A stretch of 47,335 bases of DNA from the NCBI RefSeq assembly GCF_000813725.1, contig NZ_JWLD01000047.1, forward strand, positions 102,581-149,915. Direction: 5' to 3'. Below are positions 1-47,335 of the stretch, piece by piece. Position 1 is the first letter of the stretch, and each line of letters starts with the position of its first letter. The translations under genes were made by a program, and so were the position numbers. The notes beneath the pieces were generated by a model. The model did no database searches and was not told where the DNA came from. It worked only from the letters and a program-made list of their open reading frames with translations. The stretch comes from Leisingera sp. ANG-Vp. Lineage in GTDB: Bacteria; Pseudomonadota; Alphaproteobacteria; Rhodobacterales; Rhodobacteraceae.

Positions 1-70
1 GCGCGGTGCCACGCCCAAGGCCGCACAGAAGGTGTTCCGGCGCAGCCGGAGCGCCTGCGGGCGCGGGAGC

Positions 71-271
71 TCACCGCCCGGATTTGCGGTGCGGGTTGCG
101 GCAGATCCTGGGGGATTCTGTTCCCTCATCAACGGCACCGCAAAAGCTGCAGCGCCACCGTGCCTGAGCCCGCTCCTGACGCCACCGGCAATTGCGGGTC
201 AGGTTCATGGCAAAGCGGCGCCACAGAAAGTAGCAGAAGACACCAATCGCGAGGACAAACAGCAGGACCAT
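71..271 (-). CDS. small membrane protein with zinc-ribbon-like C-terminus
   Basis: A 66-residue protein. Residues 1-15 are a hydrophobic segment (MVLLFVLAIGVFCYFLWRR) ending in arginines, so a single N-terminal membrane anchor with a cytoplasmic tail is likely. The tail contains CSFCGA and a later Cys (RICRNP), resembling half of a zinc ribbon. A short hairpin (TCCGGC-GCA-GCCGGA, 36-50) lies just downstream and may end the transcript. The ribosome binding site is weak. The function is unknown; the hydrophobic anchor and Cys pattern are the reason to treat it as real rather than spurious. Confidence 0.55.
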   Translation of the reverse strand: MVLLFVLAIGVFCYFLWRRFAMNLTRNCRWRQERAQARWRCSFCGAVDEGTESPRICRNPHRKSGR

Positions 272-333
272 ACGGCCTGTCTAATTCCGCGCGGTTCCTG
301 TTTCAACAGGCCGCCCGGCAACGCTTCTTCGGA

Positions 334-495
334 TCATGCGGCCCGGTAATACGCGAACAACTCTTCCCGCTGCGTCATCAGCTGCAGGATTGCAGGCGGT
401 TCCGGCTCAAAATAGGCAAAGGCCTGTTCCAGCGCCGCCAGCGCATCGCGGGCGGCTTTAGCCTTTTCATCCTGCCTGGGTTCCACGGGTTTCAT
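334..495 (-). CDS. 53-residue hypothetical protein
   Basis: This short soluble, charged protein starts MKPVEPRQDE. I chose the ATG at 495 because GGAGG sits 6-7 bases upstream; the open frame continues further 5' but only as antisense to the neighbouring transporter gene. It is rich in Ala, Glu and aromatic residues (AFAYFEPEPP, ELFAYYRAA) and has no membrane segment. I do not recognise a family. It lies between the small zinc-ribbon protein and the ZIP-like transporter, all on the minus strand. Confidence 0.55.
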   Translation of the reverse strand: MKPVEPRQDEKAKAARDALAALEQAFAYFEPEPPAILQLMTQREELFAYYRAA

Positions 496-623
496 CGGAC
501 TGCCTCCTGACTTCTGGCAATGCCCTCCCTTGCAGGCAGAGTAGTGCTGCGCCTGCTCCGCTGCACCGCATGAGTTTGCAGCCCCGCCATGCGGTGCCCG
601 CAATCCGCCGCTCAGTACCGGTG

Positions 624-1334
624 TCAGCCTGTCAGAAGGTCGCCGGCCAGCCCCAGCGCAAAGCCCGCCACCGCGCCCAGCGCGGGCACGCTGCTGCGGC
701 TGGAATGCGCCTTTGGTGCGATGTCCTGGAACAGCAGATAGAGGATCCCGCCCGCGGCAAAGATCATGATTGCCCCAAGCACCCCGCGGGCCTCTGCCAG
801 CCAGAACAGCCCGGCCAGAGCGCACAGCGGCCCAAGAGCAGCCAGCCCGAGGAACGCCAGCAGCACATGCCAGGCAGGGCTGCTCCCGCGCCAGATCTCG
901 CGGAAGGCGGCAAAGCCTTCCGGCAAGTTCTGCAGGAAGATCATCAGCGCCAGCAGCCGCGCCGTGGCGGCATCCGCCACCAGCATCGCCCCGAGTGCCA
1001 TCGCTTCGGGCAGGAAATCGAGCAGCATCGCCAGCAGCAGGGCACCGCTGCCGCCGCGCTGTTGCAGCAGCAGATCGGCCAGAAAGAACACGCCGCCGCC
1101 TGCTGCAAACAGAAAGACAGCCAGCAAAGGCGGCAGGGCTTCTGCCGCCTCCGGCACCAGCACCAGCGCCACTGCCGAGGCCAGCGCACCGCCGCCAAAG
1201 GCCGCAACCGCATGCAGCACCTCATCCCGGAGCATCGGGTTGCGGATATGCTCGCACCAGGCAAGGACACCGCCCAGAGGCATGGCAAGGCCCGCAAGCC
1301 CTGCTAGAAGAATGGCAAATTCATGCGGTTGCAT
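624..1334 (-). CDS. ZIP-family-like metal transporter with diverged metal-site motifs
   Basis: A 236-residue polytopic membrane protein with about seven to eight hydrophobic segments, the usual ZIP length and topology. The paired motifs in the central helices are recognisably ZIP (LPEA and LPEGFAAF). The metal-ligating histidines of canonical ZIP proteins (HNxPEG / HExPEG) are replaced here by Asp (LLDFLPEAMALG) and Gln (FLQNLPEGFAAF). By family it would move divalent metals across the inner membrane; with these substitutions the substrate may differ or transport may be lost. The start ATG has no strong Shine-Dalgarno sequence. Confidence 0.75.
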   Translation of the reverse strand: MQPHEFAILLAGLAGLAMPLGGVLAWCEHIRNPMLRDEVLHAVAAFGGGALASAVALVLVPEAAEALPPLLAVFLFAAGGGVFFLADLLLQQRGGSGALLLAMLLDFLPEAMALGAMLVADAATARLLALMIFLQNLPEGFAAFREIWRGSSPAWHVLLAFLGLAALGPLCALAGLFWLAEARGVLGAIMIFAAGGILYLLFQDIAPKAHSSRSSVPALGAVAGFALGLAGDLLTG

Positions 1335-1380
1335 CCAGCCAGACTAGGACTGGCGCCGCCATAGCTCAACGGGTTTCACA

Positions 1381-1650
1381 TCAGGCGTTGATACAGGAGG
1401 TTGCCTGGCTGGCTTGCGCCTCCGTCACGTTTGGTCCGGGCTGCACCGTCCGCAGAACCGTCGCCCCGGCGCCGTGGCCCAGGAATTCGGTGCTCACCCG
1501 GTACTGCCCGGAAATGCCCGCCGCCTCGATGCAGCTGGGAATGCGCGCGTCGGTGGCAGCCAGCTGCGCACCCAGCCTGTCATTGTCTGCTGCCGTCATA
1601 CAGCCGGCCAAAGCAGCCAGCGCCGCAAGGGCCAGTGAAACACGTGCCAT
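1381..1650 (-). CDS. small exported lipoprotein, function unknown
   Basis: An 89-residue protein with a lipoprotein signal: a hydrophobic stretch, then LAGC with Cys at residue 17, followed by Met. The mature part (about 72 residues) has two further Cys, SCIEAAG and the near-terminal SCINA, which could form a disulfide in the periplasm. AGGAG lies 6 bases before the ATG. It sits downstream of sdhB on the same strand but beyond a strong hairpin, so it is probably a separate transcript. No function can be assigned. Confidence 0.7.
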   Translation of the reverse strand: MARVSLALAALAALAGCMTAADNDRLGAQLAATDARIPSCIEAAGISGQYRVSTEFLGHGAGATVLRTVQPGPNVTEAQASQATSCINA

Positions 1651-1683
1651 GAAAACTCCTGTGCCTGCTCCAGGAAAACAATA

Positions 1684-1709
1684 CCCCCGGTTTCGCAGGA
1701 AACCGGGGG
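1684..1709 (-). terminator. stem-loop terminator downstream of sdhB
   Basis: A perfect 10-bp stem (1684-1693 with 1700-1709, CCCCCGGTTT/AAACCGGGGG) with a 6-base loop. On the minus strand it is followed by a T-rich stretch (GTATTGTTTT). It sits 55 bp beyond the sdhB stop codon and probably ends the sdhCDAB transcript. Confidence 0.75.
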
Positions 1710-1763
1710 CAGTGCAATTTCAGCAGCCGCAGAGCGGCGGATCCTTGCGGATCAGGCGCGTCC

Positions 1764-2543
1764 TCAGACCGCGCGCTCGACCATCATCTTCTTGATATGC
1801 GCGATCGCCTTGGCCGGGTTCAGGCCCTTGGGGCAGGTCTTGGCGCAGTTCATGATGGTATGGCAGCGGTACAGCTTGAACGGGTCTTCCAGGTTGTCCA
1901 GACGCTCACCCGTCGCCTCATCCCGGCTGTCGATGATCCAGCGGTAGGCGTGCAGAAGCGCAGCCGGGCCAAGGTAGCGGTCGCCGTTCCACCAGTAGGA
2001 GGGGCAAGAAGTCGAGCAGGACGCGCACATCACGCATTCATACAGCCCGTCCAGCTTCTTGCGGTCCTCAATGGACTGCTTCCACTCTTTCGCCGGGCGG
2101 TTGGTCTTGGTCTCCAGCCACGGCATGATCGAGGCATGCTGCGCATAGAAATGCGTCAGGTCCGGGATCAGGTCCTTGACCACCGGCATATGCGGCAGCG
2201 GGTAGATCGCCACATCGCCCTTGATCTCATCCATGCCGTAGATGCAGGCCAACGTGTTGATGCCGTCGATATTCATCGCACACGACCCGCAGATCCCCTC
2301 GCGGCAGGAGCGGCGGAAGGTCAGCGTCGGGTCGATCTCGTTCTTGATCTTGATCAGCGCGTCCAGAACCATCGGGCCGCAGCTGTCCATATCGACGAAA
2401 TAGGTGTCGACCTGCGGGTTCTTTCCGTCATCCGGGTTCCAGCGGTAGATCTTGAACTTGCGCACATTGCTGGCGCCTTCCGGCTTGGGCCAGGTCTTGC
2501 CGGTGGTGATCTTGGAGTTCTTGGGGAGGCTGAATTGAACCAT
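1764..2543 (-). CDS. sdhB: succinate dehydrogenase iron-sulfur subunit
   Basis: A 259-residue subunit of respiratory complex II that carries electrons from the FAD of SdhA to ubiquinone at the inner membrane. All three clusters are visible: [2Fe-2S] at Cys80, Cys85, Cys88 and Cys100 ([10 protein letters not shown]...AC), [4Fe-4S] in [12 protein letters not shown] (Cys170-180), and [3Fe-4S] using Cys227, Cys233 and Cys237 ([14 protein letters not shown]). Length is normal. AAGGAG precedes the ATG. It is the last gene of sdhCDAB, 11 bp after sdhA, and is followed by a strong terminator. Confidence 0.98.
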
Positions 2544-2554
2544 GGTCTGTCTCC

Positions 2555-4363
2555 TTAGAACGTCCGCGCCTTGGGCGCGATTTTCTTGAGGCTGATGCCG
2601 CCTTCATCCTCGGTGGTCAGCGGATCCTGGATCACCGGGCGGTAGGACAGCTCAACCTTGTTCCCTTCCACGCGGGAGACGGTGTGGACCCGCCAGTTCT
2701 CGTCGTCGCGCGTGGTGAAGTCCTCATGCGCATGGGCGCCGCGGCTTTCCTTGCGCGCCTCGGCGCCAACGATGGTGGCCAGCGCGTTCGGCATCAGGTT
2801 GGTGAGCTCCAGCGTCTCCATCAGGTCGGAGTTCCAGACCAGCGAGCGGTCGGTGACAGCCAGATCGTCCATCTTGGCCGCAATTGCAGTCATCTTCCCG
2901 ACGCCCTCGGCCATGGTCTCGGCGGTGCGGAACACCGCCGCGTCGGCCTGCATGCATTTCTGCATCTCCAGGCGCAGGTCCGCGGTCGGGATGCCGCCTT
3001 GGGCATTGCGCAGGGTGTCAAAGCGGTCAAACGCCTTGTCGACAGAAGCCTGGTTCAGCACCGGGTTCGCCGCATCTGCGTCCACAACCTTGCCCGCGCG
3101 GATGGCGGAGGCACGGCCAAAGACCACAAGGTCAATCAGCGAGTTGGAACCCAGACGGTTGGCGCCATGCACCGAGGCGCAGCCTGCTTCGCCCACGGCC
3201 ATCAGGCCCGGCACAACGGCGGTCGGATCATCCGCGGTCGGATTCAGCACCTCCCCCCAATAGTTGGTCGGGATACCGCCCATATTGTAATGCACGGTCG
3301 GCAGAACCGGGATCGGCTCTTTGGTCACATCCACGCCGGCAAAGATCTTGGCGCTTTCCGAAATACCCGGCAGCCGTTCCGCCAGCGCCTCGGCCGGCAG
3401 GTGGCTGAGGTTCAGGTGGATATGGTCGCCCTCGGCGCCGACGCCGCGGCCTTCGCGGATTTCCATCGTCATGGAGCGGGAGACATAGTCGCGCGGCGCC
3501 AGGTCTTTGTACTGGGGCGCATAGCGCTCCATGAAGCGTTCGCCTTCGGAGTTGGTCAGATAGCCGCCCTCGCCCCGCGCGCCTTCGGTGATCAGGCAGC
3601 CGGAGCCATAGATGCCGGTCGGGTGGAACTGCACAAATTCCATGTCCTGCAGCGCCAGCCCGGCGCGGGCCACCATGCCGCCGCCGTCGCCGGTGCAGGT
3701 ATGCGCCGAGGTAGCGGAGAAGTACGCACGGCCGTAGCCGCCGGTTGCCAGCACCACCATCTTGGCGTTGAAGACATGCATGGTGCCGTCATCCAGCTTC
3801 CAGCAGACAACGCCCTGGCACTGCCCGTCCTCGGACATGATCAGGTCGATGGCGAAATACTCGATGTAGAATTCCGCGTTGTTCTTCAGGCTCTGGCCAT
3901 AGAGCGTATGCAGAATCGCATGGCCGGTCCGGTCAGCGGCGGCACAGGTGCGCTGCACCGCAGGGCCTTCGCCGAACTCGGTGGTGTGGCCGCCGAAGGG
4001 GCGCTGGTAGATCTTGCCTTCCTCGGTGCGCGAGAACGGCACGCCGTAATGCTCCAGCTCGTAGACCGCCTTGGGCGCCTCCCGGGCCAGATATTCCATT
4101 GCATCGGTGTCGCCCAGCCAGTCGGAGCCCTTGACGGTGTCATACATATGCCACTGCCAGCTGTCCGGCCCCATGTTGCCCAGGGATGCGGCGATGCCGC
4201 CCTGCGCCGCAACAGTGTGGGAGCGGGTCGGGAACACTTTGGTCACGCAAGCGGTGCGCAGGCCCTGTTCCGCCATGCCAAGGGTCGCGCGCAAACCCGC
4301 GCCGCCTGCACCAACAACCACGACATCATACTCGTGGGTTTCATATTCATACGCTGCTGTCAT
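2555..4363 (-). CDS. sdhA: succinate dehydrogenase flavoprotein subunit
   Basis: The 602-residue catalytic subunit of complex II; it oxidises succinate to fumarate. The N-terminal dinucleotide fold [10 protein letters not shown] binds FAD, and His49 in [10 protein letters not shown] is the usual site of covalent flavin attachment. The HPTG and GARGEGG motifs of the dicarboxylate site are present, and the C-terminus is the usual helical domain ending [15 protein letters not shown] lies upstream of the ATG. It is third in the operon, 24 bp after sdhD. Confidence 0.98.
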
Positions 4364-4387
4364 GTTATCTGTTCCTTACCGCGTATT

Positions 4388-4759
4388 TCAGAGGGCGAGC
4401 TTAACAAGCGCAAAAAGGCCCGCAGCGATCAGCGTGTAGGCAAAGGCCGACACCGCGACGAGCGCGAGTTTGCCAGCAGCGCCATGCACGTAATCCTCAA
4501 TCGCTTCATGCGCCTCGCGCATGACATGCAGTGTGATCACGATCAGGCTCAGCCCCGTGGCAATCGCCGGGAACGGACGGCTGAAATAAGCCTGCACCTC
4601 TTCGTAAGAGCCGCCCAGGCCATTGCCGAAAATGATGATGAACAGCGGCACCAGCGGCACCAGCAGGATCGAGCTGACAAGCATTTGCCAATGGTGGTGT
4701 GTCCCGGTGCCGCCTGCACCCAGCCCCTGCGCCCGTTTACGGTCTGTCAGAAATCGCAT
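4388..4759 (-). CDS. sdhD: succinate dehydrogenase membrane anchor subunit SdhD
   Basis: A 123-residue protein with three hydrophobic helices. The motif HVMREAHEAIEDYVHG (about residues 78-93) matches the SdhD quinone-site region, with Asp89-Tyr90 near the ubiquinone pocket. With SdhC it anchors SdhAB to the membrane and shares the heme b and quinone sites. AAGGAG lies 8 bases before the ATG. It follows sdhC by 11 bp. Confidence 0.95.
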   Translation of the reverse strand: MRFLTDRKRAQGLGAGGTGTHHHWQMLVSSILLVPLVPLFIIIFGNGLGGSYEEVQAYFSRPFPAIATGLSLIVITLHVMREAHEAIEDYVHGAAGKLALVAVSAFAYTLIAAGLFALVKLAL

Positions 4760-4770
4760 GAGATCGCTCC

Positions 4771-5160
4771 TTACACCACGAGCACTGTGAGAATGGTCAG
4801 GACAGTGGCGCCGATGAACATGCCCTTGCCCAGTTTTTCAGAGACCGGGACATCCAGGCAGTAGCCGAAGTCCCAGATCACGTGCCGCAAACGGCCCAGC
4901 ATATGATACCAAAGCGCCCAGGCGGCGCCGAACAGAACCAGATCGCCCAGCCAGCTGCGCAGCAGCCCGTCGATAAAGGCAAAGGCGGTCTCCGAAGTGG
5001 CGGCGGCCAGCAGCCACCAAACCACCAGCAGGGTCAGAACCAGCGTCGCAATTCCCGTAATGCGGACCATGATCGATGAGATGGAGGTCATCTGCGGACG
5101 GTAGTACGGCCCGATCATGAATGGCGAAAGCGGGCGGTTGCCCCGATTGACATCGGCCAT
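4771..5160 (-). CDS. sdhC: succinate dehydrogenase cytochrome b556 subunit
   Basis: A 129-residue protein and the first gene of sdhCDAB. It shows the family signature RPLSPFMIGPYYRPQMTSI followed by SIMVRITG, three transmembrane helices, and the heme-binding motif HMLGRLRHVIWDFG (His86 and His93). It supplies the axial heme b ligand and part of the ubiquinone site. AAAGGAG precedes the ATG. The upstream region carries the two TGTGATCACA boxes described at 5275-5304. Confidence 0.97.
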   Translation of the reverse strand: MADVNRGNRPLSPFMIGPYYRPQMTSISSIMVRITGIATLVLTLLVVWWLLAAATSETAFAFIDGLLRSWLGDLVLFGAAWALWYHMLGRLRHVIWDFGYCLDVPVSEKLGKGMFIGATVLTILTVLVV

Positions 5161-5274
5161 GTTGGCTCCTTTCCGTTGGCTGACGACGTTTTAGCCGATT
5201 TTTACGTCGTGTCACCCGAAGGAAGGGTTAAAAACCATGTGAATTTGCTCTGTTGGCGCTAAAAGGTCACGCCT

Positions 5275-5304
5275 TGTGATCACACCAAATATTTAGTGAT
5301 CACA
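5275..5304 (-). promoter_or_regulatory. paired TGTGATCACA palindromes upstream of sdhC
   Basis: Two near-identical 10-bp palindromes, TGTGATCACA (5275-5284) and AGTGATCACA (5295-5304), have centres exactly 20 bp apart, so a dimeric regulator would bind both on one face of the helix. The near box is about 115 bp upstream of the sdhC start. The same arrangement occurs upstream of sucC. The motif suggests a helix-turn-helix dimer, but the regulator is not identified here. Confidence 0.7.
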
Positions 5305-5352
5305 AATTCGAAGTTTGGAAATTTTTTGCAGAATCATGAAGGCTTCTGCAAA

Positions 5353-6054
5353 TCACTGCAAAGCTGCCGCCCTCCGGCCCGCGCCATGCTGCACTGCGGC
5401 AGTCTGCCGGGCAACCTCGCGCACCAGCTTCCTGCGGATCCGGGACGGATAGTCGGCAAAACTCGCCGCTGTGACCACAAAGGCGCCCTCGCCGCGGATC
5501 ACATTCTCGAAAAAATAGGCCGTCAGATCCGGCTCGCTCTGCTCGATGGCAATCGCGTTCACTGTGACCCCCAGGGCAGACAGTGCACCATGCGCCTCGC
5601 GCGGCTCGACGCCCTCGTTGGAAAAGCCGTCGCCGGAAATGTCGATCACTTTGCGCTTGCACTGCGTCACAGCCGCAAACTGCTCCAGCGCCAGAAACAG
5701 CGCCTCGCCGACGGCGGTGGAATAATTACGCCAGGGCCGCGGTGCCTGTTCGATCCGCCGTGCCAGCGCCTCGACATCGGCAAAACTGCGCACTGAAGCC
5801 CAGGGCAGCGTCACCTCCTGCCGGGTCTCACCGGACCATTGCATCAGCATCACCTGTGCCCGTCCCTTGACGAGCGCTTCAGACACCACCCCATCGCGCA
5901 GCCCCGCGGCCAGCCCATCCATCTGGATCCGGTATTCGCTGGCATCCACAGAGCCGGAGACATCCACTGCCAGCACCAGCGCCAGATCGCAGGCCGCTGC
6001 CCGAAGCGGCCACAGGAAAAACAATGAAAAAACCATAAGCTGCATGACACGCAT
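5353..6054 (-). CDS. DUF1194 / von Willebrand factor A-type exported protein
   Basis: A 233-residue protein with an N-terminal signal peptide (MRVMQLMVFSLFFLWPLRAAA) and then CDLALVLAVDVSGSVD, a complete MIDAS metal-site motif (Asp31-x-Ser33-x-Ser35). KVIDISGDGFSNEG is the conserved second half of the DUF1194 domain. Such proteins are predicted to be periplasmic with a metal-dependent adhesion fold; their role is not established. The C-terminus ends in Arg/Ala/Gln-rich sequence. It lies upstream of sdhC on the same strand, with the sdh operators between them. Confidence 0.85.
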   Translation of the reverse strand: MRVMQLMVFSLFFLWPLRAAACDLALVLAVDVSGSVDASEYRIQMDGLAAGLRDGVVSEALVKGRAQVMLMQWSGETRQEVTLPWASVRSFADVEALARRIEQAPRPWRNYSTAVGEALFLALEQFAAVTQCKRKVIDISGDGFSNEGVEPREAHGALSALGVTVNAIAIEQSEPDLTAYFFENVIRGEGAFVVTAASFADYPSRIRRKLVREVARQTAAVQHGAGRRAAALQ

Positions 6055-6144
6055 GGTTTCAGCCTAGGACGGAAATCCCGCTGCGGCTATCACATTTGCG
6101 CCATCCCGGACGCCGGCGGCTGAGAACAGCACTCCCGGGTGCTG

Positions 6145-6597
6145 TCAGTTCAGGAGCCTGATGCCATCCGGGCCGCGCTGACCTCCGCTGGTGTACAAGT
6201 TGCAGATACAGTTCAGCCCTTGCTGATCCAGCGGCTTGCAGAGGTACGCCTTGACCACTTCGAACTGCTCGGCCAGCGCAATGTCCCGGGGATTCAGAGA
6301 CGAGCTCAGCATCACCACCAGCACCTTGACAAACCCCTCCCCCAGCTGTCCGGTTGCCGCTTCCAGAAACTCAAATCCGTTCATCCGCGGCATGTTGATG
6401 TCAAGCAGGATCAAATCCACCCGCGGGCACTCCCCAGCCGTCAAATAGTCCAACGCATCACTGGCATAGTCGAACATCACCAGCTCCCCGACCAATCCGG
6501 AGCGCTGAATGATCCGCCGGTAGAACAACTGGTCTGCACGATCGTCATCTATCAGCAGGACTCGGTCTATGATGGGATCAATGTCAGAGTGCAGCAT
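6145..6597 (-). CDS. single-domain response regulator
   Basis: A 150-residue protein made almost entirely of one receiver domain. The acidic pocket is Asp17-Asp19 (LLIDDDR), the phospho-acceptor is Asp66 (LILLDINMP), the Ser switch is at about 98-100 (VMLSSS), and the conserved Lys is at 121 (CKP). There is no output domain, so it probably signals through protein contact. The ATG at 6597 overlaps the kinase stop codon (TGATG) and has GAGGAG upstream, so the pair is translationally coupled. This receiver type often partners with PAS histidine kinases such as the gene just upstream. Confidence 0.88.
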   Translation of the reverse strand: MLHSDIDPIIDRVLLIDDDRADQLFYRRIIQRSGLVGELVMFDYASDALDYLTAGECPRVDLILLDINMPRMNGFEFLEAATGQLGEGFVKVLVVMLSSSLNPRDIALAEQFEVVKAYLCKPLDQQGLNCICNLYTSGGQRGPDGIRLLN

Positions 6598-7745
6598 CAC
6601 AGGCTCCTCACCGGCAGTTTTGCGATGAACGTGGCGCCCCCGCCAGAGGTCGGCACGGTCCATATGCGGCCGCCGTGGTTAAAGACAATCCGGCGGCACA
6701 GGGACAAACCCAGCCCCGAGCCCGGGTATTCGTCATAGACATGCAGCCGCTTGAACATGCCGAAAATATTCTCTGCCTCGCCCTCTGGAATGCCGATACC
6801 GTTGTCGGCCACCTGCAGCAGGTTCCAGCCATCGGTGTCAGCCGGCGGCGCGCTGATCCGCACCTGCGGAAGCCGCCCGCTGGCCCGGTACTTGATCGCA
6901 TTGCCCAGCAGATTCTGAACCAGCATCCGGATCTGCAGCGGATTGCCTGCAATTACCGGCAGGCTGTCAACGGTCACCTGTGCCCCGGCCGCTGCGATAT
7001 CGGCCTGCATGTCGCCGCACACTTCCTGCACCAGCACGTTCATATCCAGCTCGCTCAACTGAACCCCGTCCTCTACCGCCTCGGTGAATCTCAGCAGCGA
7101 GTCCACCAGCACCCGCATCCGGGTAACCGTTTCCAGTCCAGCATCCAGCAACTGGCGGATTTCCCCGCCGGCCTGGCCACCCATACTTTCCGACAATTCC
7201 GTCAACAGCATCAGCACTGTATTGGCCGGCGCCTTCAGCTCATGCGAAAGCGCATAGGAAAAAGCCCGCAGCTCGTCATTGGCCCGCTCTGCCTCCGCCT
7301 TTCCGGCCCTTGCCGCCTCCTCGGCCTGCTTGACCGCGGTGAGATCGTTATGCGCCCCCAGCATGCGCCGCGGCCTGCCATCGGCATCTCGGATCGCCAA
7401 GCCCCGGCAGCGCACCCAGACGGTTGATCCGTCCGCATGGCGGTAGCGCACGATCTGGTCATAGGGGTGATCCGGATCAGCACAATGCGCCTGGAAGTTT
7501 TCCAGCGCCACCTGCAGGTCGTCCGGATGAATCAGGTCCTGCCATTCTGCCGGGTCATGCTGCTTGGTGGCCGGGTCCACCCCGAACAGGCGCCACATTT
7601 CCGGGCTCATCCATTCCTGGTCCGGGTGCTCCAGGTCCCAGTACCAGATCCCGTCCAGCGAGCTTTCCTGAACAAACTGCCAGATCGCCGGATCCGTTTG
7701 GATCAGCTGCGCCAGCTCTTCCTTCAGATAATGCGCTTGCGGCAT
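6597..7745 (-). CDS. PAS-domain sensor histidine kinase
   Basis: A 382-residue kinase. Residues ~20-145 form a PAS/PAC fold (IWYWDLEH...MSPEMWRLFG...IVRYRHADGSTVWVRCRG), followed by a short coiled linker. The H-box is FSYALSHELKAPAN with phospho-acceptor His168. The HATPase domain shows an N-box (NLLGNAIKYR), G1 (DNGIGIP) and G2 (GSGLGLSL). There are no transmembrane segments, so it is a cytoplasmic sensor. I chose the ATG at 7745 because GAGG lies 6 bases upstream; an in-frame ATG at 7757 and a longer Cys-rich extension are less likely. Signal unknown. It is coupled to the response regulator downstream. Confidence 0.9.
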   Translation of the reverse strand: MPQAHYLKEELAQLIQTDPAIWQFVQESSLDGIWYWDLEHPDQEWMSPEMWRLFGVDPATKQHDPAEWQDLIHPDDLQVALENFQAHCADPDHPYDQIVRYRHADGSTVWVRCRGLAIRDADGRPRRMLGAHNDLTAVKQAEEAARAGKAEAERANDELRAFSYALSHELKAPANTVLMLLTELSESMGGQAGGEIRQLLDAGLETVTRMRVLVDSLLRFTEAVEDGVQLSELDMNVLVQEVCGDMQADIAAAGAQVTVDSLPVIAGNPLQIRMLVQNLLGNAIKYRASGRLPQVRISAPPADTDGWNLLQVADNGIGIPEGEAENIFGMFKRLHVYDEYPGSGLGLSLCRRIVFNHGGRIWTVPTSGGGATFIAKLPVRSL

Positions 7746-7840
7746 GGCCCGCCTCATGGAAACCCAATTCCCGTATAGGCAGAAACAATCGCAATGACAC
7801 GTTAAAGTTGTATGAACAAGCAATTAACGCTGCAAAAAAC

Positions 7841-7879
7841 GAAGCGGGCGCCCCCTTTGCTATGGCAGCAGCCCGCTTC
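7841..7879 (-). terminator. terminator hairpin between mch and the histidine kinase
   Basis: GAAGCGGGC (7841-7849) pairs with GCCCGCTTC (7871-7879). On the minus strand the stem is followed by GTTTTTTG, a typical U-tract. It lies 43 bp beyond the mch stop codon and should separate the mcl2-mch operon from the kinase genes. Confidence 0.75.
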
Positions 7880-7899
7880 TTTCAGGTTCGGAGTACTCT

Positions 7900-7916
7900 A
7901 GGGGGCAGCGCCCCCT
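7900..7916. repeat. dispersed GGGGGCAGCGCCCCC hairpin, copy 1
   Basis: A 7-bp stem with a 3-base loop (AGGGGGC-AGC-GCCCCCT), 5 bp after the mch stop codon. The identical 15-base core recurs at 23689-23703. Both copies have a TACTC-type motif shortly before them (GAGTACTC here). It is probably a mobile-looking intergenic repeat that also contributes to termination. Confidence 0.6.
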
Positions 7917-7921
7917 CCTCT

Positions 7922-8953
7922 TCACTTCGGCATCAAAGCCCAGTAGTCGAGATCCAGCAGCACATCGGGCAGGTACTTGCCGTCTTCGCCCTTCAGTTCA
8001 AACGGCGCACCGCCCTTGGTAGCCACCAGCCGCAGCCGGATCGCACCGACGCCCGGCGCATCTGTATCCGCCTTGTCCAGAACCTCGGACCAGGCCCGCA
8101 CGGTCAGCCCCGACAGGCAGGGGTTGGCGTGGGCGCCGCCGTTCAGGCCGACGATCATCTGCGCGTTTGCCAACCCGTTGAACGACAGCGTCCGCGCCAT
8201 TGAGATCACGTGGCCGCCATAGATCAGACGGGTTCCATCCGGGCGCGCCGTATTGTCGAAATGCACCTTGGCGGTGTTCTGCCACAGGCGGGTCGCCATC
8301 ATGTGCTCGGCTTCCTCGATGGTGACGCCATCCACATGGTCGATGGTCTCGCCAACCTCGTAGTCGCCCCAGCGGTGCGGCTCGCCGGCCAGGGTGAAAT
8401 CGTAATTGCTGAAATCCAGCCCGGCCGGGATTACCAGCTGCTCCGCCGGGATCACCTTGTTCAGTTCGGGGATCACGGTTTCGGGTGCCGGGGCCGAGAT
8501 ATCGCGTTTGCGCACCATCACCCAGCGCACGTATTCCATCACGCATTCATCGCGCTGGTTCAGGCCGCGGGTGCGGACATAGACCACGCCGGATTTGCCG
8601 TTGGAGTTCTGCTTGAGGCCGATCACCTCGGACTCCGAGCGCAGCGTGTCGCCGGGATAGACCGGCAGCAGCCAGCGCCCCTCGGCATAGCCAAGGTTCG
8701 CCAGCGCATTCAGCGAGATGTCCGGCACCGTCTTGCCGAACACCACGTGGAAGGCCGCCAGATCATCCAGCGGCGCCGAAGGCAGACCAGAGGCCCGGGC
8801 AAATTCATCCGAAGAATAGAGCGCATGGCGCGCCGGGTAGAGCGCATGATAGAGCGCCCGCTCGCCGCCCGATACCGTGCGCGGCACCGCATGGCGGATC
8901 ACCTCGCCAACGGTGTAGTCTTCAAAAAAGCGGCCCGGATTGGTCTTGGCCAT
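7922..8953 (-). CDS. mch: mesaconyl-CoA hydratase (beta-methylmalyl-CoA dehydratase)
   Basis: A 343-residue MaoC/hot-dog-fold protein with two tandem hot-dog halves. It begins MAKTNPGRFFEDYTVGEVIRHA, and the second half contains GDYEVGETIDHVDGVTIEEAEHM. By family it interconverts mesaconyl-C1-CoA and erythro-beta-methylmalyl-CoA in the ethylmalonyl-CoA pathway of acetate assimilation. The assignment is strengthened by mcl2 in the same operon, an arrangement I recall from Rhodobacter sphaeroides. Its ATG overlaps the DUF1737 stop codon (TGATG), implying translational coupling. Two hairpins follow the gene. Confidence 0.9.
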   Translation of the reverse strand: MAKTNPGRFFEDYTVGEVIRHAVPRTVSGGERALYHALYPARHALYSSDEFARASGLPSAPLDDLAAFHVVFGKTVPDISLNALANLGYAEGRWLLPVYPGDTLRSESEVIGLKQNSNGKSGVVYVRTRGLNQRDECVMEYVRWVMVRKRDISAPAPETVIPELNKVIPAEQLVIPAGLDFSNYDFTLAGEPHRWGDYEVGETIDHVDGVTIEEAEHMMATRLWQNTAKVHFDNTARPDGTRLIYGGHVISMARTLSFNGLANAQMIVGLNGGAHANPCLSGLTVRAWSEVLDKADTDAPGVGAIRLRLVATKGGAPFELKGEDGKYLPDVLLDLDYWALMPK

Positions 8954-9156
8954 CAGTGTTCTCCCAGTTTGGTCTCAGGCGTGTAGGTTCCGTCCACCTC
9001 CTTCACCACCGCCTGGCCGCAGCGCATCACGCCGCGGGCCGCGTCAAAGGCGTAGACAGGCTCGCCCTGCAGCTCCCAGCCCTTGTTCAGCGCAGCCGTT
9101 ACCTTGTGGCAAAAGGCGGAGGTGTCGTCTTCGGACAAAAATCGGTAGAGTTTCAT
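8953..9156 (-). CDS. DUF1737 domain protein
   Basis: A 67-residue protein that fills the DUF1737 domain: it starts MKLYRFLSEDDTSAFCHKVT, contains the characteristic LNKGWELQGEP, and ends with a short hydrophilic tail. The family has no proven function. It lies between nnrU (22 bp upstream) and mch (overlapping by 1 bp), so it is co-transcribed with ethylmalonyl-CoA pathway genes; a minor regulatory or accessory role there would be guesswork. Confidence 0.85.
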   Translation of the reverse strand: MKLYRFLSEDDTSAFCHKVTAALNKGWELQGEPVYAFDAARGVMRCGQAVVKEVDGTYTPETKLGEH

Positions 9157-9178
9157 GGCTTCCTATCCTGCTGAGGGC

Positions 9179-9727
9179 CTATCCCGGAAACGGCGACGGC
9201 CCGACCATGGAATGGACGTAGCCGATCACCCCCATCAGGACAATCGAAGCGGCAAAGAACATGCCATCCTTGGCAATCGAGCCCTTCGGCCCCGGCTGCC
9301 ATTCCGGCTCGGAGCGGTTGATCACGATGACCTCAGCTACCGCCCAGGCCAAAAGCCCGCCGAACAGAATGATCGAAGCCAGATCGCCATTCACCAAAAG
9401 ATGCGCCGTGGCCCAGAGCTTGAACCCCGCCAGCATCGGATGCCGCATGCCGCTCAGCAGCGCGCCTTTCTTCGGTGCCGGGCTCATCATGTAGATGGCA
9501 ATCAGCACCAGCAGATTGTTGATATGCACCATGAAGGACGGCGGCGCCCAGACATGGATAAACTCCGTGCTGCGGTAACCCAGCACCATCAGCACAACAC
9601 CCGCAACCAGCACCAGCGCCGCAACGCCGCGGCCGCCGTTGCCCATGGCGGCACGGCGCTCCGGCGCCAGCCGTTTGAACAGGTGGCCGCCCCACCACAA
9701 CAGGATGCCTATGAGCAGAAGCGTCAT
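9179..9727 (-). CDS. NnrU family membrane protein
   Basis: A 182-residue protein with about five hydrophobic segments and the NnrU pattern: an N-terminal GHLFKRLAPERRAAMG, and a central MRHPMLAGFKLWATAHLLVNGDL that carries the conserved His and Asn. NnrU was first linked to nitrite/nitric oxide metabolism; relatives occur in isoprenoid pathways. Its presence between mcl2 and mch is not explained by either role. It starts 35 bp after the mcl2 stop codon, so it is within the same operon. Confidence 0.88.
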   Translation of the reverse strand: MTLLLIGILLWWGGHLFKRLAPERRAAMGNGGRGVAALVLVAGVVLMVLGYRSTEFIHVWAPPSFMVHINNLLVLIAIYMMSPAPKKGALLSGMRHPMLAGFKLWATAHLLVNGDLASIILFGGLLAWAVAEVIVINRSEPEWQPGPKGSIAKDGMFFAASIVLMGVIGYVHSMVGPSPFPG

Positions 9728-9761
9728 CTCAGTCTCCCAAAGCTGTTAATCGCGTCAACAG

Positions 9762-10616
9762 CTAGGCCGAAAGCGCGGCAATTGCATCCGCTTTTGCCAG
9801 GATCTCACGCGCCGTCACCACATGCAGGTTCTCAACTATCCGGCCGTCGACCACGGCAACACCCTGCCCTGCGGCCTGCGCCTCCTCAAATGCGGCGATC
9901 TGGCGGCGCGAGGTGTCGATCTCGCGCTCGGTCGGTGCAAAGGCGCCATTGGCCACTTCCACCTGCGCCGGATGGATCAGCGTCTTGCCGTCAAAGCCCA
10001 TGTCTCTGCCTTGCGCGCATTCCGCGGCCAGGCCTTCGACATCCTTGAAGGCATTGTAGACGCCGTCGACAATCACCAGCCCCTCGGCCTTGGCCGCCAG
10101 CAGGCACAGCCCCAGCCCGGTCATCATCGGCAGCCGGTCGGGGCGGAAGCGGGTTTGCAGCTCCTTGGCCAGGTCATTGGTGCCCATCACCATGCCCTGC
10201 AGCTTGGGATGCGCGGCAATCGCGGCTGCGTTCAGCATGCCGCGCGGGGTTTCCATCATCGCCCACAGCGGAATGTCTCCGGTGATCTCTGCCAGTGCGT
10301 CCAGATCCTCCGGCGCGTTCACCTTGGGCAGGAGAATCGCATCGCAGTCCATCTTTGCTGCCGCCATGGCATCCTCGCGGCCCCACTCGGTATCCAGCCC
10401 GTTGATCCGCACGATCTTCATCCGCGCACCAAAGCCGCCCGCCTCCAGCGCTTGCGCCAAGGTCGCACGGGCATTGGGTTTTTCGTCCACGGACACCGCA
10501 TCTTCGAGGTCGAAGATCACCGCGTCCACCGGCAGGGTTTTGGCCTTCTCCAGCGCGCGGGGCTTGGAGCCGGGGATGTACAAAACCGAACGGTAAGGGC
10601 GGGCACGCGGGTCCAT
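9762..10616 (-). CDS. mcl2: CoA-ester lyase family, probable (3S)-malyl-CoA thioesterase
   Basis: A 284-residue HpcH/HpaI/CitE-superfamily TIM barrel. Key motifs are RSVLYIPGSKPRALEKA, VIFDLEDAVSVDEK (Mg/CoA site), the ETPRGMLNA active-site Glu segment and GFDGKTLIHPAQV. I place the start at the ATG at 10616 (GGAGA upstream); a longer open frame has no ribosome site. It is shorter than the ~318-residue malyl-CoA lyase Mcl1 and sits in an operon with mch, which suits Mcl2, the thioesterase that releases malate. A CitE-like or lyase activity cannot be excluded from sequence alone. Confidence 0.82.
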   Translation of the reverse strand: MDPRARPYRSVLYIPGSKPRALEKAKTLPVDAVIFDLEDAVSVDEKPNARATLAQALEAGGFGARMKIVRINGLDTEWGREDAMAAAKMDCDAILLPKVNAPEDLDALAEITGDIPLWAMMETPRGMLNAAAIAAHPKLQGMVMGTNDLAKELQTRFRPDRLPMMTGLGLCLLAAKAEGLVIVDGVYNAFKDVEGLAAECAQGRDMGFDGKTLIHPAQVEVANGAFAPTEREIDTSRRQIAAFEEAQAAGQGVAVVDGRIVENLHVVTAREILAKADAIAALSA

Positions 10617-10965
10617 GCAGTGTCTCCACAAGTTATTTTGTTGCGCAAATCGGTATAGATTCGATTGTATACTTTCAAGTACAATTCCGCTGCAGCGCAG
10701 CAAAAACCTGACGGCACTTGCAGCAAGATATTGATATTACGTGTGCTTTCATGGTGCGCGGTCGATTAACCACTTATCAGCACCTGATCGGCACACTGAA
10801 GGATATCAAGGCACAGGGTCCCTGCCGCCGCACCGGCCGCACCTGACGCCCGCAGGCATGAGGCCTGCACCTAGTAATAAGTCACACACCGGCCCGCTCA
10901 GGGACACCGGGGGCTGCCGTCAGGCACCCTGCTCTGTCCGGCCGTTCCGGAAAGGGTAAAACGAG
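10617..10965. promoter_or_regulatory. 349-bp divergent promoter region of mcl2
   Basis: No gene is seen here. Upstream of mcl2 it holds TTGCGCAAA (10641-10649), which resembles the TTTGC/GCAAA sites bound by short-chain acyl-CoA regulators (RamB/PccR type). It also holds a separate inverted repeat ATTGTA (10664-10669) / TACAAT (10680-10685). Further right is a hairpin GCAGGC-ATGAG-GCCTGC (10852-10868) ahead of the exported-protein gene. The regulator assignments are tentative. Confidence 0.4.
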
Positions 10966-11280
10966 ATGAAACAGACACTTTTCGCACTGCCGGTTGCCCT
11001 GGCTGCGCTGGTCCTGGCCGCTGCTCCGGCCGCCGCTCAAAACCGCAACTGCGCGCCGCGCGACATGGTAATCAAGCGCCTGGCCGAGAAATACGGCGAA
11101 AGCCGCCAAAGCATCGGCATGGGCCAGCAGGGCATGGTGATGGAAACCTTTGCCTCCGGCGAAACGGGCTCCTGGACCATCACGGTGACCACTCCCAACG
11201 GCATGACCTGCCTGGTGGCGTCCGGCCAGTCCTATGAAGTGCTCGCAGAGGCACTGCCGGAAACCGACAGCGACGCCTGA
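10966..11280 (+). CDS. small periplasmic protein, function unknown
   Basis: A 104-residue protein with a clear Sec signal peptide (MKQTLFALPVALAALVLAAAPAAA, cleavage after AAA-Q). The mature ~80 residues contain NCAPRDMVIKRLAEKYGESRQSIGM and a later MTCLV; the two Cys could form a disulfide. The middle (GSWTITVTTPNGMTC) looks like beta-strands. The ATG follows GGGTAAAACGAG, a modest ribosome site. It is transcribed divergently from the mcl2 operon. Similar short exported proteins are common in roseobacters, but no function is known to me. Confidence 0.8.
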   Translation: MKQTLFALPVALAALVLAAAPAAAQNRNCAPRDMVIKRLAEKYGESRQSIGMGQQGMVMETFASGETGSWTITVTTPNGMTCLVASGQSYEVLAEALPETDSDA

Positions 11281-11358
11281 AAAGTTATTGAGGCGGGTTT
11301 CCAGGCTGCAGGTTAAGCGGCCGGGGACGCCGCGCGGGCTGGCTCTTGCGAGCAGTTG

Positions 11359-12114
11359 TCAGGTCAGCCCGTCCCAGATCAGCTTGGCGCCGGTCACCGT
11401 CAGCAGCACATAGGTGAGCGCAAAAAACCAGCGCTCCGGAATGCTGTGGTGCAGACGCACCCCCAGCCAGGCACCCAGCAGCGCAAATGGTGCCAGCACC
11501 AGGTCAAGCAGCAGCGTGTCCCAGGTGAACAGCCCCAGCCAGGCATAAGGCACCGCCTTGGCGATATTGACCGCCCAGAAGATCAGCACTGTGCTGGCCT
11601 GATACTCTGTCTTCCGCAACTTCAGGCTGAGAAGATAGACCGCGGCAGGCGGTCCGCCCGCATGGCTGACAAAACTGGTAAAGCCAACGGCCACTCCGGC
11701 AAACAGCCCCGCCCGGTCTGAAAGGCGCCCTGCAGCACCGGCTGAAAACCCCAGCTGCCCCCGCATTTGCCACAGCACAAACCCGACCGAGACCGCGCCG
11801 ATCAGCACCCGCATCGCATCATCATTGACGGCTGAGTAAAGCCAGGCGCCCAGCGCCACTCCGGGCAGCCCGCCGCCAATCAGCAGCAGCGACGCGCGCA
11901 AATTCCAGCGCCCCCAATAGGGCTTCAGCGTCGCCAGATCGATCAGCATCAGCAAGGGCAGCATCAGTGCCAGCGCCATTCCCGGCTCCAGCACAAGCGC
12001 CAGAATCGAGGCCGAGGCAAACGCCGCGCCGGAACCGAAACCGCCCTTGGACACGCCCGCGAAAACGACCGCAGGGATGGCAAAAACGAAAAACATAGCA
12101 TCAAATGCCATCAT
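11359..12114 (-). CDS. TauE/SafE (TSUP) family sulfite/organosulfur exporter
   Basis: A 251-residue inner-membrane protein with about eight helices. It shows the family hallmarks FAGVSKGGFGSGAAF near the N-terminus and VGFTSFVSHAGGPPAAVYLL at the start of the second half, which reflect the internal duplication. Members export sulfite, sulfoacetate or similar anions; the substrate cannot be told from sequence. It is a single gene, transcribed away from mdh and toward the small periplasmic-protein gene. Confidence 0.9.
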   Translation of the reverse strand: MMAFDAMFFVFAIPAVVFAGVSKGGFGSGAAFASASILALVLEPGMALALMLPLLMLIDLATLKPYWGRWNLRASLLLIGGGLPGVALGAWLYSAVNDDAMRVLIGAVSVGFVLWQMRGQLGFSAGAAGRLSDRAGLFAGVAVGFTSFVSHAGGPPAAVYLLSLKLRKTEYQASTVLIFWAVNIAKAVPYAWLGLFTWDTLLLDLVLAPFALLGAWLGVRLHHSIPERWFFALTYVLLTVTGAKLIWDGLT

Positions 12115-12152
12115 GGCCTGCCTTCGAAAGCCCTAAATTCCTTGCGCTTTAG

Positions 12153-13235
<1,083 letters not shown>

Positions 13236-13260
13236 AGCCCGCAGCCTCAGTGACAGTCAA

Positions 13261-13290
13261 GGGCCTGCCGCCGGCGGGCCCTTTTCTTTT
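13261..13290 (+). terminator. rho-independent terminator of mdh
   Basis: GGGCCTGCC (13261-13269) pairs with GGCGGGCCC (13273-13281), nine pairs including one wobble, loop GCC, followed by TTTTCTTTT. It begins 26 bp after the mdh stop codon. Confidence 0.9.
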
Positions 13291-13386
13291 GCGCGCTCCG
13301 CAACGGAATGACGTTTATAACTTGCAATGCGGCGCTTGCGGCCTACGGCTGCCTTTCGAATCAACGCCGTTAAGCTTTCGAAAAAT

Positions 13387-13417
13387 TGTGATCACACCCC
13401 GGAAAAGCGTGATCACA
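13387..13417 (+). promoter_or_regulatory. paired TGTGATCACA palindromes upstream of sucC
   Basis: TGTGATCACA (13387-13396) and CGTGATCACA (13408-13417) have centres 21 bp apart, with the near box ending 113 bp before the sucC start. The flanks also match the sdh copy: TTGTGATCACACC on the left and GTGATCACAAA on the right. It is probably an operator for the regulator that also controls sdhCDAB; identity unknown. Confidence 0.7.
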
Positions 13418-13529
13418 AAACCCGAAAATCTTCATCATTTCCCGGCCTGCTGTCAAAAAAGCCTTTAACACTTGGCTTTAAGACGGCCTATTAAAGACAG
13501 ATTATTGCAGCCAGACGGGACAGTTTCAG

Positions 13530-14723
13530 ATGAACATCCACGAATATCAGGCCAAAGCCCTCCTTCGCAGCTACGGTGCCCCGGTGTCAGACGGCAAGGT
13601 GGTACTAAAGGCCGAAGATGCCAAAACCGCAGCAGGCGAGCTCGACGGCCCGCTTTGGGTGGTTAAAGCGCAGATTCATGCAGGCGGCCGCGGCAAGGGC
13701 TCCTTCAAGGAAGCAGACGCCGGCGAAAAAGGCGGCGTGCGCCTGACCAAATCCGTGGAAGAAGCGGCCGAGGAAGCCAAGAAGATGCTGGGCCGCACCC
13801 TGGTCACGCATCAGACCGGCCCGGCGGGCAAGCAGGTGAACCGCATCTATATCGAGGCCGGTTCGGGCATCAAAACCGAGCTGTACCTGGCGCTGCTGGT
13901 GGACCGCCAGACCTCGCGCATCTCCTTCGTCTGCTCGACCGAGGGCGGCATGGACATCGAGGAAGTGGCCGCCGCCACCCCGGAGAAGATCCTGTCCTTC
14001 TCTGTCGACCCGGCCACCGGCTACCAGGCCTACCACGGCCGCCGCATCGCGTTCTCATTGGGCCTCAAGGGCGCCCAGGTCAAGCAATGCGTCAAGCTGA
14101 TGGGCCAGCTGTACCAGGCCTTCGTCGAGAAGGACATGGAGATGCTGGAGATCAACCCGCTGATCGTCGGCGACGACGACAGCCTCAAGGTGCTGGACGC
14201 CAAGGTCGGCTTTGACGGCAACGCGGTCTACCGCCATGCCGACGTGGCCGAGCTGCGCGACACCACCGAGGAAGACCCGAAAGAGCTGGAAGCCTCCAAG
14301 TACGACCTGAACTACATCGCGCTCGACGGCGAGATCGGCTGCATGGTGAACGGCGCAGGCCTGGCGATGGCCACCATGGACATCATCAAGCTTTATGGCG
14401 CTGAGCCTGCCAACTTCCTCGACGTCGGCGGCGGCGCCACCAAGGAGAAGGTCACCGAGGCGTTCAAGATCATCACCTCCGATCCCAACGTCAAAGGCAT
14501 CCTGGTGAACATCTTCGGCGGCATCATGCGCTGCGACGTGATCGCCGAGGGCGTGGTTGCAGCCGTCAAGGAAGTCGGCCTGCAGGTGCCGCTGGTGGTC
14601 CGCCTTGAGGGCACCAACGTCGAGAAAGGCAAGGAGATCATCAACACCTCCGGCCTGGACGTGATCGCTGCGGATGACCTGAAAGACGGCGCCGAGAAGA
14701 TCGTGAAGGCGGTCAAGGGCTGA
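13530..14723 (+). CDS. sucC: succinyl-CoA synthetase beta subunit (ADP-forming)
   Basis: A 397-residue ATP-grasp subunit. It begins [19 protein letters not shown], has the grasp loop [19 protein letters not shown], the Mg-binding MLEINPLIV, and the CoA-ligase half [20 protein letters not shown] with [14 protein letters not shown]. With SucD it converts succinyl-CoA to succinate with nucleotide triphosphate formation. It is the first gene of the suc operon, after the paired operator. Only a weak ribosome site (GGGAC) precedes the ATG. An accessory lipoprotein gene starts 5 bp after its stop codon. Confidence 0.98.
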
Positions 14724-14728
14724 GCGGA

Positions 14729-15499
14729 ATGAGATTCGGTTCCATTTCGGCTGTCAGCTTCGCGCTGATGTGTGCGGCGTGTTCCAGCGGTTACACCGCT
14801 GGAGACGCCGAGCTGAACCTTGCTTCCGCAAGTAGTGAAGCCCCGGAACAAGGCGCTTATGTTGCAACCGCAGCGCCAGCTGCAGGCGGGCGATACGATC
14901 CTGCAACCGACGTCTTCGTTCCGGCACCCGGCACCTATGGCAGCCACGAGGTATTGAATTCCACCGCCGCACCCGCGGCTTCACAGACAACTGCGAATGC
15001 ACCAGCAGCCTTTGCGAGCGCAACTGTGCCGGCAGCCCCGGTGCAAAACGTTGCGTTCTCCTCCTCCGCCAGCCCGGCAGGCGAGGTGCCTCTTTTGGTT
15101 CAAACCTGTGTTCAATCCGTTTCCGGAGCTTTCGGGAATGCTGATGGGCTCGCACAGAGGGGCTATAAGCTGCAGCGTGTCTCGGAGTCCCGCCGTAAGT
15201 TCCAACGGAAGTTTCCGGTCTCCACTTTTGCGGCTCTGAATGGCTCCCACCGGTCCTCAGGATTGGAACTGCGGGCAAATCCGCGGCGCTCCGAGAACTA
15301 CTGCTCTGTCACAATCACAAGCAATGAAAGCCCTGGCAGCGTGACTGCGGCTTTGCGCAGCTCTCTTGCAAACGCAGGTTTTCGCGAAATCGGCGGTGAC
15401 ACTTGGAGCAATGGCAGCAGGCAATTCAAGGTGTCCCAATTCCTGTCCGGCTCCAGGGTCGCCTGGACCACCTCGGTCAACATTACTGAAGCCCGATAG
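14729..15499 (+). CDS. accessory lipoprotein inserted after sucC
   Basis: A 256-residue predicted lipoprotein: hydrophobic leader, then MCAACSS with Cys as acceptor. Residues ~25-110 are low-complexity Ala/Ser/Pro/Thr-rich, typical of a linker. The C-terminal ~140 residues form a folded-looking domain with Cys in [14 protein letters not shown] and [12 protein letters not shown], suggesting one disulfide. No family is recognised. It is 5 bp downstream of sucC with no Shine-Dalgarno sequence other than the sucC end, so it is likely coupled. It is less G+C-rich than sucC and unrelated to the TCA cycle; probably an acquired gene. A hairpin lies at 14783-14803. Confidence 0.75.
14783..14803 (+). 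other. 3-base-loop hairpin near the start of the sucC/sucD insert
   Basis: TCCAGCGGT-TAC-ACCGCTGGA, a perfect 9-bp stem, 60 bp after the sucC stop codon and inside the lipoprotein frame. It is one of three similar hairpins at the starts of the suc-operon inserts; there is no T-tract, so RNA stability or attenuation is more likely than termination. Confidence 0.5.
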
Positions 15500-15545
15500 C
15501 GCAATCTTGCGCCCCTTGGATCAGATCACTCTAGGAGCCTTTCAA

Positions 15546-15641
15546 ATGCAACGACCAACTGGCGGAATCAAACGGACCATTGAGCAGCAGCAAGCTGCTT
15601 CAGTGACTGTTTCCCCAACAACGCAAGGTCAAGGCAAGTGA
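15546..15641 (+). CDS. possible 31-residue peptide
   Basis: A short frame starting MQRPTGGIKRTIEQQQAA with AGGAG 8 bases before its ATG, in the 209-bp gap between the lipoprotein and methyltransferase genes. It is hydrophilic and Gln/Thr-rich, with no membrane segment. The good ribosome site is the only support; it could equally be non-coding. Confidence 0.25.
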   Translation: MQRPTGGIKRTIEQQQAASVTVSPTTQGQGK

Positions 15642-15708
15642 AAGCCGCCGCCTTCCTCACAAGCTTGCGGCAAACCGCTGCGCGCCTCTCAAAACAGGAA
15701 CAAAACTG

Positions 15709-16542
15709 ATGCCGCAGGCAACCTCAGATACCGGTCAGCATTCGTCTCCGGACGATGCACAGCCGCGCGCCTGCCCGGCCTGCGGCAGCAGCGGGTATCA
15801 GCGGCTTGACGAATACTCTCCTGACCATTGGGAAATGGCGGAATGCGCAGGTTGCGGCTTTGTCTTTCTGCGCAACCCGCCGGGCTATGAAGCGCTCAAA
15901 GAGGAGTTCGCCTGGGAGCGCACATTCGAGGCCAAGAAAGCTGCCTCCCGCGGGTCAACCCCATTCAGCCCTTTGGCCCGCAAGATCCGCGGCGCCCTGC
16001 GGATGGGCCGGGACAAGACCGCGTCCTACCGCAGGTGGTTCAATGATGGCCATGTGCTGGACATCGGCTGCGGCAGCGGCGGGCGCATCGCACCGCCGAT
16101 GACTCCCTATGGGATCGAACTCTCCTCCGGCCTGCACAAGATTGCCGATGAGTTCATGCGCGCGCATGGCGGCTATTGCCTGCATGGCCCGGGCGCCAAG
16201 GCGATCTGGCAATTCCCCGAAGGGCTGTTCGACGGCATCCTCATGCACTCCTACCTGGAGCATGAAACCGAAGTCTCAGAAGTCCTGCAAGGCGCCCACC
16301 GCGCCCTGAAACCTGGCGGCGGCGTTTTTGTGCGCGTGCCCAATTACGCCTCGCTCAACCGCCGAGTAGTCGGCCCCAAATGGTGCGGTTTCCGCTACCC
16401 CGACCACGTCAATTACTTCACTCTCAGCAGCCTCACAGACGTCGCGGCCAAAGCCGGGTTCACCACCCGGCTGGTCAACCGTGTCACCCTGCACATTGAC
16501 GACAATGTCTCGGTGCTGCTGCGCAAAAGCAACGCTTCCTAA
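15709..16542 (+). CDS. class I SAM-dependent methyltransferase with N-terminal zinc ribbon
   Basis: A 277-residue protein. Residues ~20-60 carry two Cys pairs (ACPACGSSGY and ECAGCGFVF), a zinc-ribbon head. The methyltransferase domain follows: SAM motif I VLDIGCGSGGRI (about residues 111-122), an acidic strand end YGIELS, FDGILMHSYLEH as motif IV, and HRALKPGGGVFVRVPNY as the post-IV segment. This layout is shared with sugar or cell-surface-polymer methyltransferases; substrate unknown. It is wedged between sucC and sucD and has no evident link to the cycle. Confidence 0.85.
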   Translation: MPQATSDTGQHSSPDDAQPRACPACGSSGYQRLDEYSPDHWEMAECAGCGFVFLRNPPGYEALKEEFAWERTFEAKKAASRGSTPFSPLARKIRGALRMGRDKTASYRRWFNDGHVLDIGCGSGGRIAPPMTPYGIELSSGLHKIADEFMRAHGGYCLHGPGAKAIWQFPEGLFDGILMHSYLEHETEVSEVLQGAHRALKPGGGVFVRVPNYASLNRRVVGPKWCGFRYPDHVNYFTLSSLTDVAAKAGFTTRLVNRVTLHIDDNVSVLLRKSNAS

Positions 16543-16560
16543 CGCAAGGATCAAAACGAC

Positions 16561-17445
16561 ATGGCAGTCCTCATCGACGAAAACACCAAAGTCATCTGTC
16601 AGGGCTTCACCGGCTCGCAGGGCACATTCCACTCCGAACAGGCCATCGCCTATGGCACCAAGATGGTTGGCGGCGTCACCCCGGGCAAAGGCGGCCAGAC
16701 CCACCTGAACCTGCCGGTGTTCGACTCCGTGCACGAAGCCAAGCATGTGACCGAAGCCAACGCCTCGGTGATCTACGTGCCCCCGCCCTTTGCTGCGGAC
16801 TCGATCCTTGAGGCCATCGACGCGGAAATGGACGTGATCGTCGCGATCACCGAGGGCATCCCGGTTCTCGACATGATGCGGGTGAAGCGCGCGCTGGAGA
16901 ACTCCTCCTCGATCCTGATCGGCCCCAACTGCCCCGGTGTGATCACCCCGGACGCCTGCAAGATCGGCATCATGCCCGGCCACATCCACAAGCGCGGCAA
17001 TGTGGGCGTTGTCTCCCGCTCCGGCACCCTGACCTATGAGGCTGTGAAGCAGACCTCAGACGTGGGCCTGGGCCAGTCGACCTGCGTCGGCATCGGCGGC
17101 GACCCGATCAAGGGCACCGAGCATATCGACGTGCTGGAATGGTTCCTGGCCGATGACGAGACCGAAAGCATCATCATGATCGGCGAAATCGGCGGCTCCG
17201 CCGAGGAAGAGGCCGCGCAATTCCTGGCCGATGAGGCCAAGAAGGGCCGCTCCAAGCCGGTAGCAGGCTTCATTGCAGGCCGCACCGCCCCTCCGGGCCG
17301 CCGCATGGGCCACGCGGGCGCCATTGTCGCCGGCGGCAAAGGCGGTGCTGACGACAAGATCGAAGCGATGAAATCCGCAGGCATCGTGGTCGCCGAAAGC
17401 CCGGCCGGCCTGGGTGAAGCGGTTCTGAAAGCGATCGGCAAGTAA
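16561..17445 (+). CDS. sucD: succinyl-CoA synthetase alpha subunit
   Basis: A 294-residue subunit. The CoA-binding Rossmann half begins [28 protein letters not shown]. The phosphohistidine is His251 in [11 protein letters not shown]. It partners SucC in succinyl-CoA/succinate interconversion. Its ribosome site is weak (AAGGATCAAAACGAC before the ATG). It is separated from sucC by a lipoprotein gene and a methyltransferase gene, so subunit balance depends on readthrough of the insert. Confidence 0.98.
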
Positions 17446-17490
17446 ATGCGGCGCTGCTTGGCATACGCTGCAAGAGCGGTGGAAAGCCTT

Positions 17491-17513
17491 GGGCGGGTAC
17501 AGCGTACCCGCCC
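17491..17513 (+). other. perfect hairpin after sucD
   Basis: GGGCGGGTAC-AGC-GTACCCGCCC, a perfect 10-bp stem, 46 bp after the sucD stop codon. No T-tract follows. It could be a remnant sucD terminator or an RNA-stabilising structure at the junction with the inserted gene. Confidence 0.6.
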
Positions 17514-17568
17514 GCAGAAACATTCCCGTACGTTTGAGAAACGGTCAGGCAAAAAAAGTCAGGCAAGT

Positions 17569-18264
17569 TTGGAACTGCGTTTCAGCACTGTTCTGCTTAC
17601 CGCGGCACTTTGCATGTCTCCAGGACTAGTTTCCGCAGGAAACCAAAAAAACAACGAAATTGATTACGCAGTCCAGCTTTGCCGCACTCTAGCCTACCGT
17701 CCCGCAGGTCAATGGCCGGAGTATCTTTCTGGTCAAGGATTTACCAAAATTCAAGAAGACCAGGTAGTAGAAACAATTCGCTCGGGAATTGAACTGCAAC
17801 TAACTCACTTCCCTAGGTCTGATCTTCCAACACCCGAAGCCTTGGAGGCGTGGGTGCAACGTGAAGTTGGTTATCGGCTGAGATCCGGTCGATTTGTTAG
17901 TAAGGACCACGGGCCTATGGCTCCTTTTGCAGCCCCCGAAATTGGCACCTTATTTGTCGCGCCCTTGAAGAGAATCAAAAAACATCGCGGCGTTGCAAGA
18001 GCCGGCTTAATCAAGTGCGAAATGATATTCGACAAGTGGATCAGCAAACAGAATACCAATTCCGCAGTGAAACGTCTTCTTTCCGACCAGGAAAGTTATC
18101 TTGGGCCAGGAATTACTACGCCTGCTTACGCTCACGCCACACTCGGCTATTCACTTCCTAACCCTCCAGAAACGCTTATCGAAGTACTGTCCTATCGAAA
18201 CAGCAAACGCACGCGCGGCCACACAATCGTAACGATCGAATTGACAGGCGTCCTTTCAAACTAG
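17569..18264 (+). CDS. accessory exported protein inserted between sucD and sucA
   Basis: I do not recognise this protein. From a TTG start at 17569 (CAGG 6 bases upstream) it is 231 residues with a signal peptide (LELRFSTVLLTAALCMSPGLVSAG). An in-frame ATG at 17446, directly after the sucD stop, would add 41 basic residues encoded across the hairpin and is less likely. The mature protein is mixed alpha/beta with no clear motif; it contains VQLCRTLAYRPAG and a later IKCEMIFDKW, so one disulfide is possible. The gene is clearly A+T-richer than the suc genes (27 of 60 bases G+C in 17641-17700), consistent with recent acquisition. Confidence 0.65.
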   Translation: MELRFSTVLLTAALCMSPGLVSAGNQKNNEIDYAVQLCRTLAYRPAGQWPEYLSGQGFTKIQEDQVVETIRSGIELQLTHFPRSDLPTPEALEAWVQREVGYRLRSGRFVSKDHGPMAPFAAPEIGTLFVAPLKRIKKHRGVARAGLIKCEMIFDKWISKQNTNSAVKRLLSDQESYLGPGITTPAYAHATLGYSLPNPPETLIEVLSYRNSKRTRGHTIVTIELTGVLSN

Positions 18265-18291
18265 CTCCGGCTTTAAATCCCAGGTAAACCA

Positions 18292-21243
18292 ATGACCGAA
18301 CAAAGCCCAAACGACCTCTTCCACGCCTCCTCCTTCATGCAGGGGCACAATGCGGAGTATCTGGAGCAGCTTTATGCCCAATACGCCAATGACCCGAATG
18401 CGGTGGATGCCGCCTGGGGCGAGTTCTTCCGCCAGATGGGCGATGCCGAACTGGACGTGAAGGCCGAGGCCGCGGGCCCCTCCTGGGCGCGGGCTGACTG
18501 GCCGCCGGCGCTGGATGACGATCTGACCGGTGCGCTGACCGGTGAGTGGCCAGCCCCGGCTGAGGCCAAGGGCGCCGGCAAGAAGATCAAGGACAAAGCA
18601 TCCGCAAAAGGCGTTGAAGTCACCGACGATCAGGTGCAGCGCGCGGTGCTGGACTCGATCCGGGCGCTGATGCTGATCCGTGCCTACCGGATCCGCGGCC
18701 ATCTGTCGGCGGACCTGGATCCGCTGGGCATGCGCGCCGCCACTGCGCGGCCCGAGCTGGATCCCAAGACCTATGGCTTTACCGAGGGCGACATGGACCG
18801 CCCGATCTTCCTCGACAACGTGCTGGGGCTGCAGGTGGCCACCATGCGCCAGATTGTCGAGATCGTGAAGCGCACCTACTGCGGCACCTTTGCGCTGCAG
18901 TACATGCATATCTCCGATCCCGAGCAGTCCTCCTGGCTGAAAGAGCGGATCGAGGGCTACAACAAGGAAATCAAGTTCACCCGCGAAGGCCGCAAGGCGA
19001 TCCTGAACAAGATGGTCGAGGCCGAGGGCTTCGAGAAGTTCCTGCACGTCAAATACACCGGCACCAAGCGGTTCGGCCTGGACGGCGGCGAAAGCCTCAT
19101 TCCGGCGATGGAGCAGATCATCAAGCGCGGCGGCGCGCTGGGGGTGCAGGATATCGTGATCGGCATGCCGCACCGCGGCCGCCTGAACATCCTCGCCAAT
19201 GTGATGCAGAAACCCTACCGGGCGATCTTCAACGAATTCCAGGGCGGCAGCTTCAAGCCCGAGGACGTCGATGGTTCCGGCGATGTGAAATACCACCTCG
19301 GCGCCTCCTCGGACCGCGAATTTGACGGCAACAACGTTCACCTCAGCCTCACCGCCAACCCCTCGCACCTTGAGGCGGTGAACCCGGTGGTTCTGGGCAA
19401 GGTCCGCGCCAAGCAGGACCAGCTGGGCGACAGCGACCGCAGCCGGGTGCTGCCGATCCTGCTGCACGGCGACGCGGCCTTTGCAGGCCAGGGCGTGGTG
19501 GCGGAATGCTTTGCGCTGTCGGGCCTGCGCGGCCACAAGGCCGGCGGCACTATGCATATCGTGGTGAACAACCAGATCGGCTTCACAACCGCGCCGCATT
19601 TCTCGCGCTCCTCCCCCTACCCCACCGACAATGCGCTGGTGGTCGAGGCGCCGATCTTCCACGTCAATGGCGACGATCCGGAGGCCGTGGTGCATGCCGC
19701 CAAGGTCGCAACCGAGTTCCGCCAGAAGTTCCACAAGGACGTGGTGCTGGACATCTTCTGCTACCGCCGCTTCGGGCATAACGAAGGCGACGAGCCGATG
19801 TTCACCAACCCGATCATGTACAAGAAGATCAAAGGCCATAAGACCACGCTCAGCCTTTATACCGACCGGCTGGTGCGCGACGGGCTGATCCCCGAGGGCG
19901 AGATCGAGGACATGAAGGCGGCCTTCCAGGCGCATCTGAACGAGGAATTCGAGGCCGGCAAGGACTACAAGCCCAACAAGGCCGACTGGCTGGACGGCCG
20001 CTGGTCGCATCTGGACAAGAAGGACGCTGACTATCAGCGCGGCCGGACCGCCATTTCGCCCGAGACCATGGCCGAGATCGGCACTGCGCTGAGCCGTGTG
20101 CCGGACGGCTTCCCGCTGCACCGCACCGTCGGCCGGGTTCTGGATGCCCGCGGCAAGATGTTCGAAAACGGCGAGGGCTTTGACTGGGCCACCGGCGAAG
20201 CAATGGCTTTCGGCTCGCTGATGCTGGAAGGCTACCCGGTGCGCCTGGCGGGCCAGGACGCCACCCGCGGCACCTTCTCGCAGCGCCACTCCGGTATCGT
20301 GAACCAGGAGACCGAGGAGCGGTATTACCCGCTGAACAACATCCGCTCGGGCCAGTCGCATTACGAGGTGATCGACTCGGCGCTCAGCGAATATGCGGTG
20401 CTGGGTTTCGAATACGGCTATTCGCTGGCGGAACCGAATGCGCTGACCCTGTGGGAAGCCCAGTTCGGCGATTTTGCCAACGGTGCCCAGATCATGTTCG
20501 ATCAGTTCATCTCTTCGGGTGAAAGCAAATGGCTGCGGATGTCAGGCCTCGTCTGCCTGCTGCCGCACGGGTTCGAGGGCCAGGGGCCGGAGCACTCTTC
20601 CGCCCGTCTGGAGCGTTTCCTGCAGATGTGCGGCCAGGACAACTGGATCGTGGCCAACTGCACCACGCCTGCGAACTATTTCCACATCCTGCGCCGCCAG
20701 CTGCACCGCACCTTCCGCAAGCCGCTGATCCTGGTGACCCCGAAGTCGCTGCTGCGCCACAAGCTGGCGGTCAGCAAGGCCGAGGAATTCACCACCGGAT
20801 CCAGCTTCCACCGGGTGCTGTGGGATGATGCCCAACATGGCAATTCGGACACCCAGCTGGTGCCGGATGATCAGATCAAGCGTGTCGTCATGTGCTCGGG
20901 CAAGGTCTATTACGACCTGCTGGAAGAGCGCGATGCCCGCGGCATCGACGACGTCTACCTGATGCGGATCGAGCAGTTCTACCCGTTCCCGGCGATCTCG
21001 ATGGTAAAAGAGCTGGAACGCTTCAAACAGGCCGAAATGGTCTGGTGCCAGGAAGAGCCCAAGAACCAGGGCGCCTGGACCTTCATCGAACCCAACATCG
21101 AATGGGTGCTGACCCGCATCAAAGCCAAGCACACCCGGCCTGTCTATGCGGGCCGTGCCACCTCGGCCTCGCCTGCCACCGGCCTGGCCAGCCAGCATAA
21201 AGCCCAACAAGCAGCCCTCGTGAACGAAGCGCTGAGCATCTGA
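18292..21243 (+). CDS. sucA: 2-oxoglutarate dehydrogenase E1 component
   Basis: A 983-residue thiamine-diphosphate decarboxylase of the 2-oxoglutarate dehydrogenase complex. The N-terminal E2-binding region ([20 protein letters not shown]) and the second element [15 protein letters not shown] are typical. The ThDP/Mg motif is [13 protein letters not shown]...[10 protein letters not shown]. The C-terminal transketolase-like part contains [20 protein letters not shown]. Length is normal. It starts 28 bp after the inserted gene and 11 bp before sucB. Confidence 0.98.
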
Positions 21244-21254
21244 GGAAGAGAGAC

Positions 21255-22766
<1,512 letters not shown>

Positions 22767-22772
22767 GAAGTT

Positions 22773-23405
22773 ATGCCCCTAGCCGGGATACCTAGCCAAT
22801 GGCCAAGGACGCTCAGCGTTCTTGGCCTAGGTTCTGTCTGCCTGCTAACTGCTTTGCAATTGAATAGCGGCGGCTCCTCGGAAACTTTTCTGACGTCGTT
22901 AATGCCGAACACTCTATCGGCAAATTCCTCAGTTTCAGGAGCAACTGAAAGCTTAGTATTCTTGTTCGTTTCCTACGTTGCAGGTGAGGCTTTAATGCTC
23001 ATGGGCATGAAGGCGCAACATAAGAGTCCAGTTCACTTAATGCGTTTTGCAACAATCAAGTTCGTCCAAACTGAAGGCAACGAAGTGTGGCTTCAGCAGT
23101 TTTCGGAAGCCGAAAGAAAGTTCGAGCTGTTTAGCGGATTGGCAATAACGATCTTGCTGCTAGGAGGCAGCATCGGGTTAAACAGTTTTCTCAGTTTTGA
23201 ATGGCTTTACGGAGTATTATTTTCAATTGGCGGCGTTGTTTTCGCATGCATGTCGTTCAGTTTCGCACAGGACGCTTACGATGGTTTCTCAGAGTTGATG
23301 AATGCAGTGGACGAGTTTCGATCACGTGACGCAGATAGAAAGATGCATGAAGCCGAGAGAAGTTATTCGGATGGCGGCAGAACAAACACGCAAGAAACCC
23401 TATGA
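22773..23405 (+). CDS. accessory membrane protein inserted after sucB
   Basis: I do not recognise this 210-residue protein. It has a hydrophobic N-terminus (LSVLGLGSVCLLTALQL), a second segment (SLVFLFVSYVAGEALMLMG), two more around residues 115-165 (LAITILLLGGSIGL, LYGVLFSIGGVVFACM), and a charged C-terminal tail (FRSRDADRKMHEAERSY). The DNA is strikingly A+T-rich for this window: 24 of 60 bases G+C in 22921-22980. It starts 7 bp after sucB, and its first codons span a 12-bp hairpin. It is probably horizontally acquired. Confidence 0.65.
   Translation: MPLAGIPSQWPRTLSVLGLGSVCLLTALQLNSGGSSETFLTSLMPNTLSANSSVSGATESLVFLFVSYVAGEALMLMGMKAQHKSPVHLMRFATIKFVQTEGNEVWLQQFSEAERKFELFSGLAITILLLGGSIGLNSFLSFEWLYGVLFSIGGVVFACMSFSFAQDAYDGFSELMNAVDEFRSRDADRKMHEAERSYSDGGRTNTQETL
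22801..22827 (+). other. 12-bp hairpin after sucB
   Basis: GGCCAAGGACGC (22801-22812) pairs with GCGTTCTTGGCC (22816-22827), one G-T wobble, loop TCA. It lies 35 bp after the sucB stop codon, inside the start of the inserted membrane-protein gene. It may be the original sucB 3' hairpin. Confidence 0.6.
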
Positions 23406-23808
23406 CCCTACAGATCCTTTTTTTCTCATACATTGACCTTTCTTTCACAGGTCATTGTCCCCTAAAGCGAGTATCCTCATGACGCTCTCGGATCTGAACC
23501 TTGCCTGCCTTTCGATTCCGACCCCAATCCGATTGTATTGCGGCAGCTTTTTCTTGAAGTTCCCAGTGTGCATTGTTTGGGCGGCAGGCGAGTGCGATAC
23601 CTCGGGCGCCGATGCCTCCCAGCCGAAGACACGCCGCGCATGATGCTTCTTCTTTGCAGAAATACTCCGGGGGAGGCCCGCCAGGGCCGGGGGCAGCGCC
23701 CCCTTCCGGACACGGCCAACCGCACGACGGGATTCCTTGAGCGGAATCAAAGCGCTCCCCTGCCTTTCCGGGCCATCCTCTCCGCACTACGGAATAAGGA
23801 GAAGACCG
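23406..23808. other. 403-bp gap between the inserted membrane protein and the small protein before lpd
   Basis: No convincing gene is seen. The left part is of intermediate composition; open frames on either strand lack ribosome sites and recognisable sequence. The right part holds the dispersed hairpin repeat at 23669-23703 and then the leader of the 89-residue protein. Confidence 0.5.
23669..23703. repeat. dispersed GGGGGCAGCGCCCCC hairpin, copy 2
   Basis: GGGGGC-AGC-GCCCCC (23689-23703) is identical in its 15-base core to 7901-7915. Just before it are ATACTCC, GGGGG and a second G/C hairpin (GGCCCGCCAGGGCC). The TACTCC plus G-run arrangement looks like a lineage-specific intergenic repeat. 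Confidence 0.6.
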
Positions 23809-24078
23809 ATGGCAACTCATGTGCTCTGGCAGGCCGACGTAGCCGATTTCAGCGCCTGGCTCACCGTGTTCAGGCAGGACAAGCCCAGCCGCCAGGCCGC
23901 GGGCATCACCGATATGAATGTCTGGAGCGATCCGGACCGGAACAACCACGCCGTGGCGCTCTTTGCGATCACCGACCTGGAGAAGGCACGCGCCTTTTTC
24001 GGCTCCGAGGAGCTGGCCATGCATCTGGAACGCGACGGGGTCACCAATGTCTCGATCAAATTGCTGACCCCGGTCTGA
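23809..24078 (+). CDS. small protein, possible dimeric alpha/beta-barrel fold
   Basis: An 89-residue protein starting MATHVLWQADVADFSAWLTVF. I chose the ATG at 23809 because AAGGAG lies 8 bases upstream; a longer frame begins in the repeat. The pattern (beta-strand, helix with FRQDKPSRQAAG, strand HAVALFAITD, helix LEKARAFFGSEELAMHLERDGV, strand) is like ferredoxin-like dimeric barrels such as DUF3764/antibiotic monooxygenase relatives, but I cannot assign a family. It directly precedes lpd by 63 bp. Confidence 0.7.
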   Translation: MATHVLWQADVADFSAWLTVFRQDKPSRQAAGITDMNVWSDPDRNNHAVALFAITDLEKARAFFGSEELAMHLERDGVTNVSIKLLTPV

Positions 24079-24141
24079 TCACCGAAGCCCCAAACAACAG
24101 CTCCGCGGACCGGAGCCGGGGCCAAGAAAGGAAAACAGCCC

Positions 24142-25533
24142 ATGTCCCAATATGACGTCATCGTAATCGGCGCCGGCCCCGGCGGCTATGTCTGTGCCAT
24201 CCGCTGCGCCCAGCTGGGGCTGAAGACAGCTGTGGTCGAGGGGCGCGAGACCCTTGGCGGCACCTGCCTGAACGTGGGCTGCATCCCCTCCAAGGCGCTC
24301 TTGCACTCGACCCATCTGCTGCACGAGGCCGAGCACAACTTTGCCCATATGGGCCTCAAGGGCAAAAGCCCCTCGGTCGACTGGGACCAGATGAAGGCCT
24401 ACAAGGACGAGGTGATCGGCCAGAACACCGGCGGCATCGAGTTCCTGTTCAAGAAGAACAAGATCGACTGGATCAAGGGCTGGGCCTCGATCCCCGCGGC
24501 CGGCAAGGTGCAGGTGGGCGACGAGGTGCATGAGGCCAAGAACATCGTGATCGCTTCCGGCTCTGTGCCTGCCTCCATTCCGGGCGTGGAGATCGACGAG
24601 AAGATCGTGGTCTCCTCCACCGGCGCGCTGGAACTGCCGAAGATCCCGAAAAAACTGGCGGTGATCGGCGCAGGTGTCATCGGGCTGGAACTGGGTTCGG
24701 TTTACGCACGTTTGGGCTCGGAAGTGACCGTGGTCGAATACATGGACGCGGTCTGCCCCGGCATGGACAAGGATGTGCAGCGTTCCTTCAAGCGGATTCT
24801 GGAAAAGCAGGGCCTCAACATCATTCTGGGCGCCGCGGTGCAGGGTGTGGAGACCACCAAGACCAAAGCCAAGGTCAAGTATCAGCCCAAGAAGGGCGGC
24901 GAAGAAGTCACGCTGGACGCCGATGTGGTGCTGGTGGCCACGGGGCGCAAACCTTACAGCGAAGGCCTTGGCCTGGATGCGCTTGGCGTCACCATGACCG
25001 GGCGCGGCCAGATCGCCACCGACAACCACTGGCGCACCAATATCCCCGGCATCTACGCGATCGGTGATGTGATCGAAGGCCCGATGCTGGCCCACAAGGC
25101 CGAGGATGAAGGCATGGCGGTGGCCGACGTGATCGCAGGCAAGCATGGCCATGTGAATTACGGCGTCATTCCGGGTGTCGTCTACACCACCCCGGAAGTT
25201 GCCACTGTCGGCGCCACCGAGGACGCGCTGAAGGCCGAGGGCCGCAAGATCAAGGTGGGCAAGTTCATGTTCATGGGCAACGCCCGCGCCAAGGCCGTCG
25301 GACAGGCCGAGGGCGGCTTTGTCAAAATCATCGCCGACAAGGAAACCGACCGCATCCTGGGTGCCGCCATCATCGGCCCGGCCGCGGGCGACATGATCCA
25401 CGAATTGTGCGTGGCAATGGAATTCGGCGCCTCGGCCGAGGATGTGGCGCTCACCTGCCACGCGCATCCGACCTATTCGGAAGCCGTGCGCGAGGCGGCA
25501 CTGGCCTGCGGCGACGGGCCGATCCACAGCTGA
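24142..25533 (+). CDS. lpd: dihydrolipoamide dehydrogenase (E3)
   Basis: A 463-residue flavoprotein that reoxidises the lipoyl groups of SucB with NAD. The FAD motif is [21 protein letters not shown]; the redox disulfide is Cys42-Cys47 in [16 protein letters not shown]; the NAD-binding fold is [21 protein letters not shown]; the C-terminal catalytic His-Glu pair lies in [24 protein letters not shown] precedes the ATG. It is the last gene of the suc region, followed by a strong terminator. Confidence 0.97.
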
Positions 25534-25557
25534 TTTGCAGCCGGACGGCAGGCATTG

Positions 25558-25587
25558 AAAGGGCAGCTTGACGCAGCTGCCCTTTTT
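25558..25587 (+). terminator. rho-independent terminator of lpd
   Basis: AAAGGGCAGCT (25558-25568) pairs with AGCTGCCCTTT (25575-25585), loop TGACGC, ending in a T-run (25583-25587). It starts 25 bp after the lpd stop codon. Confidence 0.92.
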
Positions 25588-25651
25588 CTGTTGGCGGCCC
25601 GGCAAAGGCCGGCTCTAGTGTTCCTGCAATGCAAACACAGGAGGCCCGCAA

Positions 25652-25960
25652 ATGCCCGTTTCACTGCAAGTCATCTACCCTGTCAGCGAAGAAAGCCGCT
25701 TCGATCACGGCTACTATGCCTCAACCCACATGGAGCTGGTGGACGCACATATCGCCCCCCACACCCAAAGCATCGTTGTGACCAAAGGGCTGGCCGGCGG
25801 CCCGGATGTGCCCCCACCGTTTCATGCTGTCGCAACCATGGTGTTTACCGATCAGGCTGCATTGGATGCGGCGATGCAGGCCGCAGGCCCTGCATTGGCC
25901 GACATTCCGAATTTCACCAACGTGCAGCCGCAGATTCTGATTGGCGAGGTGGTCCGCTGA
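25652..25960 (+). CDS. EthD family protein
   Basis: A 102-residue dimeric alpha/beta-barrel protein. MPVSLQVIYPVSEESRFDHGYYASTHMELV matches the EthD start, with the conserved pair of histidine/tyrosine positions in HGYYASTHM. FHAVATMVFTDQAALDAAM and the final NVQPQILIGEVVR complete the fold. The family was named from ether degradation, but most members have no known substrate. It is a single gene with AGGAGG upstream. Confidence 0.88.
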   Translation: MPVSLQVIYPVSEESRFDHGYYASTHMELVDAHIAPHTQSIVVTKGLAGGPDVPPPFHAVATMVFTDQAALDAAMQAAGPALADIPNFTNVQPQILIGEVVR

Positions 25961-25966
25961 AGAAGC

Positions 25967-26005
25967 GCCGGGCTGGCAGAGGACATCCTGCCAGCCCAGC
26001 CCGGC
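25967..26005 (+). terminator. large G/C hairpin after the EthD gene
   Basis: GGCTGGCAG (25971-25979) pairs perfectly with CTGCCAGCC (25988-25996), and the outer GCCG and CGGC ends can extend the stem with a bulge. It lies just after the EthD stop codon between convergent genes. Confidence 0.6.
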
Positions 26006-26114
26006 ACAGCGGCCGGCAGGTGAGTGGTGGCGCAAACGCCGGACGGGTGCGCTTGCTGAAGCTATCAACGCGCAGCACCCAGGTTTCCGTCGCAGGTTTC
26101 CAAGATTTTGCGCA

Positions 26115-26161
26115 CAAAAGTTTTGCAAAAAACTTTTGCCAAGGAAATTTGAATTTCCTTG
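26115..26161. terminator. two tandem A+T-rich perfect palindromes between convergent genes
   Basis: CAAAAGTTTT (26115-26124) pairs with AAAACTTTTG (26129-26138) around GCAA; two bases later CAAGGAAATT (26140-26149) pairs with AATTTCCTTG (26152-26161) around TG. Both stems are 10 bp and perfect. They sit 28 bp beyond the plsC stop codon and may act as a bidirectional terminator, but the second, with only 2 bases between its arms, could also be a protein-binding site. Confidence 0.5.
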
Positions 26162-26189
26162 CACCGCCTGCCGCAGCTGCCGCCGCAGA

Positions 26190-26939
26190 TCAGCTTTGCA
26201 GCGCGGGCTGGCCGGGGTCGAATCCCGCTTCGCGCATCAGGGCCGCCGAACGGCCTTCCACCGTCTCCTCCAGCGCCTTCATAAAGGCTTTCGGCTTCAG
26301 GCCGGGCTGCATCGGCTCGAGGAATTCCACCACCCCCAGGCCCGGATGGCGCATCAGCCCGTTGCGGGGCCAGAAGACGCCAACGTTGGTTGCTACCGGA
26401 ACACAGGCCTGTTTCAGGCCTTCATACAGCACTGCTGTGCCAACCTTGTAAGGCTTCTCGGCACCAGGCATCACCCGCGTGCCCTGCGGGTAGATCACCA
26501 GCTGGCCGGGCTCGCGGTTTTGCGCCGCCACATCCTTGACCATCTTGGCAATCGCCGCGCCGCGCTTGCCGCGGTTCACCGGCACACAGCCCAGGCGGCG
26601 GGCATAGACGCCGATCACCGGTGTCCACAGTAATTCGCGCTTCATGATGAACCGGGCCGAGGGCAGCGCGTTGAAGATGATCAGGATGTCCAGGAAGCTC
26701 TGGTGCTTGGCGGCGATGATCACCTCGCCCTTAGGCACCGGGCCGCGCACTTCGGTGCGGATCCCGACCATCCAGCGTGCTGTCCACAGCACCCAGCGGC
26801 AATAGGTCTTGCAGGCCGCCCGGGCGCCCTTGCGCGACACCACGGCCCAAGGGGCAAAGATCACCCCCAAAACCAGCATGGAAGCGTAGACATGAATGTC
26901 GAACAGCACCGAGCGCAGCAGCTGGAAAAGTCGGCTCAC
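26190..26939 (-). CDS. plsC: 1-acyl-sn-glycerol-3-phosphate acyltransferase
   Basis: A 249-residue membrane-associated acyltransferase that makes phosphatidic acid. The N-terminus is hydrophobic (VYASMLVLGVIFAPWAVV). The catalytic HX4D motif is His79-Asp84 (AKHQSFLDILI), and the substrate motif is PQGTRVMPG. GCVPVNRGKRGAA is the usual third block. Its start overlaps the ftsX stop codon by 4 bp. Placement after ftsEX links membrane phospholipid synthesis with the division operon. Confidence 0.93.
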   Translation of the reverse strand: MSRLFQLLRSVLFDIHVYASMLVLGVIFAPWAVVSRKGARAACKTYCRWVLWTARWMVGIRTEVRGPVPKGEVIIAAKHQSFLDILIIFNALPSARFIMKRELLWTPVIGVYARRLGCVPVNRGKRGAAIAKMVKDVAAQNREPGQLVIYPQGTRVMPGAEKPYKVGTAVLYEGLKQACVPVATNVGVFWPRNGLMRHPGLGVVEFLEPMQPGLKPKAFMKALEETVEGRSAALMREAGFDPGQPALQS

Positions 26940-27835
26940 GACAGTTCTCCCAATCGTTTGGTTGCGGCGCGGGTGGTGGCGGCAAAGGCCACCAGCGCGC
27001 CCAGCGGCGGGATCATCAGCGGCACCAGCCAGCCCCAGCCCTGGAAGCCGAGTCCGGTGAGGAAGCCGCCCTCGTCCGAGGCTTCCGGCATCAGCAGCAC
27101 ACCGATCATGCCCAGGGCAACGCCCGCGGCAGCACCGCTCAGTGCCCGCAGGGTAAAGCGGCGGATAAAGGCCTGGGCGATGTAGCTGTCCAAGGCCCCC
27201 ACCAGACGCAGCACCTCGATCACCTGGGCATTGGCGGCCAGCGCAGCATTCGCAGCCAGGGTGATCATCGCCGCGGTGGCGCCGCCGATCAGCAGGATCG
27301 ACACCCAGGCCAGGCGGCGCAGCGAGCGGGCCGCCTCCACCAGCGGTGCGCGCCAGCGGGTGTGGTCATCCAGCACCGCACCCGGCACCTCGGCCTGCAG
27401 CCGCAGCCGCAAACCCTGGGCATCATAGCCCTGATCGTCGCCGGTTACTTCGATCAGCTGCGGCAGCGGCAGGCTGCCCGCAGGCAGGCTGGAGCCGAAC
27501 CAGGGCGCCAGAAGCGCCGCCTGCTCTTCGCCGGTCAAAGCACGGGCAGTAGCGACCCCGGGCGTCTGGCGCAGGATTTCCAGCGCCGCTTCGGTTTGCG
27601 CCACCCGCTGCTCGGCCGGGGCGTTGATGCGCAGGGTGGCGGCACGGGCCAGCTCCGAGGCCCAGCGGTCAGCCAGACGGCCCGACGCCATCGACAGCGC
27701 CAGCGCAAAAACCGCCAGGAACGCCATCGCGCCGGAGACAAACAAAGTCAGATGGGCGGTAAAGCCGCTCGGCGGCACCACCCGGTTGGCCTGGGTGTCT
27801 CCCAGGATCAGTCTGCGCAGCCTGCCTTCGCTCAT
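26936..27835 (-). CDS. ftsX: cell-division permease FtsX
   Basis: A 299-residue inner-membrane protein with the FtsX topology: a first helix (TLFVSGAMAFLAVFALAL), a periplasmic domain of about 110 residues, then three C-terminal helices (ILLIGGATAAMITLAANAAL, LSGAAAGVALGMIGVLLM, LVPLMIPPLGALVAFAATT). With FtsE it controls cell-wall hydrolases at the septum. VIEVLRLVGALDSYIAQAF is a typical cytoplasmic loop. It overlaps ftsE and plsC by 4 bp each, so the three genes are translationally coupled. Confidence 0.93.
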   Translation of the reverse strand: MSEGRLRRLILGDTQANRVVPPSGFTAHLTLFVSGAMAFLAVFALALSMASGRLADRWASELARAATLRINAPAEQRVAQTEAALEILRQTPGVATARALTGEEQAALLAPWFGSSLPAGSLPLPQLIEVTGDDQGYDAQGLRLRLQAEVPGAVLDDHTRWRAPLVEAARSLRRLAWVSILLIGGATAAMITLAANAALAANAQVIEVLRLVGALDSYIAQAFIRRFTLRALSGAAAGVALGMIGVLLMPEASDEGGFLTGLGFQGWGWLVPLMIPPLGALVAFAATTRAATKRLGELS

Positions 27836-28509
27836 AGGTCCGCTCCCGCAAGCTGCAGCTGCCGGTTCGAGATCCGCAGCACCCGCGCCTGCACCTGGTT
27901 CTTTGCCGCCCGGATCAGCGACAGGTCATGGGTGGCGACAAGGATGGTCTTGCCCATCCGGTTCAGCTCCACCAGGAGCTGCAGCAGCCGCTGCGACATT
28001 TCCCAGTCGACGTTGCCGGTCGGCTCATCCGCAATGATCACATCCGGCGACAGGATCACCGAGCGGGCCAATGCCGCCCGCTGCCGCTCGCCGCCCGAGA
28101 GTTCCGGCGGCAGCGCATGGGCGCGTTCGCTGAGGCCGACCCAGTTCAGCAGCTCGCGCAGGTTGGCTTCCTCGTGGTTCAGCTCGCGCCCCGAAACCAG
28201 GAGCGGCAGGGCGATGTTCTCGATCACCGGCAGATGGTCCAGGAACCGGCAGTCCTGATGCACCACCCCGACCCGGCGGCGCAGGAAAGCCATCTGGTCG
28301 CGGTCCAGCCCGTGCACATCCATGTTGAAGGCGCGCACCCGGCCGGAGGTCGGCGTCAGCGCGCCGTAGCAGAGTTTCAGCAGAGTGGTCTTGCCTGCCC
28401 CAGACGGGCCGGTCAGAAAGTGGAACGAGCCCGGCGCCAGCTGCACCGACACCGCATTCAGCAGCTCGCCGCCGCCGTAGTTGTAGCCCACATTTTCCAG
28501 CTCGATCAC
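27832..28509 (-). CDS. ftsE: cell-division ATP-binding protein FtsE
   Basis: A 225-residue ABC ATPase. Walker A is GPSGAGKT (residues 34-41), the signature LSGGERQRAALARS starts near 137, and Walker B is VIIADEPTGNVD. I chose the GTG at 28509, preceded by a G-run (GGGGGGC) 7-8 bases upstream, because MIELENVGYNYGG is the usual FtsE start; the upstream frame is basic and unlike the family. It forms the FtsEX complex and lies divergent to the zinc-ribbon membrane protein. Confidence 0.94.
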   Translation of the reverse strand: MIELENVGYNYGGGELLNAVSVQLAPGSFHFLTGPSGAGKTTLLKLCYGALTPTSGRVRAFNMDVHGLDRDQMAFLRRRVGVVHQDCRFLDHLPVIENIALPLLVSGRELNHEEANLRELLNWVGLSERAHALPPELSGGERQRAALARSVILSPDVIIADEPTGNVDWEMSQRLLQLLVELNRMGKTILVATHDLSLIRAAKNQVQARVLRISNRQLQLAGADL

Positions 28510-28724
28510 TGCTGCCCCCCGCTTGCGCCTTTTGAGTAGCGCCCGGGTGTTTTGCCCCAAGGGGCGGGCAGTTTCAATGGGGGCTCTGTTGCGCGGAAGC
28601 CGCCGCGGCCGGCGGGCTTGCGGGCGGGCGGCGATTGACACTTTCGCGTCCCCCCTGATCTGCATATAATCCATTGAAAAACAACCTGCCGCCTGCTGGC
28701 CGGCAGGATGGTGCCGAGGAGAGC

Positions 28725-29648
28725 ATGATGCGCCTGACCTGCCCGAATTGTGCAGCCCAGTACGAAGTGCCCGAGGATGTGATCCCTGCCGAAGGGCGGG
28801 ACGTGCAATGTTCCAACTGCGGCCAGACCTGGTTTCAGGCGGCTGCAGGCGCCCCAGCGGCAGAAACTCCGGCAGAAGATGCCGCAGCGGCTCCGGAAGC
28901 CGAAGCGGCCCCGGTTGCGGAAACCCCGCCGGAGAGCCATCCCGAGCCCGAGCCCGAACCGGAGCCCGCTGAAGAGAGCTTCGAGGAACCGGCGGAAGCC
29001 GCCGCTGAAGAAGACCCCGAGCCGGAGGAAGCCCCGCAGGCCGCCGCCGAAGAGGCCGAAGAGCCGGACGAACTGCCAGAGATGGAAGAGGAACCGGAAG
29101 CAGCGCCTGCGCAGCGCGGCCGCGGGCTGGATCCGGCGCTGTCCGACATCCTGCGCGAAGAGGCCGAACGCGAAGCCTCGCTGCGGGCCGCAGAAAGCGA
29201 GAGCTTGGAAACCCAGCCCGAACTGGGGCTGGACAGCGCTGCAGCCGAGGACGAAGCCGCCCGCCGCACCCGGCAGGCGCGCGACCGCATGGCCCGCATG
29301 CGCGGCGAAGACCCGCGCCAGCTGGCCGCTGCCGAAACCGGCTCGCGCAAGGAACTGCTGCCGGACATCGAGGAAATCAACTCCACCCTGCGGTCGGCCG
29401 GCAGTGCAGCGCCTGCGCCGCAGACGGCCAGTGAAGAGCCGCCGGTGCAGCGCAAAGGCGGCTTTGCCCGCGGCTTTGCACTGTCACTGATCGCAGCGCT
29501 GGCGCTAGTGATGGTCTATGACAATGCGGCGCTGATCTCCGAGAAAGTCCCGCAGGCGGATTCCGCGCTCAGCAGCTATGTCGGCTGGGTCGACCAGGCC
29601 CGGCTGTGGCTGGACGGGCAAGTGAAGTCACTGACCAGCCCGCAGTAA
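28725..29648 (+). CDS. MJ0042-type zinc-ribbon protein with acidic linker and one membrane helix
   Basis: A 307-residue protein. The N-terminus MMRLTCPNCAAQYEVPEDVIP...VQCSNCGQTWFQ is an MJ0042 zinc ribbon with two CxxC pairs. Residues ~40-240 are Ala/Glu/Pro-rich and strongly acidic, probably disordered. A single transmembrane helix (FALSLIAALALVMVYDNAAL) lies near residue 260, followed by ~45 residues outside. GAGGAG lies 4-5 bases before the double ATG. The divergent arrangement with ftsE is common in alphaproteobacteria and suggests an envelope or division role, not proven. Confidence 0.85.
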   Translation: MMRLTCPNCAAQYEVPEDVIPAEGRDVQCSNCGQTWFQAAAGAPAAETPAEDAAAAPEAEAAPVAETPPESHPEPEPEPEPAEESFEEPAEAAAEEDPEPEEAPQAAAEEAEEPDELPEMEEEPEAAPAQRGRGLDPALSDILREEAEREASLRAAESESLETQPELGLDSAAAEDEAARRTRQARDRMARMRGEDPRQLAAAETGSRKELLPDIEEINSTLRSAGSAAPAPQTASEEPPVQRKGGFARGFALSLIAALALVMVYDNAALISEKVPQADSALSSYVGWVDQARLWLDGQVKSLTSPQ

Positions 29649-29672
29649 GCTCAGTCAGACAAGCAAACTAAA

Positions 29673-29694
29673 AGGCCGGGTCAGAGCCCGGCCT
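29673..29694 (-). terminator. terminator between convergent genes
   Basis: AGGCCGGG (29673-29680) pairs with CCCGGCCT (29687-29694). On the minus strand the stem is followed by TTTTAG, so it best serves the TIGR02302 gene; it may also end the plus-strand zinc-ribbon gene 25 bp upstream. Confidence 0.75.
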
Positions 29695-29750
29695 AATGCA
29701 TTTTGCCACTCATGCTAATCGCGCGCCTTGTACCGCTTGGCTACAGGGCT

Positions 29751-32396
29751 TCAAAACCGGTCCAGCAGCCGCCGCAGGTAGCTGCGCTCCCGCTCGTCCC
29801 GGCCGAGTTCTCCAGCCCGGCGGCGAATATCCTCCAGCAGGTCCCAGGCGCGGCCATAGGGACTATTATTATTGATATTACCCAAACGGTTGGGGTCAAG
29901 CCCGCCACTTGGTCCGTCAGGACGTTCGCGGCCAAGCGGATCCCGGTTCGTGTCCACCATTTGCCCTTGCCCGTTCTGCTGGCCCGGCTGGCGCTGCTGC
30001 GCCAGGGCCTCGCCCAGGCTGCGCATGCCCTCGCGCAGGGCCTCCATGGCCTCTGACTGCCGGTCAATGGCCTCGGCATTGTCGCCGCCGCGCAGCGCTT
30101 CTTCAGCGCCCTCCATGGCACGGCCTGCCCGGTCCAGCGCCTCGCGCGCGGCCTCGCCGGCCTCACCGTCCAGATAGGGCAGCCCCTCGCGCTGCTGCTG
30201 CAGCTGCTGGCGCAGCGCCTGCTGGCGGTCGGCCAATGAGCCGCCCTGCCCGGGCTGTTCACGGCCGCCAGACCCGTTGCCGCCGGGCGTGCTGTCCTGC
30301 GCGCCCTGATTGCCTTCACCGCCCTGGCCGCCCTGACCGCCGCCCTGGTGGCTCTGGCCGCGGCCCAAGCCGCCATCGCGGCCTTCATTGCCCTGGCTTT
30401 CGCCGCTGCGGGCGCCGGGGTTGAATTGCTCCTGCAGATCCCGGAAGGCCTGATCCGACAGACCCTGCTGTTCACGCAGGGTTTCGCCCAGCCCTTCCAT
30501 CGCTTCGCGGCCCTGATCGCCGCCCTGGCCCTGCTGCGAGCGGGTCATCTGCATGTTTTCCATCATCTCCTGGAACTCGCGCAGCGCCTGCTCGGCCTCG
30601 GCCATGCGGCCCTGCTCCATCAGCTCCTGGATGCGGTCCATCATTGCCTGCAGGTCATCCTGGCTGAGGGTCATCATGTCCTCCGGCATTTCACCCGGTT
30701 CCAAGGTCTCGCCATTGGCCTCGGCCTGGCGGCTGAGCTGGCGCATGTAGTCCTGGGTCGCTTCGCGCAGCTCCTGCATCAGCCGGGCGATCTCCTGCTC
30801 CGAGGCGCCGTCGCGCATGGCCTGGCTCAGCCGCTCCTGCGCCCGGCGCATCCGCTCCAGCGCATCGCCGACATCGCCATCTTCCAGCTGGACTGCCAGA
30901 TCCCACAGCGCGGCGGTGATTTCCTCTTGCCGCGGCTCGGGAATGCTGCCCTGCATTGTATAGGCCTCCAGCCGCCGCAGAATGGTGCGCAGCCGCAGAT
31001 AATCGCCGTAATTGCGGAACAGGCCCGCCGGACGGTGCGACAAGGTCCGCAGCACCTGCGCGACCCGCGGCGCATTGGCGCGCGCCCACAGCAGGTCGCG
31101 CCGCTGTTCGATCACGGCTGCCGCCAGCGGATCAAAGAAACGCCGGGTGGTCAGCTGGGTCCCGAACCCCGCAGCCGCTGCAGATTGCCCGGCCTCATCC
31201 ACAGCCGAGAAGGTGAAGACCACCGGCAGGTTGGCCCAGGGATGCTGCGCGAAATCCTCGATCAGCTTTTCGGTGAAATCCTTGCGCGACCCAGACAAAG
31301 GCAGCGGCAAATCCAGCACGATGGCCTCCCGCGCGTCAGGGTCGGCGGCAAGGCCGTGGCGGCGCTCGACGGCCGCCAGATCCAGCGCGATCCGCACCTG
31401 ACCGGCAGCCACCCCGTAGTCATCCCCTGCCGAAAAGGCCAGCGTGGTAAAGCCGTCATTCTCCAGCTCCGGCTGTCCGGCCACTGCCACCCGGGGAGGT
31501 TCATCCGGGATCACGTCAACCCGCCAGCTGCGCCCGCCGGCACCTTCGATGGCAAAGGAGCCGCTGCGCGCGACCGTGAACTCCTGCGCATCTTCTGCAG
31601 ACGGCGGCGTTTCTCCGTTGGGATCAGAAACGTCCTGCGACAGGCTCAGCGCCCCGACCTCGCCGTAAAACCGCAGGGTGACGCGGCTGCCCTCGGGCAG
31701 TTTCAGCGCGCCTTCCGCCTGATCGTTCAGGTACAGCACCGGCAAGCGGGTATAGGCTGGCGGCTCGGCCCAGCCTTCCCAGGCCGGCCCGCTAAGCGCC
31801 GCAGGGCCACCCGCGCCCAAATCCTTGATCGCTGCCACCTGCCAGATTGAGCCGAACAGCAGTGCCACCGCCAGGAACAGCCCCGCAACATAGCGCAGAG
31901 CATACGGGTCTGCCGCATTTACGTTCAGATCCGGTGCCGGAGCCCGGGCCTGCGCTGCAGATGCAGCCATCCGCCGCTTGTGGGCGTTCCAAAGCGCGAT
32001 TGACGCCGCATCTTCTGCGCCGATCGCCTGGGTGTCCAGCAGCGCGGTGACAGGCCGTCCCGGCAAGGTTTCATCGAGCCGCTCCAGCGCCTCGCCGCGG
32101 CTGGGCCAGCGGAACCGCCAGGCGCCCCAGCCAAAGGCAGCGGTGGCGGCCAGCACCGCCGCCATGGCGCCGGTCCAAACAGCCGTTTCCGGCAGCAGCA
32201 GCTGCAGACCCAGCATCAGTGCGGCCAGCACCGCCATCAGCACCGAAGCCAGCGGCCAGAAGGCGCGCATGGCCCGTTCCGCAACGAGTCCGGCCTGCGT
32301 CAGCCGCAAGGGCCAGCGCAGGCGTTTCAGGACCGGATCGGCACGTCTGTCAAAGGGCATTCGGGCCTCATGCTGTGATGGCCCGCGCCGGATCAT
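29751..32396 (-). CDS. TIGR02302 / DUF4175 family large membrane protein
   Basis: An 881-residue protein. Three hydrophobic helices near the N-terminus (AFWPLASVLMAVLAALMLGL, AMAAVLAATAAFGWGAW, YVAGLFLAVALLFGSIWQV) are followed by a ~300-residue beta-rich periplasmic-like region and then a long helical, Gln/Glu/Met-rich region (RMRRAQERLSQAMRDG, QELMEQGRMAEAEQAL). Near the C-terminus is a Gly/Gln/Asn-rich low-complexity stretch of ~100 residues. The family is alphaproteobacterial, found next to lysA, and functionally uncharacterised. The start is 14 bp after lysA, so it is co-transcribed. Confidence 0.88.
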   Translation of the reverse strand: MIRRGPSQHEARMPFDRRADPVLKRLRWPLRLTQAGLVAERAMRAFWPLASVLMAVLAALMLGLQLLLPETAVWTGAMAAVLAATAAFGWGAWRFRWPSRGEALERLDETLPGRPVTALLDTQAIGAEDAASIALWNAHKRRMAASAAQARAPAPDLNVNAADPYALRYVAGLFLAVALLFGSIWQVAAIKDLGAGGPAALSGPAWEGWAEPPAYTRLPVLYLNDQAEGALKLPEGSRVTLRFYGEVGALSLSQDVSDPNGETPPSAEDAQEFTVARSGSFAIEGAGGRSWRVDVIPDEPPRVAVAGQPELENDGFTTLAFSAGDDYGVAAGQVRIALDLAAVERRHGLAADPDAREAIVLDLPLPLSGSRKDFTEKLIEDFAQHPWANLPVVFTFSAVDEAGQSAAAAGFGTQLTTRRFFDPLAAAVIEQRRDLLWARANAPRVAQVLRTLSHRPAGLFRNYGDYLRLRTILRRLEAYTMQGSIPEPRQEEITAALWDLAVQLEDGDVGDALERMRRAQERLSQAMRDGASEQEIARLMQELREATQDYMRQLSRQAEANGETLEPGEMPEDMMTLSQDDLQAMMDRIQELMEQGRMAEAEQALREFQEMMENMQMTRSQQGQGGDQGREAMEGLGETLREQQGLSDQAFRDLQEQFNPGARSGESQGNEGRDGGLGRGQSHQGGGQGGQGGEGNQGAQDSTPGGNGSGGREQPGQGGSLADRQQALRQQLQQQREGLPYLDGEAGEAAREALDRAGRAMEGAEEALRGGDNAEAIDRQSEAMEALREGMRSLGEALAQQRQPGQQNGQGQMVDTNRDPLGRERPDGPSGGLDPNRLGNINNNSPYGRAWDLLEDIRRRAGELGRDERERSYLRRLLDRF

Positions 32397-32409
32397 GTCC
32401 CGGATCGCG

Positions 32410-33675
32410 TCAAAGCCACTCGGGGATGGTATCGCGGTTTATCATTTCGTCAAAGGCCGGACGTTGCCGGATAACCGCGAATTGATCCCCATGCACCAGC
32501 ACTTCCGGGATCAGGGGGCGCGAGTTGTATTCGCTGGCCATCACCGCGCCATAGGCGCCGGCGCTGCGGAAGGCGATCAGATCGCCAGCGGCCAGAGGGG
32601 CCATGCTGCGCTGCTTGGCAAAGGTATCTCCGGTCTCGCACACCGGGCCAACGATGTCATAGGGCTGGCTCTCGGTGCCCGGGGCGGGCTCGTTTACCGG
32701 CACGATATCGTGGTGCGCTTCATACATCGCCGGGCGGATCAGGTCGTTCATGGCACCGTCGACGATCAGGAAGTCGCGGCCCTCGCCGGATTTCACATAG
32801 ATCACCTTGGAGATCATCAGACCTGCGTTGCCCGCGATCAGCCGGCCCGGCTCGATCTCGATCTCGCAGCCCAGATGGCCCAGCGTGTCCTTGATCAGCT
32901 GGCCGTATTCCACCGGCAAGGGCGGCGCCTCGTTGGAGCGCTCGTAAGGAATGCCCAGGCCCCCGCCCAGGTCCAGGCGGCGGATGTTGTGGCCTTCGGC
33001 GCGCAGGGTTTCCGTGAGCTCTGCCACCTTCTCATAAGCCAGCCGGAACGGTTCCAGATCGGTCAGCTGCGAGCCGATATGGCAGTCGATGCCGACCACC
33101 TCCAGCCCCGGCAGGGAGGCGGCAAGAGCATAGACCTCCTTGGCACGGGAGATCGGGATACCGAATTTGTTCTCGGATTTGCCGGTGGCGATCTTGGCAT
33201 GGGTCTTGGCATCCACATCCGGGTTCACCCGGATGGTGATTGGAGCGACCATGCCCAGCTCCAGCGCCACCGCGTTGATCACCTCCATCTCCGGCTCGGA
33301 TTCCACGTTGAACTGGCGGATGCCGCCGGTCAAAGCCACGCGGATTTCCTCAGCCGTCTTGCCAACGCCGGAGAACACGATCTTTTCCCCCGGCACCCCC
33401 GCCGCCTTGGCCCGCAGGTATTCGCCCTGGCTCACCACATCCATGCCCGCCCCGGCCTGCGCCAAGGTCTTCAGGATCGCCTGGTTGGAGGCTGCCTTCA
33501 TCGCGTAGCAGACCAGGTGATCGGTGCCTTCCAGCGCCTCATCGAACAGCTTGAAATGCCGCAGCAGGGTGGCGGTGGAATAGACATAAAACGGGGTGCC
33601 CACCGCCGCGGCGATCTCGGAGATGGGAACGTCTTCGGCGTAGAGCGCGCCGTCGCGGTAGAGAAAATGGTCCAT
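32410..33675 (-). CDS. lysA: diaminopimelate decarboxylase
   Basis: A 421-residue PLP enzyme that makes lysine from meso-diaminopimelate in the last step of lysine synthesis. The PLP lysine is Lys60 in CYAMKAASN. Other hallmarks are HIGSQLTD, LDLGGGLGIPY, EPGRLIAGNAG and VCETGDTFAKQ, which supplies the active-site Cys at the dimer interface. The start is the ATG at 33675, with only a weak ribosome site (GGGA). Upstream is a ~640-bp non-coding stretch that should hold its promoter. Confidence 0.97.
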   Translation of the reverse strand: MDHFLYRDGALYAEDVPISEIAAAVGTPFYVYSTATLLRHFKLFDEALEGTDHLVCYAMKAASNQAILKTLAQAGAGMDVVSQGEYLRAKAAGVPGEKIVFSGVGKTAEEIRVALTGGIRQFNVESEPEMEVINAVALELGMVAPITIRVNPDVDAKTHAKIATGKSENKFGIPISRAKEVYALAASLPGLEVVGIDCHIGSQLTDLEPFRLAYEKVAELTETLRAEGHNIRRLDLGGGLGIPYERSNEAPPLPVEYGQLIKDTLGHLGCEIEIEPGRLIAGNAGLMISKVIYVKSGEGRDFLIVDGAMNDLIRPAMYEAHHDIVPVNEPAPGTESQPYDIVGPVCETGDTFAKQRSMAPLAAGDLIAFRSAGAYGAVMASEYNSRPLIPEVLVHGDQFAVIRQRPAFDEMINRDTIPEWL

Positions 33676-34311
33676 GGTCCCGGCTTTAGGGCAAAAGGGG
33701 CATATGGATCAAATGATTCCGCCGCTCCCGGCGCCGCACCCGGCTGCCGCAGAAGCTCTCCCGCCCGTCGCCAGACGCATCAAAGATGCGCCCGCTCCCG
33801 TTGGGCGTGGCGCCGCGCAGCGGCGGTGCCCAGCACCCTTCTCCCTTGACGCGCAGGCCTTCTCACTATGGCAATCGCGCCTGAGGGCTGGCCTGTCCTA
33901 AGGCGCATCTCAGTACAGTCTTCTTCTGCGCTGCGTCAGCAGCGCCAGGCCCAAGGCTGTAATAGGCGCCCTCAGGGCGCATTTTCAGGCGCGGGAGTAC
34001 CCCCGTCTCTCTCAGTCTGCGTGTTGCGGCCCAAGCGCACGCCCTTCTCACTGCATCTTAAGCCGGCGCTGCCATGCTCCTGAGGGATCTCGATCTCCGC
34101 CGGGGCTGACACGCCCGGCACTCAGGAACAGGGCCCTGTGGCAAGGGCACGCAGAGACAACGTTCAGCGTGCGGGCGGATACGCCCGTCCCGCCTCCGCC
34201 CATTTGGCGGCGCCGCCACTTTTGCAGACGATCTGAAGACCGCCGGCGGTCAGGCCTGCCGGGCAGCAGGAAATCACTCGAAGCACCGCCCGAAGCTGCC
34301 TTCGGAGCGGT
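33676..34311. other. 636-bp non-coding stretch upstream of lysA
   Basis: No believable gene on either strand. It contains several short hairpins: GCGCCC-TCA-GGGCGC followed by ATTTT (33966-33985), CGGGCG-GATA-CGCCCG (34172-34187), and the palindrome ACCGCCGGCGGT. CCTTCTCACT occurs at about 33858 and again near 34048, each followed within 20-40 bases by a CCTGAGGG-like sequence, hinting at a decayed duplication. The lysA promoter should lie at the left end. Confidence 0.45.
34285..34311 (-). terminator. hairpin directly after the 50-residue lipoprotein gene
   Basis: ACCGCCCGAAG (34285-34295) pairs with CTTCGGAGCGGT (34300-34311) with one bulged base; it abuts the stop codon at 34312. No T-tract is seen, so termination strength is uncertain. 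Confidence 0.55.
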
Positions 34312-34464
34312 CTAGAACGTATGGGAAACCCCAACCCGGGCATAGCCGGAGACCGACACACCGGTCTCCGCAGGCGCGTGCTTCTGCGGCGGATTGGCCG
34401 TCGGCCCCGGTGCCTCACAGGCTGCCAGCGCCAGCAAAGACAACAGCACAGCTGCAAATTTCAT
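34312..34464 (-). CDS. 50-residue lipoprotein
   Basis: A very short gene that translates to MKFAAVLLSLLALAACEAPG followed by PTANPPQKHAPAETGVSVSG and YARVGVSHTF. The lipobox is LAAC with Cys at residue 16. The mature part is only 35 residues, Pro-rich and ending in an aromatic/beta-like tail. GAGGA lies about 9 bases before the ATG at 34464. It sits downstream of a similar 58-residue lipoprotein, with a terminator-like hairpin between. The signal sequence, ribosome site and matching neighbour make it credible despite its size; function unknown. Confidence 0.7.
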   Translation of the reverse strand: MKFAAVLLSLLALAACEAPGPTANPPQKHAPAETGVSVSGYARVGVSHTF

Positions 34465-34489
34465 CTGAGTATCCTCAATCGCAAAGAGA

Positions 34490-34516
34490 AACGCCCGGGC
34501 ACCAGGCCCAGGCGTT
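34490..34516 (-). terminator. hairpin between the two small lipoprotein genes
   Basis: AACGCCCGGGC (34490-34500) pairs with GCCCAGGCGTT (34506-34516), one C/A mismatch, loop ACCAG. On the minus strand TTTCTCTTTG follows, so it is likely to end part of the argH transcript. Confidence 0.65.
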
Positions 34517-34560
34517 ATCTATTTGGTGTTTCAGAGCCTTAGCTTCAAGCAGCTGCCAGA

Positions 34561-34737
34561 CTAGAAGCCGAGAAAAACGCTGATGGGGCCCTTATGCAGC
34601 CCAACCGCGCCGCCGGCATGGACACCGCTGTCGCCGACGCCGATCCCGGCGTTCAAGGTCGGCTGCACCGGCTCGCCGTCGACGCCGCAAGCCGCCAGCA
34701 CCGCCAGTGCAAACAAAGCAAAAACCGTCTTCCGCAT
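34561..34737 (-). CDS. 58-residue LptM-like lipoprotein
   Basis: It begins MRKTVFALFALAVLAACGVD and continues GEPVQPTLNAGIGVGD, ending in PISVFLGF. The lipobox is LAAC with Cys at residue 17, followed by GVDGEPVQP, which resembles the C-G-x-x-G-P-x-x-x-P start of the LptM/YifL family. LptM genes sit next to lysA or dapF in gammaproteobacteria, so position between argH and lysA supports the idea; it would then help LptD fold in the outer membrane. The Gly-rich tail differs from LptM. AAGGAGG lies 9 bases before the ATG. It follows argH by 35 bp. Confidence 0.72.
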   Translation of the reverse strand: MRKTVFALFALAVLAACGVDGEPVQPTLNAGIGVGDSGVHAGGAVGLHKGPISVFLGF

Positions 34738-34772
34738 TCTTCAGCCTCCTTGCCTCCGCGGCGGCTGCCGCC

Positions 34773-36167
34773 TCAGCCCGCCAGGAATTCCTGCCAGCGG
34801 ACGATTTGCGCGCGCACCTGCGCCGGCGCGGTGCCGCCATAAGACATGCGCGAGTTTACCGAGTTTTCGACGCCTAGCACAGTGAAGATGTCCTCGGTGA
34901 TGCCTTCATGCACGCCCTGCATATCCGCCAGCGAAAGATCCGGCAAATCGCAGCCGCGGCTTTCCGCCATCGCCACCAGGGTTCCGGTCACGTGATGGGC
35001 ATCGCGGAACGGCACCTTCAGCACCCGCACCAGCCAGTCGGCCAGGTCGGTCGCGGTGGAGAAGCCGGAACCGGCAGCGGCGGCCAGGCTCTCGCGGTTG
35101 CCGGTCATGTCTTTCACCATGCCTTCCATCGCCGCCAGCGCCAGCATCCAGTTGTCGGCGGCGTCAAACACCTGTTCCTTGTCTTCCTGCATGTCCTTGG
35201 AATAGGCCAGCGGCAGCCCCTTCATCACCATCATCAGCGCGGTGTTGGCGCCAAAGATCCGGCCCACCTTGGCGCGGATCAGCTCCGCCGCGTCCGGATT
35301 CTTCTTCTGCGGCATGATCGACGAGCCGGTCGAGAACCGGTCGCTGAGGGTCACGAAACGGAACTGGGCCGAGGACCAGATCACCAGCTCTTCGGCAAAG
35401 CGGCTGAGGTGCACGGCGCTGATCGACGCCACCGACAGGAACTCCAGCGCGAAATCACGGTCGCTGACCGCATCCAGAGAGTTGGCCGCCGGGCGGTCGA
35501 AACCCAGGGCCTTTGCCGTCATCTCCCGGTCGATCGGGAAAGAGGTGCCTGCCAGCGCCGCAGCCCCCAGAGGCGATTCGTTCATCCGGGCACGGGCATC
35601 GCGCACCCGGGACAGGTCGCGGCCGAACATTTCCACATAGGCCATCATGTGGTGGCCCCAGGTCACCGGCTGCGCCGTCTGCAGATGGGTAAAGCCCGGC
35701 ATCACCCAATCGGCACCCGCTTCGGCCTGGCTCAGCAGCGCCTTGATCAGCGCCAGCAGGCCGCTTTCAGCCGCATCCAGCTGGTCCCGCACCCAGAGTT
35801 TGAAATCGGTCGCGACCTGGTCATTGCGCGACCGGCCGGTGTGCAGACGGCCCGCAGGCTCGCCGATGATTTCCTTCAGGCGGGCCTCCACATTCATGTG
35901 GATGTCTTCCAAGGCAGTGGAAAACTGGAAAGTTCCGCCCTCGATTTCTGACAAAACGGTGAGCAGCCCTTCCCGAATGGCTTCGGCATCATTATCCGTA
36001 ATGACGCCTGTTGCGGCCAACATCGCCGCATGGGCCCTGGAGCCTGCGATGTCCTGTGCTGCCATCCGCTTGTCGAACCCGATCGAGGCGTTGATCGCCT
36101 CCATGATCGCGTCGGGACCTGCGGCAAAGCGGCCGCCCCACATCTGGTTCGAGGATTGATCTGTCAT
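34773..36167 (-). CDS. argH: argininosuccinate lyase
   Basis: A 464-residue cytoplasmic enzyme of the fumarase/aspartase superfamily that splits argininosuccinate to arginine and fumarate. The superfamily signature [12 protein letters not shown] is present, as are [22 protein letters not shown] and the catalytic His segment [12 protein letters not shown]. Its ATG at 36167 is only 22 bp from the divergent tlpA-like start, so each promoter must overlap the other gene or the tiny gap. Confidence 0.97.
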
Positions 36168-36189
36168 GGTGTGGAACCCCGGAGATAAA

Positions 36190-36762
36190 ATGCGTCTGTT
36201 TCGTCAGCTTTCCCTTTATATGGCCCTCGCCTTGGGTGCAAATGCCGCGGCTGCGGCAGATCAGGCGCAGCTGGAAGCGCTGCGCGAGGACAGCCTCAAG
36301 CGGCTGGTCGTGCATTCCGAGCCGCGCGACACATCTGCCACCGCGTTCCAGCTGGCCGATGGCGCCGGCACTGCCAGCCTGGAGGATTACCAGGGCAAGG
36401 TGGTCCTGCTGAACTTCTGGGCCACCTGGTGCGCGCCCTGCCGCAAAGAAATGCCGCAGCTGTCAGAGCTGCAGGAGGAATTTGGCGGTGAGGATTTCGA
36501 AGTCCTGACCATCGCCACCGGCCGTAACGCACCTGCGGGCATCCAGAAGTTCTTTGACGAGGTTGGCATCACCAACCTGCCCCGCCACCAGGACCCGAAA
36601 CAGGCGCTGGCCCGCGAGATGGCAGTGATCGGCCTGCCGATCACGGTGCTGCTGGACCGCGATGGCAAGGAAGTCGCGCGGCTGCTGGGCGATGCCGAGT
36701 GGAACTCGGACAGCGCTAAGGCGATTATCAGCGCAATGATCGAGACCGAGGCTGAAGGTTAA
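36190..36762 (+). CDS. TlpA-type periplasmic thioredoxin
   Basis: A 190-residue protein with an N-terminal signal/anchor ([23 protein letters not shown]) and a thioredoxin fold. The active site is WCAPC in [21 protein letters not shown], and the cis-Pro segment is [17 protein letters not shown]. It fits the TlpA/ResA group, reducing disulfides for cytochrome c or cytochrome oxidase assembly. I chose the ATG at 36190 (GGAG 6 bases upstream) over an in-frame upstream start inside the argH leader. A hairpin follows. Confidence 0.88.
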
Positions 36763-36773
36763 ATTTGCTGTGC

Positions 36774-36809
36774 GTCTGCGGAAGCCTAGAAACCCTGGGT
36801 TCCGCAGAC
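36774..36809 (+). terminator. hairpin downstream of the tlpA-like gene
   Basis: GTCTGCGGAA (36774-36783) pairs perfectly with TTCCGCAGAC (36800-36809) around a 16-base loop, 12 bp after the stop codon. No T-run follows. Confidence 0.6.
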
Positions 36810-36906
36810 AGGCTGGGAAGTACCAACAACGGCCTTAAGTCTAAAGTGGGCAGCGCTTCCAATTTCCTACTTCAACCGGATTACGGCTCTTTGTCGCCAG
36901 CTTTGC

Positions 36907-37452
36907 CTAGTCTTCCTCGGGGAAAGTCACAGAATGCGCGTATTGGTCTCCAAATATCATTGAGGTTTTGCGTTTCTTTGACCTCCCCCTAGCTTCTGCG
37001 TCGCCACTGAACAAAATATGAACCCAGCTCGTTTTCATTGTTGAAAAACTTGTCCATTCAGCAACATCTTCGCCGAGTTTACAGCTGACCTTGTCAACGG
37101 ACCATCCCTCAGAATCAGCGGGAACAGCCAGTGTTGCGGGCGTCTGAAAGCGAACCCGGAACTCTTTCCCTGTGATAGTGCACGTTGCTGCGACTGGCTT
37201 GTGCGGACCGGCAGTCATTTCTGCAGCCCGGAAAACTACTTGCTGCATTGGCGTTCCTCTGGGTGCCGGCTTGTCTGCATATACAAACGGAGCGGGCTCC
37301 AGCGGGACAGGTTCGGGCAGCGGAGTACAGGCAATCAATACCGCGGAAGTCAAAGCGCAAGCAGCTTTAGCTGCCCATTTCGAACCAACGAAAGGTGTTT
37401 TCAATAATCTGTCCTTCAACTCTGATTTGAATTTCAAGCACCACATATCCAA
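36907..37452 (-). CDS. A+T-richer predicted lipoprotein
   Basis: I do not recognise this 181-residue protein. A basic N-terminus of about 27 residues precedes a hydrophobic stretch ending in LIAC (Cys near residue 42), followed by TPLPEPVPLEPAP, a typical Pro-rich lipoprotein linker. The mature domain looks beta-rich with one pair of Cys (ATCTITG and KVSCKLG). It ends with a charged tail (EARGRSKKRKTS). The true start may be internal, since the N-terminal extension is long. Codon use and base composition are less G+C-biased than neighbours, suggesting acquisition. Confidence 0.6.
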   Translation of the reverse strand: MDMWCLKFKSELKDRLLKTPFVGSKWAAKAACALTSAVLIACTPLPEPVPLEPAPFVYADKPAPRGTPMQQVVFRAAEMTAGPHKPVAATCTITGKEFRVRFQTPATLAVPADSEGWSVDKVSCKLGEDVAEWTSFSTMKTSWVHILFSGDAEARGRSKKRKTSMIFGDQYAHSVTFPEED

Positions 37453-37616
37453 CAGCTTCGAAAGTCCACCGAAAAGCTCATGCAGCCGTTTCGGATGACC
37501 GTTGGCCCTTGCCTTGGCGCTGCAGTTGTTCCCAGCGTGATCCCGGCAAAATTTGCACTACCTCATACATGAGGGACGTCTCGATAAGGGCGCCCAACTG
37601 TAGGGTGGAGAGTGAA

Positions 37617-37958
37617 ATGAAACCTGTTGTGTTACTGATCGGCAAGCTGCCGCATGTGATTGGCAATGTGGCGGAGCAGCTGGATCATCTGCCGATTCAA
37701 TGGCTGGGCGCGCATGACCAGCCCGAAGTGGTGCGCCAGCTGGAAACCGAGCCGCGCATCGAATGCGTGATCATGGGCGCCGGGCTGGACGACCAGACCC
37801 GCGGTGACCTCATTGGCATCATCGCCTCGCTCCGGCCGGATGTCTGCATTCATCTGAAAGACCGCAGCTCCGGCCCCGAAGGGCTGGTGCCTTTTGTCGA
37901 GCAGGTAGTGCAGATGCGGGTGCTGCCGCAGCCGCAGCGCGCGCCCGCAATAGCCTAA
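37617..37958 (+). CDS. 113-residue hypothetical protein
   Basis: It starts MKPVVLLIGKLPHVIGNVAEQL; I chose the ATG at 37617 with GGAGAG 5-8 bases upstream. Alternating strands and helices (VVLLIG, IECVIMGAG, LRPDVCIHLKD) suggest a small Rossmann-like or receiver-like fold, but the phospho-acceptor Asp is not evident. It has no membrane segment and no recognised family. It lies upstream of the EAL gene on the same strand, 184 bp away. Confidence 0.65.
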   Translation: MKPVVLLIGKLPHVIGNVAEQLDHLPIQWLGAHDQPEVVRQLETEPRIECVIMGAGLDDQTRGDLIGIIASLRPDVCIHLKDRSSGPEGLVPFVEQVVQMRVLPQPQRAPAIA

Positions 37959-38142
37959 GGCCCGCATCCTGCGAGCACGTGCCCCGGGGCAGCACCAAAG
38001 CCGCCGGCCAGGCCAGGCGCTTGTCTGGCCAGACGGGAATTGCCTCAAATGCAATCTTTAATCCCGCCTCAACCCTTTTGCGTGATGCTGCACGGCAAAG
38101 CATACTGTGTCACATCTTTGCCGGAACGGGGCCCTGCAGCAC

Positions 38143-38982
38143 ATGAACAGACGAAACGCCAAGGCAGATCTTCCCGAAGGCTCCGAAAGCCCGCTGAATG
38201 CAGCTGTGGCGAGCCGCGACAAATCAACGCTCGAAATGGTTGCCGATGCAGTGCAGCACAACCAGACTGTGCTGGCCTACCAGCCCATCATGCAGGCGAT
38301 GGCGCCGCATGGCGTCGCCTTCTACGAGGGTTACATCCGGGTGCTGGATCCAACCGGCCGGGTGATTCCGGCACGTGAATTCATGCATGTGGTCGAGGAC
38401 AAGGAAATCGGCCGCGAGATGGACTGCCTGGCGCTGCAGCACGGGCTGCGGGCCCTGGATAAATTTCCCAACATCCGGCTTTCGGTGAACATGTCGGCCC
38501 GCTCCATCGGCTATCAGCGCTGGACCCAGGTGCTGGAGCGTTTCATCAAACGCGACGCCAACCTTGGTGAACGGCTGGTGCTGGAAATCACCGAAACTTC
38601 AGCCATGGCCGCGCCCGAGCTTGTGACCGATTTCATGGGCCGGATGCAGCAGCACGGCATCGCCTTTGCGCTGGACAATTTCGGTGCGGGCACCACCTCG
38701 ATCGGCAGTTTCCGCCAGTTCTTTTTTGACGCCGTCAAAATCGACGGCCAGTTCGTGCGCGGTGTTCATGCCAACTTCGACAATCAGTCCGTGGTGCGCG
38801 CGCTGATCGGTATTGCCAAGCAATTCGACATGTTTGTCGTGGCGGAATCGGTCGAAAGCCAGGATGACGCCGAATTCCTGGTCGCCAATGGCGTCGACTG
38901 CCTGCAGGGGTACCTGTTCGGCGCCCCTTCCGTGTCGCCGCCCTGGATTGAAGATCTGAAACAGCGCACTCAGACCGGCTGA
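38143..38982 (+). CDS. EAL-domain protein with altered catalytic motifs
   Basis: A 279-residue protein, almost entirely an EAL domain (cyclic di-GMP phosphodiesterase family), with no sensor domain or membrane segment. Present are the Glu of the EAL position (AFYEGYIRVLD), NMSARSIG, EITET, VKIDGQFVRG, AESVES and QGYLFGAP. The metal-binding DDFGTG is LDNFGAG here: the second Asp is Asn. It may therefore be a weak enzyme or a cyclic di-GMP sensor. I chose the ATG at 38143; a GTG at 38107 would add 12 residues. Confidence 0.85.
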   Translation: MNRRNAKADLPEGSESPLNAAVASRDKSTLEMVADAVQHNQTVLAYQPIMQAMAPHGVAFYEGYIRVLDPTGRVIPAREFMHVVEDKEIGREMDCLALQHGLRALDKFPNIRLSVNMSARSIGYQRWTQVLERFIKRDANLGERLVLEITETSAMAAPELVTDFMGRMQQHGIAFALDNFGAGTTSIGSFRQFFFDAVKIDGQFVRGVHANFDNQSVVRALIGIAKQFDMFVVAESVESQDDAEFLVANGVDCLQGYLFGAPSVSPPWIEDLKQRTQTG

Positions 38983-39003
38983 CTCGCGGCGCAGACGGCC
39001 TGC

Positions 39004-39019
39004 GGCGGTTCAGACCGCC
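39004..39019 (+). terminator. hairpin after the EAL gene
   Basis: GGCGGT-TCAG-ACCGCC, 22 bp after the stop codon; short stem and no T-run, so a weak terminator at best. Confidence 0.4.
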
Positions 39020-39164
39020 CGTGTGTCGTACTCAAACGCGATCAAGACAGCCGCCCGGCACGAGAAGCACACCGGTTCCGGCAACGGCGCCCGGCGTTCC
39101 GCCAGCGCGCCTGCAGGGTGCAACAACTCTCTTGACAGATTCTTCCCGATTTGCCTAAGTCCGG

Positions 39165-39350
39165 CCATTCTGGTCCGGCTGGGAGACCACCCGGGTAAAA
39201 GGGAACACGGTGAGGTGTAGCCAACAGGCGCCAAATCCGTGACTGCCCCCGCAACTGTGAGCGGAGAGCAATGCTGCGATATGCCACTGCCCCAAGGGGC
39301 GGGAAGGCGCGGCAAAGCCTCGACCCGCGAGTCAGGAGACCTGCCAGGAT
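39165..39350 (+). ncRNA. cobalamin riboswitch
   Basis: The conserved core of the adenosylcobalamin riboswitch can be read in order: GGTG after a GGGAA element (39201-39213), AATCCGTGACTGCCCCCGCA (39234-39253), GCCACTGCCCCAAGG and GGGAAGG (39283-39307), and the B12-box end GAGTCAGGAGACCTGCC (39329-39345). It lies ~170 bp upstream of btuB. Binding of B12 should shut off expression of the downstream transport operon. A hairpin CTGCCCG-CTC-CGGGCAG (39460-39476) lies between riboswitch and start codon and may be part of the expression platform. Confidence 0.93.
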
Positions 39351-39520
39351 GATCACCCTGTCCGGGTGCGGGGCGCGCTGAGGACAACGGACTTCCGTAG
39401 TGGTGGCAGTTTCACCGTCTGCGGAGGCAATGCCTTCCAAAGACCAAAATCTGACCATGCTGCCCGCTCCGGGCAGCCGCTTGGCCTGCGTCTGTTCGCG
39501 CGGGCCGGGAGGAATTGACT

Positions 39521-41404
39521 ATGCGCAAGGCAAGCTTGCCCCCTATCACTGCGATGGCCGCGGCCCTCGCCGCCGCCCCCGCAATCGCAACCGCCCAGGA
39601 CACAGAGGTCACCGACCTGGGCGAAATCATCGTCTCCGGCGGTTTCACTCCGGTCGGCGCGCAGCAATACGGCCGTGCGGCCACGGTGGTGACCAGCGAG
39701 GAAATCGAAAAACGCGGCATCAGCACCGTCCAGGACGCATTGCGCTCAGTACCCGGCCTGATGGTGAACGGTTCCGGCGACAGCTTTACCCAGGTCCGCA
39801 TCCGCGGTGCTGAGGCCAACCATACGCTGATCCTGATCGACGGCGTCGAAGCCTCAGGCGGCGACAGCGAATACATTCTGTCCGGCTTGGACACTGCCAA
39901 TATCGAACGCATCGAGGTTCTGCGCGGCCCTCAATCGGTGTTCTACGGCTCCAACGCCTCGGCCGGGGTGATCAACATCATTACCAAGAGCGGCGGCACC
40001 GGCACTGAATTCGGCGGCAGCGCCGAGACCGGTTCGGACGGTTACCGGGCTTCGGCACGGGTGTCTCACCGGAGCGAACGCGGCGGCATTGCCTTCAGCC
40101 TCGCCCATGACAACGACGACGGCTACGACATCTCCGGCGACGGCGGCGAAGAGGACGGTATTCGCCGCAGCACCGCCCAGCTAAAAGGCGACTACCTGGT
40201 GACCGGCCAGTTGAAGCTCGGCTTCAATTTCCGCACCTCCGATGAGCGCTACAGCAACGACACCAACTCGTTTTCCGCGGCCGATGCCGCGGGCTATGTC
40301 GTGGATGATCCAACTGCATTCAGCGACCGGGACGAGCAGCTGGCCCAGGTCTACGCCGAGCTTGATACATTGGGCGGCCGGCTGAAGCACCGCCTTTCCC
40401 TGGAACGCACCGATTTCGACCAGTCCTTCAGCGGCGGCACGCCAGCCGAGACCACGACAGAAGCCGCAAAATACCTGCTGAGCCTTGGCCTGGACGGGCG
40501 CCCCGCGGATCAGGCGGTCCACTTGCTGAACGCAATGCTGGAATGGGAAGAGGACTCCAGCAGCACCAACTCGGCCTTCCGGCGCAAAACCAACTCGATC
40601 GCACTCGAATACCGCGGCAGCCTGGCCAACGGTTTGGATTTTCAGCTTGGCGCCCGTTATGACGACAACAGCGTTTTCCAGAACGGCTTCAGCTGGACCG
40701 CCAGCGGATCTTATCTGATCCCCGGCAGCGAAATCCGCCTGCATGCCTCCGCAGGCACCGCTGTCGTCAATCCGACTTACTTCGAGCTGTTTGCAAACTC
40801 CTTCGGAACCATCGGCAACCCCGATTTGCAGCCCGAGGAGAACCGCGGATTTGACATCGGTGCCGAGTTTACCGTTCTGCAGGGGCGCGGCACCTTTGAT
40901 ATCACTTACTTCAACGAGACCCTGACCAACGAAATTACATGGGGCGTGCCGGTTACTGGCGGCACCACTTATGAAAATCAGGCAGGAGACAGCGACCGGC
41001 AGGGCGTCGAACTGTCGGCAAGCCTGGATGCAACCGGCAGCCTCTATCTAAACCTGGCCTACACCTATCTGGACGCCAGCAACCCTGACGGCTCGGTCGA
41101 GGTTCGCCGCCCGGAGCACGAGCTGCTGCTCAGCGCCACCCTGCAGACTTTCAACGGCCGCGGCTCGGTTTCAACCGATATCCGCCATGTCGCTGGCAAC
41201 TGGGACAGCCAATTCTTCGGCTCCTTCGGCACCGCTGAACTGCCGGATTACACCACAGTCAACGTCTCGGCCCAGTATGACCTGACAGACAACCTGGTGC
41301 TGACCGGCCGCGTCACCAACCTGTTCGACGAGGAATACTCGGACGTGTGGGGCTACGCCAAGCGCGGCCGTGCGGTCTATGCCGGCGTAAGGGCGTCGTT
41401 CTGA
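39521..41404 (+). CDS. btuB: TonB-dependent vitamin B12 receptor
   Basis: A 627-residue outer-membrane receptor. A signal peptide (MRKASLPPITAMAAALAAAPAIATAQ) is followed by DTEVTDLGEIIVSG, which holds the TonB-box region. The plug shows STVQDALRSVPGLMVNGSG, QVRIRGAEANHTLILIDGVEA and IERIEVLRGPQSVFYGSNASAGVINI. A ~22-strand barrel ends with aromatic Phe (YAGVRASF). I chose the ATG at 39521 (GGGAGGA upstream) over a TTG 6 bases earlier. The size, plug sequence and riboswitch make a cobalamin/cobinamide substrate likely. It heads the operon. Confidence 0.93.
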   Translation: MRKASLPPITAMAAALAAAPAIATAQDTEVTDLGEIIVSGGFTPVGAQQYGRAATVVTSEEIEKRGISTVQDALRSVPGLMVNGSGDSFTQVRIRGAEANHTLILIDGVEASGGDSEYILSGLDTANIERIEVLRGPQSVFYGSNASAGVINIITKSGGTGTEFGGSAETGSDGYRASARVSHRSERGGIAFSLAHDNDDGYDISGDGGEEDGIRRSTAQLKGDYLVTGQLKLGFNFRTSDERYSNDTNSFSAADAAGYVVDDPTAFSDRDEQLAQVYAELDTLGGRLKHRLSLERTDFDQSFSGGTPAETTTEAAKYLLSLGLDGRPADQAVHLLNAMLEWEEDSSSTNSAFRRKTNSIALEYRGSLANGLDFQLGARYDDNSVFQNGFSWTASGSYLIPGSEIRLHASAGTAVVNPTYFELFANSFGTIGNPDLQPEENRGFDIGAEFTVLQGRGTFDITYFNETLTNEITWGVPVTGGTTYENQAGDSDRQGVELSASLDATGSLYLNLAYTYLDASNPDGSVEVRRPEHELLLSATLQTFNGRGSVSTDIRHVAGNWDSQFFGSFGTAELPDYTTVNVSAQYDLTDNLVLTGRVTNLFDEEYSDVWGYAKRGRAVYAGVRASF

Positions 41405-41407
41405 TCG

Positions 41408-42244
41408 ATGCGCAGGCTGCCCGGCATAGCCCTGGCCCTTCTGTGGGCCGCCACCGGCGCTTTGGCCGGGCCGTCGCGCGTGGTGTCGATGAACCTGTGC
41501 ACCGACCAGCTGGCGATGCTGCTGGCAGCACCCGGCCAGCTGGCCTCGGTCTCCTATATCGCGCGGGACAGCCGCGCCTCGGCCATGGCTGATGAGGCCA
41601 TGGCCTACCCCGTCAATCACGGCCAGGCAGAGGAGATTTATCTGTTGAAGCCGGATCTGGTGATTGCCGGGGCGTTTTCGACCCCGGCGACCACCAGCAT
41701 GCTGCAGCGGCTTGGCGTGCCGGTGGTGGTGTTCCAGCCCGCCGACTCGCTGGAAGACGTGCGGCAGCGGATCCTGGAGATGGGCCGTGTCCTAGGCCGG
41801 GAACAGGCCGCGCACGAACTGCTGGCCGGCTACGACAAGCAGCTGGCCTTGCTGCAGCCCGCTGACGGCCCCCGCCCGCGGGCTGCGCTTTATGCGGCCA
41901 ACAATTACACCGCCGGGCCGAAGTCTCTGGCGGGACAGATTCTTGAGGCTTCGGGACTCGAGAACATCGCCGCCGGGATGGGGTACGCCCGCTCCGGCAA
42001 AATGCCGCTGGAAGTGCTGGCAATGGCAGAGCCGGACCTGCTGGTGGGCACCTCGCCCTACCCCCGCGCCTCGCGCAGCGAGGACAATCTGGCCCATCCC
42101 GTGGTGCAGCAGCTGGCCGCCCAAAGCGGCGCCGGGCAGATGCGCGATGCGGATTGGGTCTGCGGCACCCCGCATGTGCTGCGCGCGGTGCAAAATCTGT
42201 CCGAGGAGCGCCGCCTGTTCTTGCAAAAGGAGCACGGGGAATGA
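41408..42244 (+). CDS. btuF: cobalamin ABC transporter substrate-binding protein
   Basis: A 278-residue periplasmic binding protein with a signal peptide (MRRLPGIALALLWAATGALA). It has the helical-backbone type III fold of BtuF/FecB proteins: RVVSMNLCTDQLAMLL, LKPDLVIAGAFS, GVPVVVFQPADSLEDV, and the C-lobe LAMAEPDLLVGTSPYPRAS. It captures corrinoids after BtuB passage and delivers them to BtuC. It starts 3 bp after btuB, and its stop codon overlaps the permease start (ATGA). Confidence 0.9.
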   Translation: MRRLPGIALALLWAATGALAGPSRVVSMNLCTDQLAMLLAAPGQLASVSYIARDSRASAMADEAMAYPVNHGQAEEIYLLKPDLVIAGAFSTPATTSMLQRLGVPVVVFQPADSLEDVRQRILEMGRVLGREQAAHELLAGYDKQLALLQPADGPRPRAALYAANNYTAGPKSLAGQILEASGLENIAAGMGYARSGKMPLEVLAMAEPDLLVGTSPYPRASRSEDNLAHPVVQQLAAQSGAGQMRDADWVCGTPHVLRAVQNLSEERRLFLQKEHGE

Positions 42245-43224
42245 CCCGTCTGATGCTGGTACTGTCAGTTGCCGTCGTAGTGCTGTTCCTGATCTCGCTT
42301 ACCGTGGGACCTGCCGATGTTGACATGGGCGACAGCCTCGCGGCGCTGTTTGACGACAGCTACGGCCCCTTGACGCTGGTGATGCAGGAAATCCGCCTGC
42401 CGCGCGCCATTCTGGCCATTGTCATCGGCGGCGGGCTGGGGCTGGCAGGGGCTGCAATGCAGGGGTATTTGCGCAACCCGCTGGCCGAGCCGGGGCTGAT
42501 CGGGGTGTCCTCTTCGGCCGCATTGGGCGCGGTGCTGGCGATCAACACCGGTCTGGCCGCTGCCCTGACACTGGGCCTGCCGCTGGCGGCGCTGGCAGGC
42601 GCTTTGGCGGGGGTATTCCTGGTGATGGCCCTTGCCGGGCCGCAGGGCGGCTCGCTGTCGCTGATCCTGGCAGGGATCGCGATTTCGGCGATGGCCGGGG
42701 CGCTCACCTCGCTGGTGCTGAACCTGTCGCCCAACCCCTTTGCCGCCAATGAGATCGTGTTCTGGATGATGGGTTCGCTTGCCGACCGCTCGATGGTGCA
42801 TGTCTGGCTGGTGCTGCCCTTTGCACTGACCGGTGCCGCAATTCTGCTGACGCTGGCGCGGGGGCTGGATACGCTCACCCTGGGCGAGGATGCAGCCCGG
42901 ACCATGGGGATGAACCTGAACCGGCTGCGGCTGCTGCTGGTGCTGGGCACTGCCAGCATTGTCGGCAGCGCTACGGCGGTGGCCGGAGCTATCGGCTTCA
43001 TCGGTCTGGTGGTGCCGCATATCCTGCGCCCCTTTGTGGCGGGCCAGCCCTCGCGGCTGTTGTGGGCCTCGGGTTTGGGGGGCGCGATCATGCTGCAACT
43101 TGCGGATATCGCGGTGCGGATCATCCTGCCCTCGCGCGACCTGAAGCTTGGGGTGGTCACCGCCCTGGTCGGGGCGCCCTTGTTCCTGCATCTGATTTAC
43201 AAGACACGGAAGGGGCTGGCATGA
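42241..43224 (+). CDS. btuC: cobalamin ABC transporter permease
   Basis: A 327-residue FecCD-family permease with about ten helices. Landmarks are LPRAILAIVIGGGLGLAGAAMQG, RNPLAEPGLIGVSSSAALGA, WMMGSLADRSM, and the coupling loop GFIGLVVPHILRPFVAG. I chose the ATG at 42241 (AGGAG upstream, overlapping btuF) over the longer open frame. With BtuD it moves corrinoids across the inner membrane. Confidence 0.93.
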   Translation: MTRLMLVLSVAVVVLFLISLTVGPADVDMGDSLAALFDDSYGPLTLVMQEIRLPRAILAIVIGGGLGLAGAAMQGYLRNPLAEPGLIGVSSSAALGAVLAINTGLAAALTLGLPLAALAGALAGVFLVMALAGPQGGSLSLILAGIAISAMAGALTSLVLNLSPNPFAANEIVFWMMGSLADRSMVHVWLVLPFALTGAAILLTLARGLDTLTLGEDAARTMGMNLNRLRLLLVLGTASIVGSATAVAGAIGFIGLVVPHILRPFVAGQPSRLLWASGLGGAIMLQLADIAVRIILPSRDLKLGVVTALVGAPLFLHLIYKTRKGLA

Positions 43225-43976
43225 GCGTGCTGTCGGTCGAAAACCTTTCGGTCACCCTGCGGGGCCGCCCGGTGATCCGGGATGTATCGCTTGAGATCCA
43301 GGCGGGCGAGTTCGTCGGCCTCCTGGGCCCGAACGGCACCGGCAAAACCAGCCTGATGCGCGCGGCGCTGGGGCTAATCGCCTCCTGCGGGCGCAGCTCG
43401 CTGGCTGAAATGAGCGCGGCAGAGCGCGCCCGCGCCGTAGCCTGGATGCCGCAATCGCGCGAGATTGCCTGGCCGGTCCCGGTGGAGCGGCTGGTGGCGC
43501 TAGGCCGCCTGCCGCATCTGCCGCAAGGGTTGCGGCTACCGCCCGCGGACCAGGCACTGGTTGATCAGGCCATCACCCGCATGGGGTTGGACCCCTACCG
43601 CCAGCGCGCAGCCTCGCGCCTGTCGGGCGGCGAGCAGGCGCGCGCGCTGATTGCCCGGGCCCTCGCGCAAGACACGCCGCTGCTGATGGCCGATGAACCC
43701 GCCGCCGGGCTGGACCCGGCGCATCAGATCTCCACCATGGAGGTCTTTGCAGCGCTGGCTGCCGAGGGCCGCTCAGCGCTGGTATCATTGCACGACCTGG
43801 GGTTGGCGGCGCGCCATTGCACCCGGCTGATCCTGCTGGCTGAGGGCGGCATTCTGGCTGACGGTGCGCCCGCCGATGTGCTGACACCGGATCTGATGGC
43901 CCGCGCCTTTGGCATCTCAATCTGGCATCAGACCACGGCTCAAGGCCCCGTGTTCCAACCCTTGGAAGTACTGTGA
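43221..43976 (+). CDS. btuD: cobalamin ABC transporter ATP-binding protein
   Basis: A 251-residue ABC ATPase. Walker A is GPNGTGKTS (residues 36-44), Q-loop WMPQ, signature LSGGEQARALIARAL, Walker B LLMADEPAAGLDP and switch His in LVSLHDLGLAARH. It belongs to the iron-siderophore/B12 group. Start chosen at ATG 43221, overlapping the permease stop by 4 bp. Its stop overlaps the cbiZ start (TGATG). Confidence 0.93.
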   Translation: MSVLSVENLSVTLRGRPVIRDVSLEIQAGEFVGLLGPNGTGKTSLMRAALGLIASCGRSSLAEMSAAERARAVAWMPQSREIAWPVPVERLVALGRLPHLPQGLRLPPADQALVDQAITRMGLDPYRQRAASRLSGGEQARALIARALAQDTPLLMADEPAAGLDPAHQISTMEVFAALAAEGRSALVSLHDLGLAARHCTRLILLAEGGILADGAPADVLTPDLMARAFGISIWHQTTAQGPVFQPLEVL

Positions 43977-44632
43977 TGCCTACTGTCACCCTGGACCGCC
44001 CCTGGCTCGAGTTTGATCTGGGCGCAGATATGCAGGTGCTGAGCTGGGCAGTGAACCGCCCCGGCCTGGTCACCGCCCGCCGCATCCTGTGGCGCGAGGT
44101 CCGCAACAGCGACCTGCCGCGCGATCTGGATGTGACCGAGTGGTTTTCGGATGAGCTGTCCGCGCGCAACAGCAGCGATGCGGTGGCCTTTTTGACCTCG
44201 CGCGATGTGCGCCGCCATTGCCAAGCCTCGGCGGAGGTAGAGGGCATTCAAGCCCACGCGGTGGCGACCGTGGGCCTGTCGAACGCCGAACGGGTCGGCA
44301 GCCGGATGGATTACGCCAGCCGCAATTGGGGCACCATCAATGTTGCCCTGCACGTGTCCCAGGGGCTGACCCAGGCCGGGCTCATCGAAGCAATGAGCAT
44401 TGCCGTCCAGGCCCGCACCGCAGCGGTGATGGAAGCGGGCGTCGCCTTGCCAGGCGGAACCGCGACCGGCACCGGAACCGATTGCGTCGCGGTGGCGGCC
44501 CCGGCCGGGGCTACCCCTTATGCCGGGCTGCACACCGCCACCGGCGAAGCCATCGGCAAAGCCATTTACCAGGCGGTCCACGCGGGCGCCCTGGAATGGA
44601 AAACAACCAACAGGAGGGCAGCAGATGCCTGA
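43976..44632 (+). CDS. cbiZ: adenosylcobinamide amidohydrolase
   Basis: A 218-residue CbiZ-family protein. Recognisable segments are RPWLEFDLGADMQVLSWAVN, LVTARRILWREVRNSDLP, FLTSRDVRRH, ATVGLSNAERVG, and the C-terminal GTGTDCVAVAA. CbiZ removes the aminopropanol arm of corrinoids, turning cobinamide or unsuitable cobamides into cobyric acid that can be rebuilt as B12. Its place in the uptake operon shows the cell remodels imported corrinoids. The start overlaps btuD; GGAAG precedes it. Confidence 0.92.
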   Translation: MPTVTLDRPWLEFDLGADMQVLSWAVNRPGLVTARRILWREVRNSDLPRDLDVTEWFSDELSARNSSDAVAFLTSRDVRRHCQASAEVEGIQAHAVATVGLSNAERVGSRMDYASRNWGTINVALHVSQGLTQAGLIEAMSIAVQARTAAVMEAGVALPGGTATGTGTDCVAVAAPAGATPYAGLHTATGEAIGKAIYQAVHAGALEWKTTNRRAADA

Positions 44633-45626
44633 GCTTCAACAGGTGCTGAAAGCGGCGCTGATGCAGGAAGACTGCGGCTGGAACATGGGCTCTTTCGGCG
44701 CCATCGGCGAGTTCCACCATGTCTATGGCGACCCGGCGCCGCAGCAGCACGCCGGGCTGAAACAGGTGACCAGCCGCGGCGGCGTCCGCATCGACAGCCT
44801 CGAAGGTGTGCGCCCGGTGGCATATGAGACCCTCAGCCCCAAGCCGCACCGCTGGACCCAGGCAGTCTCTCTGTGCCTGCCGCACGCCGATGCCGCGATG
44901 AGCCGGCGCGATGTGCTGACCGCGCTTGGCCCCGACGAAGACGCTTTACGCGATGAAGACCGCGGTGCCTTTCTGTTCGACATGGGGCTGGGCCAGTACC
45001 AGGCGGATTTCTGCATCCGCACTGCCGATCCGGAGCTGCTGGAGGTGCTGAACGAAAACGCCGGCCGCTCGCTGTTTGAGCACGGCAACCCGGCGATGGG
45101 CGCGATCCTGAAACACCATCCCCACCGGGTGCTGCTGACCCGCCTGGGCCGGGTCGAGGTTTACCAGATGATCGGCGGCCCCGACACCGGCGGCAAATCC
45201 CCGGAAGGCCCGCACACCCATGTGCTGCCCAAGCTGCTGAAGGCCGGGCGCACCCATTCCGCCAACACGCCGATCCCCGAGGGCTGGGTGCCCTGCTGCG
45301 GCGTCCATCCCGAGAACCCGGTGATCGGCCGGCTGGGCGAGGACAAGGTGTTCAACCGCGCAGCCTTTGACGCCTTTCAGGAGCTGCTGGGCGCCTGGGG
45401 CGCCGAAGCCTACCGCCAGGGCAAGCAGGCGGTCTGGGAGCTGCTGCAGGCTGGCACCCCGGCAGAGGATGCCGCGGAGCCGGAGACCCGGGAAGGCCGG
45501 GCCGGCTGGCGCAATGGCATCCGGCAATGGCGGGTGCTGCACGGGCCGAGCCGGCTGACCGAGGCCTATGCCGGGCGCTTTGACCGCGGGGCCGGGGAAA
45601 CCGACCCGGAAAACCCGGGCCACTGA
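44625..45626 (+). CDS. uncharacterised protein of the B12 salvage operon
   Basis: A 333-residue cytoplasmic-looking protein starting MPELQQVLKAALMQEDCGWN, with CAGGAGG upstream, overlapping the cbiZ end by 8 bp. I do not recognise a named enzyme; it may be DUF6925-like, but that is from memory. The most notable stretch is GPHTHVLPKLLKAGRTHSAN followed by TPIPEGWVPCCGVHPENP: His197, His199, His211, Cys224, Cys225 and His228 could bind metal or corrinoid. It is embedded between cbiZ and exbB with tight spacing on both sides, so a role in corrinoid handling is plausible. Confidence 0.85.
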   Translation: MPELQQVLKAALMQEDCGWNMGSFGAIGEFHHVYGDPAPQQHAGLKQVTSRGGVRIDSLEGVRPVAYETLSPKPHRWTQAVSLCLPHADAAMSRRDVLTALGPDEDALRDEDRGAFLFDMGLGQYQADFCIRTADPELLEVLNENAGRSLFEHGNPAMGAILKHHPHRVLLTRLGRVEVYQMIGGPDTGGKSPEGPHTHVLPKLLKAGRTHSANTPIPEGWVPCCGVHPENPVIGRLGEDKVFNRAAFDAFQELLGAWGAEAYRQGKQAVWELLQAGTPAEDAAEPETREGRAGWRNGIRQWRVLHGPSRLTEAYAGRFDRGAGETDPENPGH

Positions 45627-45637
45627 CGGAGGCTGCG

Positions 45638-46279
45638 ATGTCCCTTGCTCCACTCTTTGACTTCATGGCCCGCGGCGGGCCGGCGCTGTGGGTGATAGCG
45701 GCCTTGTCGGTGCTGACCCTGGCGTTGTTCCTGTGGCGGGCGGTTGCGCTTGCCCAAGGCGGCGCCTGGCGCAAGACGCAGACCGAGGCCTGGATTGCAG
45801 AGTGGCACGAGGGCGGCACCCCGCCTGCCGCGCCGGGGCAAACCCCGCTGGACCGGTTTGCCGGGGCGGCCATGCGGGCGCTGCTGGCGCCAGGCTTCAG
45901 CACTGAGGCTGCGGAACGGGAAACCACCCGTGTCGCCAAGGCGGAGCTGGCAGAGCTGCGGCGGGGGCTACGGCCCTTGGAGCTGATTGCTGCGATTGCG
46001 CCGCTGATCGGGCTTTTGGGGACCGTTCTGGGCATGATCGGCGCCTTCCAGGCCCTGCAGGAAAGCGGCAGCGGTGCAGACCCTTCGGTGCTGGCCGGCG
46101 GTATCTGGGAGGCGCTGCTGACCACGGCAGCGGGCATGGCGGTGGCGATCCCGGCTTCGGCGCTGGCCTCCTGGATCGAAGGGCTGGCCGAGCGTGAACA
46201 GACCCGGATGGAGGATGCCGCCACCCGCGTATTCAACGGCGCCTCTGCCCGCCCAGCGCTGCGGCACGCTGCGGAATGA
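45638..46279 (+). CDS. exbB: ExbB/MotA/TolQ-family proton channel subunit
   Basis: A 213-residue protein with three helices: FMARGGPALWVIAALSVLTLALFLWRA, LELIAAIAPLIGLLGTVLGMIGAF and GIWEALLTTAAGMAVAIPASAL. The last two match the ExbB signature regions, with the conserved small residues that line the proton pore. It energises TonB-dependent uptake. GGAGG lies 7 bases before the ATG; the stop codon overlaps the exbD start (ATGA). Confidence 0.92.
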   Translation: MSLAPLFDFMARGGPALWVIAALSVLTLALFLWRAVALAQGGAWRKTQTEAWIAEWHEGGTPPAAPGQTPLDRFAGAAMRALLAPGFSTEAAERETTRVAKAELAELRRGLRPLELIAAIAPLIGLLGTVLGMIGAFQALQESGSGADPSVLAGGIWEALLTTAAGMAVAIPASALASWIEGLAEREQTRMEDAATRVFNGASARPALRHAAE

Positions 46280-46656
46280 CGCTAGCATTCGGGACACAGC
46301 GCGTGAGAAAGCGCCTGAGCCTCGCGCCGATGATTGACGTGGTGTTCCTGCTGCTGGTGTTCTTCATGCTGGCCTCGCAATTCGGCCGCGACCGGGTGGT
46401 GCCATTGGCCACGGGCGGCGCGGGCGCGGCGTACCAAGGGCCGCCGCGGCTGGTTCTGGTGACCGCCGAAGGGCTGCGGCTGAACGGGGTGCCGGTGGAG
46501 GCCGAAGCCCTGGCTGAGCAGCTGGCCCAACTGACCCGCGAGACATCGGATGCGATTGTCCTGCAGCCGGACGCCAGCGCCTCGCTGCAGCAGCTGATGG
46601 ACGCCGCCGGGCTGCTGGCCGGGGCCGGCTTCACCGGGCTGGCGGTGATGGAGTGA
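46276..46656 (+). CDS. exbD: ExbD-family protein, canonical copy
   Basis: A 126-residue protein with one N-terminal helix. The essential proton-path Asp is present as Asp21 in LAPMIDVVFLLLVFFMLA. The rest is the periplasmic domain (LVLVTAEGLRLNGVPVEAE). It overlaps exbB by 4 bp. It is paired with a second, divergent ExbD just downstream. Confidence 0.92.
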   Translation: MTLAFGTQRVRKRLSLAPMIDVVFLLLVFFMLASQFGRDRVVPLATGGAGAAYQGPPRLVLVTAEGLRLNGVPVEAEALAEQLAQLTRETSDAIVLQPDASASLQQLMDAAGLLAGAGFTGLAVME

Positions 46657-46661
46657 GCGGC

Positions 46662-47045
46662 ATGGATTTCTCGTCTCCTAAGAAGCGGCAGGCGGGCGAG
46701 CCGGTCCTGCCGATGATCAACGTTGTGTTTCTGCTGCTGATTTTCTTCCTGCTGTCCTCGCAGATCGCGCCCGGTGCCCCCTTTGCGGTGACACCGCCGG
46801 AACTGGAAAACGGCGAGCCCTCCGTTCCCGAGGCCGTGCTGTTCATGTCAGCCGATGGCCGCTTGCATTTCTCCGGCGCCGAAGGCGGCGACGCCATGGC
46901 CGCCGTCATGGCGCAGGCATCCGAGATCGACCCTCTGACCCTGCGGGCCGATGCCGAAGTGCCGGCCCGCGCAGTTGCCGCGCTGATCACCCGGCTGCGC
47001 GATGCCGGGATCAAGACTGTCACTCTGACAGGTACCGGTTCGTGA
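46662..47045 (+). CDS. second ExbD-family protein lacking the pore Asp
   Basis: A 127-residue ExbD relative. Its transmembrane segment is LPMINVVFLLLIFFLLSSQ: the Asp found at the same place in the first copy is Asn20 (codon AAC). The periplasmic part aligns in layout with the first copy. I chose ATG 46662 with GGAG 10 bases upstream; a GTG at 46653 overlapping the previous stop would add three residues. It probably forms a heterodimer with the first ExbD in the ExbB pore. Confidence 0.88.
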   Translation: MDFSSPKKRQAGEPVLPMINVVFLLLIFFLLSSQIAPGAPFAVTPPELENGEPSVPEAVLFMSADGRLHFSGAEGGDAMAAVMAQASEIDPLTLRADAEVPARAVAALITRLRDAGIKTVTLTGTGS

Positions 47046-47335
47046 CCCGGCGTGCGCTGTTCCCCCTTTGCCTGGCTGCCGCCGCCGGGCTGCATGCGGT
47101 CCCGTTCCTGGCGATGCAGGACGGCGGCACCAGGGCCGCAGGCACCGGCAGCAGCGGCAGCGGGCAAGTGACCCTGACGGCCGCCTCGGCAGCTCTGGCG
47201 CAGCAGGTTGCGGACTGGAACCGCCCGCCTGAGATTCACGCGTCGGCGTCAGCCGGAACGCCACCTGAGGCTCCGCAGCCGCCCGCTGCAACGGCGGCCC
47301 CGGCGGCACCATCCGCCCCGCCTGCCCCAGCAGCA
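47042..47335 (+). CDS. tonB: TonB-like protein, N-terminal part (cut by the window end)
   Basis: 98 codons are visible, from GTG 47042 overlapping the ExbD stop codon. The start is VTRRALFPLCLAAAAGLHAV, a membrane-anchor-like segment, followed by low-complexity sequence that becomes Ala/Pro-rich (TPPEAPQPPAAT, AAPSAPPAPAA), the spacer typical of TonB. The C-terminal domain is outside the window. Position after exbB-exbD-exbD supports TonB. Confidence 0.75.
   Translation, partial: MTRRALFPLCLAAAAGLHAVPFLAMQDGGTRAAGTGSSGSGQVTLTAASAALAQQVADWNRPPEIHASASAGTPPEAPQPPAATAAPAAPSAPPAPAA

Follow-up and report, generated by a model that had tools for sequence, protein, structure and literature searches.

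Paired palindromes upstream of sdhC and sucC in Leisingera sp. ANG-Vp as very probable operators of the GntR-family regulator AkgR

Which protein reads the pair of short palindromes that precedes both sucC and sdhC in Leisingera sp. ANG-Vp, and how might it act on these two TCA-cycle operons? A preliminary description of this DNA proposed that an unidentified regulator of the TCA cycle binds each pair as two dimers. We analyzed a window, that is, the whole stretch of 47,335 nucleotides in which both pairs are found (G000:C86:102581-149915). The relevant features are as follows; the boxes are labeled by the regulator discussed below.

13387-13396, no strand assigned: sucC box 1, AkgR-type, TGTGATCACA, with the core GTGATCAC at 13388-13395, read directly
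13408-13417, no strand assigned: sucC box 2, AkgR-type, CGTGATCACA, with the core at 13409-13416, centre 21 bp from that of box 1
5295-5304, no strand assigned: sdhC box 1 (gene-distal), AkgR-type, AGTGATCACA on the plus strand, read directly
5275-5284, no strand assigned: sdhC box 2 (gene-proximal), AkgR-type, TGTGATCACA, centre 20 bp from that of box 1
13530-14723, plus strand: sucC, succinate-CoA ligase beta subunit (NF001913, 585.5 bits, cut-off 370)
4771-5160, minus strand: sdhC, succinate dehydrogenase cytochrome b556 subunit, the first gene after the pair (TIGR02970, over cut-off)
2555-4363, minus strand: sdhA, flavoprotein subunit of succinate dehydrogenase, which follows sdhC downstream and shares its strand (TIGR01816, over cut-off)

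The 8-bp palindrome GTGATCAC is the core common to all four boxes, and one box of each pair deviates at its first base from TGTGATCACA, the form quoted previously. From the end of the 8-bp core to the ATG the distance is 113 bp at sucC (ATG at 13530) and 115 bp at sdhC (ATG at 5160, minus strand), and the core-to-core gap is 13 and 12 bp, respectively. Both pairs, with the centre spacings claimed for them, could thus be read directly from the sequence. In the whole genome (5,150,147 bases), the pattern GTGATCACN{9,13}GTGATCAC occurred at two places only, before sdhC and before sucC. As single GTGATCAC sites number 251, about 0.06 random pairs would be expected genome-wide, and the earlier view that the two pairs are unlikely to have arisen by chance holds. 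A reversed-pattern control for the single palindrome gave 4 matches, which is an unfair comparison because the pattern contains CTAG, a tetranucleotide scarce in bacteria. When gaps of 6–19 bp were considered, one additional pair with as few as 2 mismatches was found in the window (at 8448). Because the whole genome has just two exact pairs, none is located before mdh, as had been described; the same count fits the claimed lack of a pair upstream of mcl2.

Several neighboring frames were also noted. The interval between sucC and sucD (14729-16542; sucD at 16561-17445) holds two open frames, one at 14729-15499 (256 aa, no Pfam match) and one at 15709-16542 (277 aa, methyltransferase domain); a gene within the suc operon would be unusual. 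On the other side, the sdhC boxes sit between sdhC and a 233-aa frame on the minus strand (5353-6054), which looks secreted and, by eye from its translation, DUF1194-like.

Of 394 genomes that represent 393 genera of the family, 359 had the pair (gap 7–15 bp), most of them in exactly two copies, and the reversed-pattern control for the pair gave 0 throughout the 394-genome table. For 20 genomes in which both places were fetched, all 40 were located before sdhC or sucC, one each. A larger set of 130 pair occurrences (gap 12–13 bp; two 20-kb loci, L289 and L291, excluded) comprised 64 distinct sites before sdhC, 63 before sucC and 3 assigned to neither gene (L316, L292 and L293). The gap was 13 bp in 116 of the 127 sites and 12 bp in the other 11 (searched at 12–13 bp only); when gaps of 7–15 bp were searched, gaps of 12 and 13 bp, plus 10 bp at three places, were seen among the matches listed. 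The flanks were mostly near-random (largely below 0.5 bit) apart from a TTT next to box 1 and an AAA next to box 2, each on the outer side, so that the whole element is symmetric. It should be noted that the cores are perfect in these profiles by construction, since the sites were fetched by exact match; the unbiased conservation figure is 359/394. A scan of related genomes had been proposed as a check on the paired motif, with loss of the boxes from otherwise retained flanks counting against it. The opposite was observed: the exact pair is kept in 359 of the 394 genomes and the flanks are mostly near-random, which supports a conserved, protein-binding-like element common to two TCA-cycle operons. 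In a class-wide sample of 289 genomes that were at least 90% complete, the pair was detected in 7, i.e., five of the host family and two others.

One part of the preliminary description did not stand, namely that the regulator is unidentified. Imam, Noguera and Donohue reportedly equated AkgR with RSP_0981 in 2015 and found that it directly activates several TCA-cycle genes. The name AkgR appears in their 2015 paper on Rhodobacter sphaeroides (mBio 6:e02461-14), and excerpts from the literature term this protein an activator. The relevant excerpt of another study places sdh, suc and 2-oxoglutarate dehydrogenase under the predicted control of the R. sphaeroides GntR protein RSP_0981, with RSP_0967-6 (succinyl-CoA synthetase), RSP_0974-6 (succinate dehydrogenase) and RSP_0965-62 among its predicted targets (PMC4344238), and GTGATCAC is reported among the AkgR binding sites in an excerpt of a third (PMC6365646). 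The sdh and suc targets (with the 2-oxoglutarate dehydrogenase genes) agree with those found here, and the GTGATCAC palindrome is present in the target promoters. Judged by the published motif and targets, the regulator that binds the pairs is very probably AkgR.

To which host gene does this correspond? There were 35 GntR-domain matches in the host. The loci of 30 were inspected, and in just two of these, L061 and L053, was GTGATCAC located 200 bp or less upstream of the HTH. L061 is a 217-aa gene (G000:C122:62483-63133) with GntR and FCD domains (PF00392 and PF07729, over cut-off), located on a contig other than that of sdh and suc. Two GTGATCAC palindromes precede it, the nearer one immediately before the start codon. 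Another GntR gene, L045 (226 aa), is located on the contig of the window and was rejected, as its 3.2-kb locus has no GTGATCAC.

L061 is likely the AkgR ortholog. This assignment was made by gene order and through a sister species. In Cereibacter johrii, which belongs to the R. sphaeroides group and was reached through a cytochrome c2 bait, the L061 ortholog (78% identity) adjoins sdhB with one small gene between them. The order, read by eye, is sdhC, sdhD, sdhA, two small frames, sdhB, the small gene and the ortholog; when sdhC is counted as RSP_0974, the ortholog is eighth and therefore occupies the position of RSP_0981. By these means a likely RSP_0981 ortholog was recognized in the host. 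Luteovulum azotoformans (L291) has the same sdh neighborhood and a pair before sdhC. The ortholog is also present in C. ovatus (L290), where neither sdh nor a pair occurred within the fetched 20 kb. In 59 genomes of the class, chosen from the 284 outside the host family and searched together with G114, only distant AkgR-like proteins were detected, with a best identity of 42%.

If AkgR reads the pairs, the two should occur together. All 28 pair-bearing genomes tested had an L061 ortholog (E<1e-77); 15 of these orthologs were aligned to L061 and were 62–82% identical, and in 12 of the 28 genomes the ortholog was found on the contig of the pair, within 8–18 kb. When the same 394 genomes were considered, 360 contained the ortholog (E at most 1e-50), and a hand tally gave 350 genomes with both, 25 with neither, 9 with the pair only and 10 with the ortholog only (Fisher p 3e-24, a significance that is overstated, as genomes were treated as independent). 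Eight of the 9 pair-only genomes were less than 95% complete, and 18 of the 25 genomes with neither were at least 95% complete.

Discordant genomes that were at least 95% complete were G114, which has the pair and no ortholog, and G040, G281, G291 and G338, which have the ortholog and no exact pair. Two exact pairs, one of them before sucC, were found in G114, a genome listed as 100% complete and split into 320 contigs; a search of 26 genomes that allowed 3 mismatches gave too much noise to be of use beyond G114. In G040 and G291, a one-mismatch pair was located before sucC at -108 and -95, respectively, which is the usual distance. The ortholog matches of G338 and G281 were among the weakest (E about 1e-55 and 6e-59), and there was no pair before their sucC genes. 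For the remaining six ortholog-only genomes (71–92% complete), the target region is probably absent from the assembly, since no sucC was found in four of them and the other two yielded just a distant ligase. Among all 35 pair-negative genomes, 30 gave a sucC match; four of these matches were just 50–54% identical and are probably a related ligase. In 24 ortholog-negative genomes, the 350 bp before sucC contained no pair with fewer than 3 mismatches. One genome without an AkgR ortholog, G017 (L340), has GCGATCGC-N12-GCGATCAC about 130 bp before sucC, near the usual distance, which is possibly a drifted or re-targeted pair.

We also placed the site on a SucC tree of 87 rows (about 200 N-terminal residues; the bootstrap had not settled). 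The pair site needs 13 changes on this tree, with 2–3 contrasts on well-supported branches, and in these the site changes in the same direction as the ortholog, although the contrasts are too few for significance. Thus, regulator and sites occur together across genomes, with few independent contrasts on supported branches.

The gene of the regulator carries the box as well. The ortholog was preceded by GTGATCAC at 41 of the 50 distinct loci compared (a sample rich in close relatives), and in 39 of those 41 it was located 169–187 bp before codon 55, i.e., just ahead of the translation start. It was missing in the other 9 loci, three of Cereibacter and Luteovulum and six others. The position of the box at the start of akgR suggests that AkgR represses its own synthesis. 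In most orthologs the upstream region has a single box; therefore, one palindrome may suffice for some binding.

This last point bears on a variant of the AkgR reading that is compatible with it, in which each pair forms a single composite operator for an AkgR tetramer (dimer of dimers). The narrow range of gaps and the symmetry given to the whole element by its outer TTT and AAA flanks speak for such a composite, the single boxes at akgR speak against it, and FCD-type GntR proteins are usually dimers. We regard the tetramer as a tentative option, somewhat on the doubtful side.

How the pairs are placed relative to the promoters gives a further indication of their function. We located a candidate promoter for each operon.

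13465-13494, plus strand: putative sucC promoter, -35-like TTAACA at 13465-13470, 18-bp spacer, -10-like TATTAA at 13489-13494
5188-5215, minus strand: putative sdhC promoter, -35-like GTGACA at 5215-5210, 16-bp spacer, -10-like TAAAAC at 5193-5188

Upstream of sdhC, a -35-like hexamer, [CG]GTGAC[AT], occurred in 56 of 64 sites (it was absent from the other 8), compared with 2.8% of shuffled upstream stretches. It started 61–64 bp from the centre of box 2 in 49 of the 64 sites; the exceptions were at 40, 51, 52, 72, 82, 83 and 218 bp, and six of these seven were within 1.6 bp of whole helical turns (10.5 bp). In a Monte Carlo test, which was devised post hoc and treated sites as independent, this phasing had p values of 0.0016, 0.004 and 0.005 for periods of 10.5, 10 and 11 bp, respectively, without the 218-bp outlier, and of 0.002–0.036 (periods 10–11 bp) with it. 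Upstream of sucC, 52 sites had an ATG distance of 100–120 bp, and 49 of them carried T at both +51 and +52, counted from the centre of box 2; by an alternative count, a T-rich -35-like hexamer started at 50–52 bp in 47 of 63 sites. The sucC hexamer is thus about one turn nearer to box 2 than the sdhC hexamer. As the pair is fixed or phased relative to the -35-like element, its approach to the polymerase seems to be from a single face of the helix at sdhC and sucC alike. Such geometry would be expected of an activator, here one that works from positions near -88 (sucC) and -99 (sdhC), with transcript starts predicted near 13501 and 5181, respectively.

Taken together, these data point to the boxes as operators of AkgR (L061), with one dimer per palindrome, joint activation of sdh and suc, and feedback on akgR; we assign this reading a probability of about 0.88. 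According to this model, an AkgR dimer would occupy each palindrome and, because the palindromes are two helical turns apart, the two dimers would be positioned on the same face of the DNA; such binding of two dimers is plausible. The nearer box lies upstream of the -35-like element, by five turns at sucC and six at sdhC, and would be centred near -88 and -99, respectively. From there AkgR may contact RNA polymerase, probably through the C-terminal domain of the alpha subunit, and thereby activate the sdh and suc operons jointly, and the single box at the start of akgR may provide negative feedback by autorepression. AkgR may also respond to a metabolite, for which its name would suggest 2-oxoglutarate.

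What had looked like a new TCA-cycle regulator can thus be given a name, and its likely operators are present in 359 of 394 genomes, mostly at two promoters. The sdh and suc operons are a simple control point, as they are located at the 2-oxoglutarate/succinate segment that is used on organic acids, and the phasing predicts how an FCD-type GntR protein can work as an activator.

Could another GntR protein of the subfamily, of the L062 or L053 type, be the main regulator of the pairs or share them with AkgR? L062, L053 and L061 all have a methionine just before the recognition-helix motif P[VA]REA (MTP or MP). L053 has GTGATCAC 175 bp before its own HTH, and its contig, C21, contains six single GTGATCAC boxes. 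In addition, a Pseudomonas regulator 32% identical to AkgR is proposed, in an excerpt of its report, to use the same palindrome (PMC6365646). However, the L062 group (50–75% identity) was present in only 13 of the 28 pair-bearing genomes, compared with 28 of 28 for the L061 ortholog, and was rejected as the main regulator; it is the L061 ortholog that the pair tracks over the 394 genomes. We consider a main or shared role of such a paralog improbable.

TGTGA and TCACA halves resemble CRP half-sites, and the CRP consensus is TGTGA-N6-TCACA, with a 6-bp spacer; the halves of the boxes abut, and a CRP-type site was rejected for lack of this spacer. CceR, a central carbon regulator, is a LacI-family protein that differs from AkgR in protein family and motif. 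In an excerpt of the relevant report, CceR likewise regulates TCA genes in R. sphaeroides, including those for succinate dehydrogenase and 2-oxoglutarate dehydrogenase (PMC11323563). Nevertheless, an unrelated regulator of the CRP/FNR or CceR type whose sites are merely co-kept with AkgR is very improbable, given that akgR is itself preceded by the same 8-mer at 41 of 50 loci and that GTGATCAC is the AkgR motif in the reported excerpt (PMC6365646).

With AkgR as the preferred regulator, the host system resembles that of R. sphaeroides in its GntR family, its target operons and the palindrome GTGATCAC, as far as the published excerpts describe them, and the C. johrii ortholog is located in a matching gene neighborhood. 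It differs in that the host gene is on a contig separate from sdh and suc and has a box at its own start, which is absent from the Cereibacter loci. McbR of E. coli has targets different from those of AkgR. By sequence, it is the closest solved structure (PDB 4p9f; host residues 21–213, E 1e-19). The Pseudomonas regulator mentioned above is PS417_07240, a GntR protein of the deoxyribonate cluster of Pseudomonas simiae. It differs from AkgR in having one box, at -47 to -40 before its own start codon, and other targets, and the excerpt describing it mentions no pair (PMC6365646). A full-text literature search for TGTGATCACA returned no paper that by its title deals with the subject. The regulator, very probably AkgR, was already known; what is added here is the family-wide two-site regulon, the strict gap of 12–13 bp, the phasing with the -35-like element and a box just before akgR itself. 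We describe the paired, phased layout and make no claim that the pairing is unpublished.

The 21-bp spacing may itself be a specificity code: several GntR paralogs within one cell would share the 8-bp palindrome, and reading two of them at a spacing of two turns would be reserved for AkgR in the form of a cooperative dimer of dimers. We offer this as a conjecture that may well prove wrong. If true, the 2-oxoglutarate-to-fumarate segment of the TCA cycle would have a regulon of two targets that is nearly unique in the genome and retained in most of the family, with the distance to the promoter shifting mainly by whole helical turns.

Two other occurrences of the palindrome were noted. In G522, one of the two genomes outside the host family in the class-wide sample, a pair with a 13-bp gap is located directly before a GntR-type frame of the same subfamily (1028-1903; L292 992-1903), and this was the sole pair found in that genome. 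In the host, the six GTGATCAC boxes of G000:C21:1654-8988 (L101-L106 and L053) surround a second GntR gene, L053, whose recognition helix is AkgR-like, a hint that the box also serves a paralog with a different regulon.
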